NCBI GenBank assembly: GCA_036504035.1
Contig: DASXVV010000002.1
Coordinates: forward strand, 62,001 to 126,000
Reading direction: 5' to 3'
Length of the DNA stretch: 64,000 nt
Source of the DNA: Candidatus Deferrimicrobiaceae bacterium
GTDB lineage: Bacteria; Desulfobacterota; Deferrimicrobia; Deferrimicrobiales; Deferrimicrobiaceae
Of the stretch, positions 1-64,000 are shown piece by piece (positions within the stretch are counted from its first letter, which is position 1; the number at the start of each line of letters is the position of its first letter). The notes under the pieces were generated by a model. It was given only the letters and a program-made list of their open reading frames with translations, was not told the DNA's origin and searched no databases. A program made the translations under genes and the position numbers.

Positions 1-3000
1 GAGCTGATCCAAGGTGGTCCCGTCGCCGAGCGTGCCGACCCCGTTGTATCCCCATCCCCACAGGGAGCCGTCCTGCTGGATGGCGAACGAGAAGTCGTAC
101 CCTCCGGATACCGGCGTCCGGAGCGGGCAGGACAACGTCGTTGACGATTCGTTGTCGAGCGCGCTGCCGGCGCTGCGCACGCTGACCTCAACGGTGAAGT
201 TCCCCGGGACCAGCCCCGCGCTGTCCCACGTGTAAGCGTTGTCCGTCCCGTAGCTTCGGGACGCCACTTCCACGCCGGATCCGTTCCGGATGCGGAAGCG
301 ATACTCGAGCGGCGCAATCCCTCCCGTGCCCGACGCCGCAAAGTCGATCCTCGCGCCCGCCATGGTCGGGCCGGCCGGATTCGCGGAGACGGAGAGCGTC
401 ACGGGCGGCGGAGGCGCGATGGTCAGCGAGAGCGCCCGCTGGTGGGTCGCGGAACGAGCGTCGGTCACCTTGACGGTGATCGCGAAACCGCCCGCCTGGA
501 GCGGCACGCCGGAAAGGATGCCGGACACGGGGTCGAGCGAAATGCCGGCCGGGAGGCTGCCGGAGGCAAGCGACCAGGCGTACGGCGCCCCCCCCCCGGT
601 CGCGGCCAGCGTCGCTGTATACGACTGTCCGGCCGCGCCGTCGGGAAGCGATGTCGTGGATACGACGACGTGGGAGCTGTAGGACAACGTGAAATATTGC
701 GTCTGCGCCCCGCTCCGGGTCGAGGAGCCGGCCACCGTGATGGCGCCGTTCGCCATCGCCCGGATCGCCCGGCCGAATTCGTTCCGTCCCGACCCGGCGT
801 CGAACGCCGCGCTCCAGAGCCGGTTGCCGGCCGCGTCGTAGGCAGCCGTCACCATGTCCTGGGTGTCGTACTGCGCATACCCGGTGACGAAGACGTTTCC
901 GGCGGCGTCCGTCGCAATGGCGCCGGGGGGGCCGGGCGCCTGGAAGTTGTCGGCCCACAGCAGCGTGCCCGCGGAGTCATATTTTACGGTGGTAAAAGCA
1001 AATGCGGTACCCGGGTAGCCCGAAACGATGACGTTCCCGGCGGCGTCTGCCGCGATGACTGCGGGGATGACGGCCCCCCCCCCGTATTTGTAGTTCTGCA
1101 GCCAGCTCTGGCCGCCCGAAGGATCGTACTTGACCGTGGTCAAGCTGCGGCTGGCCGACTGGTAGGAGGCCGAATACAGGTTGCCGAAAGCGTCGAAGGA
1201 AACATAAGGGGAGTTGCCTCCGCCCCCGCCACCGTTGTACTTCAGGACCCCGAGGGAATTGCCTGAAGCGTCATACCGGACCGTCAGGACGTCGGTGCCC
1301 GACCCGTTCCAGTTCGTCCCGGTGGTGGCGACGACGCCTCCGGGACCGGCGGCCACGGAGCTCACCGAGCCGTTCAGCGCAACAGAATAGCGGGACCAAA
1401 TCAGGTTCCCGTCGGCATCGAACTTGGCGGTCGTGATTCCGTTGCCCGGCTGCTGGGACATCCCGCCGACGATGATGGCGCCGCTTTCGTCGAGAGTGAT
1501 CGCCGAGCTGGAAAAGTAGTTGCCGATACTGAGCGTTTTCTGCCAGAGCAGGTTGCCGGCCGGATCGTACTTGACCAGCCCGAAAGCCGTGTAGCTATCG
1601 TCGTATGCCCCGGTCACGTATAGGTTTCCCGCGGCGTCCAGCACCATGCCGCGCGGATTCTTGATGACAGAGTCCGGGGTTTCGATCACTGGTCCCTGGT
1701 CTGCGGTGACCGGAACGATCGAAAGGGAGAAAGCCGTCGTCGCGACGTTGCCCAACGAATCGGTGACCTGGACCGTGAAGCTGGAGGATCCGGTCGCCTC
1801 GGGGAGGCCCGATACGACGCCGTTGGCGAAGGTCAGCCCGGCCGGGAGCGTTCCGGACGCCAGCGTCCAGCCGTAGGGCGGCAACCCTCCCGACGGGGAA
1901 ATCGTCGTGTTGTACGACCCGCCGGGCATGCCGGCGGGAAGAACGGGGGGGGAGGAGATCCGGAGGATGTCGTAGACCGTGACCGAACCCGGAAGCGGCG
2001 CCGTGAACCCGTTCGCATCGGTCGCCTGGAGGGTGAACATGTACTGGCCGGAAGCGGCCGCCGCGCCGTTGACGTATCCAGTGGCGCCGTTGGAATTCAA
2101 GATGATCCCCGGGGGAAGCGCGCCGGTGGAGAGCGACCAGGCGTAGGGGGGCGTCCCGCCGCTCGCGAGCGCCTCGGCCGCGAAGGGCGAGTTGACCATC
2201 GTCCAGGTGGGCAATGGCAGCGTCTGCGCGATCGTGAGCCGCTCGGTGACGTTCAACGTGTAGCTGCGGCTCCCCGTCAGGGAACCGGAATCGCGGATTC
2301 CCACCGTGAAGGAGGAGGTGCCGGCCGTGGCCGGCGTTCCCGAAATCTCTCCCGTGGCCGGGTTGAGGGAAAGGCCTGCGGGAAGGACGCCGTCCGTGAT
2401 GGACCATGCGAAGGGGCCCGACCCGCCCCGATTCACCAGGGGAATGCGGTACGGAACGCCCGCCATCGCCGGCGGGACGGTGTAAGGCAGGACGTCCAGC
2501 GGGTTATAGACGGAGAGCGAAATTGCCGGCCGGTATGCCATCCAGCCGGTGTTGTCGGTCACCATGGGGGTGAAAGAGTAAACGCCCGTAGCGGACGGAA
2601 CTCCCGTGATCGCCCCCGTGGAGGCGTTCAAGGCGAGGCCCGGGGGGAGGGCGCCGTCGATGACGGACCATGTCTGCGGGAGCGTCCCGCCAGTGGCCGT
2701 CAACTGCTGCCGGTAGGGAAGCGTCGCGAATCCGTCGACAGGAACGACGTTGTCGACGGAAACGTGGAGCAGGAACCCGGTCGACAGCAGGTCGTATCCG
2801 TTGACGGTCTCGCCGGTCGCGTAGATCCGGTTTCCGAGCGTGGCGATCGGGTGCACGCTTCCCACCGCGCCGTCGCCGAATTTTCCCTGCCAGATCCGGT
2901 TGCCGTCGGCATCGTACTCGGTCAGGGGATACAGGCCGGACGTGTAGTTCGGAGCGGGACCGATCCTGTCGCCGGAAATGATCACTCCTCCGCCGGGTGC

Positions 3001-5688
3001 GGCCGCGACCGTGGCGTAGGTATCCGAGTTCGAAGTCTGCGTCCAGGCCGCATTTCCATTGGCATCGAACTTGACGGTCTCAAGCCACCCGTTGCCGGCC
3101 GACGTCTGGTAGCCGGTGACGTAGAGATTTCCGGCGGCATCCACCGTCAGGCCGGAGGGACCCGTGCCCGCACCGGCGGTGCTTCCCGATCCAAGAAGCG
3201 CCTGCCATACGAGATTGCCGGCGCCGTCGTACTTGAAAACCAGGTATCGGCCTTCCAGACTGGGGCTGACGAGATAGACGTGGCCGCTCGCGGTAGCGAC
3301 GACACGGACGCCGGTCTCGACTCCCGTGCCCGTGTAAGTGCGTCGCCACAACTCGCGGCCGGTGGCGTCGAACTTGAACAGCAGCAGATCCTGTCCCGCC
3401 GCCGTCTGTCCGTGGCCGGTGGCGTAAACGTTTCCCGAGCCGTCCACCGCGACGGAACGGAAAACATCGTTGCCGCCCTGATAATCGACCGGAATGGCGT
3501 TCCAGACGAGCGCACCGTTGTCGGGGGAATATTTCGAGAGCCGGAGGTCGCTGTTTCCCGCGACGTTGGCGACGGAGCCTGCCACGTAGACGGATCCTGC
3601 CCCGTCGACGGCCACCGCGTTGGCCGGATCGGCCATGGAAACCGCCCAGCCGGGAGCTCCGGAAGGGCCGGTCTTGATCAGGCGGAAGTCCTGGGCGTAG
3701 ACATACGGGTTGCCATTATCGTCTTTGGTGATGTGGTTGGCGAAACCCGCCGCATAGCTGTTCCCGGACGCATCGACGGCGATGTCGGTGGCGCCGATGG
3801 CGACATCGGGCGCCACACCCGGCGTCAACTCGGAATAGGAACGAGCCCATTCCCGGACGTAGGACCGGTCCGCCACCAACAGGCTGACGTTTTTCGACGT
3901 CTTCGAGCTTTCGCCGTCGACGACCTGAACCGTGACGGTGTACGTTCCGGCTACGGTCGGGAACCCGGTGACGAGCCCCGTCTGGCCGTCAAGCGAAAGG
4001 CCGGGGGGAAGCGCACCGCCGACGATCGACCAGGCGTAGGGACCGGGGCCGTTTACGGCTGCAAGCTGGTCCGCATAGGACTGGTGCAGGGATGCGGGCG
4101 AAAGCCCCGACGTGGCGATAGCCAATGCGGGATAGCGGGCCACCCCGGAGCCGGCCGGCGAAGAGAAATAGAATCTTCCGGGCGGGGCCGTCATGTTGTT
4201 GTCCCAAGTGGCGGCGAAGACCCCGCCGCCGACGTCGGTCAGTTCGAACGTGGAACCCTCGGGCGTCGTGACAGTGACCGGCCCGGCGGGTTCGCCGCAG
4301 TTCACGCTGATGACGGACAATGTGTAGGAAATGATATAACTACCGCTGCCCCATCTGAAGGGAGCGCTCTTGACTGCGAAGTAGCGCCGGTCGTTGCAGG
4401 TAAGCGAGCCGAGGGCGTTGATGCGCAGCCCGTCCCTGAGTTTGTCGGTCAGCGCCGGAACGGAGTCGGCGCCCGCCAGGATGAGGTTGCGAATCCGGTA
4501 GCCGTCCCGGGATGAGTCCTGGGCCTTCAGCAAGGCGGCCAGCCCGGCGACGTGGGGGGCTGCCATCGAAGTACCCGAATCGTAACCGTAGCTCCCGCCA
4601 GGCAGAGTACTGAGGATATCTTCGCCTGGAGCAGCCACCTGGGTGTTGTAGGCACCCGTTTTCCCGCCGGACCAATAGTCGGAATAGACGAAGATCGTGT
4701 CGGTGGCATTGGTCGCAGGTACCCCGATGATGTTCGGGAGGTCGAATGCGGCCGGGTATTGCGCCCAGCGGCTGGAATAATAGTTGTTGCCGGCGCCCGC
4801 GATGAAGAGGGTGTCCCCAAGCTGCGTGATCGCGAACAGGAGGGCAGAATCGTTGCTGTCCCCGCCCCAGCTCGCGTTGACCGCGACGATGTTCACCCCG
4901 GCAGCCTTCATGTTCGTGACGTAATTGACGCAATTGATGGCCCTGGCGGACGTCCCGTTCCCCGCGCTGTCGAGAAACTTGACAGGCAGGATCTTGACGT
5001 TCCACGCGACGCCGGCGACGCCTTTGCCGTTGTTCCCGGCCGCCCCGATGATCCCGGCCACGTGGGTGCCGTGGCCGTAGTCGTCCATCGGATTTCCGCT
5101 GTCGTACATGTTGACGGAGTTGTATCCGACGACACTGCCGTCGGGATTCCGCAGGATGTTGGCCGCCAGGTCCGGATGGTTGTAGTCGACGCCCGAATCG
5201 ATGACCGCGATTACAACGTTGTCGGAGCCCGTCGAGTAGTCCCATGCCTCGGGAGCGTGAATCGTGGACATTCCCCACTGCTGGTAGATGTAGGTGTCGT
5301 TGGGAATGGCGTTGGCCTTGTATATGTAGTTCGGCTGGGCGGATTCGACGGAGGGATCCGCCTCGTACGCTCGGATCGCGTCGTCGACCGTCTGTCCCTT
5401 TCGGCTTCTCACATGGTGAAGGCGTTGGGACGGAAATTCCTGGAGAAGCGTGGCCCCTTGCCGCGCGTGCAGTTTCCTGCGGTGATCGTCGGAGGCATCC
5501 GCCCTGAATTTCACCAACAGTTCCCCATCCACATATGCGGGAACCGGTTTCCCGGCGATGTTGTCTCCCGCCGGAGCGCCCTGGGCGTGGGCACGGCCCC
5601 CGGCTCCGATGCAGAAGAGCGCAGAAAGAAGGATGGCGATCAGCGTGATCGGAAATGCGGAGCGGCGGCTTGTTCCCACAGTTCTCAT
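1..5688 (-). CDS. Secreted subtilisin-family (S8) protease with Ig/beta-propeller repeats, C-terminus beyond window
   Basis: A secreted serine endopeptidase, cut off by the window edge. The frame is open from an ATG at 5688 (GGGGAAG upstream) to base 1: 1,896 residues with no stop. In order: Sec signal peptide (about residues 1-36), propeptide-like region (to ~135), S8 catalytic domain (~150-430) with Asp164 (IDSGVD), His206 (GHGTHVAG) and Ser374 (GTSMAAPH), one putative-Ig repeat (~515-595), SBBP-type beta-propeller repeats (~600-960), four Ig-type repeats (~970-1335, each with a PYxWSL...LPxGL signature), a second propeller block (~1335-1665), more Ig repeats, and the start of an RCC1-like repeat (LWGWGYNG, ~1880). 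The triad is complete, so activity is expected outside the cell or at the surface; the target is unknown. Two runs of ten G lie in the coding strand. No neighbour suggests a substrate. Confidence 0.9.
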   Translation of the reverse strand, partial: MRTVGTSRRSAFPITLIAILLSALFCIGAGGRAHAQGAPAGDNIAGKPVPAYVDGELLVKFRADASDDHRRKLHARQGATLLQEFPSQRLHHVRSRKGQTVDDAIRAYEADPSVESAQPNYIYKANAIPNDTYIYQQWGMSTIHAPEAWDYSTGSDNVVIAVIDSGVDYNHPDLAANILRNPDGSVVGYNSVNMYDSGNPMDDYGHGTHVAGIIGAAGNNGKGVAGVAWNVKILPVKFLDSAGNGTSARAINCVNYVTNMKAAGVNIVAVNASWGGDSNDSALLFAITQLGDTLFIAGAGNNYYSSRWAQYPAAFDLPNIIGVPATNATDTIFVYSDYWSGGKTGAYNTQVAAPGEDILSTLPGGSYGYDSGTSMAAPHVAGLAALLKAQDSSRDGYRIRNLILAGADSVPALTDKLRDGLRINALGSLTCNDRRYFAVKSAPFRWGSGSYIISYTLSVISVNCGEPAGPVTVTTPEGSTFELTDVGGGVFAATWDNNMTAPPGRFYFSSPAGSGVARYPALAIATSGLSPASLHQSYADQLAAVNGPGPYAWSIVGGALPPGLSLDGQTGLVTGFPTVAGTYTVTVQVVDGESSKTSKNVSLLVADRSYVREWARSYSELTPGVAPDVAIGATDIAVDASGNSYAAGFANHITKDDNGNPYVYAQDFRLIKTGPSGAPGWAVSMADPANAVAVDGAGSVYVAGSVANVAGNSDLRLSKYSPDNGALVWNAIPVDYQGGNDVFRSVAVDGSGNVYATGHGQTAAGQDLLLFKFDATGRELWRRTYTGTGVETGVRVVATASGHVYLVSPSLEGRYLVFKYDGAGNLVWQALLGSGSTAGAGTGPSGLTVDAAGNLYVTGYQTSAGNGWLETVKFDANGNAAWTQTSNSDTYATVAAAPGGGVIISGDRIGPAPNYTSGLYPLTEYDADGNRIWQGKFGDGAVGSVHPIATLGNRIYATGETVNGYDLLSTGFLLHVSVDNVVPVDGFATLPYRQQLTATGGTLPQTWSVIDGALPPGLALNASTGAITGVPSATGVYSFTPMVTDNTGWMAYRPAISLSVYNPLDVLPYTVPPAMAGVPYRIPLVNRGGSGPFAWSITDGVLPAGLSLNPATGEISGTPATAGTSSFTVGIRDSGSLTGSRSYTLNVTERLTIAQTLPLPTWTMVNSPFAAEALASGGTPPYAWSLSTGALPPGIILNSNGATGYVNGAAAASGQYMFTLQATDANGFTAPLPGSVTVYDILRISSPPVLPAGMPGGSYNTTISPSGGLPPYGWTLASGTLPAGLTFANGVVSGLPEATGSSSFTVQVTDSLGNVATTAFSLSIVPVTADQGPVIETPDSVIKNPRGMVLDAAGNLYVTGAYDDSYTAFGLVKYDPAGNLLWQKTLSIGNYFSSSAITLDESGAIIVGGMSQQPGNGITTAKFDADGNLIWSRYSVALNGSVSSVAAGPGGVVATTGTNWNGSGTDVLTVRYDASGNSLGVLKYNGGGGGGNSPYVSFDAFGNLYSASYQSASRSLTTVKYDPSGGQSWLQNYKYGGGAVIPAVIAADAAGNVIVSGYPGTAFAFTTVKYDSAGTLLWADNFQAPGPPGAIATDAAGNVFVTGYAQYDTQDMVTAAYDAAGNRLWSAAFDAGSGRNEFGRAIRAMANGAITVAGSSTRSGAQTQYFTLSYSSHVVVSTTSLPDGAAGQSYTATLAATGGGAPYAWSLASGSLPAGISLDPVSGILSGVPLQAGGFAITVKVTDARSATHQRALSLTIAPPPPVTLSVSANPAGPTMAGARIDFAASGTGGIAPLEYRFRIRNGSGVEVASRSYGTDNAYTWDSAGLVPGNFTVEVSVRSAGSALDNESSTTLSCPLRTPVSGGYDFSFAIQQDGSLWGWGYNGVGTLGDGTTLDQL
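588..597 (-). repeat. G10 homopolymer inside the protease gene
   Basis: Ten consecutive G on the coding (minus) strand, within an Ig-type repeat of the S8 protease (the Thr-Gly-Gly-Gly-Ala-Pro-Tyr segment). The present length keeps the frame open. Such tracts are prone to slippage, which would shift the frame and remove the C-terminal repeats. Confidence 0.8.
1074..1083 (-). repeat. Second G10 homopolymer inside the protease gene
   Basis: A second run of ten G on the coding strand of the S8 protease, in the second beta-propeller block (Tyr-Gly-Gly-Gly-Ala-Val). As with the tract at 588-597, a one-base length change would truncate the protein. It is also a likely place for sequencing error. 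Confidence 0.8.
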
Positions 5689-5875
5689 GACTTCCCCTGG
5701 AAAGGTTGATGAGTGTTCTACGGCTGTGAGGCATACGGCGATGCGGCTGGGAAACGGCGAACGGCATACGGCGGGAGCCGACGCAGGGTGGAACAGGTGG
5801 ATCGGTTATTGAAAGAAGACTAAGGACTACCAGAAGCGTTCGGAGGGGTCAACTGTAAATGTTATTCAGCGGAAA

Positions 5876-7461
5876 TCAGCGGGACGGAGCGATCCTGGCC
5901 TGCGCCGCCCGGCTCGAAGGGTTGATCTCGAGCGCCCTCCGGAACTGCTGCCGGGCGAGGTCCGCCTTCCCTGCGACTCGTAGATCAGCCCCAGCCCGAC
6001 ATGCCCCCGCTCGGCATCGGGATCGATGTCGACCAGCCGGCTGACGACGGCCTCCGCCTCCCCGGGCCTCCCCGCGTCCATGAGGGCTCCCCCGAGAAGC
6101 CACAGCGTCTCCGGGTCGTACGGCTTGTAGCGGTCCGATTCCCGCAGGTCCTCGATCGCCCCGTCCAGGTTTCCCCCCTGGATCCGCCCGGCGCCCCGCT
6201 CGCGATACGCAAAGCCGAGGCCCTGGTTGAGCCGGGCGGGAGACCCAGTCGCATCGGCCGAATGGCGGAACAGGGTGAGGCTGTCCCGCCAGACGCCGGC
6301 CTGCCCCCACGTGGTTGCGGACAGGAACACGACCCAGGCGCCGGCCACGTCCGAAAACACATGCCGATGCTTCGGGAGCCGGCGCATCAGATCCGCCGCG
6401 CCCCACGCCGCCAGCACGAACAGCCCGACGTGCGGGACATAGGTGTACCGGTCGGCGATCGACTGTACCCCGAACTGCACGATCCCGATGACGGGCACCA
6501 GCGTCCCGAGGAACCAGAGCTAGCCGAACGCGAGGTACGGGAAGCGGTGCCGCGCGCGCAGGACCGCGAAGGTCAGGACCGACAGGAGTCCGAGCGACGC
6601 GGCGAATTCCCACGCGGGGATGGACGCCGGATAAGGGTAAAGGATGGACATGGTGCCCGGGTAGAGCGTCTTCCCGAGATAGCGGGCATAGGCGACGACG
6701 GCGTTGGCGAGCCGCATGCCGGCGGGAAACACCAGCGCGGCGTAGGTTCTGGGGTGCGCCTGGGCGAGGTATTTCATGACGCAGGAACCCGCCGAGAGCG
6801 CGAAGGACGGGATCTTCTCGAGGAAGACGCGAGGCGTCAAGGGCCGTCCGAGCGGCCAGGCGTCCGCCAGCAGCAGGAGGAAGGGAAGCGTGACCAACAT
6901 CGGCTTGACAAGGAGCCCCAGGGCGAGGAACCCCAGCGCGAGCAGGTACCTCCCCGCGCCGGGCCGCTCGGTGTATCGGGCGTACGCGCCCAGCGTCGCG
7001 AGAAGGAAGAAGGTGCTGAGGACGTCCTTCCGCTCGGAAACCCAGGCGACCGACTCGACGTGCAGCGGGTGGAGGGCGAAGAGCACCGAAGCGGCCGCGC
7101 TTTCCCGGTCCCGCCCCGTCATCTTGCGGAAAACGAGGAAGACCAGTACCACGTTCGCGATGTGGAACAACAGGTTGACCGCATGGTGCATCGACGGGTC
7201 GAGCCCGAAAAGGCGGACATCGAGCATGTGGGACAGCCAGGTCAGCGGATGCCAGTTGGAAGCGTCGAACCCGGTGAACGCCCAGCGGAGGGAATCGGCG
7301 GTGATCCCTCCCAGGACGTGGGCGTTCCGGGTCAGGTACTCGGGATCGTCGAACAGGATGAACCCGTTCCCGAGAACGGGAGAATAAGCCGCTGCGGTCA
7401 CGGCGGCCAGGGCCAGCGCGATCAGCCAGAGAGCGCGTTCTTTGGCGAAAACGGGGTTCAT
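5876..7461 (-). pseudogene. Disrupted TMTC/DUF1736-type membrane glycosyltransferase with C-terminal TPRs
   Basis: Reads as one ancestral protein of about 527 codons: ATG at 7461 (GGAGGT upstream), many membrane segments, early-loop motif DDPEYL, and the family motifs NWHPLTWLSHMLD and LFALHPLHVESVAWVSERKD, then TPR repeats ending EINPSSRAAQARI. Two lesions break it. Codon 314 is TAG (6520-6522) where the surrounding text (AFG*LWFLGTLVP) implies Trp, a TGG to TAG change. One base is missing near 5966-5972, so the last TPR continues in the next frame to the stop at 5876. Relatives are integral membrane mannosyltransferase-like proteins with a TPR tail. It lies 13 bases after pgeF, in the same direction. 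Sequencing error at one site is possible; two independent errors are less likely. Confidence 0.75.
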
Positions 7462-7474
7462 GCGACCTCCGCGG

Positions 7475-8197
7475 TCAGGGAATGAACAGGAACGAGAGCT
7501 GGCGCAGCGACACGGAGCGCTCGCGGCGGTACGAGTTGAAGCGGGCGTCGCAGATCGTGCAGACGCCGGGCGCATCGCAACGCCCCTCGGCGATGCCCGC
7601 CGCCCGGAGTTGCGCCACCGCCGCGGGCAGAAGGTCGGCCATCCACTTGCCCGGCGCTCTGCCGGGACGCAACGCCCCGGCGACGCCGGGAAGCGGCGCC
7701 AGCGCGTCGGCCACATCGGCGCCGACCTCGTAGCAGCACCCGCGGGCGCACGGGCCGACGGCGGCGACCAGGCCGTCGACGACCCCCGCGCCGAACCGCC
7801 CGGCGAGCGCCGCGACCGTCGCCGGGATGACGCCCTCGGCCAGCCCGCGCCAGCCGGCGTGCACAGCGGCGGCCAGCGGGAGTTCCCGGTGCGCGATCAG
7901 CACGGGGACGCAATCGGCGGTCCGCACCCCGACGCCGCGACCGGGTCGACCGGTCCAGAGCCCGTCGCCATCCCGGGCGCCTCCGTCGGGGTTGCCCCCG
8001 TCGGCGTCCTCCATCTCGAGGACGAGGCCGGAGTGGATCTGCACCAGCGTGCCCATCGCATCCGGCGGGACCCCGAACGCCTCGCGCAGCCGGGTGCGCC
8101 CGTCGCGCCCCGGCACGGGATCGACGCCGCAGAAGGCATGATAAGTCCCGGTCTCCCCGAGGAGCAGCGGCGACTGGATGAAATTCGGCAATCTCAT
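7475..8197 (-). CDS. pgeF: Purine nucleoside phosphorylase-like multicopper-fold protein, YfiH/PgeF (DUF152) family
   Basis: 240 residues, the usual family length. The family was once called polyphenol oxidase or laccase domain; E. coli YfiH acts in peptidoglycan editing and other members cleave purine nucleosides. Visible signatures are VRTADCVPVLI, AVHAGWRGLAEGV (His metal ligand), GPCARGCCYEVG (Cys ligand) and the C-terminal CTICDARFNSYRRE. Cytosolic, with no signal peptide. The ATG at 8197 overlaps the stop of gluQ by four bases (ATGA), so the two are probably translationally coupled. The gene is followed 13 bases later by the disrupted membrane glycosyltransferase. Confidence 0.88.
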   Translation of the reverse strand: MRLPNFIQSPLLLGETGTYHAFCGVDPVPGRDGRTRLREAFGVPPDAMGTLVQIHSGLVLEMEDADGGNPDGGARDGDGLWTGRPGRGVGVRTADCVPVLIAHRELPLAAAVHAGWRGLAEGVIPATVAALAGRFGAGVVDGLVAAVGPCARGCCYEVGADVADALAPLPGVAGALRPGRAPGKWMADLLPAAVAQLRAAGIAEGRCDAPGVCTICDARFNSYRRERSVSLRQLSFLFIP

Positions 8198-9150
8198 GAA
8201 GGGAACGGACCTCCGGTGATTGGGATGCGGGCGGGGTCGAACGCGGCCGACGCCGCGGCCAGCAGCTCCGGGGCGGGAAGTGCCGCCGCGTCCTGGGGCA
8301 CCCGCTGCCCCAGGAAGACGAGTGCGGATGCGAGCAGCCGGCCGCCGTCGCGCGCGAGGTCTCGGCCCGCCGCCAGGGAGACCGCGCTGTCCCGCTTGGA
8401 CAGCTTGCCCCCGCCGGCCGTGCCGACCAGAGGCAAGTGAGCGTATTCGGGAACGGGAAACCCGAGCAATCGCTGAAGGCGGATCTGGCGCGCCGTCGAG
8501 GTGAGGAGGTCGGCCCCACGGACCACCTGGGTCACCCCCTGCCAGGCGTCGTCGACCACGACCGCGAGCTGGTATGCGAACAACCCGTCGGCCCGCCTCA
8601 CCACGAAATCGCCGCACGTCGATGCGAGGTCGGACGACTGTCCCCCGAGAACGCGGTCGCGGAAAGAAACCGTCTCCTCTCCGGCGAGGACCCGCCAGGC
8701 GCGCGCCGCCTTCCCCGGCGGCAACCCGTAGCGGCACGTGCCGGGATAGGCAACCTCATCCTCCCCGGAATGCGGCGCCGTCGCCGCCCGGGAAACCTCC
8801 GCGCGCGAGCAGCCGCAGGGGTACGCGGCACCCGCCGCCTTCAACCGGTCCAGCGCGGCGCTGTAGGCTTCCGTCCGGCTGCTCTGGAAAACGACGCCGC
8901 CGTCCCACGCGAAGCCGAGCGTCTCGAGCGTCCGGAGGATGTCGTCGGCGCAACCGGGCACGACCCGCGGGGCGTCCAGGTCCTCCATCCGCACGAGCCA
9001 GCGGCCGCCGGCGCTTCGCGCGAACAGCCAGCTCCCGAGCGCGGCCACGAGGGATCCGAAGTGGAGCGGCCCGGTCGGCGAGGGGGCGAACCGTCCGACG
9101 GGCGGAGAGATGCGCCCCTCCGCCGTGACCGACCCTGCCTGTCCGCCCAT
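8194..9150 (-). CDS. gluQ: Glutamyl-Q tRNA(Asp) synthetase
   Basis: 318 residues. GluQ-RS activates glutamate and attaches it to queuosine at the wobble position of tRNA(Asp); it resembles the catalytic domain of GluRS without the anticodon-binding domain. Seen: the HIGH-like PSPTGPLHFGSL near residue 22, the zinc-site pattern PCGCS ... YPGTCRYG (Cys-x-Cys, Tyr, Cys), and KMSKS-like KLSKRDSA near residue 245. The short length and the zinc pattern separate it from GltX. Start chosen at the ATG at 9150 because GGAGGA lies six bases upstream; earlier in-frame codons lack a ribosome site. The stop overlaps the start of pgeF. Confidence 0.9.
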   Translation of the reverse strand: MGGQAGSVTAEGRISPPVGRFAPSPTGPLHFGSLVAALGSWLFARSAGGRWLVRMEDLDAPRVVPGCADDILRTLETLGFAWDGGVVFQSSRTEAYSAALDRLKAAGAAYPCGCSRAEVSRAATAPHSGEDEVAYPGTCRYGLPPGKAARAWRVLAGEETVSFRDRVLGGQSSDLASTCGDFVVRRADGLFAYQLAVVVDDAWQGVTQVVRGADLLTSTARQIRLQRLLGFPVPEYAHLPLVGTAGGGKLSKRDSAVSLAAGRDLARDGGRLLASALVFLGQRVPQDAAALPAPELLAAASAAFDPARIPITGGPFPS

Positions 9151-9419
9151 GTTTCCTCCGGAAAACCTGCCGTTCGGGAGATTATTCTCCATTTTCACCC
9201 ATCGCATGGAACAAATGAGAGCCCGGCTTCGCAATTCCTCTACTCGACGCCGGCCGACTGCCCGATGCCTGCGCTGCAACTTTCCGTAAACCAATGGCTT
9301 TTAGCTTTGACGATCCGCGGGTACGAGTCCTGCTTGCTCGCTTTAACGAAGCGCGTGATCCCATCGCCGCAGGCACGATCCCGGAAAGTCCGGGCAAATC
9401 AAAACTTATGGAGACCGAC
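9151..9419. promoter_or_regulatory. Divergent intergenic region between gluQ and the lipoprotein operon
   Basis: About 270 bases with no convincing gene. On the plus strand, just before the lipoprotein gene, lie two compact hairpins: CGCTT/AAGCG at 9339-9353 and a perfect CCCGGA-AAG-TCCGGG at 9380-9394, about 25 bases before the start codon. I could not match this leader to a known riboswitch; the conserved c-di-GMP (GEMM) core is not present. Promoters for both directions must lie here, but no strong -35/-10 pair is evident. Confidence 0.35.
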
Positions 9420-11033
9420 ATGAGCCCTTTCCCCCCCGGAAAATACGCCGTCGTCCTGGCCGTTGCCTGCCTCTTCGCCCTTCTTGCCGCTTGTGGCGGC
9501 GGAGGTTCCGACAGCGCTTCCACGACCACCACGATCACCGGATCGGTCTTCGCGGCCCCGATGAACGGCGCGTCGGTCAGCGTCCGGAACGCGGCAGGGA
9601 ATATCGTAGCAGGCCCCGTGGCGACGGCGCCCGACGGCAGCTACAGCATCCCGATCCCGAACGGCGCCCTGGCCGGCGCCCTCCGGTTCGAAAGCAGCGG
9701 CGGCACGTTTACGGACGAGGCGACCGGCACGGCGTCGACCCCAGGCGGGCCGCTTTCGGCGTATGCCGAGGCCGGCACGCTCCGGACCGGTTCCGCGATC
9801 CACCTGACGCCGATCTCCACCATCGTCCACGACCTGCGATTGGCCAATCGAACCTCGGCGCAGGCCCGCGACAACTGCGTCGCAGCGTTCGGCTTCACCG
9901 ACAACGCGAGCGTGGGACCCCGAAACGACAACGCGGTCATGGGAATGGGCGTGGACAACGTCGCCCGGCGACTGGCGGGGCTTCGCGCCGTCGCGTTCAG
10001 CCAGATGGCCAGGGATCTCGGCGTCTCCCCCGACAACCAGTTCAAGCTGATCGCCGCCCTGGGCTCGGACCTGCGCGACGGCGTCCTCGACGGGCGCTTC
10101 GGCGTCGACAACGTCGACATCTATCCCGGGAAGCCGTTGCCGGAAGACATCCAGAACCGGTTCGCCAACGCGCTGGCGACGTGCTTCCTCGATCCCGCCG
10201 TCAACAAGACCGGTCTCACGGCAACCCAGATCGGCGCGCCTCCCATGGCGACGGTTGCCCTGACACCCACCTGGCGGGTCGAGTATCTCCCCGGATCGGC
10301 CGCTCCCGCGCAGGGCCGCACCGACTTCGGGATCAAGGTCAACCGGCGCAGCGACGGGGTCGCGATGCCGGGACGGACGCTCCGGATCGTTCCCTGGATG
10401 TACATGGCCACAAAGGACCACTCGTCGCCGATCGACAACGCGATCGGCGACAACACCGACGGCACCTATACCTGCACCGTCTACTACGTCATGGGCTCGG
10501 CCGGCATGGGGTTCTGGGAGCTGCGGGTCGTCGTCGACGGCGAAACCGCCACCTTCCATCCCTTCGTAAACAACCCGGGCGCCGACACGGCGCGCGCGAC
10601 GCTGAAGGGAACGGACAACGCGGCCAGCGTGCCCGTCGCGCAGCGCAACTACTTCCTCTTCAAGGACGGCCCGATGACCGGCGCCACGGGCGCCCATACT
10701 TTCAAGGTCTACCTGGCGGCGAACGACAACCAGTCGACCTTCCCGCAGCTCCAGGTCGGGACCGTGCTCCATACGCCGGCCGGCGCGCCCTTCACGGTCG
10801 ACGCCATCCTGGTCGACGCCTCCACGGACAACACGTTCAACTCGAGCGTCGTCACCGGAACGCCCGTCGCAGGAACGGCCCATTGGTCGTTCCCCGGCCT
10901 TTCGGGGCTCATCAGCGGCCAGACGGGAAACGTCTACGTCCGGCTGACGGTGAACGGCGAGCGGAAGACGACCAGCGGCGCCCCCGACAACGGGACCAAC
11001 GGATTCGCCACGTTCACGATCCTGGCGCCTTGA
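9420..11033 (+). CDS. Exported lipoprotein, first gene of a lipoprotein/barrel/redoxin/NosL operon
   Basis: 537 residues, function unknown. Signal peptide with lipobox LLAAC puts the lipid anchor on Cys25, followed by a Gly/Ser/Thr linker. Residues ~38-105 (TGSVFAAPMNGASVSV ... PDGSYSIPIP) look like a carboxypeptidase-regulatory or Ig-like domain, common in surface proteins. The remainder is rich in beta-type sequence with no recognised motif and no CxxCH haem site. Start ATG 9420 is chosen for GGAG eight bases upstream; the in-frame ATG at 9408 has none. The next gene begins eight bases after the stop, so the four genes at 9.4-13.1 kb probably form one operon. It may be the surface partner of the outer-membrane barrel encoded next. 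Confidence 0.7.
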   Translation: MSPFPPGKYAVVLAVACLFALLAACGGGGSDSASTTTTITGSVFAAPMNGASVSVRNAAGNIVAGPVATAPDGSYSIPIPNGALAGALRFESSGGTFTDEATGTASTPGGPLSAYAEAGTLRTGSAIHLTPISTIVHDLRLANRTSAQARDNCVAAFGFTDNASVGPRNDNAVMGMGVDNVARRLAGLRAVAFSQMARDLGVSPDNQFKLIAALGSDLRDGVLDGRFGVDNVDIYPGKPLPEDIQNRFANALATCFLDPAVNKTGLTATQIGAPPMATVALTPTWRVEYLPGSAAPAQGRTDFGIKVNRRSDGVAMPGRTLRIVPWMYMATKDHSSPIDNAIGDNTDGTYTCTVYYVMGSAGMGFWELRVVVDGETATFHPFVNNPGADTARATLKGTDNAASVPVAQRNYFLFKDGPMTGATGAHTFKVYLAANDNQSTFPQLQVGTVLHTPAGAPFTVDAILVDASTDNTFNSSVVTGTPVAGTAHWSFPGLSGLISGQTGNVYVRLTVNGERKTTSGAPDNGTNGFATFTILAP

Positions 11034-11041
11034 CGAGCGGC

Positions 11042-12031
11042 ATGGTTCGCTCGATCCGGCCCCTTCCGCTCCTGTGCCTGGCGGCCCTCCTCTGGGGGGC
11101 CGCCGGCCTGCATCCCACCCCGGCCAACGCCGGCTCCTGCTGCGGCGGCGGCAGCGGCGCGGCGCTGATCCTGCCGAAAGGCAACAAGGCCCTGCTCGAC
11201 CTGGGGCTCGAGATGGAGAAATACGACGGCTTCTGGAACCAGGCCGGCCGGCACATCCAGGATCCGCCCGGTTCCGACCTGCGGCAGTACCGGCTGACGC
11301 TGGGCGCCGCGCAACGGCTCTCCTCGCGCTGGCAGGCGAGCGTGTCCCTCCCTTATGTCTGGAACCGGAACCGCTACTCCGGCAGCGTCACCAGCTCCGA
11401 CGGCCTGGGCGACTCGACGCTGTCGGTCTGGTACGAGGCGCTCGACGACGTCTCGACCTGGAAACTTTCATCCGCGAAGGACCTCATCCCGTCGGTCGTG
11501 ATCGGGCCGTCCCTCCTGATCCCCACCGGCATCTCCCCGTACGACGACAAGGAGAGCAGCTTCGACGTCACCGGGCGCGGATTCTACCGGCTCGACGGCA
11601 ATCTGCAGGTCGACAAGACGCTTCGCCCTTTCACGGCCTCGCTCGCGCTGGGCTACGGGCGCTATTTCGAGCGCCCCGTCGACAAGGAGTACGGCCGCTT
11701 CGTCGAGCCCTACCACAAGCGTCTCGGCAACCGCTTCTCGGTTTCCGGCTCGCTCGGCTACATCGCCGTCCTGGGGACGGGGGGCGACACGCTGACGGGC
11801 ACGGCCACCCTGGCCTACGTGGAGGAAGACAACGGAAAGCGGAACGGCGAGACCGACCCGACGACCGCCTTCAAGAAAACCTCGGTCGGCGGCGCGCTCC
11901 TCTACGCGAGCACCGATCACGACTGGAGCGTCAAGGCGTCCTGGAACCACGCGATCCAGGCCGAAGGGTGGGGAGAAAACTTCCCGACCACCGACATCTA
12001 CAGCATGGGAGTCCGCTATGGGTTCCGTTAA
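11042..12031 (+). CDS. Putative outer-membrane beta-barrel (transporter-like)
   Basis: 329 residues. Sec signal peptide (about 1-31, ending PANA-G), then a mature N-terminus beginning GSCCGGGSG, and alternating amphipathic strands (RQYRLTLGAAQRLSS, WQASVSLPYVWN, TASLALGYGRYFE, FSVSGSLGYIAV). It ends in YSMGVRYGFR, so the terminal residue is Arg rather than the usual Phe, though a Phe is penultimate. This pattern fits the outer-membrane transporter/porin-like families of about 12 strands. The paired cysteines directly after the signal could bind metal or be substrates of the redoxin encoded downstream. Its end overlaps the next start by 14 bases. Specific substrate unknown. Confidence 0.7.
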   Translation: MVRSIRPLPLLCLAALLWGAAGLHPTPANAGSCCGGGSGAALILPKGNKALLDLGLEMEKYDGFWNQAGRHIQDPPGSDLRQYRLTLGAAQRLSSRWQASVSLPYVWNRNRYSGSVTSSDGLGDSTLSVWYEALDDVSTWKLSSAKDLIPSVVIGPSLLIPTGISPYDDKESSFDVTGRGFYRLDGNLQVDKTLRPFTASLALGYGRYFERPVDKEYGRFVEPYHKRLGNRFSVSGSLGYIAVLGTGGDTLTGTATLAYVEEDNGKRNGETDPTTAFKKTSVGGALLYASTDHDWSVKASWNHAIQAEGWGENFPTTDIYSMGVRYGFR

Positions 12032-12587
12032 GAAGGGGCGAATGCGCCGGGTCATGACCCTGCTCCCGATCCTCGCGCTGGCGGCCGGATGCAACGGCGT
12101 GGGGGAAGACCTGTCGCCCTCCGCCACCGACCGGCGCCCGCCCGTCGTATCCGGCACGACCGGTCCCGCAGTCGGGCAGAACGCCCCCGACTTCACGCTC
12201 CCGGGCACGCTCGGGGAAAGCGTCACCCTCTCCGCGAGCCTCGCGGGGCGAAGGGCGATCGTCCTCTACTTCACGATGTGGTGCCCGATCTGCGACGCCC
12301 ACATGAGCCACATGCGAAGCGCCGTCATTCCCGCCTATCCCGACGTGGCGTTCCTCGTGATCGACTACGTGTCGGGCAGCGTCGCCGACGCCCTCCGGTC
12401 CGAGACCGAAAACGGCTATCTCGGGTCGGGATTCACGGTGCTCGTCGATACCGGCAACCCGGTGCTTCACGCCTACGCCGCGACGATGGGCACGACCGTG
12501 GTCGTCGACAACACGGGCGTCATCCGGATGAACGAGGACTACGGGAACGGCACCCGGTTGCTCTCCGTGCTCGGGGGGCTGCCATGA
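12018..12587 (+). CDS. TlpA/AhpC-type thiol-disulfide redoxin, lipoprotein
   Basis: 189 residues. Signal peptide with lipobox LAAGC (Cys25) predicts a periplasmic lipoprotein. The thioredoxin fold starts with VGQNAPDFTLPG and carries the active-site motif Trp-Cys-Pro-Ile-Cys (Cys89, Cys92), then GTTVVVDNTGVI with a Thr beside the expected cis-Pro region. TlpA/ResA-like proteins reduce protein disulfides in the periplasm, often for haem or copper-site assembly. ATG 12018 has GGAG upstream; ATG 12042 is an alternative that also keeps the signal peptide. Between a barrel gene with paired cysteines and a NosL-like copper protein, a role in keeping metal-binding cysteines reduced is plausible but unproven. 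Confidence 0.8.
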   Translation: MGSVKKGRMRRVMTLLPILALAAGCNGVGEDLSPSATDRRPPVVSGTTGPAVGQNAPDFTLPGTLGESVTLSASLAGRRAIVLYFTMWCPICDAHMSHMRSAVIPAYPDVAFLVIDYVSGSVADALRSETENGYLGSGFTVLVDTGNPVLHAYAATMGTTVVVDNTGVIRMNEDYGNGTRLLSVLGGLP

Positions 12588-12616
12588 ACGGAACCAGGAT
12601 ACGGGAGGTCATCGCC

Positions 12617-13066
12617 ATGAACATACCGAGGGGACGCATCGGCATCGCCGTCGTTCTGCTCCTGATATCCGCAGCCGCCTTCGCTCAGGACGACATCTCC
12701 CGTCACCGGTTTTGCGCCGAATGCGGGATGGACCGGAAGGCCTACGGCTTCAGCCGGATGCTGATCGTCTACGAGGACGGCGCCGAAGTCGGCGCCTGCA
12801 GCCTGCATTGCGCCGCGGCCGCCCTCGACAAGGGGGCGGGCAGGACGGTGAAGTCGATCCTCGCGGCCGACCGCGACCGCACGGCACTGGTCGATGCGGA
12901 AAAGGCGACTTGGGTCATAGGGGGGAAGAAGCGGGGCGTGATGACCGCGGTGCCGAAGTGGGCCTTCGCCGCGCCCGAAGCGGCGGAGGCATTCGTCAAT
13001 GCCCACGGGGGAAAGATCGCCTCCTGGGCCGAGGCGCTGGAGGCGGCGCGGAAAGAACCGCGCTAG
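12617..13066 (+). CDS. NosL-like copper-binding periplasmic protein
   Basis: 149 residues from ATG 12617, preceded by GGGAGG at good spacing; an upstream in-frame ATG at 12584 overlaps the redoxin stop as ATGA and is possible. Signal peptide about 1-24 (ends AFA-Q; no lipobox, unlike typical NosL, which is a lipoprotein). The NosL signature is clear: FCAECGMDRKAYGF (Cys33, Cys36, Met38) and GACSLHCAAAAL (Cys61, Cys65). NosL binds Cu(I) and helps build the copper centres of nitrous oxide reductase. No nosZ or other nos gene is seen in this window, so it is probably a metal chaperone for some other target, possibly the products of the same operon. Confidence 0.75.
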   Translation: MNIPRGRIGIAVVLLLISAAAFAQDDISRHRFCAECGMDRKAYGFSRMLIVYEDGAEVGACSLHCAAAALDKGAGRTVKSILAADRDRTALVDAEKATWVIGGKKRGVMTAVPKWAFAAPEAAEAFVNAHGGKIASWAEALEAARKEPR

Positions 13067-13100
13067 CGACGCACAGGGCCCGGCCGCCCGGTCGAGCCCT

Positions 13101-14057
13101 TCATTTGCCGCCGGCGGCCAGCACCTCGTCCCGGAAGATGCCGAACTCGGGCGGATCGTCGACCGTGAACGACAGCTTTTCGCCGGTCACGGGATGCTCG
13201 AACGCCAGGTGGAACGCGTGGAGAAAATACCGGTCGAGGACGACCGTTTGCGACCCCGCTCCCTTGCCCAGGACTACTTTTCGCGATTTTCCGTAGACGT
13301 CGTCGCCCACGATCGGGCAGCCAAGGTGGGCGCAGTGGACGCGCACCTGGTGGGTGCGCCCCGTCTCGAGCTCGAACTCGACCCGGCTGAACGGGCCGAA
13401 CGTCTCGAGCAGCCGATAGCGCGTGATCGCCTCGCGGCCGCCCCGCTCCAGCACCGCCATCTTCTTGCGATTGACCGGATGGCGGCCGATGCGCGTGACG
13501 ACCGTGCCGCTCGCCTTCGCGGGGCTTCCCCAGACGATGCCGTGGTAACGGCGGACGAGGTCGTGGGTCGCGAAGCGCGCAGAGAGCCCCGCATGCGCCG
13601 CGTCGGTCTTCGCGACAACGAGGATGCCCGACGTGTCTCGGTCGAGCCGGTGGACGATGCCGGGACGCTCGACGCCGCCGATGCCCGAAAGCCCCTCGGC
13701 GTGCGCGAGCAGAACATGGACGAGCGTGCCCTCGGCGTGGCCGGGCGCGGGGTGGACGACCATCCCCGCCGGCTTCTCGACCACGAGCAGGTAGGCGTCC
13801 TGATACAGGATGCGCAGAGGCCGATCCTCGGGGATGAGCTCGAGCGGGCGTGGGGGGGGAATCGTGACAACGATCGCGTCGCCGGCCTTGAGCCGACCCG
13901 AGGGGCGGGCGTCGCCGGAGGCCAGCGTCACCTGCCCGTCCTCGATGAGCCGTTGCAGGCGGGAACGCGACAGGTCGGGAAGCGATGCGGCGAGAAACCG
14001 GTCGAGCCGCTCCCCCGCGTCTCCCGGGGGAACGGTCAGCCGGTGCGTGACGGGCAA
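13101..14057 (-). CDS. rluD: RluD-family 23S rRNA pseudouridine synthase
   Basis: 318 residues, normal for RluD. Isomerises uridine to pseudouridine in 23S rRNA (helix 69 in E. coli). N-terminal S4 RNA-binding domain (RLDRFLAASLPDLSRSRLQRLI, given in part), then the catalytic domain with HRLDRDTSG, whose Asp is the nucleophile, and the late motifs ETGRTHQVRVH and HAFHLAFEHP. Convergent with the NosL-like gene, 34 bases away. Same direction as the 88-residue unknown just upstream. A G8 run in the coding region (near 13852-13859 on the plus strand) keeps the frame. Confidence 0.92.
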   Translation of the reverse strand: MPVTHRLTVPPGDAGERLDRFLAASLPDLSRSRLQRLIEDGQVTLASGDARPSGRLKAGDAIVVTIPPPRPLELIPEDRPLRILYQDAYLLVVEKPAGMVVHPAPGHAEGTLVHVLLAHAEGLSGIGGVERPGIVHRLDRDTSGILVVAKTDAAHAGLSARFATHDLVRRYHGIVWGSPAKASGTVVTRIGRHPVNRKKMAVLERGGREAITRYRLLETFGPFSRVEFELETGRTHQVRVHCAHLGCPIVGDDVYGKSRKVVLGKGAGSQTVVLDRYFLHAFHLAFEHPVTGEKLSFTVDDPPEFGIFRDEVLAAGGK

Positions 14058-14068
14058 CGGCTTGCCCG

Positions 14069-14335
14069 TTACCAGGCCTTGGACGGGATGCGCCCGGACG
14101 GCTTCACGAGCACGTCGACCAGCGCCTGGTTGAAAAAATTGGTGCCCTTGAGAATGTCGGGGTCGACGCGGCTGGCGTAGTAGTTGCGCCCCTCCTCGAT
14201 CTCGTCTTTCAGGAGGTCGAACAGGTTGTCGTTCCCGATCCCCTCCTCGACCTTTCGGGCGTTGTAGAGGGCGATGTCGGAGACGACCGCCCTTGCGATG
14301 CGCCTGGCGACATCCGGATCCCTGACCACACTCAT
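14069..14335 (-). CDS. Conserved-looking small protein of unknown function
   Basis: 88 residues from ATG 14335, preceded by AAGGAGG. Not recognised. It is hydrophilic and mostly helical by composition, with no signal peptide, membrane segment or cysteine, and contains DVARRIARAVVSDIALYN and LLKDEIEEGRNYYASRV. It sits 11 bases upstream of rluD and 43 bases downstream of the DegP-like gene, all in one direction, so it is likely cotranscribed. The strong ribosome site and tight spacing support a real gene. No function can be assigned from sequence alone. Confidence 0.7.
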   Translation of the reverse strand: MSVVRDPDVARRIARAVVSDIALYNARKVEEGIGNDNLFDLLKDEIEEGRNYYASRVDPDILKGTNFFNQALVDVLVKPSGRIPSKAW

Positions 14336-14378
14336 CGTCCCTGCCTCCTTCGAGAATCCGTGTCCCGGCTCACGACGC

Positions 14379-15815
14379 TCACCGGGTGCGAAACGCCATG
14401 TAGGTCTGCCCGCCGTTGCGGTAGACCAGAACCGATACCATCCGCCGGGACGGCAGCGCCGAGATGATCCGGCGATAGCCCTCGACACCGGCGACGGGGG
14501 CGTGATTGATCCGCAGCAGGATATCGCCCTCCCGGATGCCGCCCTGCCAAGCCACGCCGGTGGGCTCGACGTAGTTGACCGCCACGCCGCCCTCGATCGA
14601 CAGTTCCTTCGCTATTGTGCCCGGAATCGGCGTCACCGCCAATCCCAACGCGTCGGCCGTCTCCCGGCGAGGGGTCTGGGTCGGCCCCTTCCCTTCCATC
14701 TCGGAGAGCTGGGCCGTCACCGACGCCCGCTTGCCTTCGCGCAGGATCTCGAGTCCGACCGCGCTGCCCGGCGCCGTGCCTGCGATCTGGCGCTGCAGTT
14801 CCTTCTGGCCGGTCACCCGCTTCCCCTGGAACACGGTCAGGATGTCGCCCGCCCGCAAGCCGGCCTTCTCGGCAGGGCTCTTGGGGGTCACCCGGTTGAT
14901 CAGGACGCCCTGCTCTCCCCGGACGCCGAACGATTCGGCAAGCTCGGTCGTCAGCGGCTGGATCTCGACGCCGAGCCACCCGCGGCGGACCGTGCCGTGC
15001 GCCGACAGCTCTTGCGCCACCGCCTTCACGGTGTTGATCGGGATGGCGAAGCCGATCCCCTGCGCGCTGCTCATGATGGAGGAGGTGATGCCGATGACCT
15101 CGCCCCGGATGTTGAGCAGCGGGCCGCCCGAGTTGCCCGGGTTGATCGAGGCATCGGTCTGGATCAGGTCTTCGCCCGCGTCGTCGACGAAATCGGTGCG
15201 CCCCGTCGCGCTGATCACGCCTTGCGTGACGGTGCTCTCGAGCCCGAACGGGCTGCCGACCGCGATCGCGAACTCGCCGGGCTTGAGATGCGAGGAATCG
15301 CCCAACCGCGCCGGCTTGAGCTTGCGCCCCGGCTTGATGCGGACCAGCGCGATGTCGGTGCGGGGATCGGCGCCGATCACCTGCCCCGGGTATTCGGTGC
15401 GGTCGGAGAGGCGGACGACGATCTCGTCCGCGTCGCGGATGACGTGCTCGTTGGTCACGATCAGGCCGTCTTCGGCGAGGATGAGGCCGGTCCCGAGCGA
15501 ATCGTCCCGGTAGCCGCCGTTCTGCTCGAGCACGTCGAGGTAGTCGGGCGGCAGCGGGTTGCCGTTGTCGTCGCGGGGGGGCGGTACGGAGCCCTTCGCG
15601 AACCGCATCACGGTGCTGATGTTGACGACCGACGGCACGGCGCCCTCGACGACCGACGTGAAGGCCTGCTGGATCGCGGCCACCGGCGCGGCGACCGTCC
15701 CCGCCGACGTGCCCTCGCTCGCCGGTTTCCGGGTGCATCCGGAGGCGAGCAGCACGATGAGCGCGGCGCCTGCGGCGCAACAGGCAGCCGGTCGGATGTG
15801 CGCGCGCCCGGTCAT
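14379..15815 (-). CDS. DegP/MucD-type periplasmic serine protease, lipoprotein-anchored
   Basis: 478 residues. HtrA family: degrades misfolded envelope proteins. Signal peptide with lipobox LLASGC suggests a lipid anchor, unusual among soluble DegP proteins. Trypsin-like domain with catalytic His (TNEHVI), Asp (RTDIALVRI) and Ser (INPGNSGGPLLN), then PDZ1 (RRGWLGVEIQPL ... KAGLRAGDIL) and PDZ2 (GVAWQGGIREGDILLRI). The ATG at 15815 overlaps the ribF stop as ATGA. DegP, DegQ and MucD cannot be separated by sequence reading alone, so no symbol is given. Confidence 0.9.
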   Translation of the reverse strand: MTGRAHIRPAACCAAGAALIVLLASGCTRKPASEGTSAGTVAAPVAAIQQAFTSVVEGAVPSVVNISTVMRFAKGSVPPPRDDNGNPLPPDYLDVLEQNGGYRDDSLGTGLILAEDGLIVTNEHVIRDADEIVVRLSDRTEYPGQVIGADPRTDIALVRIKPGRKLKPARLGDSSHLKPGEFAIAVGSPFGLESTVTQGVISATGRTDFVDDAGEDLIQTDASINPGNSGGPLLNIRGEVIGITSSIMSSAQGIGFAIPINTVKAVAQELSAHGTVRRGWLGVEIQPLTTELAESFGVRGEQGVLINRVTPKSPAEKAGLRAGDILTVFQGKRVTGQKELQRQIAGTAPGSAVGLEILREGKRASVTAQLSEMEGKGPTQTPRRETADALGLAVTPIPGTIAKELSIEGGVAVNYVEPTGVAWQGGIREGDILLRINHAPVAGVEGYRRIISALPSRRMVSVLVYRNGGQTYMAFRTR

Positions 15816-16768
15816 TCGCCCGACTCCCCGGTTCGGCTTCCCGACGGCGGCCTCACCGATGACGTCTGAGCGAAGCGGACATCATCGGCGATCTGGCGGA
15901 CGAGCGCCTCGATGTTCTCGAATTTCCGCTCGTCGCGGATCCGCTCCCGGAAGTCGACCGCCATCTCCTTGCCGTAGAGGTCGCCGGTCGGCTCGAGCAG
16001 GTGCACCTCGAGCCCGAGCGAATTGTCGCCGAACGTGGGGTTGAATCCGATGTTGGCGACGCCCCGGCATCGACGCCCCTCGACCTCGGCATCGACGATA
16101 TAGACGCCGGGAAGGGGGGCGAGCTCCTGCGTGAACCGGATGTTGGCCGTCGGAAACCCCAGCTTGTGGCCTCGTTGCATGCCGGTGACGACGGGGCCCG
16201 AAAGCCGGTAGGGACGGCAGAGCAGATCCTCGGCCTCGCGGACCCGGCCGCCGAGCAACAACTCGCGGATGCGGCTGGAACTGACGATCGCGCCGCCCCG
16301 ATAGAGCGCGGGAACGATCTCGACCGTGAATCCGAGCGCCGCGCCCAGCCCGATGAGCGTCGAAGGGGAGCCGGCACGGCCGGCCCCGAAGTTGAAGTCG
16401 TAGCCGACCACGAGGTGCCGCGTGTGCAGTCGGCCGACGAGAAAATCGTGCGCGAAGGCGTCCGGCGTCATGCTCCCGAGCTTCTCGTCGAACGGTTCGA
16501 CCAGCAGGTAGTCGATGCCGGCCTCGGCGATCAGCGCGGCGCGCTCGGCGTGCGACGAGATCTCGTAGAAACGGGCCGACGGGGAGAAGTGGCGGACCGG
16601 GTGGGGCGAAAAAGTGACCGCGACGGACGGGATTCCGGCGGAGGCTGCGTATTCGACTGTTCGGCGGAGCAATTCGCGGTGTCCCCGGTGGACCCCGTCG
16701 AAATTGCCGATGGTGACCGCCGCGCCGCTCGCGGGAAGACCGGAGGACGGCCCGGACAGCACGGTCAT
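15812..16768 (-). CDS. ribF: Bifunctional riboflavin kinase / FAD synthetase
   Basis: 318 residues. Phosphorylates riboflavin to FMN and adenylylates FMN to FAD in the cytosol. The N-terminal nucleotidyltransferase domain shows TIGNFDGVHRGH and the SSSRIRELL motif; the C-terminal kinase domain shows GHKLGFPTANI and GVANIGFNPTF. ATG 16768 is chosen because it aligns with the usual family start about 25 residues before TIGNFDG; a TTG at 16780 is also in frame. Divergent from lptF across 50 bases, and overlapping the protease gene downstream. Confidence 0.93.
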   Translation of the reverse strand: MTVLSGPSSGLPASGAAVTIGNFDGVHRGHRELLRRTVEYAASAGIPSVAVTFSPHPVRHFSPSARFYEISSHAERAALIAEAGIDYLLVEPFDEKLGSMTPDAFAHDFLVGRLHTRHLVVGYDFNFGAGRAGSPSTLIGLGAALGFTVEIVPALYRGGAIVSSSRIRELLLGGRVREAEDLLCRPYRLSGPVVTGMQRGHKLGFPTANIRFTQELAPLPGVYIVDAEVEGRRCRGVANIGFNPTFGDNSLGLEVHLLEPTGDLYGKEMAVDFRERIRDERKFENIEALVRQIADDVRFAQTSSVRPPSGSRTGESGE

Positions 16769-16818
16769 GCGTCTTGTCAAAGCGAAAAACCCCCGTGTGA
16801 AAATGATATTATACGCCG

Positions 16819-17949
16819 GTGAAACGGCTCCACAAATATATCCTCGCCGAGGTGGCGGGCCCTTTTTTCATCGGTCTGCTCACCTTCACGCTGGTTGTCC
16901 TTCTCCATCGCTTCTCGCTGCTCTCCGACCTCGTCGTGTCCAAGGGCGTGCCGCCCGAGCTTGGCGGGCGACTGCTGCTCGCCTTCGTCCCCATGTTCCT
17001 CGAGATCACCCTGCCCGCCGCGCTGCTGCTGGCGGTCCTGCTCGCCCTGGGCCGTTTCGGCGCCGATTCCGAGATCACGGCCATGCAGACCGCGGGGATG
17101 GGAATGCGCAGCTTCGCCGGGCCCGTCATGCTGGTCAGCATCCTCGCCTTTTCCGCCAGCCTCTACATCGGTTGGGCAGGGGTCGCCTGGGGAAACCGCG
17201 AGATGAAAGCCACCCTCGCCCGCATCCTGTCGATCCGCGCGGGCGCCGGCGCCTCCGAGCACGTCTTCCAGGAGATCACGCCCGACGTCCTCCTTTTTCC
17301 CGACCGGATGTCGACCGACGGCCGGCGGATGGACGGCCTTCTGCTCGTCCACAACCTCGGCCGCCGCGAGCCCGCGCTGGTCTTCGCCCGGCGCGGGGAG
17401 TTCGCTTCCGGCACCACGAACGCGGTCGGCCTGACGCTGCTCGACGGCGCCGTCCACACCGATGCGCCCGAGGACAACGCCTACCGGTTCGCAAGTTTCC
17501 GCTCGCTCGAATTCCGGCTGCCGCTGGCGCTCTCCGACGCGATCAACCCCGATGACCCGCGCAACCTGACGGTGCCCCAGCTTTTCCGGAAGATCCGCGA
17601 GAAGGGAACGGGCAAGGAAGGGGCGACTTTCATCTACCACTTCCACCGCCGGCTTTCGCTGGCGGCTTCGTGCCTCGCGTTCGGGCTCGCCGCCGTCCCG
17701 CTCGGCCTGTTCCAGCGGGCCCGCGGCAAGTCGCCGGCGCTGGCGATCACCGTCGCCGTCATCCTCTTCTACTACATGTTCCTTGCCGCGGCAGGCGCCG
17801 TCGAGTCGAGCTCCCGCATCGGGATGATCCTCCTGATGTGGCTCCCCAACCTGCTGGTTTTCGGCGGCGCGGTCGTCATATTCCGGATGTCCGAAACGGG
17901 GATTCCCGCCCCGCCCCGCATCCTGACGATCCTCTCGGCCCGCCGATGA
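16819..17949 (+). CDS. lptF: LPS export ABC transporter permease LptF
   Basis: 376 residues. LptF and LptG form the inner-membrane part of the LptB2FG exporter that extracts LPS and passes it to LptC and LptA. The YjgP/YjgQ fold is seen: N-terminal membrane segments (FFIGLLTFTLVVLLHRF, FVPMFLEITLPAALLLAVLL), a periplasmic jellyroll domain (~130-265) and C-terminal membrane segments. The start is GTG at 16819. The stop overlaps the lptG start (ATGA). lptB, lptA and lptC lie about 17 kb away in the Kdo/PTS run. Confidence 0.92.
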   Translation: MKRLHKYILAEVAGPFFIGLLTFTLVVLLHRFSLLSDLVVSKGVPPELGGRLLLAFVPMFLEITLPAALLLAVLLALGRFGADSEITAMQTAGMGMRSFAGPVMLVSILAFSASLYIGWAGVAWGNREMKATLARILSIRAGAGASEHVFQEITPDVLLFPDRMSTDGRRMDGLLLVHNLGRREPALVFARRGEFASGTTNAVGLTLLDGAVHTDAPEDNAYRFASFRSLEFRLPLALSDAINPDDPRNLTVPQLFRKIREKGTGKEGATFIYHFHRRLSLAASCLAFGLAAVPLGLFQRARGKSPALAITVAVILFYYMFLAAAGAVESSSRIGMILLMWLPNLLVFGGAVVIFRMSETGIPAPPRILTILSARR

Positions 17950-19022
17950 CGATCCTCCAGCGCTACCTCTTCCGCGAGCTGGCCAAGACGATCCTCCTTT
18001 GCTCGTTCGGGTTCGTCATGCTCTTCCTCGTCATCGACTTCGTCGACAAGGCCGACGACTTCCTGAAGCACGGCGCAGCGGCGCGCGAGATCGCCCTCTA
18101 CTACCTGGCCACCGCCCCGAGCGTCTTCGTCCAGATCTCCCCGGTCGCGGTCCTCGTCGCCGTGCTCGTCACCATCTCGCTCCGGGCGCGCAGCAACGAG
18201 CTGACCGCCATGTTCGCGGGGGGATTAAGCCTGCCGAGGGTGTGCGCCCCGATCCTGATCGGCTGCACGCTCGTCTCGCTCCTGTCGTTCGGCTTTTCCG
18301 AGCTGCTCATTCCGCGCGCGTCGCGTGCCGCGCGGGAAGTCTCCCGCGCACGAGTCCAGCCCGGAAAGGTCGCCGCGCAATTCTCGATGAACCGCTACTG
18401 GATCCGGGGGGAAGGCGCCATCCTGTCGGCACAGCTGGTCGATTCGCGGGCCCGGACGCTTTCGGGCTTCCAGTATCTCGGAATCACCCCCGACTTCCGG
18501 CTGATCCGGCGCATCGAGGCCACGACGGCCACTTTCGGGAAGGACGGCCGGTGGCATCTCGACAACGGGATCGAGCGGACGGAAACGGGCGGCTTCGTTC
18601 CCGTTCCGTTCGCCCGGGAAACGTTCTCGTTCCCCGACACGATCCAGGGCTTCGTCGACGGAGAGACGCCGCCCGCCGAGATGACCTGGTCGCAGTTGTC
18701 CGCCTACGTCGCCGACCTCCGCGCCAAGGGGTATGACGTCCACCAGTATGCCGTCGACCTGAACGCGAAGCTGGCCTACCCGCTGCTCAACATCATCGTC
18801 AGCCTGATCGCCATCCCGTTCGCGCTGTCGGCCCCGCGCTCCGGCGGGGTCTGGCGCAGCATCGGCATCGGGCTGCTCGTCGGCTTTTTCTGCTGGATCA
18901 CCCTCTCGCTGTCGCTCTCCGTCGGGCGCAAAGGGCTTTTGCCCCCGTTCGTCGCCGCCTGGGCCCCGGGATTCCTGTTCGCCTCGGCCGGCCTGCTGCT
19001 GTTCCGGCATGCCAGGCGCTGA
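17946..19022 (+). CDS. lptG: LPS export ABC transporter permease LptG
   Basis: 358 residues. Second permease of the LptB2FG exporter. Begins MTILQRYLFRELAK, typical of LptG, with an early membrane pair (LLCSFGFVMLFLVIDFVDK), the LRARSNELTAMFAGGLSL coupling region that contacts LptB, a periplasmic domain, and final membrane segments near residues 275-350. ATG 17946 overlaps the lptF stop, so expression is coupled. It is convergent with the aldo/keto reductase gene, with two bases between the stop codons. Confidence 0.92.
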   Translation: MTILQRYLFRELAKTILLCSFGFVMLFLVIDFVDKADDFLKHGAAAREIALYYLATAPSVFVQISPVAVLVAVLVTISLRARSNELTAMFAGGLSLPRVCAPILIGCTLVSLLSFGFSELLIPRASRAAREVSRARVQPGKVAAQFSMNRYWIRGEGAILSAQLVDSRARTLSGFQYLGITPDFRLIRRIEATTATFGKDGRWHLDNGIERTETGGFVPVPFARETFSFPDTIQGFVDGETPPAEMTWSQLSAYVADLRAKGYDVHQYAVDLNAKLAYPLLNIIVSLIAIPFALSAPRSGGVWRSIGIGLLVGFFCWITLSLSLSVGRKGLLPPFVAAWAPGFLFASAGLLLFRHARR

Positions 19023-19024
19023 TT

Positions 19025-19975
19025 TCAGACGACCCGAATGACGAACTCCGGGCAGGCCTCCGCGCAGTATCCGCACAGCACGCAAATCGACGCGTCCACC
19101 TCGGCCTTCCCGTCCACGATCGAGAGCGCCCGCGAGGCGCAGGCCGGCACGCAGGCGCCGCACCCCTTGCAGAACTGAGTCATGATGCGCAGCCGACGCC
19201 GACGCGCCTCGAGCGGTTTCCAGACGTCTTCTTCCGCCACTCCCTCCGCGAAGAAGCGGACGTTCGCGTCGACCTCCTCCGCCGAGAGCATCCCGATCGC
19301 CACCGCATGGACGAACGGGAACGACCGCACCCATGCCAGACTGGCCCGCGCGTCGCGGATGAAGTTGCCGCCGGCAAGCGCCTTCATCGCGTAGATCCCC
19401 TTGCCGGCCTCCGCGCATGCGGAGATCGCCTCCAACATTTCGTCGACCGTCCCGCCGAGAATCCCCATGCCGACCCGATTGAGCAGCGGGTGGATCACCT
19501 CCACCTCGGGATGACGCGCCGCCTCGCGAATCGCGGGCACGTAGTGGGACGACAGGCCGACGTGCGCGATCTTCCCCTCTTCTTTCATCTTCAACAGCTC
19601 CGCGAAGACCTCCGTGCGGTCGGAAAACGGCCGCTCCACCTTCGCCCCGTGCATGTGGACCACCTCGATCCGCTCGCGCCCCATCTCCCGCAGCGCCCGC
19701 TCGACGTGCGCGCGCGCCGTCGCCGGATCGGCCGCGTGCGTCTTCGAGAGGACCACGACCGGGCCGTCCCATCCGCCCAGCCCTTCCCGGACGTGGCCAT
19801 AGGTGCCGTACAGTTCGGCGGTGTCGATCGTCGTCACCCCGCGATCGAGCGCCCGGCGGATCAGTTTCCCGCCCTCCGCCGGTAAAAGGTTCGCCTGCAG
19901 AGGTCCCATCGGGAGCGTGCCGAACACGAGCGGGAAGATCTCCAGGCCTGTCTTGCCGAGTCGTACCGTCTTCAT
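19025..19975 (-). CDS. Aldo/keto reductase with C-terminal [4Fe-4S] ferredoxin domain
   Basis: 316 residues. The AKR barrel shows GTLPMGPLQ, the catalytic-type DTAELYGTYG (Asp, Tyr), SKTH (Lys) and HMHG. The C-terminus has two 4Fe-4S motifs, CKGCGACVPAC and CVLCGYCAEACPE, as in the ferredoxin-fused AKR subfamily of anaerobes. It probably couples reduction of a carbonyl to ferredoxin-level electrons; the substrate is unknown. Two ATG codons are adjacent (19978, 19975); the second has better spacing from GGAGGA. A TATACT element at 20008-20013 on the minus strand is a candidate -10. Divergent from the PfpI-family gene. Confidence 0.85.
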   Translation of the reverse strand: MKTVRLGKTGLEIFPLVFGTLPMGPLQANLLPAEGGKLIRRALDRGVTTIDTAELYGTYGHVREGLGGWDGPVVVLSKTHAADPATARAHVERALREMGRERIEVVHMHGAKVERPFSDRTEVFAELLKMKEEGKIAHVGLSSHYVPAIREAARHPEVEVIHPLLNRVGMGILGGTVDEMLEAISACAEAGKGIYAMKALAGGNFIRDARASLAWVRSFPFVHAVAIGMLSAEEVDANVRFFAEGVAEEDVWKPLEARRRRLRIMTQFCKGCGACVPACASRALSIVDGKAEVDASICVLCGYCAEACPEFVIRVV

Positions 19976-20104
19976 CATTCCTCCGTTGCGTTTTCCGTGT
20001 GATTCCCAGTATACCTGAGCAGATCGGCACTCCCTTGACCGGGGGGGGGAAACCACAGGCAGGGCGTACGGCATCCAACAAGGGTAAAGGAAAAGGAGGA
20101 CGCG

Positions 20105-20638
20105 ATGAAACCATTGTCAGGGAAAAAGGTGCTCTTCCTCGTCAACCAGGTCGACTTCCGGGATGAAGAGATGCTCCAACCGAAAGAGGAATTGACGGCT
20201 GCCGGCGCAGTCGTTTTCATCGCAGCCAGGGACAAGGCCACCGCGAAGGGCATGCTCGGCGCCGTGGTCGAACCGGATCTCGCGATCCGCGACGCGATGG
20301 CGGCGGACTACGATGCCGTCGTCGCCGTCGGCGGCCGCGGCACGCCCGACTGGCTCTGGCAGGACGATGCCGCCCACGCACTGCTGCGAGATTCGAAGGC
20401 GGCGGGGAAGCTGGTCGCAGGCATCTGCCTGTCGGGCGCGACGTTGGCGATCGCCGGCGTGCTGAAGGGGGTCGAAGCCACCTGTTGGCCCACCGACGAC
20501 TCCCTGAAGGCCATGCGCAGCGGCGGAGCCTCTTATGTCGACCGCCCGGTCGTCGTTTCGGGGAAGATCATCACGGCCAATGGGCCGCCCGCAGCCCACG
20601 AATTCGGAAAAGCGCTGATCGCGGCGCTCTCGCGATAG
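20105..20638 (+). CDS. DJ-1/PfpI family protein
   Basis: 177 residues. Class-I-glutamine-amidotransferase-like fold, with the nucleophile Cys in AGICLSGATLAIAG and the Glu-type position in VDFRDEEMLQPK. Members are proteases, chaperones, glyoxalases or deglycases, and sequence alone does not decide which. GGAGG precedes the ATG at 20105. The promoter region upstream contains a G9 run (20041-20049). Followed 105 bases later, in the same direction, by an FAD oxidase gene, which may be cotranscribed. Confidence 0.85.
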   Translation: MKPLSGKKVLFLVNQVDFRDEEMLQPKEELTAAGAVVFIAARDKATAKGMLGAVVEPDLAIRDAMAADYDAVVAVGGRGTPDWLWQDDAAHALLRDSKAAGKLVAGICLSGATLAIAGVLKGVEATCWPTDDSLKAMRSGGASYVDRPVVVSGKIITANGPPAAHEFGKALIAALSR

Positions 20639-20743
20639 CCGAACCGAATCTCGACGATCGCTTCCGTGAAGCCGTCCGAACCTTCTGTACCGATTGTTGC
20701 GTCAAAATGCAATCGGCAACCACGGGAAGGGCAGGAGGGCGAC

Positions 20744-22129
20744 ATGACGACTTTCGATAAGGGCAAGATCGAAGCGTTGAAAAGCGGCTTCAAGGGCGAG
20801 ATCCTGCTTCCGGGAAACGGCGCCTACGAATCCGCACGCGGGATCTGGAACGCGATGATCGACAGGCACCCCGCGGTCATCGCCCGTTGCACCGACACGC
20901 CGGGCGTCGTCCGGTGCGTCAACTTCGCGAGGGACAACGCCCTCCTGCTCGCCGTGCGCGGCGGGGGGCACAACATCGCCGGCAACGCGGTGTGCGACGA
21001 CGGTTTCGTGATCGACCTTTCGCTGATGAAGGCCGCACGAGTCGACGTCGCCGGACGCCGCGCCACCATCGAAGGGGGCGCCACGCTCGGGGACCTCGAC
21101 GCCGCCACCCAGGCCCACGGCCTCGCCACGCCGACCGGCATCAATTCCACCACCGGCATTGCCGGGCTCACGCTCGGCGGAGGCTTCGGCTGGCTCAGCC
21201 GCAAGTACGGCATGACGGTCGACAACCTCGAGTCCGCCGAGGTGGTGACCGCGGCCGGCGAAGTGGTGCGCGCCAGCGCGACCGAACACCCCGACCTCTT
21301 CTGGGCGCTCCGGGGAGGCAGCGGCAATTTCGGCGTGGTCACCCGCTTCGAGTTCCGGCTTCACCCCGTCGGCCCCGACCTCCTGAGCGGCCTCATCGTG
21401 TACCCCCTTTCGGAGGCAAAGGCGGTGCTCCAGCAGTATCGGGAATTCATCGACAAGGCGCCTGACGAGCTCTCGGTGTGGCCCGTCCTGCGCCTGGCGC
21501 CACCGCTGCCGTTCCTGCCAGAGGCGGTCCACGGCAAGGGAATCGTCGCGCTGGCGCTGATCTACGCGGGAGACCCGAAGGCGGGCGAACAACGGGTCGA
21601 GCCGCTGCGCCGGTTCGGCACGCTCCTGGGCGAGCACGTCGGCGTCCAGCCCTACGTGGCCTGGCAGAAGGTTTTCGACCCCCTCCTCGCCCCCGGCGCC
21701 CGCAACTACTGGAAATCCCACAATTTCACGAAGCTTGAGGACGGCCTCTTCGATACCGTGATCGACGCCATCGGGAAGCAGCCTTCCCCGCAGTGCGAGA
21801 TCTTCTTCGGATCGATCGGGGGCGCCACCACCCGCCCGGCCCCGGACGCCACCGCCTACGCCCACCGCGAAACCCGCTTCGTGATGAACGTCCACGGCCG
21901 TTGGGACGACGCAGCCGACGACCAGCGCTGCATCGGCTGGGCGCGCGATTTCTTCAAGGCTTCGGCCCCCTTCGCCAGCGGCGGCGTCTATGTCAATTTC
22001 CTCACCGCCGATGAAGGCGACCGCATCCGCTCCGCCTACGGCCCGAACTACGACCGCCTCGTCCAGGTGAAGCGCAAGTACGATCCGGCCAACCTCTTCC
22101 GGGTGAACCAGAACATCCCGCCGGGCTAG
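20744..22129 (+). CDS. FAD-linked oxidase of the berberine bridge enzyme-like family
   Basis: 461 residues. PCMH-type FAD-binding domain, then substrate domain and a C-terminal BBE motif (YDRLVQVKRKYDPANLFR). The flavin-linking His is present in VRGGGHNIAG. The second linkage (Cys) of bicovalent members falls in TPTGINSTTGIAGLTLGG, where I see no Cys, so a single covalent bond is expected. Relatives oxidise sugars, alkaloids or alcohols with oxygen. ATG 20744 has GGAGGG upstream. Convergent with the DUF362 gene; the two TAG stops share the palindrome CTAG. Confidence 0.85.
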   Translation: MTTFDKGKIEALKSGFKGEILLPGNGAYESARGIWNAMIDRHPAVIARCTDTPGVVRCVNFARDNALLLAVRGGGHNIAGNAVCDDGFVIDLSLMKAARVDVAGRRATIEGGATLGDLDAATQAHGLATPTGINSTTGIAGLTLGGGFGWLSRKYGMTVDNLESAEVVTAAGEVVRASATEHPDLFWALRGGSGNFGVVTRFEFRLHPVGPDLLSGLIVYPLSEAKAVLQQYREFIDKAPDELSVWPVLRLAPPLPFLPEAVHGKGIVALALIYAGDPKAGEQRVEPLRRFGTLLGEHVGVQPYVAWQKVFDPLLAPGARNYWKSHNFTKLEDGLFDTVIDAIGKQPSPQCEIFFGSIGGATTRPAPDATAYAHRETRFVMNVHGRWDDAADDQRCIGWARDFFKASAPFASGGVYVNFLTADEGDRIRSAYGPNYDRLVQVKRKYDPANLFRVNQNIPPG

Positions 22130-23106
22130 AGCGTGACCAGCTCGTACCGGTCGTTGCCCATTTTCATTTCCTTCATGTACGAAAGCTGGCGCAGCCCCTT
22201 GCGGGATTCGATGCGCTCCCGGAGGTCGTGGAGCTCCGCCTCGGGAAGCCCGTACACCAGGTCGATTGACGCCTTGTCGACGGCCAAAAGGTCGGTGGAG
22301 GCGAGGATCCCCAGATTGCGGGCCTTGACCGGAGCAGCCGTGACGCCTGCACAGTCGCAATCCACGGACATGTTCCGCAGCACGTTGATGTAGACGATCC
22401 GGTTGCCGAAATGATCGATGGAGGCCTTGGCCGACTCCACCATGTTTTCCTGGAAAGGCTCGCCCTTGAGCCACGACGCATAGTTTTCGTTGTCGGGGGC
22501 GGCATGGATCATCTTCTTACCGATGGGCCCGTCCGCGAGGCCGATGGCGATGTTCTTCAGCGATCCGCCGAAACCGCCCATGGCGTGACCCTTGAAATGG
22601 GTCAGCACCACCAGCGAGTCGTACTTCAGGAGGTTCCTGCCCACGGACATCTCCTTGAAACGTTTCCCTCCCTTGACGGGAATCATCACCGCCCCGTCCT
22701 CGTCGAGGATGTCCACCGGACAGAAATCCCAACCGTTGACCTTGATGGTCTCGCGGTGATCCGCCGTGGTGGATCTCTTTCCCTTGTACAAGGTGTTGGT
22801 CTCGACCAGGCAACTGCCGGGAATCCGCGCCTGCAGCGCCTTCACCATGTCCCGCGGGAGGATGTTGGGACCGTTCGGCTCGCCGGTATGCACCTTGATG
22901 CCGGTCCTGCCCGTAATCTCGCGATCGATCCTCGAATAGATCTTCAGCAGCGCGTCCGGGCCGATGTCCCGTGAAAAGTACACTCGGGAACTGTCCGACC
23001 CGGCACCGAGCGCGTCCCCCATGCCGCGGAATCCGCACAGGGCGCCCGCGCCCAGCACGACGGCGCTGGTCTTCAGGAACGTGCGGCGCGAACTTTGTCT
23101 TTCCAT
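22126..23106 (-). CDS. Tat-exported DUF362-domain protein
   Basis: 326 residues. A twin-arginine signal (SSRRTFLKTSAVVLGAGAL) predicts export of a folded, probably cofactor-bound protein. The body matches DUF362: GEPNGPNILPRDMVKALQ, VVLTHFKGHAMGGFGGSLKN, and CDCAGVTAAP with paired cysteines. DUF362 proteins often carry ferredoxin domains; here only the CDC pair is present, with no 4Fe-4S motif. Biochemical role unknown. ATG 23106 is chosen for AAAGGACGAAGG upstream and because it places the RR motif at residue 7. Confidence 0.8.
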   Translation of the reverse strand: MERQSSRRTFLKTSAVVLGAGALCGFRGMGDALGAGSDSSRVYFSRDIGPDALLKIYSRIDREITGRTGIKVHTGEPNGPNILPRDMVKALQARIPGSCLVETNTLYKGKRSTTADHRETIKVNGWDFCPVDILDEDGAVMIPVKGGKRFKEMSVGRNLLKYDSLVVLTHFKGHAMGGFGGSLKNIAIGLADGPIGKKMIHAAPDNENYASWLKGEPFQENMVESAKASIDHFGNRIVYINVLRNMSVDCDCAGVTAAPVKARNLGILASTDLLAVDKASIDLVYGLPEAELHDLRERIESRKGLRQLSYMKEMKMGNDRYELVTL

Positions 23107-23197
23107 GGCCTTCGTCCTTTCGCAAGGGATTGGTTCAATTGTCCTTCCGCCCTTAGGGAAACGGGTAGACCGATCCTGCCTGTTTCTTGCCTGATCG

Positions 23198-23244
23198 TAC
23201 GGATCCGGCCCTTTATCCGTATCGTAGACCTGCATCTGGATGCA
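23198..23244. promoter_or_regulatory. Two inverted repeats upstream of the DUF362 gene
   Basis: TACGGAT (23198-23204) and ATCCGTA (23215-23221) form one inverted repeat with a 10-base spacer; TGCATC-TG-GATGCA (23231-23244) is a second, perfect one. They lie 92-138 bases before the DUF362 start and could be operators or a folded leader. The rest of the 310-base gap between 23107 and 23416 shows no gene. Confidence 0.35.
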
Positions 23245-23416
23245 AACGTTCAACCTCGTCGAGGAGTCATTCCACCAGATCCTGATTTTTCTCTTTCGCT
23301 ATTGTCAACTTGTCATCAGGACGATTCCATAGGGGCGAAGCCGACGCGTACGCAGCCGGATAATTGAGGCTTCTTAGGAAACGCGAAAAGGCGGGAGGCA
23401 ATCGGGTCCGAACAAT

Positions 23417-23450
23417 AACGCCGGGTGGCCCTTTCGGGCCGCCCGGCGTT
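23417..23450 (-). terminator. Intrinsic-type terminator after ahcY
   Basis: A 15-base-pair stem (arms 23417-23431 and 23436-23450, one G-T pair) with loop TTTC, followed on the minus strand by TTATTGTT. It lies 43 bases past the ahcY stop and is the first strong hairpin after the long minus-strand run. The plus strand also ends in TTTT, so it may act in both directions. Confidence 0.75.
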
Positions 23451-23493
23451 TTCGTTCACTGCTATGGAACCGTGGTCGGCGCGGTTCGCCGAA

Positions 23494-25939
<2,446 letters not shown>

Positions 25940-25988
25940 GCTGATATCGCTCCTGTCGTATGGATTGACTTAAACGTGTAATTGTATG

Positions 25989-27761
25989 TCAAAACTGCTC
26001 GTCTGGAAACAAATCTTCCATTTTTTTGCGAAGTCCCCGCTCGATATCGGTCGCCGTGCCGTGCAGCAGCATGCCGCCGGCGAACTCCCGCGCCTCGTAG
26101 GCGTTGGACTTCCGGATGATCCGCTTGACCCACGGAATGGCGGTGGCGTTCATGCTGAGCTCGTCGAGCCCCAGCCCCAGCAGGAGATAGGAGTAGAGCG
26201 GCTCGCCCGCCATCTCGCCGCACATGGAGACGGGGATCCCCGCATCGTGCCCCGCCTCGACAATGCGCCGGATGAGACGGAGGATTGCCGGGTGGAGCGG
26301 CTCGTAGAGGTAAGAGACGTGCTCGTTGATCCGGTCGATCGCCAGCGCGTACTGGATGAGATCGTTGGTGCCGATGCTGAAGAACTTGACTTCGCGCGCG
26401 AGCAGGTCGGCCACGACGGCGGCGGAGGGGATCTCGACCATGATGCCGATCGGCATTTCCTTGTCGAACGCCTGCCGCCGCTTCTTGAGCTCGGCCTTGG
26501 TCTCCTCGACGACCGCCAGCGCGGCGCGCAGCTCGGAGATGCCGGAGATCATGGGGAACATCATCCGGACCTTGCCGAAGGCCGAGGCGCGCAGGATGGC
26601 CCGGAGCTGCGCCTTGAAGATGTCGCGCTCCTTGAGGCAGAATCGGATGGCGCGAAGCCCCATCGCCGGGTTCATCTCGTCGGCCAGCTCGATCTGGGAG
26701 GCGAACTTGTCGCCGCCCAGGTCGAACGTGCGGATCGTCACCGGATTCTGCCCGAACCGTTCGGCGACCAGCTTGTAGGTCAGGAAGTGCTCCTCTTCGG
26801 AGGGAAGATCCTTCCGGTTGAGGAAGAGGAACTCGGTGCGATAGAGGCCGATGCCGTCGGCGCCGCTGCGCAGGGCGAGGTCGGTCTCCTCTGGGAACTC
26901 GATGTTGGCATGCAGCTTCAGCGTCTTGCCGTCGCGGCTGACCGCGGGGAGGCGGGCGATCTTCGCGAGGTCCTTGATCCTGTGGCTGTAGACCTTCCGC
27001 TTGTCGGCGTACTCGCGCACCTTCTCGGGGGTGGGGCGCAGGATGACGATGCCCGCCTCGCCGTCGACGATGAGCTCGTCTCCGGGGATGTATTCCTCGG
27101 TCATCTTCTCGAGCCCGACCACGGCGGGAATGCCGAGGGACCTTGCCGTGATGGCCGTGTGCGACGTCTTGCTGCCGACGTCGGTGGCGAAGCCCAGAAC
27201 GGAGCTGTTGAGGATCTGCGCCGTGTCGGCCGGCGACAGGTCGTGCGCAACCACCACCACCGCGTCCTTGATGGAGGAGATCGAGTCGACCGGGTTGCCC
27301 GCCAGGTTCTCGAGCACCCGGTGCCCAATCTGGCGAACGTCGTTGGCGCGCTCGCGCAGGTAGGGGTCCTCGATCCGGTGGAACGTCTCGAGCAGGTTCT
27401 GGAGCACCTTGTTGAACGCCCAGTCGGCCTTGTACTGGTTCTCGCGGATGAGGCGAACAGTCTGGTCGACGAGCATCGAGTCGTCGAGAAGCGCCAGGTG
27501 GACCGTGAGGATCTGGTAATGATCGGACTCGGGGTCGCTCACGCTGTCACGGATGGCGTTGAGCTGCTCCTTGGAGCGCGCCAGCGCCCGCTGGAACGAG
27601 GCCACCTCCTCGTCGAGCTTCTCGCGCGAGACGGTGGAGTGGACGGAGCGGGGCAGCGCCCGGTTCAGGAAGAAGCCGCTCCCGATGGCGATCCCGCCGG
27701 AGGCGGGAATGCCGTGCAGGGTCTTCATCTTCGGACGCGGGACTTCGGCCATCTCAGTCAC
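25989..27761 (-). CDS. ptsI: PTS enzyme I (phosphoenolpyruvate-protein phosphotransferase)
   Basis: 590 residues. Takes phosphate from PEP onto a histidine and passes it to HPr. N-terminal swivelling domain with the active His in SKTSHTAITARSLGIP, then the PEP-binding barrel with RTEFLFLNR, GLRAIRFCL, FSIGTNDLIQYALA and the Cys-containing VSMCGEMAG. No GAF domain is present, so this is the sugar-type EI rather than PtsP. The ATG at 27761 overlaps the HPr stop (ATGA). Same transcript direction as the EII genes. Confidence 0.95.
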   Translation of the reverse strand: MTEMAEVPRPKMKTLHGIPASGGIAIGSGFFLNRALPRSVHSTVSREKLDEEVASFQRALARSKEQLNAIRDSVSDPESDHYQILTVHLALLDDSMLVDQTVRLIRENQYKADWAFNKVLQNLLETFHRIEDPYLRERANDVRQIGHRVLENLAGNPVDSISSIKDAVVVVAHDLSPADTAQILNSSVLGFATDVGSKTSHTAITARSLGIPAVVGLEKMTEEYIPGDELIVDGEAGIVILRPTPEKVREYADKRKVYSHRIKDLAKIARLPAVSRDGKTLKLHANIEFPEETDLALRSGADGIGLYRTEFLFLNRKDLPSEEEHFLTYKLVAERFGQNPVTIRTFDLGGDKFASQIELADEMNPAMGLRAIRFCLKERDIFKAQLRAILRASAFGKVRMMFPMISGISELRAALAVVEETKAELKKRRQAFDKEMPIGIMVEIPSAAVVADLLAREVKFFSIGTNDLIQYALAIDRINEHVSYLYEPLHPAILRLIRRIVEAGHDAGIPVSMCGEMAGEPLYSYLLLGLGLDELSMNATAIPWVKRIIRKSNAYEAREFAGGMLLHGTATDIERGLRKKMEDLFPDEQF

Positions 27762-28042
27762 TCCTCCCCGAATTTCGCCTGGATCAGTTCGCCGATCGCG
27801 TCGATGGCCGCAGCGGCGTCATCCCCCTCGGCCCGGATGACGACCGTCGTATCTTTGGGGGCCGCGAGCATCAGGACGCCCATGATGCTCTTGGCGTTGA
27901 CCTCCATCTCGTCGCGGCCGATCTTGATCTCGCTCGTGAACCGGTTGGCGATACGGACCAGCTGGGCGGCCGCGCGTGCGTGCAACCCCAGCTTGTTGGT
28001 GATGCCGAAGCTGCGCTCCATCGGTTCGGTTCCCGTCTCCAT
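27758..28042 (-). CDS. ptsH: Phosphocarrier protein HPr
   Basis: 94 residues, with a short N-terminal extension before ERSFGITNKLG. The EI-phosphorylated His is in GLHARAAAQ, and the regulatory Ser is in AKSIMGVLMLAA, the site used by HPr kinase (hprK is in the same run). So this HPr can be phosphorylated at both His and Ser. ATG 28042 has GGGGAG six bases upstream. Overlaps ptsI by four bases and follows EIID by 37 bases. Confidence 0.94.
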   Translation of the reverse strand: METGTEPMERSFGITNKLGLHARAAAQLVRIANRFTSEIKIGRDEMEVNAKSIMGVLMLAAPKDTTVVIRAEGDDAAAAIDAIGELIQAKFGEE

Positions 28043-28079
28043 TAATTTCTCCCCGGATTCTTTCAGGCTCGCCCCGGCA

Positions 28080-28844
28080 TCAGCGCCGGACCAGCAGCAA
28101 GCCGACGAGCAGCAGCAGCAACAGCAATTCGGAAGGCGAAACCGCCTTGCGGAACATGAGCGTGAACAGATTCACCAGAAGGACGGCGCCCGCGAAGCAG
28201 AGGACGGTCGCAAGCCACGAGACGCCCGCGCCGATGGCGCCCGCGACGCCCAAGGCGCCGTAGATCCCCCCGAGCACCGCGGCGGCCGTCTTGCGGTCCT
28301 CGGTCCGCAGCTTGAACCCCGCCCCCTTGAGGAATTCGACCGCTTTTTCCTGGCCTGCGATCCCGGCCGCGAACCCCCGCGAGCGGACGATCAGGTGGGA
28401 AAAGTTGTAGATCGCCAGCAGCGCCGCAATACCGAGGAGCGGGTGGATAAACGCCAGGATCGCCCCGGCCACGGAGGCCAGCGGCTTCAGCGCGCCCCAG
28501 AAATAGGCGTCGCCGATCGCGCCGAGCGTCCCCATGAGGCCGACCTTGAAGGTTCCGATCGACCGCGGATCTTCCTCCTGCGCGGCGACACGCTGCTCGA
28601 GGGAGACCGCCGCCCCGAGGATGACGCTGCCCATCGCCGGCTGGGTGTTGAAAAATTCAAGATGCCGCTTGATCGCCCGGGTGAGATCTTCGGGCCTGTC
28701 GGCGTATATATGCTTCAACGCGGGCAGGATGCTGTAGGCGAAGCCGACGTTCTGCATCCCTTCGTAGTTCCAGCAGCCCTGGACGAGGAATTGCCGCCGC
28801 CAGACCGCCCTGCGGACCGATGCCGGAAGCGTGCTGCCGCTCAC
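28080..28844 (-). CDS. PTS mannose-type membrane component EIID
   Basis: 254 residues. With EIIC it forms the membrane channel of a mannose-family PTS. Seen: RRQFLVQGCWNYEGMQNVGF, HLEFFNTQP and GTLGAIGDAYFW, all typical of EIID, then C-terminal membrane segments. GTG 28844 overlaps the EIIC stop (GTGA) and has GGTGG at fair spacing; GTG 28853 is an in-frame alternative. The family transports hexoses, but the sugar cannot be read from sequence, and in relatives of this organism the system may be mainly regulatory. Confidence 0.88.
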   Translation of the reverse strand: MSGSTLPASVRRAVWRRQFLVQGCWNYEGMQNVGFAYSILPALKHIYADRPEDLTRAIKRHLEFFNTQPAMGSVILGAAVSLEQRVAAQEEDPRSIGTFKVGLMGTLGAIGDAYFWGALKPLASVAGAILAFIHPLLGIAALLAIYNFSHLIVRSRGFAAGIAGQEKAVEFLKGAGFKLRTEDRKTAAAVLGGIYGALGVAGAIGAGVSWLATVLCFAGAVLLVNLFTLMFRKAVSPSELLLLLLLVGLLLVRR

Positions 28845-29548
28845 CGCATCCACCAGCGCCAGGCGAGGACGACTGCGAAGGCGGCCGCCATCGACACGTA
28901 GAACGCCACCGCGCTCCGCTCGCTTCGCGTGCAGGAAAGGACGGAGGCGGCCCCCAGCAGCGGGAGCAGCGGAAACATCCGGGCAAAACCCGCCCCTTCC
29001 CCGGGAGAGAGGACGGCGGGAATCCAGTGCCCGGCGGCCACCCCGAGCCCGGCGAAAAGGAGGGACATTCCGACGCCGACGGCGGCAAACAGGGTGAAGC
29101 CTGCGACCAAACCGTGGTCGACCGCGGCGACGTCACCCCGGTCGACGGCGTCGATCGTCAGATGGGCGATCCGGCCGTTGATGCGGCGGACGAAGCGGTC
29201 GGCGACCTTGCCCGTTTCGGCGCAGGGGACCGACAGCAGCAGCAGCGCGGCCAATACCGCGTAATGGATCTCGGAGCCGACCGCGGTCGCGGCCGTCGCG
29301 GCCCCCGCGCCGGCGAAGATGGCCGCCCCCGTGTCGTCGGGCGGGATCGACGCCCCCACGGGAAGACGGGCGATGTAGAGCAGCTCGAGGATGGCGCCCG
29401 CGGTGGCGCCCGCGAAAAAATCGCCGAAGATCGCGCCCGCGATGCTGCCGGCGATGAGCGGCCGGTGCAGCATGACCTGGGGCCCCGCCGTCCGGTCGAG
29501 ATAGCAGATTCCGCCCAGGAGGGCGGCAAGGAGGAATCGCAAGGCCAT
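28841..29548 (-). CDS. PTS mannose-type membrane component EIIC
   Basis: 235 residues, almost entirely membrane segments (ALRFLLAALLGGICYLDR, PLIAGSIAGAIFGDFF, AVLAALLLLSVPCAE, LVAGFTLFAAVGVGMSLLF), as in EIIC of the mannose family. The motif LLYIARLPVGASIPPDDTGA is near the substrate region. The ATG 29548 shares a base with the EIIB stop (TGATG). Ends by overlapping EIID. It is somewhat shorter than the E. coli ManY type (about 266 residues). Confidence 0.85.
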   Translation of the reverse strand: MALRFLLAALLGGICYLDRTAGPQVMLHRPLIAGSIAGAIFGDFFAGATAGAILELLYIARLPVGASIPPDDTGAAIFAGAGAATAATAVGSEIHYAVLAALLLLSVPCAETGKVADRFVRRINGRIAHLTIDAVDRGDVAAVDHGLVAGFTLFAAVGVGMSLLFAGLGVAAGHWIPAVLSPGEGAGFARMFPLLPLLGAASVLSCTRSERSAVAFYVSMAAAFAVVLAWRWWMR

Positions 29549-30033
29549 CAGAATTCCCATCCCCCGCCGCCGCGGATCGGCTTCCCGGGCTCGAACGGCG
29601 TGCCGCGCACCTCGACCGCAACCCCCTGCCGCTGGAGCGCCTCGACCGCTTCGTAGTCCTCGGGGGCGAAAAAGACCGACGGCGTGATCTCGACGCGCCC
29701 GGTCCCGAAATGGAGGTTGCCGATGTTGAGGTCCGTGAAATGGACCCCCTTCGCGTAGATCCGGGCCGCGTCCGCCGGCGTCGAGCAGAGCAGGATGGCC
29801 TTTTCCCCGCGACCGGCGATCTCGGCCGCCGCCTGCGCCACCTCGTCGAGCGTGCAGAACACGATGCGGAGCGACGGGGTGCCGGCCAGCTCCATGACCG
29901 AGCGGAGGAACGGGTTGGCCGCCAGGTCGTCGTTGACCACCAGGAGGCAGCTCGCTTTGACGTGCGGAACCCACCCCTCCACGACCTGGCCGTGAACGAG
30001 GCGCGAATCGACGCGGACGAGGACGAGCGGCAT
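29548..30033 (-). CDS. PTS mannose-type cytosolic component EIIB
   Basis: 161 residues. Accepts phosphate from EIIA on the His in RVDSRLVHGQVVEGWVP and passes it to sugar at the EIICD channel. The rest follows the EIIB pattern: VVNDDLAANPFLRSVMELA and LNIGNLHFGTGR. ATG 30033 starts two bases after the EIIA stop; the GGAG lies within the end of EIIA. The gene is a separate EIIB, not fused to EIIA as in E. coli ManX. Confidence 0.9.
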   Translation of the reverse strand: MPLVLVRVDSRLVHGQVVEGWVPHVKASCLLVVNDDLAANPFLRSVMELAGTPSLRIVFCTLDEVAQAAAEIAGRGEKAILLCSTPADAARIYAKGVHFTDLNIGNLHFGTGRVEITPSVFFAPEDYEAVEALQRQGVAVEVRGTPFEPGKPIRGGGGWEF

Positions 30034-30035
30034 CG

Positions 30036-30449
30036 CTACTTCTTCTCCGCCTTCTTGCGCAGCATCTCCCCGGGGATGGTGATGCCGCGCTGCCCGCATT
30101 CGGCCAGGTGGTGCGCAAGCTCGGGAAGCGGCATCGTCTGCCGCGCCATCGGGAACTTGACGATCATCGGCAGGTTGACGCCGGTCACCACCTCGACTCG
30201 CCCCGTGCCGAGGTAGGAAAGCCCGATATTGGACGGCGTGCCCCCGAACATGTCGGTCAGGAGGAGAACGCCCTTGCCGAGGTCGACCGTGCGGATGGCC
30301 GCCTCGACCTCGCCGCTGATCTCATCCATGCCCATCTTGGGGTCGATGTCGACCGCCATCGAGTTTTCGATCTTTCCGACGATGATCTCGCCCGCGGCGA
30401 GCAGCTCGGAGGCGAAGCGGCCGTGCGAAACCAGGACGATTCCGATCAT
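30036..30449 (-). CDS. PTS mannose-type cytosolic component EIIA
   Basis: 137 residues. Takes phosphate from HPr on His9 (VLVSHGRFASELL). The motif LLTDMFGGTPSNIGL is diagnostic of mannose-type EIIA. The Lys-rich end (RKKAEKK) is short. ATG 30449 overlaps the rapZ stop (ATGA). With EIIB, EIIC, EIID, HPr and EI downstream, all parts of a mannose-type phosphorelay are encoded together. Confidence 0.92.
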   Translation of the reverse strand: MIGIVLVSHGRFASELLAAGEIIVGKIENSMAVDIDPKMGMDEISGEVEAAIRTVDLGKGVLLLTDMFGGTPSNIGLSYLGTGRVEVVTGVNLPMIVKFPMARQTMPLPELAHHLAECGQRGITIPGEMLRKKAEKK

Positions 30450-31345
30450 GATGCGCTCCTGTCCGGTTTGGTCGTGTTGTCCACGTCGCGGTGGACAACC
30501 TCGACCGCGTCGTCAGGGGTCAGCCGGCGCGCGATCGCCTCGGCGATCGCGACGGACCGGTGCTGGCCGCCCGTGCAGCCGACGCCAAGCGTGAAATAGG
30601 CCTTTCCCTCTTTTCTATAGAGGGGGAGGAGGAATTGCAAGAACGAGGTCAGCTTGCGGATGAACGTGCGGGCGGCGGGATTCTTGACGACGTAATCGGA
30701 GACCCGCCGGTCGAGTCCGGTGAGATTCTTGAGCTCGGGAACGAAGTAGGGATTCGGGAGGAAGCGGACGTCGACCACCATGTCGGCCTCGGCCGGGATG
30801 CCGTGCTTGTAGCCGAACGACATGACGCCGACCTGAAGCTTCCCCTCCGCCTCCCCCCGGAATCGATGCAGCAGCGCCCCGCGAAGCTCGTGGACGTTGT
30901 AGCCGGAGGTGTCGAGCACCTGGTCGGCCATCTCGCGCAGCGGCTGCAGCAACTCGCGCTCGCGCCGGATCGCGTCCTTGGTGCCGCCACGGCCCGCGAG
31001 CGGATGCCGGCGGCGCGTCTCGCTGAAGCGCCGGACGAGCACGTCGTCGGAAGCGTCGAGGAAGAGGAACTGGATCCCGTGGCGTCCCTCGCGCAGGTCG
31101 GCGATCACCCGCGCCAGGTCGGGCAGGAACTCCTTACCTCGGACATCGGCCCCCAGCGCGATCCGGGCGCCTCCCCCGCGCGCCTCGGAGACGAGGTCGA
31201 CGATCCGGGGCAATAGGACCGGCGGGAGGTTGTCGACGCAAAACCAGCCCAGATCCTCGAAGACCTTGGTGGCCGTGCTCTTGCCGGACCCCGACAGCCC
31301 CGTGACGATGACCACGCGGGCCGGCTTCCGGGTGGCGGTCGTCAC
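30446..31345 (-). CDS. rapZ: RNase adapter / nucleotide-binding protein RapZ (YvcJ family)
   Basis: 299 residues. In E. coli RapZ controls GlmS level through the small RNA GlmZ and RNase E; homologues elsewhere bind GTP/ATP and UDP-GlcNAc. N-terminal Walker A GLSGSGKST near residue 18, then DNLPP, RFSETRRRHPL, and the C-terminal GCTGGQHRSV domain. The start is GTG 31345, overlapping the hprK stop as GTGA. The proximity to PTS and hprK genes is the common arrangement. No GlmZ-like RNA can be recognised here. Confidence 0.92.
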   Translation of the reverse strand: MTTATRKPARVVIVTGLSGSGKSTATKVFEDLGWFCVDNLPPVLLPRIVDLVSEARGGGARIALGADVRGKEFLPDLARVIADLREGRHGIQFLFLDASDDVLVRRFSETRRRHPLAGRGGTKDAIRRERELLQPLREMADQVLDTSGYNVHELRGALLHRFRGEAEGKLQVGVMSFGYKHGIPAEADMVVDVRFLPNPYFVPELKNLTGLDRRVSDYVVKNPAARTFIRKLTSFLQFLLPLYRKEGKAYFTLGVGCTGGQHRSVAIAEAIARRLTPDDAVEVVHRDVDNTTKPDRSAS

Positions 31346-32280
31346 GACGACGCCCCGTCGTCGCCGGCCAACTTGCGCGACTGCATCTCGACCAGCTCGC
31401 GGGCCGAATGGATTCCCTGCCCCTTGAGCAGGTGGTTGCGCACCGCGACCTCGACGATCGTCGCCAGGTTCCGGCCGGGCGACACGGGGATCAGGAGCGA
31501 CGGGACCGGGACGCCGAGGATGACGGTCTGGCGGTCTTCGAGCCCGAGCCGGTCGTATTCCTTGGCCGGGTCCCACTCCTCGATGTGGACCAGCAGCTCG
31601 ACCTTTTTGCACGCCGTGATCGCGGAGGGGCCGAACAGGTCGCGGATATTGATGATGCCCAGCCCGCGGATCTCCATATGGTGCCGAGTCAGGTCGCCCC
31701 CGCGGCCCAGGAGCGTGCCGGCGCCGCGCTTCTCGACGTGGATGACGTCGTCCGCCACGAAGCGGTAACCGCGCTGGATGAGGTCGAGCGCGCACTCGCT
31801 CTTGCCGATGCCGCTCCGGCCCATCAGCGCCAGGCCGACGCCGAGAACGTCGAGGAGCACGCCGTGGATCGAAGTGGTCTCGGCGAACTGCTGTTCGAGG
31901 AAGCGGACCGCCTCGTTGATCAGGTCGGAGGTGGCGAGGGGGGAACGGAAGAGGGGGACGTCGTGGCGGTCGGCGGCCTCGACGAACGTGGCCGGAATCG
32001 GCAACCCGCCGCCGACGAGGGCGCAGGACATCGGAAACGCAAAGAAACGGTCGGCGATCGCGGGCGCGCGGTCGAGGCGCTGGACCGAGAACCAGGTCAA
32101 CTCGGTCTCGCCCAGCACCTGGATGCGGCCGTCGTGCGTCGACGCGACTTCGCCCGTGATGGCCAGCCCGCTCTTCTGGACGCGCGGCTCGAGGATCTCG
32201 CGCGCGTAGCCGCCCGCGCCGGCCAGCGGCTCGAGCCTCAGCGACTCGCCGCAGAGTTCGAGGAACTTGCCGACATTCAT
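31342..32280 (-). CDS. hprK: HPr kinase/phosphorylase
   Basis: 312 residues. Phosphorylates HPr on the regulatory Ser with ATP or PPi and removes it with Pi. N-terminal domain, then P-loop GRSGIGKSECALDLI, RFVADD, and the family signature EIRGLGIINI, followed by the GRNLATIVEVAVRN region. ATG 32280 is used; GTG 32286 is in frame two codons earlier. The pairing with a Ser-containing HPr in the same operon indicates a working regulatory loop of the kind known in Gram-positives and some Proteobacteria. Confidence 0.94.
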   Translation of the reverse strand: MNVGKFLELCGESLRLEPLAGAGGYAREILEPRVQKSGLAITGEVASTHDGRIQVLGETELTWFSVQRLDRAPAIADRFFAFPMSCALVGGGLPIPATFVEAADRHDVPLFRSPLATSDLINEAVRFLEQQFAETTSIHGVLLDVLGVGLALMGRSGIGKSECALDLIQRGYRFVADDVIHVEKRGAGTLLGRGGDLTRHHMEIRGLGIINIRDLFGPSAITACKKVELLVHIEEWDPAKEYDRLGLEDRQTVILGVPVPSLLIPVSPGRNLATIVEVAVRNHLLKGQGIHSARELVEMQSRKLAGDDGASS

Positions 32281-32293
32281 GGGCACGGGGGGC

Positions 32294-32755
32294 TCACTCG
32301 TGCTCGTCGGCCTCCGACAGCAGCTCGATCAAGGCGACGGCGTCGGGGGCTTCGGACAGCGACGCCCGGAACCGGGCGTCCTTGAGGAGACGGGAGATGC
32401 GGGCGAGCGCCTTGAGGTGCAGCCCCGCGGAATGCTCGGGCGCCAGGACGAGGAAAAACAGGTGCGTCGGCTTCCCGTCGAGCGACTGGAACTGGACCCC
32501 GGCCTTCGAGCGGGCGAAGACGGTCACGAGCCGGTCGAGCCCCGCCACCTTGCCGTGCGGGATGGCCGCCCCTTCGCCGATGCCGGTGCTGCCCAGGCGC
32601 TCGCGGTCTTGCAGGATGGCCATGACGTCGTCGGCGGAAACGGTCGGGACCAGCCGGGCCGCCGCCTCGGACAGCTCGCGCAGCGCCTCGTCCTTCGTCT
32701 CCCCGCGGAGGTCCGTCAGGACCGCCGCGGGGGAGACGGGATCGAACAGCTTCAT
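32294..32755 (-). CDS. ptsN: Nitrogen-type PTS component EIIA-Ntr
   Basis: 153 residues. A regulatory EIIA of the fructose/mannitol fold, phosphorylated on the His in GAAIPHGKVAGLDR. It begins MKLFDPVSPAAVLTDL and has LFFLVLAPEHSAGLHLKALA. In Proteobacteria it regulates K+ uptake and other processes and usually sits by rpoN, as here. No ptsP (EI-Ntr) is seen in the window, so the phosphate donor may be the EI/HPr encoded 5 kb downstream. ATG overlaps the hpf stop. Confidence 0.93.
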   Translation of the reverse strand: MKLFDPVSPAAVLTDLRGETKDEALRELSEAAARLVPTVSADDVMAILQDRERLGSTGIGEGAAIPHGKVAGLDRLVTVFARSKAGVQFQSLDGKPTHLFFLVLAPEHSAGLHLKALARISRLLKDARFRASLSEAPDAVALIELLSEADEHE

Positions 32756-33282
32756 TGCGCGGACGGCTCGGTGAACCCGATGTTCCCGTCGTTCTGGCGG
32801 AAGACGACGCCGGCCTTGTTGGTTTCCTGGTTGACGAACATCACCACGTCGAGCTTGAGGATGTCGAGGTGACGCGCCGCGTCTTCGACGCTCATCGGCT
32901 TGGGCAGGAAGTTGTCGGCGTGGACGATCTGCGCCTTGCCCGCATCGTCGCGAATGGTCAGAGAGGAACCGGAGACCGCAGGGGCCTCCTGGAGCCGGTC
33001 CTTCGTCCGCTCGCGGTACTTCTTGAGCTGCCGCTCGACCTTGTCACAGACGAGGTCGATGGCGGAGTAGAGGTCGTCGGTCGACTCGAACGCCTTGATC
33101 GTGATCCCCTTGCCCGTGAGAAATACCTCGGCGATGTGCCGGAACTTTTCGACGGACAGCGTCACATTGGCGTCGAACGTCTTGTCGACCACCTTGGAGA
33201 CCTTCCCGATCTTTTCGGTCACGTACTTCTTGAGCGCCTCGCTCGAATCGACATGCCGAAACGTCACATGGATGCTGTTCAC
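32752..33282 (-). CDS. hpf: Ribosome hibernation promoting factor, long form
   Basis: 176 residues. Binds the 30S decoding site in stationary phase; the long form also has a C-terminal dimerisation domain that pairs ribosomes into 100S particles. N-terminal HPF domain (SIHVTFRHVDSSEALKKYV ... HIAEVFLTGKG) and the C-terminal domain (KPMSVEDAARHLDILKLD, NVIFRQ-type VVFRQNDGNIGF). Starts with GTG 33282, preceded by AAGGGGG. It follows rpoN by 37 bases, and ptsN overlaps its end. Confidence 0.92.
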   Translation of the reverse strand: MNSIHVTFRHVDSSEALKKYVTEKIGKVSKVVDKTFDANVTLSVEKFRHIAEVFLTGKGITIKAFESTDDLYSAIDLVCDKVERQLKKYRERTKDRLQEAPAVSGSSLTIRDDAGKAQIVHADNFLPKPMSVEDAARHLDILKLDVVMFVNQETNKAGVVFRQNDGNIGFTEPSAQ

Positions 33283-33319
33283 TGGTTTCCCCCTTGTCGT
33301 TCCCGAAGATGGCTTGCAG

Positions 33320-34822
33320 TCAGAAAATCTTCTTGCGTCTCGCGGCTGCAAGCAGCCCAAGCTGCCCGCGATACTTGGTCACCGTGCGCCTGGCGATGTG
33401 GATCCCCTGGTTGCGCAGGAGCCGCATGAGCTCCTGGTCGGAAAGCCGCTTCCCGCTGCCGCTCTCGGCGGCGATGATCTCGCGGATCTTCTCCTTCACC
33501 GACTTGGAGGCGATGTTCTCCTCGCCCCCGTCCCGGTTGAGCCCCGAGTTGAAGAAGTACTTCAGCTCGAAGATGCCGTGCGGCGTGTAGACGTATTTCC
33601 CGCTGGTCACCCGGGAAACGGTCGATTCGTGCATCTCGATCTCTTCGGCGACGTCGCGCAGCGTCAGCGGCTTGAGGTATTTCGGCCCGCGGTCGAGGAA
33701 GTCGCGCTGCAGCTTCATGATGCTCTCCACGACCTTATAGATGGTGCGCTGGCGCTGGTCGATGCTCTTGATGAACCAGAGCGCCGAGTTGATCTTCTGC
33801 TTGAGGAACTCGCGGTCCTCCTTGCCGAGCGCCGCGCTGTCCTGGAGCAGGCGCCGATAGTAGCCCGACAGGCGCAGCCGGGGCTGCCCGTCGTCGTTGA
33901 GCGTGATCACCCAGTCGTTGCCGATCTTGGTGACGTAAGCGTCGGGGATGATCTGCTGGGCTTCCTCGCCCGAAAAGGCGCGCCCCGGCTTGGGCCAGAG
34001 CATGACGATCTTCTGGAACGCCCCCTTGACCGCTTCCTTGTCGAGCTTGAGCTTCCGGGCAAGGCCAGCGACGTCGCCCTTGGAGAACAGGTCGAAATGG
34101 TCGGACAGGATGCGCAGCGGCAGCGCGAACTCATCGCCCTTGAGCCGCGCCTGGATCATCAGGCACTCCCGCAGGTCGCGCCCCCCGATGCCGGGCGGGT
34201 CGAGCGTCTGGATGAACGCGACAACCCGGTCGACCACCTCGACGGTAGTTTCGAGCGCGGCGGCCGTCTCCTCGGAGGAGACCTGCAAGTAGCCGTTCTC
34301 GTCGATGTTGCCGATCAGGTAGCACGCCGTCTCGCGCAACGCGGGATCGAAGTCGGACAGATTGACCTGCTCTTCGAGGTAGTCGACCAGGGTTTCGCTG
34401 CGCGTCAGCGTGTTCTCGTAGTAGGGGCGGCCGTCCTCGTCCTCGCGGTCGCGCGTCCCGCCCCCCTCGAAGTTGGCGCCTTCGCCGAAGAAGTAATCCC
34501 AGTCGACCCGGTCGATCAGAGAATTTTCGTCCTTGGGATCGGCTGCGGTCTCGGTCGACGCGTCGCCCCGCTCGGTGACGGGGGCAGCGGGCGCTTCATC
34601 GAAGAGTTGCTCGCCGACCGGGTCGTCAGCGCCGCCCTCGTCGGGAATGCCCTCGCCCGGGGCCCCTTCCGGAAGCTCCTCGAGCACCGGATTGACCTCA
34701 AGCTCTTCCCGGACGGCCTGTTCGAGCTCCATGCGCGACAACTGCAGCAGCTTGATGGCCTGCTGGAGTTGCGGCGTCATGACCAGCCGCTGGCTGAGGG
34801 TCAGTCTGAGGTCTAGGGCCAT
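33320..34822 (-). CDS. rpoN: RNA polymerase sigma-54 factor
   Basis: 500 residues. Directs polymerase to -24/-12 promoters that need an AAA+ activator. Region I is Gln/Leu-rich (RLVMTPQLQQAIKLLQLSR), region II is acidic (~50-110), followed by the core-binding and HTH regions (VAEEIEMHESTVSRVTSGK), and the RpoN box ARRTVTKYR near residue 484 that reads the -24 element. Complete. It sits between lptB and hpf, the usual proteobacterial location. Confidence 0.96.
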   Translation of the reverse strand: MALDLRLTLSQRLVMTPQLQQAIKLLQLSRMELEQAVREELEVNPVLEELPEGAPGEGIPDEGGADDPVGEQLFDEAPAAPVTERGDASTETAADPKDENSLIDRVDWDYFFGEGANFEGGGTRDREDEDGRPYYENTLTRSETLVDYLEEQVNLSDFDPALRETACYLIGNIDENGYLQVSSEETAAALETTVEVVDRVVAFIQTLDPPGIGGRDLRECLMIQARLKGDEFALPLRILSDHFDLFSKGDVAGLARKLKLDKEAVKGAFQKIVMLWPKPGRAFSGEEAQQIIPDAYVTKIGNDWVITLNDDGQPRLRLSGYYRRLLQDSAALGKEDREFLKQKINSALWFIKSIDQRQRTIYKVVESIMKLQRDFLDRGPKYLKPLTLRDVAEEIEMHESTVSRVTSGKYVYTPHGIFELKYFFNSGLNRDGGEENIASKSVKEKIREIIAAESGSGKRLSDQELMRLLRNQGIHIARRTVTKYRGQLGLLAAARRKKIF

Positions 34823-34837
34823 CGGGCTCCGATTCGA

Positions 34838-35560
34838 TTACAGTTTGAATCCGTCTCCGAGGTAGGTCTCGCGGACGCGCGCCGAGGCGGCAATGGCCTC
34901 GGGAACGCCCTCCTCGAGAATGGCCCCCTCGGAGATGATATAGGCGCGATCGCACACCTTGAGGGTGTCGCGCACGTTATGATCCGTAATTATAACGCCG
35001 ATTCCGCGCGCTTTTAAGCCGAGGATGATCTGCTGGAGGTCGGCCACGGAAATCGGGTCGATCCCCGCGAACGGCTCGTCGAGCAGCAGGAACGAAGGGG
35101 AAAGCACGAGCGCCCGCGCGATCTCGACGCGGCGGCGTTCGCCGCCCGACAGCGCGTAGCCGCGCGTCTCGGCCACGTGGCCGATGCGCATGTCGGCCAG
35201 GACCTGCTGGAGGTGCTCGATCCGCTCGCCTGGCGGCAGGTCGGTCTCCTCGAGGAAGGCGAGGATGTTGTCCCGAACGGTCAGCTTCCGGAAGATCGAG
35301 GGCTCCTGCGGCAGGTAGCCGAGCCCCATCCGGGCCCTGCGGTGGACGGGAAGGCGGGTGACGTCCTGCCCGTCGAGGTGGACGGTCCCCTGGTCGGGCG
35401 AGACCAGGCCGACCATCATGTAGAAGATCGTGGTCTTGCCCGCCCCGTTCGGCCCAAGCAGCCCTACGACCTCGCCGGGCTCGATGCCGAGCGAGACGCC
35501 GCGCACGACTTCGCGCCGCTTGTAGCTTTTTTTCAGGCCTTCGACGGCGAGCGGTTTCAC
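34838..35560 (-). CDS. lptB: LPS export ABC transporter ATPase LptB
   Basis: 240 residues. ATPase of the LptB2FG exporter. Walker A GPNGAGKTT, Q-loop region LPQEPSIFR, signature ALSGGERRRVEIARAL, Walker B FLLLDEPFAGIDP, and the H-loop in ITDHNVRDTL. The start is GTG 35560 inside the lptA stop (GTGA). Its permease partners lptF and lptG are at 16.8-19.0 kb. Confidence 0.95.
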   Translation of the reverse strand: MKPLAVEGLKKSYKRREVVRGVSLGIEPGEVVGLLGPNGAGKTTIFYMMVGLVSPDQGTVHLDGQDVTRLPVHRRARMGLGYLPQEPSIFRKLTVRDNILAFLEETDLPPGERIEHLQQVLADMRIGHVAETRGYALSGGERRRVEIARALVLSPSFLLLDEPFAGIDPISVADLQQIILGLKARGIGVIITDHNVRDTLKVCDRAYIISEGAILEEGVPEAIAASARVRETYLGDGFKL

Positions 35561-36090
35561 TTGCCGGGGTTCTCCTTCACGTCGACCAGCCCCTTGGGAT
35601 AGATCACACCCGAGACGCGCCCGCCTCCCTCGCCTCCGCTGACGACCGAGCGGTTCTCGCGGAGGAAAATGGTGACGGTCTCTCCCTTGAGCGTGTTCTC
35701 GCCCTGCGTCAGCACCGTGTTGCCCGACAGGACGATGCGCTGCTCGAGGTTGTAGAAGACGGCCCGCGCCGACGTGGCGGAACGCCCCGGCTGGGTGACG
35801 CGGACGTTGCCGTCGGCGACGATCTTCTCGATCGCCCCAACGCTCTTCGAATATTCGGCATAGATCTTGTCGGCGTGGAGGGTGACGTCGCCCTGCTTCG
35901 CGTGGACGGTGCCCTCGAACGTCACTGAGTTCTTGGCGTTGTCGGCCGAGAGCCGGTCGGCCGTGATCTCGATGGGCAGCGCCCCCTGGTCGGAGGATCG
36001 GGGAAGCTTTCCCTTGCCGTCGGCGGCGAGGCCCGAGGCGACCAGGACCGCCAGCAGGATCGCCGGCGCCAGCACGAATGCTTTTCGCAC
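35557..36090 (-). CDS. lptA: LPS transport periplasmic protein LptA (OstA-like)
   Basis: 177 residues. Builds the periplasmic bridge that carries LPS from LptC to the outer-membrane LptD. Sec signal peptide (to about residue 23, SGLAA), then the OstA beta-jellyroll (IEITADRLSADNAKNSVTFEGTV, ADKIYAEYSK, KIVADGNVRVTQPGRSATSA, RIVLSGNTVLTQGENTLKG). ATG 36090 lies six bases after the lptC stop. The stop overlaps the lptB start. Confidence 0.9.
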   Translation of the reverse strand: MRKAFVLAPAILLAVLVASGLAADGKGKLPRSSDQGALPIEITADRLSADNAKNSVTFEGTVHAKQGDVTLHADKIYAEYSKSVGAIEKIVADGNVRVTQPGRSATSARAVFYNLEQRIVLSGNTVLTQGENTLKGETVTIFLRENRSVVSGGEGGGRVSGVIYPKGLVDVKENPGK

Positions 36091-36096
36091 GATGCG

Positions 36097-36657
36097 TTAC
36101 CCCCTCTTCATGGCCGGCATGCCGGCCGGGACGATGACGGTCTTCGGCTGCCGCAGGTCGGCCTTGCCGTCGCGCCAGCGCCAGACGAAATCGACGCCGG
36201 TCATCGTGAATCCGGGCCCGGTGAAGGTCGCCGGCCCGGGCGCCGTCAATACACGCTGCTTCAGGTCGACCTCGGCGGAAGGGACCTGCGCCGAATAGCC
36301 CCCCGGATATTCGGCGACACAGCCTTCCGGGAACACCGCGCTCTGCCCCGCGACGTCCCATGTCGCGGTCGGCGCCGTCACGCGGACCTCTCCGGCATGC
36401 TCGCGCAAGCCGAACGTCACGCCGGTCGCGGTCACGATCTTTCCGGCGAACGCGTAGGTTGCGCGGTCGGCGTCGAGCCGGTAGTGGACGCCCGAAGGCT
36501 GGACCTCGGTCATCGCCATGCCGGTCATCGCCAGCTCGGGGCCGGAAGACCCGTTGCCGTTCGCCGCATGGTTTCCGTTTCCGTTTTCGTTTCCGCCGCA
36601 GCCCGTGGCCAGCGCCGCCAGGAGCGGCAGCAGGAAGGGGAGGGCGCCGCGCCGCAT
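36097..36657 (-). CDS. lptC: LptC-like LPS export protein, apparently lipidated
   Basis: 186 residues. LptC links the exporter to LptA and is normally held by an N-terminal membrane helix. Here the N-terminus looks like a lipoprotein signal (LPLLAALATGC, Cys19), followed by a Gly/Asn-rich stretch (GNENGNGNHAANGNG). The rest fits the LptC fold: GVHYRLDADRATYAF, TATGVTFGL, QSAVFPEGCVAEYPGGYSAQVP. Identification rests partly on the position between kdsC and lptA. The start shares a base with the kdsC stop (TGATG). Confidence 0.8.
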   Translation of the reverse strand: MRRGALPFLLPLLAALATGCGGNENGNGNHAANGNGSSGPELAMTGMAMTEVQPSGVHYRLDADRATYAFAGKIVTATGVTFGLREHAGEVRVTAPTATWDVAGQSAVFPEGCVAEYPGGYSAQVPSAEVDLKQRVLTAPGPATFTGPGFTMTGVDFVWRWRDGKADLRQPKTVIVPAGMPAMKRG

Positions 36658-37211
36658 CAACCCGCCTCGGGGCCGAGATAGCGCGAAGCCACCTTGTCCC
36701 ACGACCCGGTCGCGCGCAGGACGAATTCGATGATCTCGCGGACCGCGCCGTGCCCGCCGGGCCGGGAGGAAACGAAGTCGGCCGCGGCGAGGACGCAATC
36801 CTCGGCGTCGGCGGGCGCCGCCGTGAATCCGACCCGGCGGAAGACCGGAAGGTCGACGATGTCGTCGCCGACGTACGAGACCGCCTCCGGCGGAATGCCC
36901 GTGTCGGCGAGCACCCGGTCGAGCGCTGCGGCCTTGTCGGTCGCGCCCTGGACGACGAGATCGATTCCCAGCTCTTTCGCCCGGATCGCCGTGACGGCCG
37001 AAGTGCGCCCGGTGATGATGCCGGCCCGGATGCCGGCGCGCCGCATCATCACGAATCCGTGGCCGTCTCGGACGTTGAACCGCTTGAGCTCGAGGCCGTT
37101 CGCGTCGTAGACGATGCCGCCATCGGTCAGCACCCCGTCGACGTCGACGAGGAAGAGACGGATTCCCGCGGCCTTTCCCTCGGCCCCGGGGCGGATCGTC
37201 GGCGCCCCCAC
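36657..37211 (-). CDS. kdsC: 3-deoxy-D-manno-octulosonate 8-phosphate phosphatase KdsC
   Basis: 184 residues. HAD phosphatase that turns Kdo-8-P into Kdo. Catalytic loop FLVDVDGVLTDG (two Asp), motif II IITGRTS, motif III Lys in ATDKAAALDRV, and motif IV YVGDDIVDLPVF. Cytosolic tetramer family with no cap domain. The start is GTG 37211, two bases after the kdsD stop. Part of the KdsD-KdsA-KdsC-KdsB set, complete here. Confidence 0.94.
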   Translation of the reverse strand: MGAPTIRPGAEGKAAGIRLFLVDVDGVLTDGGIVYDANGLELKRFNVRDGHGFVMMRRAGIRAGIITGRTSAVTAIRAKELGIDLVVQGATDKAAALDRVLADTGIPPEAVSYVGDDIVDLPVFRRVGFTAAPADAEDCVLAAADFVSSRPGGHGAVREIIEFVLRATGSWDKVASRYLGPEAG

Positions 37212-37213
37212 GT

Positions 37214-38188
37214 CTAGAACCCCGCCTTGAGCAGGTCGTGGACGTGGACGATGCCCGCCAGTCGTTGCGGCGCCTGGGCGTCGAAGACAAAGAGCGTGGT
37301 GATCGAGAACGTCTCCATCTTTCGCAGGGCGCCGGCGGCGAGCTCGCTGGAAAGGAGCCGCTTGGGCCCGGCGGTCATCACGTCGGCCGCCTTCGCCGCG
37401 TAGACGTCGACGCCGCGCGCCATGGCGCGCCGGACGTCGCCGTCGGTGATGACGCCCGCAAGCGCGCCGTCGGGGTCGAGTACGCCCGTGACGCCCAGCC
37501 GCTTGGCGCTGATCGTGTAGAGCGCGTCCTTGAGCGGCGTGTCGAGCCGGACCAGCGGAACTTCGTCGCCCGTGTGCATGAGCTCACCGACGGTCAGGAG
37601 CCGCCGGCCGAGCGCCCCGCCGGGGTGGAGCATCGCGAAATCGTCGGCCGAAAAACCTTTTTCCTCGAAGAGCGCCACGGCGAGCGCGTCTCCCATGGCC
37701 AGCGTGGCGGTCGTCGACGCGGTGGGCGCAAGCCCCAGCGGGCAAGCCTCCTCGCGCACGCTCACGTCGAGCGCGGCGTCGGCGTGCAGCGCCAGCGTCG
37801 ACCCCGGCCTTCCGGTCATCGCGATGACCGGAAGCCCCATCCGCTTGAACACCGGAAGCAACCGGACGACCTCCTCGGTCTCCCCCGAGTTGGACAGCGC
37901 GATGATCACGTCGCCGGCGCAAACCATGCCCACGTCTCCGTGGATTCCCTCGGCGGGATGGAGGAAGAAGGAGGGCGTGCCGGTGGACGCCATCGTCGCG
38001 GAGATCTTCCGCCCGATGAGCCCCGACTTGCCCATGCCCGTCACGACGACCTTCCCGGTGGCGGCCATCAGCAACTCGACCGCCTTCGCGAAATTGGCGT
38101 CGACCTTTTCTTTCAGCTCCTCGACCGCCCGCGCCTCGACCGACAGGACCCGGATCGCGCGCGCCAGAAGACGTTGTTCGTCAGCCAT
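37214..38188 (-). CDS. kdsD: D-arabinose 5-phosphate isomerase KdsD (KpsF/GutQ family)
   Basis: 324 residues. Converts ribulose 5-phosphate to arabinose 5-phosphate, the first step to Kdo. SIS sugar-isomerase domain (VVVTGMGKSGLIGRKISATMAS, HPAEGIHGDVGM, LSNSGETEEVV), then two CBS domains (~200-324, VGELMHTGDEVPLV and AADVMTAGPKRL). ATG 38188 is used because GAGGGG precedes it; a TTG at 38203 is also in frame. Starts 11 bases after the kdsA stop. Confidence 0.95.
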   Translation of the reverse strand: MADEQRLLARAIRVLSVEARAVEELKEKVDANFAKAVELLMAATGKVVVTGMGKSGLIGRKISATMASTGTPSFFLHPAEGIHGDVGMVCAGDVIIALSNSGETEEVVRLLPVFKRMGLPVIAMTGRPGSTLALHADAALDVSVREEACPLGLAPTASTTATLAMGDALAVALFEEKGFSADDFAMLHPGGALGRRLLTVGELMHTGDEVPLVRLDTPLKDALYTISAKRLGVTGVLDPDGALAGVITDGDVRRAMARGVDVYAAKAADVMTAGPKRLLSSELAAGALRKMETFSITTLFVFDAQAPQRLAGIVHVHDLLKAGF

Positions 38189-38199
38189 GAAGTTTCCCC

Positions 38200-41412
<3,213 letters not shown>

Positions 41413-41416
<4 letters not shown>

Positions 41417-42456
41417 GGGAAGATCGGGGCGCTGCGCAGCCCGTCGTTTTCGGCGTATCCGTTCATCAGGTTGAAGCACTGGACCGCGCCGCCGGAAGCG
41501 CCCTTGACCAGGTTGTCGATGGCGGAAATCGCGATGACCCGGCGTCCCTTCTCATCGACGTTGTACGCCACGTCGCAGAAGTTGCTGCCGGCGACATGCT
41601 TGGTCGACGGAAGCTGCCCCGCCTGGCACAGCCGGACGAACGGCTCCTTCGCGTAGGCCTTGCGATAGGCCGCCTCGACCGCATCGGCCTTGACGCCGGG
41701 CTTGAGCGTCGCGTAGCAGGTGGCCAGCATCCCGCGCACCATCGGCATCAGGTGCGGGACGAAGGTGACCGACAGCCTTTTCCCGGCGGCCAAGGATAGC
41801 TCCTGGTCCATCTCGGGATTGTGGCGGTGGCGCGGCAGCCCGTAGGGGCGGACGCCCCCTTCCGTTTCGGGGTAGTGGAACCCGGGCGACGGCGTGCGCC
41901 CCCCGCCGGAGACCCCGGTCTTGCAGTCGGCGATGATGCCCTTGAAGTCGATCAGCCCCTCTTTGAGAAGCGGGTACAGCGCGAGGATGACCGAGGTGGG
42001 GAAGCAGCCGGGGACCGCCGCCAGCATCGTCTTCTTCAGCGCCGCCCGGTAGATCTCGGGAAGCCCGTAGACGGCCGACTTCGCCAGCTCGGGGCTCTTG
42101 TGGGTCACGTTGTAGACGTCTTCGTAGAGGTCGATGTTGCGGAAGCGGAAATCGGCGGACAGGTCGACCACCTTGACGCCGCGCGCCAGCAGCCGCCCGG
42201 CCACGGAGGAGGAGACCGTGTGCGGCAGCGCGAGGAAGGCGACCTCGAAGTCGCCCCCGAGGAGCGTCTCCATCTTCCCGAACGCCAGGCCCTTCGGCAG
42301 CATCCCCTTGAACGTCGGGAACGCCTCGTCGAGCGGCAGGTCGGAATACTGCTCGGAGGAGAGCGCAACGATTCGCGCCCCGGAATGGGAGAGCAGGAGG
42401 CGGAGCAGCTCGAAGCCGGTGTAGCCGGTGGCGCCGAAGATGGCGGTCTTGGTCAT
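41413..42456 (-). CDS. argC: N-acetyl-gamma-glutamyl-phosphate reductase
   Basis: 347 residues. Third step of arginine synthesis: NADPH reduction of N-acetylglutamyl phosphate to the semialdehyde. N-terminal NADP fold IFGATGYTGFELLRLL, catalytic Cys in AAVPGCFPTS, His in VPHLMPMVRGM, and VKGASGGAVQCFNLM near the end. First gene of the long minus-strand run; a hairpin separates it from rpsI, so either readthrough or a promoter in the 90-base gap must serve it. Confidence 0.95.
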
Positions 42457-42475
42457 GGGCGGCCTTTCAAACGAA

Positions 42476-42509
42476 GAAGGGGAAGGCAGGTGTACCGGCC
42501 TTCCCCTTC
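42476..42509 (-). terminator. Hairpin between rpsI and argC
   Basis: Arms GAAGGGGAAGGC (42476-42487) and GCCTTCCCCTTC (42498-42509), 12 perfect pairs with a 10-base loop. On the minus strand it is followed by TTCGTTTG, a weak T-tract. It probably ends the rplM-rpsI transcript at least in part. Confidence 0.6.
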
Positions 42510-42546
42510 GGGATTCGATCGCAGGGGCTGATCGCGCCCTCGCGGA

Positions 42547-42939
42547 TTAGCGCTTGGAGAACTGGAACCGTTTCCGGGCTCCGGGCTGGCCGTACTTCTT
42601 GCGCTCTTTCACGCGGGCGTCTCGGGTGAGGAGGCCGGCGCGCTTGAGCGGGGTGCGAAGCTCGGGCGACTCGATCTGCAGCGCCTTGGCGATGCCGAAC
42701 ATGATCGACTCGGCCTGGGCCGAGATGCCGCCGCCGGCCACGTTGACCTCGATATCGACCTGCTGCGCCTTGCCGGTGAGCACCAGCGGCTTGACCGCGG
42801 TGGAGCGGAGGGCGAGCACCGGGAAGTAATCCTCGAACGCGCGGCCGTTGACGCTGATGCGGCCGGTGCCCGGCTTGACGTAAACACGGGCGATGGCGGT
42901 CTTCCGCTTGCCCGTGGCATAGATCTTGGTCTGGATCAT
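42547..42939 (-). CDS. rpsI: 30S ribosomal protein S9
   Basis: 130 residues. Near the P-site of the small subunit; its extended C-terminal tail contacts tRNA. Typical sequence: YATGKRKTAIARVYVKPG, SINGR-like ISVNGRAFEDYF, VAGGGISAQAESIMFGIAKAL, and the basic end KKYGQPGARKRFQFSKR with the conserved final Lys-Arg. Follows rplM by 19 bases, the near-universal pairing. Confidence 0.97.
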   Translation of the reverse strand: MIQTKIYATGKRKTAIARVYVKPGTGRISVNGRAFEDYFPVLALRSTAVKPLVLTGKAQQVDIEVNVAGGGISAQAESIMFGIAKALQIESPELRTPLKRAGLLTRDARVKERKKYGQPGARKRFQFSKR

Positions 42940-42958
42940 GATGCGCTGTCCCCTCTTC

Positions 42959-43405
42959 CTATTCGTTGACGGCCAGCGCCTTGGGGCACTGCGCCTTGTG
43001 CGGATGCTCGGGACCCGCGTAGACCTTGAGCTTGGTGAAGAGCCGGTCGCCCAGCCGCGTCTTGGGGAGCATGCCGCGCACCGCGAACTCGATGATGCGC
43101 TCGGGATGCTTCTCGAGAAGCTTCTCGGGGGTGGTGGCCTTGAGGCCGCCCATGTAGCCGGTGTGATGGTAGTAGACCTTGTCGGTCATCTTCTTGCCGG
43201 TCAGCTTGATCTTCTCGGCATTGACCACGATCACGAAATCACCCGTGTCGGCATGCGGCGTGTAGGTCGTCTTGTGCTTTCCGCGCAGGACAGCCGCCAC
43301 CGTGGAGGCGAGCCGCCCGAGGATCGCGTCTTCCGCATCGATCACGAACCACTTGATGTCAGCGGTCTCTTTTGAAACCATCGTCGTCTTCTGGATATTC
43401 AACAT
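42959..43405 (-). CDS. rplM: 50S ribosomal protein L13
   Basis: 148 residues. Early-assembly protein of the large subunit. Seen: [66 protein letters not shown] and [18 protein letters not shown] 43405 has GGAGGGG thirteen bases upstream, a rather long spacing; ATG 43381 is in frame and would give a start nearer the family norm, but has no ribosome site. A strong promoter lies just upstream. Confidence 0.96.
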
Positions 43406-43441
43406 GGCGATAAACCTTCCCCTCCAAAATCAAAGAAACGT

Positions 43442-43470
43442 ATTATGCGACGTTCTGCCGAACCCGTCAA
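43442..43470 (-). promoter_or_regulatory. Sigma-70 promoter of rplM-rpsI
   Basis: TTGACG (43470-43465), a 17-base spacer and CATAAT (43447-43442) on the minus strand; transcription should begin near 43435, about 30 bases before the rplM ATG. It is the best housekeeping promoter in the window and starts just after the stop of the zinc-ribbon gene. Confidence 0.85.
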
Positions 43471-43488
43471 GCGGAAAAGGAACAGCCC

Positions 43489-44496
43489 CTACCACCCGTC
43501 CTTCGACTTCTCGAGGACCAGCGTTCCCCGGACGATCTGGGTCTCGCCCTTCGCGCAGGCCCTTTGCCCGCGGCGGGCGTCGAACTCCGCCGCCGCCCTG
43601 CGCATTGCTGCCGAATCCCGTTCCTTGTAGGCGGTGTAGAAGCGGTCGTAATTGGCCCAGTCGATCGCTCCGTTCGACGCCAACGGGGTCTGATCCTGCC
43701 CGGCAAGGTACGGGGGACGATAGATCATGACGTCGCTCGATGCGAGCAGGGTAGCCTCGTAGTCGATCGTGCAACGGGTGACTCCGCCGGACCGGTCGAT
43801 CCGCCTCCCGGTCTGCTTGAGGCCCTTGAGGGAGTAGCCGTCGCCGAACGGGCCGATCTTGTCGGACAGGTAGGCATCGACGGCATTCGACAGCTTGGCC
43901 AGGTCGTTCATGAAATAGTCCGGGCTGACGTTGAGGCGGGTCTTTTCCAGCAGCACGGCGCTCGGCGCGACGCCCTTGCAATCCGCGTCCAGTCGCTGGA
44001 GCATCTCCGACACCGTCTTCCGGTCCTGGAGTGCCCCGCTCGACGCGTCAGCCGAATTGTCGAGACTGCGGCCGAGGAAACCCGCGTTGATACGGGCCAG
44101 CTCGGTCGTCTCGAAAGCGCGTTTCACGGCCGCTTCCGACGGGTAGCGATGCATCCAGACCGCCGCGGCGATCGCCAGAAGGCCGAGGAGCAGCAGGCTG
44201 CCGGCCGCCTTCCAGCCGTTCGACAGGCCGGACAGGGTCGATGCGAAGGCGCTCGCGGTTTCGGTAAAGCCGGAAGAAGGCCGGCCGCCCTGACGGCCCC
44301 CGGACGGATATTCCATGAACCTGGGCGTGTGGCAGATCGGGCATTTCGAAAGGCGCACGCTGTGCCGCTTGCCGCACTTCATGCACTGCCAGCCGTCCTT
44401 CACGTCAACGACAACGTTCCGGTCGGTATGGCACGCGCCGCAAGCGTCCTGGCGATCGTCCTCGTTGACTTTATTGCAGGTCTTGCACACCCACAT
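43489..44496 (-). CDS. Zinc-ribbon single-pass membrane protein of unknown function
   Basis: 335 residues. Two N-terminal zinc ribbons: Cys4, Cys7, Cys19, Cys22 (WVCKTCNKVN ... CGACHTD) and Cys38, Cys41, Cys52, Cys55 (WQCMKCGKRH ... CPICHTP). Then a Gly/Ser linker, one membrane helix (~97-114, SLLLLGLLAIAAAVW) and a ~220-residue outer domain (CTIDYEATLLASSDVMIY, NYDRFYTAYKERD) I cannot place. Topology suggests cytosolic ribbons and a periplasmic domain. ATG 44496 has GGAGGC upstream. It lies between rplM and the defence cassette, in the same direction, 156 bases after the nucleotidyltransferase gene. Confidence 0.7.
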   Translation of the reverse strand: MWVCKTCNKVNEDDRQDACGACHTDRNVVVDVKDGWQCMKCGKRHSVRLSKCPICHTPRFMEYPSGGRQGGRPSSGFTETASAFASTLSGLSNGWKAAGSLLLLGLLAIAAAVWMHRYPSEAAVKRAFETTELARINAGFLGRSLDNSADASSGALQDRKTVSEMLQRLDADCKGVAPSAVLLEKTRLNVSPDYFMNDLAKLSNAVDAYLSDKIGPFGDGYSLKGLKQTGRRIDRSGGVTRCTIDYEATLLASSDVMIYRPPYLAGQDQTPLASNGAIDWANYDRFYTAYKERDSAAMRRAAAEFDARRGQRACAKGETQIVRGTLVLEKSKDGW

Positions 44497-44652
44497 TCCG
44501 TGCCTCCAGACGGGAAAGCGGGAGGTCGACGCGGCTCCCCGGCTTGAATATAGGATCGGTGATTTCGGGCCATTGCGGGCAAGCAGCGGCTTCAGCCCCT
44601 CGCCAAGGAGGATCATCCGGTCCCGTAGACCGTGGACAGGATCCCGCCGCGC

Positions 44653-45003
44653 TCAGGCGGATTTGGCGGGAGGCTGCGCGGCCGGGAAAAGAGTTTGGCC
44701 TTCTCGCCTCGCCATCTCGAGGACAGGGCTCGAATCGTCTTCCGACCACCGGCGTTCGCCGCACGGGATCGGCTCGATCCGGCTGTCGACACGCGCGGCA
44801 AGCCGCCACAACTCGGCGACAACCGCGCGCCCTGCCCCAAGGTCAAACCGGGGAGACACGACGACCAGGTCGATGTCGCTCCACCGATTGGCCCTTCCGG
44901 TCGCTTGCGATCCGAATACGACACCGAAACGGACCGGGATACCCGCCGCCTGCAATGTTTCCAGATAGATTCTTACTTTTGAGGCGACCGATTCATCAAC
45001 CAC
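44653..45003 (-). CDS. MNT-type minimal nucleotidyltransferase, antitoxin of a HEPN/MNT pair
   Basis: 116 residues from GTG 45003, preceded by GGGGGAGG; an ATG at 45024 is in frame but has no ribosome site. The catalytic pattern GSQATGRANRWSDIDLVVVS (Gly-Ser, ten residues, Asp-x-Asp) is intact. In characterised HEPN/MNT modules (type VII toxin-antitoxin) the MNT protein adenylylates the HEPN RNase and silences it. The gene starts inside the end of the HEPN gene, so translation is coupled. Order HEPN then MNT is the common one. Confidence 0.85.
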   Translation of the reverse strand: MVDESVASKVRIYLETLQAAGIPVRFGVVFGSQATGRANRWSDIDLVVVSPRFDLGAGRAVVAELWRLAARVDSRIEPIPCGERRWSEDDSSPVLEMARREGQTLFPAAQPPAKSA

Positions 45004-45365
45004 CGGAATACCTCCCCCGCGCATTCGGATAAAACCCTCGCTTCTTCCGTCGAAGGAGGAGGAGTCGATGTATCCGGATACCGGCCTTCGATATTGTAGA
45101 CATTCGCTTCTGCCAGGAAATCCAGATACCCTTCCGGGCAATCCGGAAACGGCGTCAATTCCGAAAGCCGGACAAGATTGTGGATCCTCGGGGGTATATC
45201 TCCGGTACGTGCGCAGACATGCGCCTTGAGCGCCTTCTCGATCGCCAGGTGCATGAAGAACAGCGCATGGCGGAATCGCCCCTTCTCCATCAAAACGGCG
45301 ACAGACGCCCAATCTTCTTCCGCGCTTTCGCGCCAGTAGGCGACATGTTTTCCGACGTTGATCAT
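44973..45365 (-). CDS. HEPN-domain protein, toxin partner of MNT
   Basis: 130 residues. PF05168-type HEPN helical bundle: YWRESAEEDWASVAVLMEKG, FFMHLAIEKALKAHVCARTG, PRIHNLVRLSELT. HEPN toxins are RNases with an R-x4-6-H site; here the HNL motif is present with an Arg two residues before it and others farther away, so the exact catalytic Arg is unclear. ATG 45365 lies five bases after the stop of the restriction-modification remnant. The downstream MNT gene is its expected partner. Confidence 0.85.
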   Translation of the reverse strand: MINVGKHVAYWRESAEEDWASVAVLMEKGRFRHALFFMHLAIEKALKAHVCARTGDIPPRIHNLVRLSELTPFPDCPEGYLDFLAEANVYNIEGRYPDTSTPPPSTEEARVLSECAGEVFRWLMNRSPQK

Positions 45366-45370
45366 GGATC

Positions 45371-46875
45371 TCAGGGTACCACAGGCCCGGGTTTTCGGCG
45401 GCGGGCGGGCTTTTTCGGGGCGGGCGCGGGAAGCGCGCCGACGAGTTCACGGTAGCGTTCGAACAGGAAGGCGACCCGGTCGGCCTCGGATGGAAACGAC
45501 CGTTTCCCATAGGCCGCATCGACGGCGCGGTCGAGGGCGGCGTGCGCTTTCACGAGGTCGGGCGGCATCGCAAGCGGGTCGTAGAGGTCGGCGAGCGTCG
45601 CCCCCGGATGCGCGGCGCGGGCGTCGAGCACCCCCTGCGCAGCCGCCTCGATCGCGGCGCGCTGAGCGTCGGTGGGCGAAGGCCAGGGAAAGTTGTTGTA
45701 GAAAAGGGTATTCGAGTACCGATACCTGCTTTCGAGGCGACCGCGAGCTCGAGGAGCCGCAACTCGCGGTAGGCGACGACGAGGAAGTTGCCGCAGCCGC
45801 ATGCCGGGTCGAGGAGGCGCAGCGACGCGAGCTTCTTCTGGAATTCGGGCAACCGCTTCCGGTCGTTGCGAATCCGCTCGAACTCGGCTTGCAGCGCGTC
45901 GAGGAAAAGCGGACGCAGGCACTTGAGGATGTTGGTCTCGGTCGTGTAGTGCGCCCCCAGGTTGCGGCGCGCTCTTTCGTCCATGATCGACTGGAAGAGG
46001 GAACCGAAGATTGCGGGGCTGATCCGGCTCCAGTCGAGCGCGGCGCAGTCGAGCAGCGTCTCACGCATCGGCCGGTCGAATGCGGCCATCGGCAGCCGCT
46101 CCTCGAACAGGCGGCCGTTGACGTATCGGAATTCGGCGAGACTTGCGTCGAGCGAGGACTGGCGTTTTTCGTCCGGTGTGTTCAGCGTCTCGAACAGCAT
46201 GGCGAGCTGCGAGCCGGCATCGCTTCCGTCGGGTGCGGTGCGCGCCGCCAGCCAGTCGGCGAACTGGCGCGGCCAGAAGATGGAGGTGTCCTCGGCGAAA
46301 AGACAGAACAGGATACGGACGAGGAAGATCTCAAGCGGGTGGCCCGAGTAGCCGGAGGCCTTGAGGAGATCATGCAGCTTTCCGAGCTTTTCGGCCGCCT
46401 TGACGTTGACCGGGTCTTCCTGTCCGAAGGAACGGGTCTGGTAGCCGGCGACGAAACCGAAGTGGCGGACGTTCTTGTACAGGTCGGCGAGCGGGAATTC
46501 GTGCACGGTGCCCGCATCGAGGTCGTGCAACCGGAAGCGGGCGAAGTCGGAGACGAGGACATGGCGGGGCAGGTCGCGCTCGGCGAGCCCGGGGAAATAG
46601 TCGAGCGCCTGCCGGAAGGCGCGGTCGAGATCCCGCCCCCGCGACTTGTGCTCGACGACCAGCACCCCTTTCCAGAGCAGGTCGATGAAGCCGCCCTGGC
46701 CGTCGGACTTTTTCACCGGCGCCTCGAAGGAGGCGACCCGGCGGCGCGTCACGCCGAAGACGTCGAAGAAGGCGTCCCAAAAGCTCTTCGCCTCGGCGTC
46801 CTCGGAAGTCTCCTTCGCCCACTCGCGGGAAAACGCCACGGCGCGCGACTTGATCTCGTTCCAGGAAAGCGGCAT
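45371..46875 (-). pseudogene. Type IIL (MmeI-like) restriction-modification gene with large internal deletion and frameshift
   Basis: Intact relatives are ~900-residue single-chain enzymes: PD-(D/E)xK nuclease, helical linker, N6-adenine methyltransferase, target-recognition domain. From ATG 46875 this gene keeps the nuclease (GFIDLLWKGVLVVEHKS: Asp, Glu-x-Lys), the linker, and methyltransferase motif I (LLDPACGCGNFLVVAYRELR). Near 45738-45750 it jumps, in another frame, to the family's C-terminal end (RYRYSNTLFYNNFPWPSP ... DLYDPLAMPPDLVKAHAALD). Motif IV (NPPY/F) and the recognition domain, about 400 residues, are gone, so it cannot methylate. In-frame reading past the junction gives nonsense. 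It starts five bases after vapC and ends five bases before the HEPN gene. Confidence 0.85.
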
Positions 46876-46880
46876 GGGTC

Positions 46881-47291
46881 TTATCGCGCCAGGTATTCTT
46901 CGGGAGTGCAGACCGTGATTGCCGGTTTGCGGTAATCCCTGCAGTTTCGGGTCAGCAGAACGGTCAGTCTGGCCGACATTGCCGCGTGGTACTGGATCGC
47001 GTCCTCGAAATCGGGGAAACCGGAATCGAGCGCGGCGGCCACGATCGCGTCGTCGACGGGCAGGATCGTCACCAGTTTCCGGAACGCCTTGAGAATCTCG
47101 ACCGCACGTTTGCCGGACGTTTCCTTCCGGAGAATGTAGTGCAGATTGGAGAACGACAGCGAAGAGACGCAAACCTTGAGGACGCCCCGGTCGGCGAGTG
47201 TGAAAAGCCGCGCCGCATGCAGGTGGAAGGGCTCGCGGCGAGCGAGCAGATCGAGAACGACATCGGTATCGACGAAAACGGCCGGCTTCAC
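46881..47291 (-). CDS. PIN-domain ribonuclease, VapC-like toxin
   Basis: 136 residues. PIN fold with acidic metal ligands: VFVDTDVVLDLL (Asp8), the central acidic residue region, SGFPDFEDAIQYHAA (Asp, Glu, Asp) and LLTRNCRDYRK. VapC toxins cut tRNA or rRNA. ATG 47291 overlaps the antitoxin stop as ATGA, the usual toxin-antitoxin coupling. The catalytic residues appear complete, so it should be active when free of antitoxin. Confidence 0.88.
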   Translation of the reverse strand: MKPAVFVDTDVVLDLLARREPFHLHAARLFTLADRGVLKVCVSSLSFSNLHYILRKETSGKRAVEILKAFRKLVTILPVDDAIVAAALDSGFPDFEDAIQYHAAMSARLTVLLTRNCRDYRKPAITVCTPEEYLAR

Positions 47292-47536
47292 CGGTATTTA
47301 TCCGACAGGAATTCCGCGTACCCGCCCTTGGGGCCGGAGGCTGCCCCTTTCGACGAGATGACGCCGATCAATGCGGCGACCGGCGGCGCGATATCGGAAG
47401 AGCCGGACGGTTGCGTGGTGATCTCCCGCAGGTAACCCTCGACCAGCTTCGACAGACTTTTCCGCCGCCGCCGGGAAAAGAGCTTGGCTTTCGCGATCAC
47501 CTCTTCGTCGAGACTCAAGGTCAGTTTCGTCTGCAT
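47288..47536 (-). CDS. Antitoxin of the PIN toxin (DUF6364-like)
   Basis: 82 residues. The N-terminus KLTLSLDEEVIAKAKLFSRR with SLSKLVEGYL is the ribbon-helix-helix-like DNA-binding pattern seen in antitoxins paired with PIN toxins; the C-terminal half (GSSDIAPPVAALIGV ... YAEFLSDKYR) should wrap the toxin. ATG 47536 has a strong GGAGGGG. An inverted repeat over the likely promoter lies just upstream, consistent with autoregulation. First gene of the cassette that continues through the RM remnant and HEPN/MNT. Confidence 0.82.
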   Translation of the reverse strand: MQTKLTLSLDEEVIAKAKLFSRRRRKSLSKLVEGYLREITTQPSGSSDIAPPVAALIGVISSKGAASGPKGGYAEFLSDKYR

Positions 47537-47551
47537 GAAACCCCTCCGGCA

Positions 47552-47582
47552 ATACGTAAGAACATTATTGCACCCTACGTAT
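47552..47582. promoter_or_regulatory. Inverted-repeat operator of the toxin-antitoxin promoter
   Basis: ATACGTA (47552-47558) and TACGTAT (47576-47582) are exact inverse complements separated by 17 bases. On the minus strand TAATGT lies between them and could be the -10 of the antitoxin gene. The divergent metF gene starts about 36 bases to the right, so a repressor here could affect both. Confidence 0.55.
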
Positions 47583-47617
47583 CGTGCAGTCTATCCAAAT
47601 CCTGATAATATTGGGGA

Positions 47618-48514
47618 ATGCCGAGGATCTGCAGGATGCTGTCGGGGCCGGGGGTGTCGTTCGAGCTGTTCCCTCCCAAGACGCCCCAGGGAATGGAAAA
47701 GTTGCTCGCAGCGATGGGCGACCTGGCGTCGCTTTCCCCCCGCTTCGTGTCGATCACGAGCGGCGCGGGCGGCAGCGGCCGGGAAGAGGAGACGACGTCC
47801 GTCGTCCGGTCGGTGATGGGCGCGACCGGGCTGCCCGTGATGCCGCACCTGACCTGCATGGGCCGGACCGGGGACGACCTGCTCGCCATCCTGCGCGGCT
47901 ACCACGCGATCGGGGTCCGCAACATTCTCGCGCTGCGGGGCGACCGCAAGCCCGATTCCCCACCCGGCCCGCCCGGCGCCGGCTTCCACGCGCTCGAACT
48001 TATCCGGCTGGTGAGCCGGCACTTCGGCGATGGTTTCTGCGTCGGAGGATCGGCCTATATCGAGCCGCACCCGGAATCGCTGGGCCGGGAGCGCGATTTC
48101 CATTACATGAAGGAGAAGGAAGAGGCGGGGATGGCGTTCGCCGTCACGCAGCTGTTCTTCGACAACCGGATTTTCTACGATTACCTCGACGCCTGCGCCA
48201 GCCACGGGATCACGTTGCCGATCCTGCCGGGCATCTTCACGATCACCGACGGCTCGTGGATCAAGGAGTTTTCGGCCACGCACCGGGTGACGATCCCCCC
48301 CGCGTTGCGGGACGCGCTCGACCGCCACGCGGGCGACGCCGACGCGATCCGGAAGATCGGCATCGACCACACGCTCGAACAGGTGCGAGACCTCGCCGCC
48401 CACGGCGTGCATCACCTGCACATCTACACGATGAACCGCTCCGAAATTCCCCGAACCGTCTTGCAGGCGTTCACCGACGTCTGTGCCGCCCGCCCGCCGA
48501 AAGAACAGCCATGA
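47618..48514 (+). CDS. metF: 5,10-methylenetetrahydrofolate reductase
   Basis: 298 residues. Reduces methylene-THF to methyl-THF, the methyl donor for methionine. Seen: VSFELFPPKTPQGMEKL, FVSITSGAGGSG (the family has T-Y-GAGG), PHLTCMGR, ILALRGDRP-like LALRGDRKPDS, and AFAVTQLFFDN. ATG 47618 and ATG 47636 are both possible; a GATAAT element at 47604-47609 would place the transcript start almost on the first ATG, favouring the second or a leaderless message. The stop overlaps nikR (ATGA). Confidence 0.92.
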   Translation: MPRICRMLSGPGVSFELFPPKTPQGMEKLLAAMGDLASLSPRFVSITSGAGGSGREEETTSVVRSVMGATGLPVMPHLTCMGRTGDDLLAILRGYHAIGVRNILALRGDRKPDSPPGPPGAGFHALELIRLVSRHFGDGFCVGGSAYIEPHPESLGRERDFHYMKEKEEAGMAFAVTQLFFDNRIFYDYLDACASHGITLPILPGIFTITDGSWIKEFSATHRVTIPPALRDALDRHAGDADAIRKIGIDHTLEQVRDLAAHGVHHLHIYTMNRSEIPRTVLQAFTDVCAARPPKEQP

Positions 48515-48936
48515 CCGCAGGAAAGCTTACCCGCTTCGGCGTCTCGCTCGACGAGAAGCTGCTTGCGCAGTTCGACGGGGTCAACGAGCGCAAGGGCTAC
48601 ACCAACCGTTCCGAGGCGATCCGGGACCTGATCCGCGACAACCTCGTGCGGGAACAGTGGGAACACGGCAAGGGGGAAGCCGTCGGGACCATCACGCTCG
48701 TCTACGGTCACGACACCCACGACCTGGCCGACCGGCTGACCGACCTCCAGCACAGCCACTACAAGGAGATCGTCTCGACGCTCCACGTCCATCTCGACGC
48801 GCACCACTGCCTCGAAGTGCTGGTGCTGCGCGGGAAGGCGACCCACCTCAAGGCCATCGCCGACCAGTTGATCGGCACGCGCGGGGTCAAGCACGGCACC
48901 TTCTCGGCCACGACCGAAGGGCACGCGCTGGCCTGA
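48511..48936 (+). CDS. nikR: Nickel-responsive regulator NikR
   Basis: 141 residues. N-terminal ribbon-helix-helix (RFGVSLDEKLLAQFD ... YTNRSEAIRDLIRD) and C-terminal ACT-like nickel domain. All four E. coli-type nickel ligands are present: His in LQHSHY, two His in STLHVHLDAHH, and Cys in HHCLEVLVLRG. So it should bind Ni(II) and repress nickel uptake genes. It overlaps metF by four bases and is convergent with the nickel ATPase gene; a palindrome at 50528-50552 is the likely operator. Confidence 0.93.
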   Translation: MTAGKLTRFGVSLDEKLLAQFDGVNERKGYTNRSEAIRDLIRDNLVREQWEHGKGEAVGTITLVYGHDTHDLADRLTDLQHSHYKEIVSTLHVHLDAHHCLEVLVLRGKATHLKAIADQLIGTRGVKHGTFSATTEGHALA

Positions 48937-48947
48937 CGCAAATCCGT

Positions 48948-49709
48948 CTACGAGCGCCCTTTCCCGCCGCACACGGGGCATCCCTGCATCCGGAGCGGCT
49001 TTTCCAATCTGCAATCTTTCAGAAACGCCTCGTCGGCGAAGACGTCCCGCGTCGGGCCGTCGGCCGCCACCCGCCCCTCCTTCATCACGATCGTTCTTTC
49101 GCACAGGTCGACCACCATGTCGAGGTCGTGCGTCGCGATGATCTTGGTGTGGGCGAACGTCGCAAGCAACGCGATGAAATGCCGCCGGGCGGCGGGATCG
49201 AGATTCGACGTCGGCTCGTCCATCACGAGGATGCTGGGCGACATGGCCAGGACGGTCGCGATGGCGACGGCGCGCTTCTCGCCGCCGGACAGCCGGTACG
49301 GCGGTCGGTCCCGGAGGTGCAGCGCATCGACCCGCGTCAGGGACTCGACGGCGCGCCGCTCGACCTCGTCCGGCGGAAGCCCCAGGTTGAGCGGGCCGAA
49401 GGCGACGTCCTCGAAGACGGTCGGCATGAAGAGCTGGTCGTCGGGGTCCTGGAACACCATGCCCACGGTCTTGCGGATGTCGGAAACCGTCTCGCGCGTC
49501 AGCGGGAAATCGCCGATCCGGACCTTGCCGGCCCCCGGTTCCAGGTAGCCGTTCAGGTGCAGGAGCAGCGTCGACTTCCCCGCGCCGTTGGCGCCGACGA
49601 TCGCCACGGACTCCCCATGCGTGATCCGGAACGACAGCCCCTTCAGCGCCTGCGTACCGTCGGGATAGGCATACCCGAGATCCTCGACCTCGACGATATG
49701 GTGACTCAC
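48948..49709 (-). CDS. ECF nickel/cobalt transporter ATPase (CbiO/NikO type)
   Basis: 253 residues. Walker A GANGAGKST, Q-loop FQDPDDQLFMPTVFEDVAFG (typical of the CbiO/EcfA group), signature LSGGEKRAVAIATVL, Walker B ILVMDEPTSNLDP, H-loop ATHDLDMV. The end MQGCPVCGGKGRS adds a Cys-x-x-Cys tail that could bind metal; I do not know it as standard. ATG 49709 overlaps the stop of the transmembrane partner. Nickel rather than cobalt is inferred from nikR next door and the NikM-like N-terminus of the S component. Confidence 0.9.
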   Translation of the reverse strand: MSHHIVEVEDLGYAYPDGTQALKGLSFRITHGESVAIVGANGAGKSTLLLHLNGYLEPGAGKVRIGDFPLTRETVSDIRKTVGMVFQDPDDQLFMPTVFEDVAFGPLNLGLPPDEVERRAVESLTRVDALHLRDRPPYRLSGGEKRAVAIATVLAMSPSILVMDEPTSNLDPAARRHFIALLATFAHTKIIATHDLDMVVDLCERTIVMKEGRVAADGPTRDVFADEAFLKDCRLEKPLRMQGCPVCGGKGRS

Positions 49710-50518
49710 CTGATGACCTCCGTGACGAGCCGGCCCAGCAGCTGCGGGACATTGACGACGCGCATCCCGACGAAGGCGGCGGACCAGCCCAGGGTGTAGA
49801 CGATGTCGGGCATGCCGGCCGACAGCTTCCGAAGGGAGAGGATCCGCCCGTCGAACCCGCGGCAGCGCATCGCCAGGTGGATCCGCTGCCCTCGATCGAG
49901 CGTCCGCAGCAGCAGGTGGCCGACGAGACTGGCATAGACGCGCAGCCCCATGCCCCGGCCGTCGAACGACCGCAGCGCCCGGGCGCGCGCCATCCGGACG
50001 GCCTCGTCGCCGAGGACGAAGATATAGCGGTGGAGGAAGAGCAGTTGCGTGGCAAAAACGGACGGGACGCCGAGCCGCTCGAGCGCCATGCAGACGCCCC
50101 GGAAGCTCGTGGTGCCGATGAGGACGAGCGCGGCGCCGATCGTCAGGCAGAAGCGCAGGAGGATCGAGGCGAAGGAGACCCAGCCGCCGGAGACCGGCAG
50201 CGACCCGACGCGGAGAAGCACCTCACGGTCGAAGAGCGGGTTGAAGGCGCCGACGACCAGCGCGAACGGAGCGAACGCCAGCAGCTTTCGGACGAGGTAT
50301 CCGGCGGGAAGGCCCGCGGTAGCGGCAACGGCGATCGGGAACAGGGCGAACGGCAGCAGGCCTGAGATCTCGTACTTCCCGTGCGAGACGACGCAGAGCA
50401 GGAACACGGCAGTCGTCAGCAGCTTGGCGCGCGGGTCCAGCCGGTGGATCGCGCTGTCCTGCCCCGCCAGCCGGTCGAGCCGGTCGAGATCGAATAGTCC
50501 CTGATCGATGCCGCCCAT
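49706..50518 (-). CDS. ECF nickel/cobalt transporter T component (CbiQ/NikQ type)
   Basis: 270 residues from ATG 50518 (GGTGGGG upstream; ATG 50533 is in frame without a ribosome site). Energy-coupling membrane protein that joins the ATPase to the metal-binding S component. About six membrane segments (AKLLTTAVFLLCVVSH, LLPFALFPIAVAATAG, ILLRFCLTIGAALVLIG) and the two coupling motifs ARALRSFDGRG and AMRCRGFDGRI (A-R-G type). Divergent from the S component gene across a short AT-rich gap with a palindrome. Confidence 0.88.
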   Translation of the reverse strand: MGGIDQGLFDLDRLDRLAGQDSAIHRLDPRAKLLTTAVFLLCVVSHGKYEISGLLPFALFPIAVAATAGLPAGYLVRKLLAFAPFALVVGAFNPLFDREVLLRVGSLPVSGGWVSFASILLRFCLTIGAALVLIGTTSFRGVCMALERLGVPSVFATQLLFLHRYIFVLGDEAVRMARARALRSFDGRGMGLRVYASLVGHLLLRTLDRGQRIHLAMRCRGFDGRILSLRKLSAGMPDIVYTLGWSAAFVGMRVVNVPQLLGRLVTEVIR

Positions 50519-50527
50519 GCCCCACCG

Positions 50528-50552
50528 TAGCATGAAATATATTTACGTGCTA
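50528..50552. promoter_or_regulatory. Candidate NikR operator between the nickel transporter genes
   Basis: Imperfect 25-base palindrome with arms TAGCATGAA and TTACGTGCTA (outer TAGCA/TGCTA exact) around an AT-rich centre. It lies 10 bases before the T-component start and 45 before the S-component start, so a bound repressor would cover both divergent promoters. NikR binds such long dyads with spaced half-sites; the arms differ from the E. coli GTATGA half-site. Confidence 0.5.
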
Positions 50553-50596
50553 TTCTTTTGCCGGAAATCGCGGCGCCCCTGCGCCAGGAGGATCCC

Positions 50597-51637
50597 ATGC
50601 ACATGGCCGACGCACTCGTATCGCCCGCCGTCGGGGGCGCGATGTGGGCCGCAACCGGCTTGACCATCGGCTGGTGCGCGAAGAAGGTGCGCGAGGAGCT
50701 CGACGACCGGAAGGTGCCGCTGATGGGCGTGCTCGGCGCGTTCATCTTCGCCGCCCAGATGATCAACTTCACGATCCCCGGCACGGGCTCGAGCGGCCAT
50801 CTCGGCGGGGGGATGATCCTCTCGATCCTGCTCGGCCCCTACGCCGCCTTCATCGTCATCGCCTCCGTGATCACGGTGCAGGCGCTTTTCTTCGCGGACG
50901 GCGGGCTTCTGGCGCTCGGCTGCAACATCTTCAACATGGGAGCGTTCCCCGCCTTCGTCGCCTACCCTCTCCTCTACCGGAGGATCGCGGGCAGGAACCC
51001 GACTCCGGGCCGGATCGCCGCGGCGTCGCTTTTCTCCGCCGTGGTCTCGCTCCAGCTGGGCGCCTTCGCCGTCGTCGTCGAGACCGTCCTCTCGGGCATC
51101 TCCGCCCTTCCGTTCGGCACGTTCGTCGCGCTGATGCAGCCGATCCACCTGGGCATCGGGATCGTCGAGGGGCTCGTGACCGCGGCCGTCGTCACCTTCG
51201 TGTGGAAGGCGCAGCCCGGGATCGTGGGCCAGGCCGGGCCGGGCCCGGCGGCCGGCGGACGCTCCTCCAGGAAGCTGGTCGTCGGCCTCGGCCTCGCCGC
51301 CCTGATCATCGGCGGCGCGCTGTCCTGGTTCGCGTCGGTCCATCCGGACGGCCTCGAATGGTCGATCGCGAAGATCACGGGAAAGGGAAGACTGCCGGGG
51401 GAGGCGGGCGGCCTGCACGGAACGGCGGCGGGAATCCAGCGACGAAGCGCGATCCTGCCGGGCTACGGGTTCAACAAGGGGGCGACGCCGGCACAAGGAA
51501 AGGGCGACACGCCTCCCGCGCCTGCCCGTCCCGTCGTCGATGCGGGCCGAAGCCTCGCGGGCATCGTGGGGGGAGCGATCACGCTGGCGGTCGCCGTCGC
51601 GGCCGGGTTCCTGCTCCGGAAGAAAAAGCCCCGCTGA
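50597..51637 (+). CDS. ECF nickel/cobalt transporter S component, NikM fused to a NikN-like C-terminus
   Basis: 346 residues. N-terminus MHMADALVSP: in this family residues 1-3 (Met-His-Met) bind the metal with a second His, and the MADALVSP form is typical of NikM more than CbiM (MHIMEG). About seven membrane segments to residue ~215 (FIFAAQMINFTIPGTGSSGHLGGG, given in part; QPIHLGIGIVEGLV), then a linker and a NikN-like pair of membrane helices flanking a periplasmic loop (~230-346). ATG 50597 has AGGAGG upstream. Divergent from the T and ATPase genes. Confidence 0.88.
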   Translation: MHMADALVSPAVGGAMWAATGLTIGWCAKKVREELDDRKVPLMGVLGAFIFAAQMINFTIPGTGSSGHLGGGMILSILLGPYAAFIVIASVITVQALFFADGGLLALGCNIFNMGAFPAFVAYPLLYRRIAGRNPTPGRIAAASLFSAVVSLQLGAFAVVVETVLSGISALPFGTFVALMQPIHLGIGIVEGLVTAAVVTFVWKAQPGIVGQAGPGPAAGGRSSRKLVVGLGLAALIIGGALSWFASVHPDGLEWSIAKITGKGRLPGEAGGLHGTAAGIQRRSAILPGYGFNKGATPAQGKGDTPPAPARPVVDAGRSLAGIVGGAITLAVAVAAGFLLRKKKPR

Positions 51638-51659
51638 CACGCCCGCCGCAAAGGGGGCG

Positions 51660-52100
51660 TCACTTCGCGGGCGTGTTGCCGTTCTGGCTCCGGCACAGGG
51701 CGATCAGCGCCTCCATGATGTCGGTGGTCGTGAGGATGCCGACGAGCGCGCCCGCGCTGTCGACCACGCAAAGCCCGTGCAGCTTGTTGTCGTGGATGAT
51801 CTGCGCGGCATCGACCATCTCGGTGTCGGGCGTGACGGTGTGCGGCTCCTTGTTCATCACGTCCTTCACCTTCGTCTTCGACAGCAGGTAGTGCACCTCC
51901 CACGTATCGGACAGCGACGCCTTGCCCGGGGCGTACTCCTTGATCATCCGGTCGGTGACGAGGCCGACCAGGCGCTCCTTCCGCATCACCGGGAGCCGCC
52001 GGACAACCTTTTCCTTCATCAGGTGGATCGCATCGACGATCGAGGCATTTTCGTCGATCGTGACGGGGTCGCGCTTCATCCAACGTTCGACCTTGATCAT
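51660..52100 (-). CDS. Two-CBS-domain protein
   Basis: 146 residues: CBS1 (VERWMKRDPVTIDENASIVDA ... RRLPVMRKERLVGLVTDRMI, given in part) and CBS2 (VKDVMNKEPHTVTPDTEMVDA ... GLCVVDSAGALVGILTTTDI). Free-standing CBS pairs sense AMP, ATP or SAM, and no effector domain is attached. ATG 52100 has GGAGGA upstream. It begins 25 bases after livF, so it is probably the last gene of the branched-chain amino-acid transport operon, as is common in this group. Confidence 0.88.
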   Translation of the reverse strand: MIKVERWMKRDPVTIDENASIVDAIHLMKEKVVRRLPVMRKERLVGLVTDRMIKEYAPGKASLSDTWEVHYLLSKTKVKDVMNKEPHTVTPDTEMVDAAQIIHDNKLHGLCVVDSAGALVGILTTTDIMEALIALCRSQNGNTPAK

Positions 52101-52125
52101 GGGAAATCTCCTCCGGCTCTCATTC

Positions 52126-52857
52126 CTACATTCCGAGGAACGCCTTCTTGACGTGGGCGTCGTCGAGCAGCTCGGCGCCGGTCCCCGAGAGGACGACACG
52201 GCCGGTTTCGAGCACGTACGCGCGGTGCGCGATGCGAAGCGACTGGTAGACGTTCTGCTCGACCAGCAGGATGGTCACCCCCTGCCGGTTGATCTCGGTG
52301 ATGATCTCGAAGATGCTCTTGACCAGGAGCGGCGACAGGCCGAGCGACGGCTCGTCGAGGAGCAGCAGCCGGGGATTGCCCATAAGGCCGCGGGCGATCG
52401 CGAGCATCTGCTGCTCTCCGCCCGACATGGTGCCTCCGAGCTGCTTCTCGCGCTCCTTCAACCGCGGGAAAAGGACGAAGGCGCGCTCGATGTTCTTCTC
52501 GCGGTCCTTCCGGCAGCTCTTGTGGAACGAGCCCATCCGGAGGTTCTCCATCACCGTCATCTCGGGGAAGATCTTGCGCCCCTCGGGCACCTGGATGATC
52601 CCCCGCTCGACCACATCGTGCGGCTCGAGCCGGGAAAGGTCCTCGCCGCCGAACGTGATGGATCCGGAGGCCCACCGGACCAGCCGCGAGATGTTCTTGA
52701 GCACGGTCGACTTGCCCGCGCCGTTGGCGCCGACCACGGTGACGATCTCACCGGCATTCACCTCGAGATCGATGCCCCAGAGCACCTTGAGATCGCCGTA
52801 GGCGAAGGCGAGCTTCTCGACCTTGAGGAGCGGGGAGCCGGAGGCCGGCGCCGTCAT
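52126..52857 (-). CDS. livF: Branched-chain amino acid ABC transporter ATPase LivF
   Basis: 243 residues. Walker A GANGAGKST, LivF-type PHDVVERGIIQVPEGRKIF, signature MSGGEQQMLAIARGL, Walker B LLLLDEPSLGLSP, and the H-loop replaced by LLVEQN, as usual in LivF. ATG 52857 overlaps the livG stop (ATGA). Works with LivG as the ATPase pair. Confidence 0.94.
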   Translation of the reverse strand: MTAPASGSPLLKVEKLAFAYGDLKVLWGIDLEVNAGEIVTVVGANGAGKSTVLKNISRLVRWASGSITFGGEDLSRLEPHDVVERGIIQVPEGRKIFPEMTVMENLRMGSFHKSCRKDREKNIERAFVLFPRLKEREKQLGGTMSGGEQQMLAIARGLMGNPRLLLLDEPSLGLSPLLVKSIFEIITEINRQGVTILLVEQNVYQSLRIAHRAYVLETGRVVLSGTGAELLDDAHVKKAFLGM

Positions 52858-53570
52858 TGCTCGGGCCCCAGGTATGCCTCGACGACCTGCGGGTTGCCGA
52901 CGATCTCGGCCGGGGACCCCTCCGCCAGCTTCTCGCCGGAGTTGAGGACCACGATCCGGTCGGACAGCCGCATGATCGCCTTCATATCGTGCTCGATGAC
53001 CATCTGGGTGAGTCCTTTCGTCCGGATATCGAGGATCAGCCCGATGATCTCCTCGCTTTCGGACGGGTTGAGCCCGCCCATCACCTCGTCGAGCAGCAGG
53101 AGTTTCGGCTGCGTCGCCAGCGCCCGGGCGACCTCGAGTTTCTTGCGCTCGCCGATCGGGAGCGCCCCTGCGCGCATCGCGGACTTCGCCTCGAGGCCCA
53201 CCACGGAGAGCTGCTCCATGGCGGCGCGGCGCGCCACCTTGAGGGAATGGGTCCGGCAGAGCGCTCCGACCATGACGTTGTCGAGCACGCTCAGCTTGGT
53301 CAGCGGCCGCACCTTCTGCCAGGTGCGCACCATCCCGAGTCGGCAGACCGCGTCGGGCTCGAGCCCGTTCATCTTCCTGCCGTCGAAGAACACCTCGCCC
53401 CGCGAGGGAGGGTAGTAGCCGGTGATGCAGTTGAACAGCGTCGTCTTGCCGGCGCCGTTGGGGCCGATCAGTCCCATGATCGTCCCCTGCTCGACGGCGA
53501 AGGAAACGTCGGAGTTCGCGGCCAGGCCGCCGAAGAACTTGCTGACGTGCCGGATCTCGAGGATGGCCAT
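52854..53570 (-). CDS. livG: Branched-chain amino acid ABC transporter ATPase LivG
   Basis: 238 residues. Walker A GPNGAGKTTLFNCITGYY, LivG-type RTWQKVRPL (the family has RTFQ), a degenerate signature (LPIGERKKLEVARAL in place of LSGG, with Ile-Gly-Glu), Walker B LLLLDEVMGGLNP and MVIEHDMKAIM. LivG proteins commonly end later with LGE; this one ends AYLGPEQ. Follows livM by six bases. Confidence 0.93.
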   Translation of the reverse strand: MAILEIRHVSKFFGGLAANSDVSFAVEQGTIMGLIGPNGAGKTTLFNCITGYYPPSRGEVFFDGRKMNGLEPDAVCRLGMVRTWQKVRPLTKLSVLDNVMVGALCRTHSLKVARRAAMEQLSVVGLEAKSAMRAGALPIGERKKLEVARALATQPKLLLLDEVMGGLNPSESEEIIGLILDIRTKGLTQMVIEHDMKAIMRLSDRIVVLNSGEKLAEGSPAEIVGNPQVVEAYLGPEQ

Positions 53571-53576
53571 CGGATG

Positions 53577-54629
53577 CTAGCTCCTCGCCTTGCGGGTCAC
53601 GAGCTTCCGGGCGAAGCCCAGAACGCCGTCGGGCATGAACAGGATGACGACCACCACCAGGATGCCGTAGATCAGCACATGCGCGTGCGCCAGGTGCTCC
53701 TTGAGGAAGACGCCCATGCCGGAGTCCTCGCGGACGAGCCCGGAATTGATGAGCGCCTGGGCGACGACGTTGCTGCGCAGCACCTCGGAGAGCGGGACCA
53801 GAACAAGCGCGCCGACCACGGGTCCGTAGATGGTGCCGATCCCGCCGATGATCGCGATGAGGACGATCTGCACCGACAGGTCGAGCGGCAGGACGGTCGT
53901 CGGGTCGATGAAGCGGACGTAGAGGGCGTAGAAGGCGCCCGCCTGCGCCGTGAAGAACGCCGAAAGCAGCAGCGCCAGGTTCTTGTAGAGCTTCAAGCTG
54001 ATCCCCAGCGAGTGGGCGGCATCCTGGTCTTCCCGGATGGCCTGGAAGTAGTAGCCCAGCTTCGAGTTCTGCACCGCCCAGGTCGCCACGATGGTGGCGA
54101 CAGCCAGGCCGAGCCCCATGTAGTAGTAGGGGACCTTGGAGGAAAAGTCGGTGATCATCTTGCCGCCCAGGACGAGCGGCGGCAGCTCGGAGACGAGGAT
54201 CCCCTCGGCGCCGTTGGTGAGCGCAGGCGTGTTGAGCACCGTGATCCGCACGATCTCGGCCACGGCGATGGAGGCCAGGACGAAATAGGGCCCCCGCAGC
54301 CGGAAGCAGATCGCGCCGATCAGGAGGGCGAGCCCCATCGCGGCGGCGACGCCGACCCAGGTGCCGAACCAGGGTGCGATTCCGTAATGAGTCAGCAGGA
54401 TGAGGGCGCCGTAGGCCCCGGCGCCGAAATAGGCCGCGTGTCCGACCGAGTACTGGCCGGCGTAGCCGCCGATGATGTTCCAGGCCTCTCCCTGGGCGGT
54501 GGCCAGGAATAGCAGGATCATGATGTGAAGGGCGTAGGGGTTCGCCACGAAGGCAGGAAACGCGCACAGCGCCGCCAGCGCCGCCGGCACCAGGATAAAA
54601 CGGAACGGGAATCTTTTCGTCGGGCTCAC
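53577..54629 (-). CDS. livM: Branched-chain amino acid ABC transporter permease LivM
   Basis: 350 residues. About ten membrane segments. Family motifs: NIIGGYAGQYSVGHAAYFGAGAY (given in part), FRLRGPYFVLASIAVAEI, AIREDQDAAHSLGISL (the EAA-like loop that meets the ATPase), and IIGGIGTIYGPVVGALVLV. The start is GTG 54629, inside the livH stop (GTGA). Partner of LivH in the membrane. Confidence 0.92.
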   Translation of the reverse strand: MSPTKRFPFRFILVPAALAALCAFPAFVANPYALHIMILLFLATAQGEAWNIIGGYAGQYSVGHAAYFGAGAYGALILLTHYGIAPWFGTWVGVAAAMGLALLIGAICFRLRGPYFVLASIAVAEIVRITVLNTPALTNGAEGILVSELPPLVLGGKMITDFSSKVPYYYMGLGLAVATIVATWAVQNSKLGYYFQAIREDQDAAHSLGISLKLYKNLALLLSAFFTAQAGAFYALYVRFIDPTTVLPLDLSVQIVLIAIIGGIGTIYGPVVGALVLVPLSEVLRSNVVAQALINSGLVREDSGMGVFLKEHLAHAHVLIYGILVVVVILFMPDGVLGFARKLVTRKARS

Positions 54630-55498
54630 ATGCGGGACCGGCCCATCAGCCCGGAAGGGCGGACGAGCAGCACGACGAGGAAGATGCCGAAGACCAGGAC
54701 GTCTTTCCATTCGGAGGAGATCGCAACCGCGCCGACCGATTCGACGACGCCGATGATGATGCCGCCCAGCGTGGCGCCGACGACGCTGCCCATCCCGCCC
54801 AGCACGGTGATGACGAACGCCTTGAGCGTGAAGGCGCTGCCCACCTGCGGGAAGACGTAGTAGGTCGGCGAGATCAGCGCCCCGGCCGTGCCCGCGAGCG
54901 AAGTACCGATGCCGAAGGCGATGATCGACATCCGCTTGACGTTGATGCCCATGAGCTGCGCCGCCTCGCGGTCCTGGGCGGTGGCGCGGATGGCCTGCCC
55001 CGTGTCGGTCTTCATCAGGAACCAGTAGAGCACCGAGGTGATGACCACCGTGATGGCGAACGACACGGCCAGCGGCTGCGAGATCGAGATACCCCCCAGG
55101 CTGATGCTCGAGGACGAGTAGGAGGTCGTCAGGATCTTGTAGTCGGAGGTAAAGGCGAGCATGACCGTGTTGCTCATGATGAGGCCGAGGCCGATCGTGA
55201 GCAGGATCTGGTTCTGCGCCAGGCTCCCGAGGATCCGGTTGATCACGGTCTTCTGGAGGAAGGCGCCGAAGAGGAACATGCACGGGATCGTGATCAGAAT
55301 CGAGACGAAGGGGTCGATCTTCGCCAGGGTGAACAGGAAGTAGGTCAGGTACATCCCGACCATCATGAGGTCGCCGTGCGCGAAGTTGGTGACCCGCATG
55401 ACGCCGAAGATGATGGTGAGGCCGATGCCGATCAGCGCGTAGACGCCGCCGATCAGGATGCCGCTGACGAGCGCCTGGAGGAACACGGTGAGCGTCAT
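54626..55498 (-). CDS. livH: Branched-chain amino acid ABC transporter permease LivH
   Basis: 290 residues. Begins with membrane segment LVSGILIGGVYALIGIGLTIIFG and the family's MRVTNFAHGDLMMVGMY, coupling loop AIRATAQDREAAQLMGINV, and VLGGMGSVVGATLGGIIIGV. ATG 55498 lies 23 bases after the livK stop. The stop carries the livM start. Confidence 0.93.
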   Translation of the reverse strand: MTLTVFLQALVSGILIGGVYALIGIGLTIIFGVMRVTNFAHGDLMMVGMYLTYFLFTLAKIDPFVSILITIPCMFLFGAFLQKTVINRILGSLAQNQILLTIGLGLIMSNTVMLAFTSDYKILTTSYSSSSISLGGISISQPLAVSFAITVVITSVLYWFLMKTDTGQAIRATAQDREAAQLMGINVKRMSIIAFGIGTSLAGTAGALISPTYYVFPQVGSAFTLKAFVITVLGGMGSVVGATLGGIIIGVVESVGAVAISSEWKDVLVFGIFLVVLLVRPSGLMGRSRM

Positions 55499-55521
55499 GA
55501 TGCTTTACTCCGCCCTGGCGG

Positions 55522-56679
55522 CTACTTCCACTTGAACGGGTAGATGGGTTTCTTCGTCGCGTATTTCGCGGGAGAGACCGTCTCGTACTTGCCGTCCTGG
55601 ATCTGCTGGACGAGCATCTCGTGGCGGTTCTGGTTGGTGAACTTGCCGTAGTCGATGAACTTCACGTCGCCCATGATCCCCTTCCAGGCGCCCTTGCGGA
55701 GCGCTGCGCGCGTCTTTTCGCGATCGCTCCCGGACGCCGCCGCGGTTTCGGCCATGATCCGCATCGCCTCGTAGGCGCACGCCGCGTGGTAGGAGGGCTC
55801 CTTCTTGAACTTCGCCACGTAGCGCTTGTAGAAATCCTTCGCGCCCGGCCAGTTCACGTCGTCGGTCCACTGGGTGCTCGAGAAGACGTGGTTGGAGACC
55901 TCTTTCTGGGCCAGGAACTGTGAGGTCGTGAAGCCGGCGCCCGCGCCGAGGAACGCCTTCGGCGTCAGGCCGATCTCGCGGGACTGGCGCATGAGCGTGA
56001 TCGCGTCGACCTCGTAGGAGACCATGAAGACCAGGTCGGGCGCGAGCGCCTTGATCTTGGTCAGCGTGGAGCGGAAATCGGGCGCCCCCTTCTGGTACTT
56101 CTCGTCGGCCACTTCCTTCAAGCCCCGCTTGGCGGCGTATTCCTTGGCCGTCTTGACGGTGGAGATGCCGAAGTCGGTGTTGGCGTAGATGTAGGCGATG
56201 GTCTTCGGCTTCCCGAGGCCGAGGATCGTGTCCATGATGACCGACGAGTAGACGTCGGCCGGCGCGTTGAGCCGGTAGACGTACTTGTAGCCCTTCTGGG
56301 TGATCTCTTCCTTGGCGGCGACGGGGACGAGCAGCGGCACCTTGTACTGGTCGGCGCGGCTCGCGACCGCGTTGGCGCAGGCGGAGGTGTAGGGTCCGAC
56401 AACACCGGCGACGCCGTCGCGGGTGGCCAGCTTCTCGAAGGCGGACATGGCCTTCTCGGGCTTGCCCGTATCGTCTTCCTTGACGAGGTCGACGTCGATC
56501 CCCTTCTTCTTGAGATCCTCGAGGGCGAGCGTGACGCCGTTGGTCAGGTTTTCACCGATCGGCGCCTCGGCACCGGTGATCGTGTTGACGAAGCCGAGCT
56601 TCACCTTGGTCGCCGAAAAAGCGGAGCCGGAACAAATCAGCAGGAACAGCGTTGCCAGTGCCCCCATTCGCATTTTCAT
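55522..56679 (-). CDS. livK: Branched-chain amino acid-binding periplasmic protein (LivK-like)
   Basis: 385 residues. Sec signal peptide (about 1-23, ending SAFSA) then a type I periplasmic binding fold: KVKLGFVNTITGAEAPIGENL, GVAGVVGPYTSACANAVA, YKVPLLVPVAAKEEIT, DFRSTLTKIKALAPD. It delivers the ligand to LivHM. Leu/Ile/Val is the default; several homologues carry other amino acids, urea or amides, so specificity is not certain. First gene of the liv operon. Confidence 0.88.
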   Translation of the reverse strand: MKMRMGALATLFLLICSGSAFSATKVKLGFVNTITGAEAPIGENLTNGVTLALEDLKKKGIDVDLVKEDDTGKPEKAMSAFEKLATRDGVAGVVGPYTSACANAVASRADQYKVPLLVPVAAKEEITQKGYKYVYRLNAPADVYSSVIMDTILGLGKPKTIAYIYANTDFGISTVKTAKEYAAKRGLKEVADEKYQKGAPDFRSTLTKIKALAPDLVFMVSYEVDAITLMRQSREIGLTPKAFLGAGAGFTTSQFLAQKEVSNHVFSSTQWTDDVNWPGAKDFYKRYVAKFKKEPSYHAACAYEAMRIMAETAAASGSDREKTRAALRKGAWKGIMGDVKFIDYGKFTNQNRHEMLVQQIQDGKYETVSPAKYATKKPIYPFKWK

Positions 56680-56703
56680 CGGTCACACCCCCCATGTAAG
56701 AAT

Positions 56704-56745
56704 AGAACCGTGTTACGCCATCCTAGCACGCAGGCGAACGGTTCT
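56704..56745 (-). terminator. Hairpin after the secreted unknown gene
   Basis: AGAACCGT (56704-56711) pairs with ACGGTTCT (56738-56745), with an inner CGCC/GGCG pairing; on the minus strand it is followed by ATTCTT. It lies 12 bases past the stop of the gene at 56757 and before livK, so it probably separates the two transcripts. Confidence 0.5.
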
Positions 56746-56756
56746 CCAATTGCGCA

Positions 56757-57308
56757 TCAATAGTTCGGATTGACCGACCCGTCGGGGTAGTAGTGGACGA
56801 AAAAACCGCCCTTCTTCATCACGGCCCGGATCTCCGGCGTGACCTGCGCCGGCGTGGCGTTGGCCGGGAGCAGGCCGTGGAGGACCGCATCCTTCAGCAC
56901 GTGCGCATCGATCATCCGGTTCAAGACCTCGGGAGTGAGGGCGGAAGGCGGGGCGTCCGGCTTGAGGATGCCCATCCGGACCGCCTGGCCGAACAGCCGG
57001 CGATTGTACTCGGCGTCGTTCCCCATCGCGGCGGCGGCGTTGTCGTCCGGGCCCTTTTTGGGGCGCGGCGGCATCGCGGGAAGCGTGGGAGGCAGGGCCG
57101 CCGGAGGGGCGATGCCCGCCTTTTCGCCGGCTGGAGGGGAGGCGGTTTCCTCGGGGTTCGCTTCCGGCGCCTCGGATTCGGCCTGGGCGGAAACGGCAGC
57201 CGGAGCAGCCTTGCCTTTTTTCTTTCCGCGCTTTGACGCGGCCTGCGAGGGACAAGTCGACGCGAAGAGCATCGCGACGGCCACGAGGACGGCTACGCGC
57301 TTGACCAT
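56757..57308 (-). CDS. Secreted Ala/Pro-rich protein of unknown function
   Basis: 183 residues. Sec signal peptide (1-23, ends SQA-A), a basic patch (SKRGKKKGKA), a low-complexity Ala/Pro/Glu linker (~35-85), then a compact C-terminal region (DAEYNRRLFGQAVRMGI, TPEVLNRMIDAHVLKDAVLHG, TPEIRAVMKKGGFFVHYYPD) with a repeated pattern of Thr-Pro-Glu helices. No recognised domain. It starts 37 bases after truA in the same direction and ends before a hairpin. Probably periplasmic. Confidence 0.65.
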   Translation of the reverse strand: MVKRVAVLVAVAMLFASTCPSQAASKRGKKKGKAAPAAVSAQAESEAPEANPEETASPPAGEKAGIAPPAALPPTLPAMPPRPKKGPDDNAAAAMGNDAEYNRRLFGQAVRMGILKPDAPPSALTPEVLNRMIDAHVLKDAVLHGLLPANATPAQVTPEIRAVMKKGGFFVHYYPDGSVNPNY

Positions 57309-57345
57309 GGACAGTTCGTCTCCTTCCCGGCTTCTGCGAGCGTTT

Positions 57346-58116
57346 TCATTCGTACCACACTTTCCACAGGAACAGGCCGTGGGCGGGGGCCGTCATGCCG
57401 GCCTGCGTCCGGTCGCGCGACTGGAGCAGCTCCCCGACCCGTCCCGGCGAAATCTTTCCCCGGCCGACGTCGGCCAACGTCCCGACGATGTTGCGCACCA
57501 TGTGGCGCAGGAAACCGCTGCCGACCAGGTCGACGGACCACAATCCCGGGACTCGCCCGGAAAGCGCGGCGCTCGCAATCCGGCGGACGGGATCCCGCGC
57601 CGAGCAGCCCGACGCGCGGAACGTGGTGAAATCGTGCTCGCCGACGAGGTGCGCCATCCCCTCCCGCATCGCGTCGAGGTCGAGCGGCTTCTCGAAGTGC
57701 CAGGCGTGCCGGGCGAAGAAGGGGGAGCAGACCGGGGCGACGTGGAGGAAGTAGCGATACTCCTTGCGCGTCGCGTGGCGCCGGGCGTCGAATTCCATCG
57801 GGACCTCGGCGGCGGACAGGATCCGGATATCGGGGGGAAGCAGCGCGTTCCCGCCCTTGACGATCGTGGCCAGGTCCCGGCGGCCGTGGTCGGCGAAGTC
57901 GGCGACCTGCTCGAGAGCGTGCACCCCTGCGTCGGTCCGACCCGCCGTCCGGATCCGGACGGGCGCGTCGAGCAGCCGCGCGAGCGCCCCCTCGACCTCG
58001 GACTGGATGGTCGGCCCCGTCGGCTGCATCTGCGAGCCCGAGTAGTTCGTCCCGTCGTAGGACATCGTGATCCGCACCCGCCGGGTCGGCGCGCTCGCTC
58101 CGGTTTCGTCCGTCAT
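57346..58116 (-). CDS. truA: tRNA pseudouridine(38-40) synthase
   Basis: 256 residues. Modifies the anticodon stem at positions 38-40. Catalytic Asp in RTAGRTDAGVHALEQV; also TMSYDGTNYSGSQMQP, ATRKEYRYFLHV and FLRHMVRNIVGTLADVGRGK (given in part). ATG 58116 is used; ATG 58125 three codons earlier is equally open. It follows the efflux outer-membrane gene by 58 bases. Confidence 0.93.
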   Translation of the reverse strand: MTDETGASAPTRRVRITMSYDGTNYSGSQMQPTGPTIQSEVEGALARLLDAPVRIRTAGRTDAGVHALEQVADFADHGRRDLATIVKGGNALLPPDIRILSAAEVPMEFDARRHATRKEYRYFLHVAPVCSPFFARHAWHFEKPLDLDAMREGMAHLVGEHDFTTFRASGCSARDPVRRIASAALSGRVPGLWSVDLVGSGFLRHMVRNIVGTLADVGRGKISPGRVGELLQSRDRTQAGMTAPAHGLFLWKVWYE

Positions 58117-58174
58117 GAAACCCATCAAACCACAAACGGCCCGGGGAAGACAAAGGGACGCGCCGCCCGGGGCG

Positions 58175-59596
58175 TTACCAGCCTCCGCCCATGGCCATGT
58201 AGAGATTCGCCAGCGCGGCGTGCAGCGCGCCCCGCGTCTCGGTCGCGGCGAGCTCGGCGTCGTACAGGCCCCGCTCCGCGTCGAGCACCTCGAGGTGGCT
58301 CGTGTAGCCGTTGTCGTACCGGAGGCGCGCGACCTGCGCCGTCCTCCGCAGCGTCTCGACCTGGCGCTCCTGCGCCGCCAGTTGCTCCTGCGTGCGCTGC
58401 CGGTCGGCCAGGGCGTCCTCGACGTCCCGGAACGCGTTCCGGATCGCCTGCCGGTATGCGAGCAGCATCTGGTCCCGCTGCGCCTCGGCGATCTTCACCT
58501 GGCCCGAAAGCACGCCCCCGGAGAAGATCGGTGCCGCGAGGGGGATCGCGAGATCCCACGCGCGCGCCGGGCCCTCGAAAAGCGACGACAGCTGCGGGCT
58601 CGTCGCCCCGAGGGCGCCCGTCAGCGCGATCGACGGAAAGTATTGCGCCCGGGCGACGCCGATCCGCGCGTTGGCCGCAACCAGCGCCTGCTCGGCCTGC
58701 CGAAGATCGGGCCGCCTGGCCAGGAGCGACGAGGGGAGGCCGGCGGGCACCACGGGAAACGCGAGGTTGTCGATCGGGAGGCCGCGGGGGATCGGGCCGG
58801 GGTTCCGCCCGAGCAGCGCGTTCAGGGCGTTTTCCTGGAAGGCGATCGCCTTCTCGACCGCGGGAATCGCCGCCAGCGCCCGCTCGTACTCCGCCTGCGC
58901 CTGGTCCCGCTCGAGGTCCGAGACGAGTCCTCCCTTGAACCGGAGCTCGAAGAGGCGCAACGACGCCTCGCGCGTCCGGGCGGTCCTCCGGACGATCTCC
59001 AGCCGCCGGTCGAGGGTGCGGAGGTTGATGTAGCCCGTCGCCACGGCATCGACGAGGGAAAGGACCGTCCCCCGCCGCCCCTCCTCGGAAGCGAGCAGCT
59101 CGGCCCGCGCGGCCTCCGTCGCCCGGCGCGCCTTCCCCCACAGGTCGATCTCCCAACTTGCGAAAACCGTGGCGTGGACCAGGTTCCCGACGTTCGGCGC
59201 CGTGGCCGATAGGGGTGGCAGGCCCGTCCGGGAGATTCGCTCCCGTTCCACCGAAGCGCCGAATCCCGCCTCGGGAAACAGGCCGCCGCGCGCGATCGCC
59301 AGCCGCCCGGCAGATTCCTCGATTCGCGCGGCCGCGATCCGGAGGTCGGCGTTCTCCCGAAGGCCGGCGGCGATCAGGTCGTTTAGCACCGGGTCGCCGT
59401 ATTGCACCCACCAGGCGGTGCCCGCGATGGCCTGCGCCTCCGGCGCTTCGACGCGCCACGCGCCCGGGACGTCGATCGCCGGGCGCCGATAGTCGGGGCC
59501 GACGGCGCAGCCGACGATGACGAGGGCGACGCCGAAGGCGATGCCGAGGGCGATGCCGAGGGCGACCCGCACCGCTGCCCCCTTCGCGCGTGCCAT
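58175..59596 (-). CDS. RND efflux outer-membrane channel lipoprotein (NodT/OprM family)
   Basis: 473 residues. Lipobox LVIVGC followed by the family's AVGPDYRRPAI. Two repeated outer-membrane efflux domains with long helices (NADLRIAAARIEESAGRLA, ARRPDLRQAEQALVAANARI, ARLRYDNGYTSHLEVLDAERGLYDAELA, given in part). Trimeric channel of the tripartite pump. ATG 59596 begins two bases after the stop of the pump gene. Substrates are not readable from sequence. Confidence 0.92.
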   Translation of the reverse strand: MARAKGAAVRVALGIALGIAFGVALVIVGCAVGPDYRRPAIDVPGAWRVEAPEAQAIAGTAWWVQYGDPVLNDLIAAGLRENADLRIAAARIEESAGRLAIARGGLFPEAGFGASVERERISRTGLPPLSATAPNVGNLVHATVFASWEIDLWGKARRATEAARAELLASEEGRRGTVLSLVDAVATGYINLRTLDRRLEIVRRTARTREASLRLFELRFKGGLVSDLERDQAQAEYERALAAIPAVEKAIAFQENALNALLGRNPGPIPRGLPIDNLAFPVVPAGLPSSLLARRPDLRQAEQALVAANARIGVARAQYFPSIALTGALGATSPQLSSLFEGPARAWDLAIPLAAPIFSGGVLSGQVKIAEAQRDQMLLAYRQAIRNAFRDVEDALADRQRTQEQLAAQERQVETLRRTAQVARLRYDNGYTSHLEVLDAERGLYDAELAATETRGALHAALANLYMAMGGGW

Positions 59597-59598
59597 CT

Positions 59599-62500
59599 TC
59601 AGCGCCCCTCGCCGGAGCGCCGGGCCAGCCGCTCGACCACGGCGAACGTCATCGGGATGATGAAGATGCCGATGCCCGTCGCCGCGAGCATGCCGCCCAC
59701 GACGTCCGTTCCCATCACCCGTCGGGCGAGGGCGCCCGCGCCCGTCGCGACGGCCAGCGGGACGCAGCCCAGGATGAAGGCGAAGCTGGTCATCAGGATC
59801 GGGCGCAATCGCAGCCGGGCTCCCTCCAGCGCCGCCTCGGCGGTCTCCCTGCCCCGCTCCTCCTCCTTCTTCGCGAACTCGACGATCAGGATGGCGTTCT
59901 TCGCGGCAAGGCCGATCAGCACGATGAGGCCGATCTGGCCGTAGACGTCGAACGTCATGCCGCGCAGCGAGAGAGCCAGGAAGGCGCCGAAAACGGCGAC
60001 CGGGGTGCCGAGCAGGACGCTGAACGGAAGCGACCAGCTTTCGTAGAGCGCCGCCAGGATCAGGAAGACGAAGACGACCGACAGGGCGAAGATCGCCACG
60101 GCGGAGACCCCCTCGCGCGCCTTCTGCTCCTGGAAGGACATCCCCAGGTAGTCGAATCCCATGTCCGCGGGCATCGTCTCCCGGAATACCGCCTCGAGCG
60201 CCGCCATCGCCTGTCCGGAGCTGAAGCCGGGGGCGGCGGCCGCGTTGATCTGCGCTGATCGGTACAGGTTGTAGCGCATGATGAATTCCGGCCCCGCGCG
60301 CCGCTCCGTTTGGGTCAGCGCCGACAGCGGCACTGCGCCGCCCGCCCCGTTCCGGACATAGAACTCGCCCAGCCGAGAGACATCGGTCCGGAAGTCCCCC
60401 TCCGCCTGGAGGTACACCTGCCATTGGCGCCCGAAGCGGTTGAAGTAGTTGACGAACAGCCCGCCCATGAACGACTGGAGCGCCCGGTATACGTCGCCCA
60501 GGTCCACGCCCTGACTCAGCACCTTGTCGCGGTCGACCGAGACGAAGATCTGCGGGACGTCCGGGAGGAGGGTGGTCGTCACCCGCCCCAGCTCCCCCCG
60601 CTTCTGCGCGGCGGCGACGAATTTCCGGGTGTTCTCCGCCAGGAAGGCGATGTCGCGCCCGCCGCGGTCCTCGAGCATGAATGTCACGCCGCCGGAAGTG
60701 CCGATCCCCTGGATGGCGGGGGGGGAAAAGGAAAAGGCGACGCCCTGCGGAAGCCGCGAGACGGCCGCGTTGATCCGCTGCTGGATCGCCACCGCCCGCT
60801 CCCCGGGCCGCTCCCGCTCCGACCAGGGCTTGAGGGCAATGAAGAAGAAGCCGCTGTAGGTGTTGCGCGACTGGCTGAGCAGGTTGAAGCCGTTGATCGT
60901 CGTGACCGCCCGGACGCCCGGCGTTTCCCCGATGATCCGCTCCATCTCCCGCGTCGCCTCCTGCGTCCGCTGGAGCGAGGCCGCGAAGGGGAGCTGGATA
61001 CCCGCGAACAGGTAACCCTGGTCCTCCTCGGGCAGGAATCCCCCCGGGATCCGGAGACCGAGAAGGCCCGCGGCCCCGGCGATGGCCGCCAACAGGACGA
61101 GCCCGACCGCCGCCTTCCGGATGACCCCGCGGCAGATGTCGACGTATCCGTCGGTCGCCCGCCCGAAGAGCCGGTTGAATCCCCCGTAGAACCGGGCCAG
61201 CACGCCCCTCGCCTCCCCCCGCGGCTTGAGGATCAGCGCCGAGAGCGCGGGACTGAGCGTCAGCGCGTTGAACGCCGACAGCAAAACCGAGATCGCGATC
61301 GTCACGGCGAACTGCTGGTAGAGGCGGCCCGTGATGCCGGGGATGAACACGGTCGGGAGGAACACCGCCGCCAGCACCAGGGCGATCGCCATGACCGGCC
61401 CCGACACCTGCTCCATCGCCCGCAGGGTGGCGTCCCGGGGCGACATTCCCTCCTCGATGTGCCGCTCCACGGCCTCGACCACCACGATGGCGTCGTCGAC
61501 GACCAGCCCGATGGCCACGACCATCCCCATCAGGGCGATCGGGTTGATCGAGAAGCCAAGGAGGGGGAAGAAGGCGAAGGTGCCGATGAGCGACACCGGG
61601 ACGGCCACGGCGGGGATCAGCGTCGCGCGCCACCCTTGCAGGAAGACGAACACGACGACGATCACGAGCAGCATCGCGATGCCCAGCGTCATGACGATCT
61701 CGTGGATCCCCTCGGTGACGGAGAGGGTGGTGTCGAGCGCGGGCGCGTAATCGAGGTCCGCAGGAAACGCCTTCGCGAGGTTGGACATCACCCGCTTCGC
61801 CCCGGCGACCGCATCGAGCGCGTTCGAGCCGGGCGTCTGGTAGAGCGCGATCAGCGCCGCCGGCTTCCCGTTGAACCGCCCCTTGATTCCGTAATCCTGC
61901 GTCCCGAGCTCGATCCGGGCGACGTCTTTCAGGCGGATGAGCGATCCGTCCGGGTTCGCCCGCAGCACGATCCCGCCGAACTCCTCCGGCGTGACGAGCC
62001 GTCCCTGCGCCCGTATCGAATAGGTGAACTCCTGCCCCGGCGGGATCGGCTCCGCCCCTATCTGCCCGGCGGGGTTCACGGCGTTCTGCCGCTCGAGCGC
62101 GTTGACAAGCTCCGGAATCGTCAGGTTGAGCTTCGCGAGCAGGTCGGGGCGGACCCAGCAGCGCATCGCATATTGCCCGGCGCCGAAGATCGTGACGCTG
62201 GCGATCCCGGGCACGCGCGTCAACTGGTCGTTCAGTCGGATATAGGCGTAGTTCGCGAGGAACGTCCCGTCGTAGGTGCCCTTCGGGGAATAGAGCGCGA
62301 AGATGACGAGCGGCGACGCGGGCGACTTCTGGACGGTGACGCCGTAGTTCCGGACGTCGACCGGGAGCTGCGATTCCGCCTGCGATTCCCGCATCTGCGC
62401 CAGCACCTGGTCGGTGTTCGGGTCGGTCTTCACGTCGAAGTCCACGACCATCCGCATCGAGCCGTCGTTGGCGTTGATCGAGTAGACGTAGTTCATCCCG

Positions 62501-62718
62501 TCCACGCCGCTCATCTGCTGCTCGATGGGTGTCGCGACCGATTGCTCGACCGTCTGGGCGTCGGCGCCGCCGTAGACCGTGCCGATGCGGATCTCCGGGG
62601 GAACGATGTTCGGGTATTGCGCGACCGGCAGCCCGCGCAACGAGACCAGCCCGACGATCACGGTCACGATCGCGATGACCATCGCGACGATCGGCCGGTC
62701 GATGAAGAAGCGGGACAT
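59599..62718 (-). CDS. RND efflux pump, HAE1 (AcrB/MexB-like) family
   Basis: 1,039 residues, typical of AcrB. Begins SRFFIDRPIVAMVIAIV, then two large periplasmic loops. The proton-relay Asp pair is in TM4 (VVAIGLVVDDAIVVVEAVER) and the Lys in TM10 (GLAAKNAILIVEFAKKEEE), so the pump appears functional. GGLFVNYFNRFGRQWQVYLQ (given in part) is characteristic of HAE1 drug pumps and not of metal (CusA) pumps. Follows the adaptor gene by seven bases. No local regulator lies within the window. Confidence 0.94.
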   Translation of the reverse strand: MSRFFIDRPIVAMVIAIVTVIVGLVSLRGLPVAQYPNIVPPEIRIGTVYGGADAQTVEQSVATPIEQQMSGVDGMNYVYSINANDGSMRMVVDFDVKTDPNTDQVLAQMRESQAESQLPVDVRNYGVTVQKSPASPLVIFALYSPKGTYDGTFLANYAYIRLNDQLTRVPGIASVTIFGAGQYAMRCWVRPDLLAKLNLTIPELVNALERQNAVNPAGQIGAEPIPPGQEFTYSIRAQGRLVTPEEFGGIVLRANPDGSLIRLKDVARIELGTQDYGIKGRFNGKPAALIALYQTPGSNALDAVAGAKRVMSNLAKAFPADLDYAPALDTTLSVTEGIHEIVMTLGIAMLLVIVVVFVFLQGWRATLIPAVAVPVSLIGTFAFFPLLGFSINPIALMGMVVAIGLVVDDAIVVVEAVERHIEEGMSPRDATLRAMEQVSGPVMAIALVLAAVFLPTVFIPGITGRLYQQFAVTIAISVLLSAFNALTLSPALSALILKPRGEARGVLARFYGGFNRLFGRATDGYVDICRGVIRKAAVGLVLLAAIAGAAGLLGLRIPGGFLPEEDQGYLFAGIQLPFAASLQRTQEATREMERIIGETPGVRAVTTINGFNLLSQSRNTYSGFFFIALKPWSERERPGERAVAIQQRINAAVSRLPQGVAFSFSPPAIQGIGTSGGVTFMLEDRGGRDIAFLAENTRKFVAAAQKRGELGRVTTTLLPDVPQIFVSVDRDKVLSQGVDLGDVYRALQSFMGGLFVNYFNRFGRQWQVYLQAEGDFRTDVSRLGEFYVRNGAGGAVPLSALTQTERRAGPEFIMRYNLYRSAQINAAAAPGFSSGQAMAALEAVFRETMPADMGFDYLGMSFQEQKAREGVSAVAIFALSVVFVFLILAALYESWSLPFSVLLGTPVAVFGAFLALSLRGMTFDVYGQIGLIVLIGLAAKNAILIVEFAKKEEERGRETAEAALEGARLRLRPILMTSFAFILGCVPLAVATGAGALARRVMGTDVVGGMLAATGIGIFIIPMTFAVVERLARRSGEGR

Positions 62719-62725
62719 CGCCTTG

Positions 62726-64000
62726 CTATCTCGCCCCGGCCGCGCATCGGCCTTCGGCGTCCGGAACGGCGCCCAGCAAGGCCGTGAGCCCGGGGGGCGG
62801 CGCTTTCGCCGTCACCGGTTGCCCCTGCTTCACCTTCTGGGTGCCCTCGACCACCACGCGCTCGCCCGGCTTGAGGTCGCCCTCGACGACCGCCAGGGCG
62901 CACATGCGCTCCGTCGGCCGGACTGTCCTGAGCTCGGCGCGGTCCCCGGGACCGACGACCGCCACCTGGTAGTTCCCCTGGATCTCGGAGATCGCCCGCT
63001 GCGGGACGAGCAGCGCGTTCGCGAGCGTCGTCCCCGCGACGCGCACCCGCGCGAACTGGCCGGGGCGGAGCCGGTTGCCCGGGTTGGGGAACAGGAGAGC
63101 GACGCGCAGGGTGCCCGTCCGTTCATCGACCTGGCGGTCGACGGCGAAGAAGCGGCCCTTGTGGGGATAGACCGTCCCGTCGGCCAGGATCAGCTCGTGC
63201 GGCGTTTCGATCCGGTGCCGGTTCGCCTCGGTCCCGGTGGCGAACGGCTTCATGTACGCGAGATACGCCTGCTCGCTCGTCGTGAAATAGACCTTGATCG
63301 GGTCGAGCGTCGAGACGGTCGTCAGCTCGCCCCCCTGGGCGGGGCCCACGAGGTTTCCGACCTGCGCCTTGGCGATGCCGGCGATCCCGTCGATCGGGGA
63401 GACGATCCGCGTGAACTCGAGGTCGAGCCGCGCCTTCTCGAGGGCTGCGACGGCCGAGGCGACGCCGGCCTTCGCGGTGAGGATCCCGGCCTTCGTGGCG
63501 ACGACGTTGGCCCCGGCGGCTGCGACGTTGGCCTCCGCGGCGGCAACGGCCGCCCGCGTGGCGCCCTCGGCGCCCACCGCATCGTCGAGATCCTTCCGGC
63601 TGACGGCATCCTGCTCGGCCAGGGGGCGCACTCGGTCGAGGACGGCGAGGGCGTTCACGTGGGTCACCTGCGCCTGGACCCGCTGGCTTTCCGCCTGCGC
63701 GCGCTGCCCCTCGGCCTGGGAAAGCTGCCCTTCCGCCCGGGCGAGCTGCCCGTCGGCCTGCCCCTTTTGCGCCCCTGCCTGCGCCAGCGCCGCTCGGAAG
63801 ACGCGGGGGTCGATTTCGAAAAGGATCTGACCCTTCCGGACGAAATCGCCCTCCCGGTACGCCTGTCGGACGAGGTAGCCGGTGACCTGCGCCCGGATAG
63901 ACGCGTTCACCAACCCGTCGGTGACGCCGACCCACTCCTGCCAGACCGGGACGTCCCGCCGGACGACCGCGGCCACCTGGACCGTCGGCGGCGCGGGCGC
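62726..64000 (-). CDS. RND efflux periplasmic adaptor (AcrA-like), N-terminus beyond window
   Basis: 424 residues visible, reading in from the right edge (APAPPTVQVAAVVRRDVPV), so the signal or lipoprotein N-terminus is missing. Lipoyl/barrel-sandwich halves (VNASIRAQVTGYLVRQAYREGDFVRKGQ, given in part, and the return strand IDGIAGIAKAQVGNLV) enclose a coiled coil with repeated QLARAEGQLSQAEGQRAQAE heptads, followed by the beta-barrel (VYPHKGRFFAVDRQVDERTG, given in part). First gene of the pump operon. Confidence 0.92.
   Translation of the reverse strand, partial: APAPPTVQVAAVVRRDVPVWQEWVGVTDGLVNASIRAQVTGYLVRQAYREGDFVRKGQILFEIDPRVFRAALAQAGAQKGQADGQLARAEGQLSQAEGQRAQAESQRVQAQVTHVNALAVLDRVRPLAEQDAVSRKDLDDAVGAEGATRAAVAAAEANVAAAGANVVATKAGILTAKAGVASAVAALEKARLDLEFTRIVSPIDGIAGIAKAQVGNLVGPAQGGELTTVSTLDPIKVYFTTSEQAYLAYMKPFATGTEANRHRIETPHELILADGTVYPHKGRFFAVDRQVDERTGTLRVALLFPNPGNRLRPGQFARVRVAGTTLANALLVPQRAISEIQGNYQVAVVGPGDRAELRTVRPTERMCALAVVEGDLKPGERVVVEGTQKVKQGQPVTAKAPPPGLTALLGAVPDAEGRCAAGAR

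Follow-up and report, generated by a model that had tools for sequence, protein, structure and literature searches.

A conserved lipoprotein, barrel and redoxin gene core, a candidate outer-membrane copper-handling unit in Deferrimicrobiaceae and other bacteria

Four adjacent genes in a 64,000-nucleotide stretch of a Candidatus Deferrimicrobiaceae genome (contig DASXVV010000002.1; the whole stretch is called the window below) are all predicted to encode exported proteins, the last of them NosL-like, and raise the question of what these might be handling together at the outer membrane. The original prediction did not recognise the set as a described system, and literature searches turned up no description of it. 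The features considered here are as follows, in window coordinates:

9420..11033, plus strand: core gene 1, lipoprotein (537 aa, lipobox LLAAC)
10392..10430, plus strand: Met/His motif of the lipoprotein's YtkA-like domain, P-W-M-Y-M-A-T-K-D-H-S-S-P (PMMHM...SHxTP in relatives)
11042..12031, plus strand: core gene 2, outer-membrane beta-barrel of predicted COG4313/FapF-like fold (329 aa, PF13557)
11135..11149, plus strand: Ser-Cys-Cys-Gly-Gly, directly after the barrel signal peptide and ahead of the first strand
12007..12011, plus strand: GGGAG, ribosome-binding-site-like, in the final codons of the barrel gene, ahead of the redoxin start
12018..12031, plus strand: overlap of the barrel and redoxin genes, 14 nt (the same length at 24 of 26 loci)
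12018..12587, plus strand: core gene 3, thioredoxin-fold lipoprotein with CxxC, the redoxin (189 aa, AhpC-TSA, lipobox LAAGC)
12279..12305, plus strand: redoxin active-site stretch W-C-P-I-C-D-A-H-M (W88, C89 and C92 invariant, n=26)
12486..12491, plus strand: redoxin Met-Gly at the position of the TlpA/ResA/thioredoxin cis-Pro loop (Met invariant)
12617..13066, plus strand: accessory gene, NosL-like soluble periplasmic protein (PF05573; alternative start 12584)
12713..12730, plus strand: CxxCGM (CAECGM) of the NosL-like protein, C44-M49 with 12584 as start
12797..12811, plus strand: CSLHC (CX3C) of the NosL-like protein, missing from KCPVCGM-type NosL proteins at three carrier loci

The operon and its conserved core

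The operon (9420-13066) is compact, and re-checking of its reading frames and motifs bore out the expected four tightly packed plus-strand genes, each with an export signal. Genes are separated by 8 bp (lipoprotein to barrel) or overlap, with one possible exception: for the NosL-like gene, an ATG at 12584 would overlap the redoxin stop by 4 nt, while one at 12617, with a better ribosome-binding site (GGGAGGT), would leave a 29-bp gap. In the two loci where the barrel/redoxin overlap is not exactly 14 nt, an ATG 3 nt farther upstream is visible in the sequence; the equivalent of GGGAG in most relatives is GGGGGTG or GGGAGT. A promoter and terminator scan of the operon gave nothing informative. 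Frames and motifs also agree with the gene descriptions as first given, with two amendments: the redoxin is itself a lipoprotein (AAGC-N), and the NosL-like protein has no lipobox.

With the barrel as query across ~85,000 species genomes, 26 barrel loci were found in 25 genomes, belonging to Geobacteraceae/Desulfuromonadaceae (among them Geobacter sp. OR-1), other deltaproteobacterial lineages, Nitrospirota, and Gammaproteobacteria, including marine ones. The lipoprotein and redoxin genes lie on either side of the barrel gene at every locus where the contig permits, and separate searches of 395 phylum genomes with barrel, redoxin and full-length lipoprotein each returned five genomes, the same five every time. 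Two extra lipoprotein matches (G145, G205) were set aside as covering the N-terminal domain alone, and a weak barrel match (G054) as an ordinary PF13557-like barrel in a different context. Another species of the genus has all four genes, identically ordered, and the first three are found together in at least three bacterial phyla. Such recurrence is far beyond chance. The conserved core is lipoprotein, barrel and redoxin, and NosL lies outside its constant part; the proposed module stands for the first three genes across phyla, while NosL is a clade-specific, replaceable fourth. The cohesion of the three genes suggests an undescribed unit for handling copper at the outer membrane. No plasmid-borne barrel copies were found, and the small Cys-rich neighbours had no plasmid match either.

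The NosL-like protein of the window scores 40.0 bits against PF05573 (cut-off 24). NosL is found in the cluster in 15 of the 26 carriers, mostly in one clade; elsewhere its place is taken by a gene for a small cytochrome c or for a TlpA of the ordinary kind. A search with PF18764 detected no nosZ in the window's genome or in any of the 15 whose cluster includes NosL, extending to the whole genome the earlier remark that there is no nosZ here, and membership of the operon in a nos system is ruled out on this ground. Six of the 26 carriers do have nosZ, and 16 have CuA domains; a single CuA oxidase as client is unsupported by the latter count, and no one cuproenzyme fits the carrier distribution. 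A SCO1/SenC gene lies near locus L033, and a Csp1 copper-storage gene lies upstream of the core in L018 (TIGR04401, 123 bits; cut-off 100). Csp1 is present in two of 26 carriers and not in the window's genome, which rules out copper storage as a general association.

Candidate metal sites of the core proteins

The lipoprotein was the previously unexplained gene. Its model (pLDDT 88) has an N-terminal beta domain, a helical middle, and two C-terminal Ig-like domains, the first of which is YtkA-like. As a whole it has no meaningful match among solved structures (best TM 0.15), and the window member has no Pfam family above cut-off. PF13115 (YtkA) matches 11 of 24 family members (best E 2.8e-6), the window member not being among them at E 0.05. 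Judging by the alignment, the conserved part is the YtkA-like Met/His domain: P325, M327 and M329 are invariant across 24 rows and H334 and P337 nearly so, although the window protein, with PWMYM...H, is a weaker version than the PMMHM of its relatives. There is no conserved cysteine in the family besides that of the lipobox. Gly at +2 predicts outer-membrane anchoring.

The barrel matches PF13557 (28.3 bits, cut-off 22), and its model (pLDDT 83.7) has FapF as best fold match (Foldseek to 5o68: E 1.4e-16, TM 0.66/0.79), at ~20% identity. The mature protein begins GSCCGGG, and Ser-Cys-Cys-Gly-Gly is invariant in 27 of 27 barrels, in a tail that is flexible or unstructured in the model. Beyond this tail the invariant residues are mostly charged, aromatic, or Gly/Pro; because there is no conserved Met/His/Cys lumen, the Cys-Cys tail is the only candidate soft-metal site of the barrel.

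The redoxin matches AhpC-TSA (48.6 bits, cut-off 26) and has the active site WCPIC, with a His at C92+3 in 25 of 26 sequences. It had been described as TlpA-type, which holds for the fold and the CxxC but not for the cis-Pro of TlpA and ResA. In MAFFT and HMMER alignments, and thus on a sequence basis, Pro occupies this position in none of 26 core redoxins, as against nine of nine neighbouring TlpA-type proteins; it is replaced by Gly (in the window), Ala or Ser, and the window residue pairs with the Pro of 2yp6, 5um7 and 4hqz. One proposal, given in PMC2757866 with reference to Su et al. (2007), is that a cis-Pro stops CxxC motifs from binding metal. Since this Pro is absent here, the redoxin is probably more than a plain TlpA-type reductant. 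There is no match to PF02630 (SCO1-SenC), and the motif is CxxC rather than CxxxC.

A putative copper relay and its alternatives

Taken together, these sites slightly favor an outer-membrane relay for a soft metal, most likely Cu(I), because Ser-Cys-Cys-Gly-Gly, P-x-M-x-M with its His, and a CxxC with an invariant Met but no cis-Pro all point to such a metal. The constancy of the three-gene core also speaks for it, as do neighbours of soft-metal type: NosL, Csp1, SCO1/SenC, Cys-rich exported proteins, and second NosL+ABC operons. Counting against it are the weaker Met/His motif of the window protein and its missing YtkA match, the barrel lumen, the rarity of Csp1, the lack of one cuproenzyme to fit the distribution, and an FtrD-like gene of iron-system type at one locus. 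To this extent sequence features support the original prediction of an outer-membrane metal (probably copper) module; which metal moves, in which direction, and to what recipient we infer. In such a relay both lipoproteins would face the periplasm from the outer membrane, next to the barrel. Cu(I) would be bound by the barrel's Cys-Cys tail, the lipoprotein's Met/His domain and the redoxin's CxxC+Met site, and passed from one to another. The redoxin would be a metal binder of thioredoxin fold, as Sco is, and not simply a TlpA-like reductase; the YtkA-like lipoprotein would act beside it, much as has been suggested in Bacillus for CtaK (YtkA) and the thioredoxin-like copper protein Sco (PMC13344008). 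The metal could then be passed to the soluble periplasmic NosL, and from there to a cuproprotein or a NosL-linked MacB-type ABC transporter, one of which is encoded elsewhere in the window's genome; where NosL is missing, the cytochrome c or TlpA may supply a redox step. An inward direction (acquisition or delivery) is modestly preferred to an outward one. The full version, an undescribed copper relay in which a Cys-Cys-tailed barrel, a Sco-like redoxin, a YtkA-type lipoprotein and a variant NosL serve some cuproprotein that is not nitrous oxide reductase, the redox partner being interchangeable between lineages, is plausible but falls somewhat short of even odds.

Considerably less probable is that the same parts work outward, in detoxification of copper or another soft metal, trapping periplasmic Cu(I) at the outer membrane and letting it out via the barrel, with NosL and Cys-rich neighbours as buffers. 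Cys-rich exported proteins are indeed encoded upstream of the core in several Geobacteraceae-type loci, Csp1 is a neighbour at one locus, and NosL-linked MacB-type ABC transporters occur at three (a second NosL+ABC operon adjoins the core in L038, and one is near it in L027 and in L041). However, the genes next to the core were not seen to include CusA/CzcA, a P-type ATPase or a multicopper oxidase, the barrel does not belong to the TolC-type factors, and a gene content rich in chaperones and poor in pumps suits delivery better.

Two further readings are unlikely, to a similar degree. The first is iron acquisition by a logic akin to that of Campylobacter fetMP-fetABCDEF, in which two thioredoxins and MacB-like ABC genes accompany a periplasmic metal-binding protein and DUF2318 and YHS domains (PMC10783030). 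An FtrD-like/DUF2318 gene of iron-system type directly follows NosL in L036, and thioredoxin-fold lipoproteins and nearby MacB-like genes would fit, but the FtrD-like gene is at that locus only, no FTR1-like permease or fetP was noticed at the loci, and the conserved ligands (Cys, Met, His) are soft. The second is thiol-redox chemistry or cytochrome c maturation with no metal handling, the redoxin being a ResA/CcmG-like reductant of the barrel Cys-Cys or of apocytochromes. Its AhpC-TSA/ResA similarity, the small cytochrome c as fourth gene at some loci, and a DsbD_TM-type gene upstream in L018 are consistent with this; the redoxin nevertheless lacks the cis-Pro that thiol reductases retain, and this reading accounts for neither the Met/His lipoprotein nor NosL.

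The fold match to FapF, described in PMC5557850 as exporting an amyloid polypeptide, could conceivably mean that the barrel exports or surface-displays the lipoprotein or another polypeptide, whose cysteines the redoxin maintains. This is very improbable: neither amyloid repeats nor genes resembling fapA-E stood out at the loci, none of the recurring neighbours listed is Fap-like by appearance, and the lipoprotein family has no conserved cysteine to maintain outside its lipobox. Some of the carriers among Gammaproteobacteria (Oleispira, Thalassolituus, Oleiphilaceae) have hydrocarbon degraders as relatives. Together with the barrel's PF13557 match, this is what speaks for a hydrophobic-compound uptake channel, as in the COG4313/Phenol_MetA_deg label and the uptake of hydrophobic molecules in which PMC4493636 implicates COG4313 channels, but that reading is the most remote of all, as it leaves the Cys-Cys, the Met/His lipoprotein, the non-cis-Pro redoxin and NosL unexplained and no catabolic genes recur at the loci.

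The core has a wider bearing. Little is known of how copper crosses the outer membrane other than by TonB-dependent receptors, and the core is a defined, testable candidate for it; NosL proteins in nosZ-less genomes have no assigned client, and it offers a candidate context for them; and its redoxins, a natural CxxC family lacking cis-Pro, allow the proposed metal-excluding role of this proline to be put to the test.

Comparison with known systems

CopB and PcoB are outer-membrane copper-resistance barrels encoded with periplasmic copper proteins. The present barrel is likewise encoded beside (putative) periplasmic copper proteins, but has no CopB family match, and no CopA/PcoA multicopper oxidase or CopC/D was noticed at its loci. 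With the COG4313/FapF channels (PF13557; PDB 5o65-5o68, 4rl8) it shares predicted fold and length; it differs from FapF in its low identity, invariant SCCGG N-terminus, and lack of any fap operon noticed.

The redoxin resembles TlpA, ResA and CcmG in fold, WCxxC, and lipoprotein or membrane anchoring, and departs from them in its Gly/Ala/Ser for cis-Pro, the invariant Met before this, and the His three residues past the second Cys. The NosL-like protein belongs to the copper-protein family of NosL/NosDFY maturation, and NosDFY loci without NosZ are known (PMC13068155); here, however, the gene stands behind a barrel operon rather than nosDFY, in a genome without nosZ, and unlike classical NosL its product has an extra CSxHC and no lipobox. 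Like fetMP-fetABCDEF, the loci cluster a (putative) periplasmic metal-binding protein, MacB-like ABC genes and thioredoxins, but no iron permease was noticed, the ligands are of soft-metal type, and an outer-membrane barrel is the constant part.

The combination of a YtkA-domain lipoprotein with a thioredoxin-fold putative copper protein is like that of CtaK and Sco in CuA delivery in Bacillus (PMC13344008). The redoxin differs from Sco in having CxxC for CxxxC and no SCO1-SenC match, no CuA protein turned up in 10 of the 26 carriers, and here both proteins are linked to an outer-membrane barrel.

A compact unit with a conserved core

The four genes form a compact unit, flanked on one side by a divergent open frame and on the other by a convergent gene that, from reading its sequence, we take to be an RluD-type pseudouridine synthase:

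8194-9294, minus strand: open frame of the divergent neighbour
9420-11033, plus strand: lipoprotein gene
11042-12031, plus strand: barrel gene
12018-12587, plus strand: redoxin gene
ending at 13066, plus strand: NosL-like gene (12617, preceded by GGGAGGT, is the better start)
13101-14057, minus strand: convergent pseudouridine synthase gene, RluD-type

Each of the four proteins has an export signal; the lipoprotein and the redoxin also have a lipobox, which the NosL-like protein lacks. The barrel matches PF13557, the redoxin AhpC-TSA, and the last protein NosL, all above cut-off; the lipoprotein has no Pfam family above cut-off, and none of the four passes an NCBIfam model. FapF and the COG4313 channel 4rl8 are structural matches of the predicted barrel (pLDDT 83.7). 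The lipoprotein is modelled (pLDDT 88) as a beta domain at the N-terminus, a helical segment in the middle, and an all-beta C-terminal part read as two putative Ig-like domains; no PDB entry matches it over its whole length.

A second species of the genus has all four genes in the same order. Across the phylum, the barrel family is found in 5 of 395 genomes, and redoxin and lipoprotein alignment searches, scored independently of the barrel, return exactly these five, with only two partial lipoprotein matches beyond them. The chance of one given five-genome set recurring in random draws is ~1 in 8e10 (our arithmetic), which overstates independence: two of the five genomes are from one genus, and the query alignments were drawn from barrel-bearing loci. 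A scan of an 84,980-species collection with the five-barrel alignment yielded 26 loci; this samples by barrel and would miss relatives without one, a point that the phylum searches cover for the window's own phylum only. By profile search of the flanks, the order lipoprotein-barrel-redoxin on one strand holds at all but two loci: at L041 the lipoprotein gene is adjacent but divergent, and L043 (same genome as L020) reaches the contig end inside the barrel. The barrel and redoxin genes overlap by 14 nt in 24 of the 26.

Ligand-like residues and predicted location

The barrel motif SCCGG is present in 27 of 27 sequences, in a flexible tail ahead of the first strand (sequence and model). In the lipoprotein alignment P325, M327, M329, M358, and W366 (window numbering) are invariant and H334 and P337 nearly so; the domain that holds these residues is hit by the YtkA profile in 11 of the 24 family members. 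The core redoxins all (26/26) have Met just before the position of the cis-Pro that lies opposite CxxC in TlpA, ResA, and thioredoxin, and 25 of 26 have His three residues past the second Cys. In a joint alignment, Pro occupies this position in all nine ordinary TlpA-type proteins encoded at these loci, and the core redoxins have Gly (22), Ala (2), Ser (1), or a gap (1); HMMER alignments place the same residue on the cis-Pro of solved thioredoxins. This Pro has been proposed to block metal binding by CxxC (PMC2757866). The window's NosL-like protein has CxxCGM and CX3C motifs.

In E. coli, lipoproteins without Asp at +2 go to the outer membrane. The lipobox pattern used was simple: it put a few lipoboxes in the wrong place or overlooked them, among them the one in the window lipoprotein (LLAAC-G, by eye). 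In no relative with a lipobox picked up by this pattern does the redoxin or the lipoprotein carry Asp at +2, and under the E. coli rule both would therefore be bound for the outer membrane. For this combination, on an outer-membrane barrel, the simplest reading is a Cu(I) relay. A fet-like iron system (PMC10783030), thiol redox, secretion, and hydrophobic uptake are possible readings as well. No description of the gene set was found in the open-access full-text literature.

The fourth gene and a second, operon-like NosL run

The NosL gene is in the cluster in 15 of 26 genomes (own genome counted), downstream in 14 and upstream in one (L042). At L019 it follows a small cytochrome gene and has a fused C-terminal extension that is weakly similar to Spy (2711-3553). 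A small cytochrome c gene follows the redoxin at L019, L020, L021, L025, and L039, and an ordinary TlpA is the fourth-gene type at L023, L024, L025, L031, and L034. In the barrel tree, one clade (support 97/96) holds every NosL-type row except L019 and covers both Nitrospirota and deltaproteobacterial lineages, a span that makes transfer between phyla likely.

A nos system is rejected as a reading of the operon: a whole-genome search found no nosZ in the window's own genome, and the six of 26 carriers with nosZ all belong to the 11 that have no NosL in the cluster. Such a split has a probability of ~0.002 if labels are independent (462/230230, our arithmetic), with lineage as a confounder. CuA-domain proteins occur in 16 of 26 carriers; some assemblies are incomplete, so that single absences are weak.

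The window's own genome has a second NosL elsewhere, in an operon-like run:

G000:C9, about 260282-264871 (locus L003, 4283-8872): YtkA-like, outer-membrane-type, possible FMN-binding/RnfG-like, MacB/FtsX permease carrying GCPYEAATMMLQGG, ABC ATPase, NosL
G000:C9:264488: the second NosL, last in this order

This run is a plausible candidate partner of the window operon. At L038 the core operon is immediately preceded by a similar set of permease, ATPase, and NosL genes.

Neighbours at other loci

At L018, a second barrel copy, C-terminally divergent or truncated (8037-8828), lies ~2.5 kb downstream of the first and is followed by a lipoprotein with repeats. Upstream of the core on the same strand is a Tat-exported Csp1 copper-storage protein (2196-2693; TIGR04401, 123 bits), with a DsbD_TM-type gene further upstream. 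The lipoprotein frame of L019 has an in-frame TGA at about 80-85, shortly before MPMMHM; as the contig, from a metagenome assembly, ends nearby, a sequencing error or a broken gene is likely. The sole link to an iron system seen is an FtrD-like (DUF2318) gene directly after NosL at L036 (9983-10459). Immediately 5' of the lipoprotein gene at L017, in a Deferrisomatales genome, is a gene whose product (5327-6367) combines a Met-rich stretch with two CxxCH motifs and has no Pfam match.

Upstream of the core at five Geobacteraceae/Desulfuromonadaceae loci (L026, 6199-6951; L029, 5590-6219; L030; L033; L038) is a Cys-rich exported protein (GECSGDC...CCC), with no match in Pfam (one scanned), NCBIfam (two scanned), or plasmids (one searched). 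Other exported proteins near the core (L028, 4673-5050; L030, 5903-6271; L017, 72-647) have repeated CxCGxxCxC...GKCGCG; a Pfam scan of one of them gave no match, and the repeats are reminiscent of heavy-metal-binding domains.
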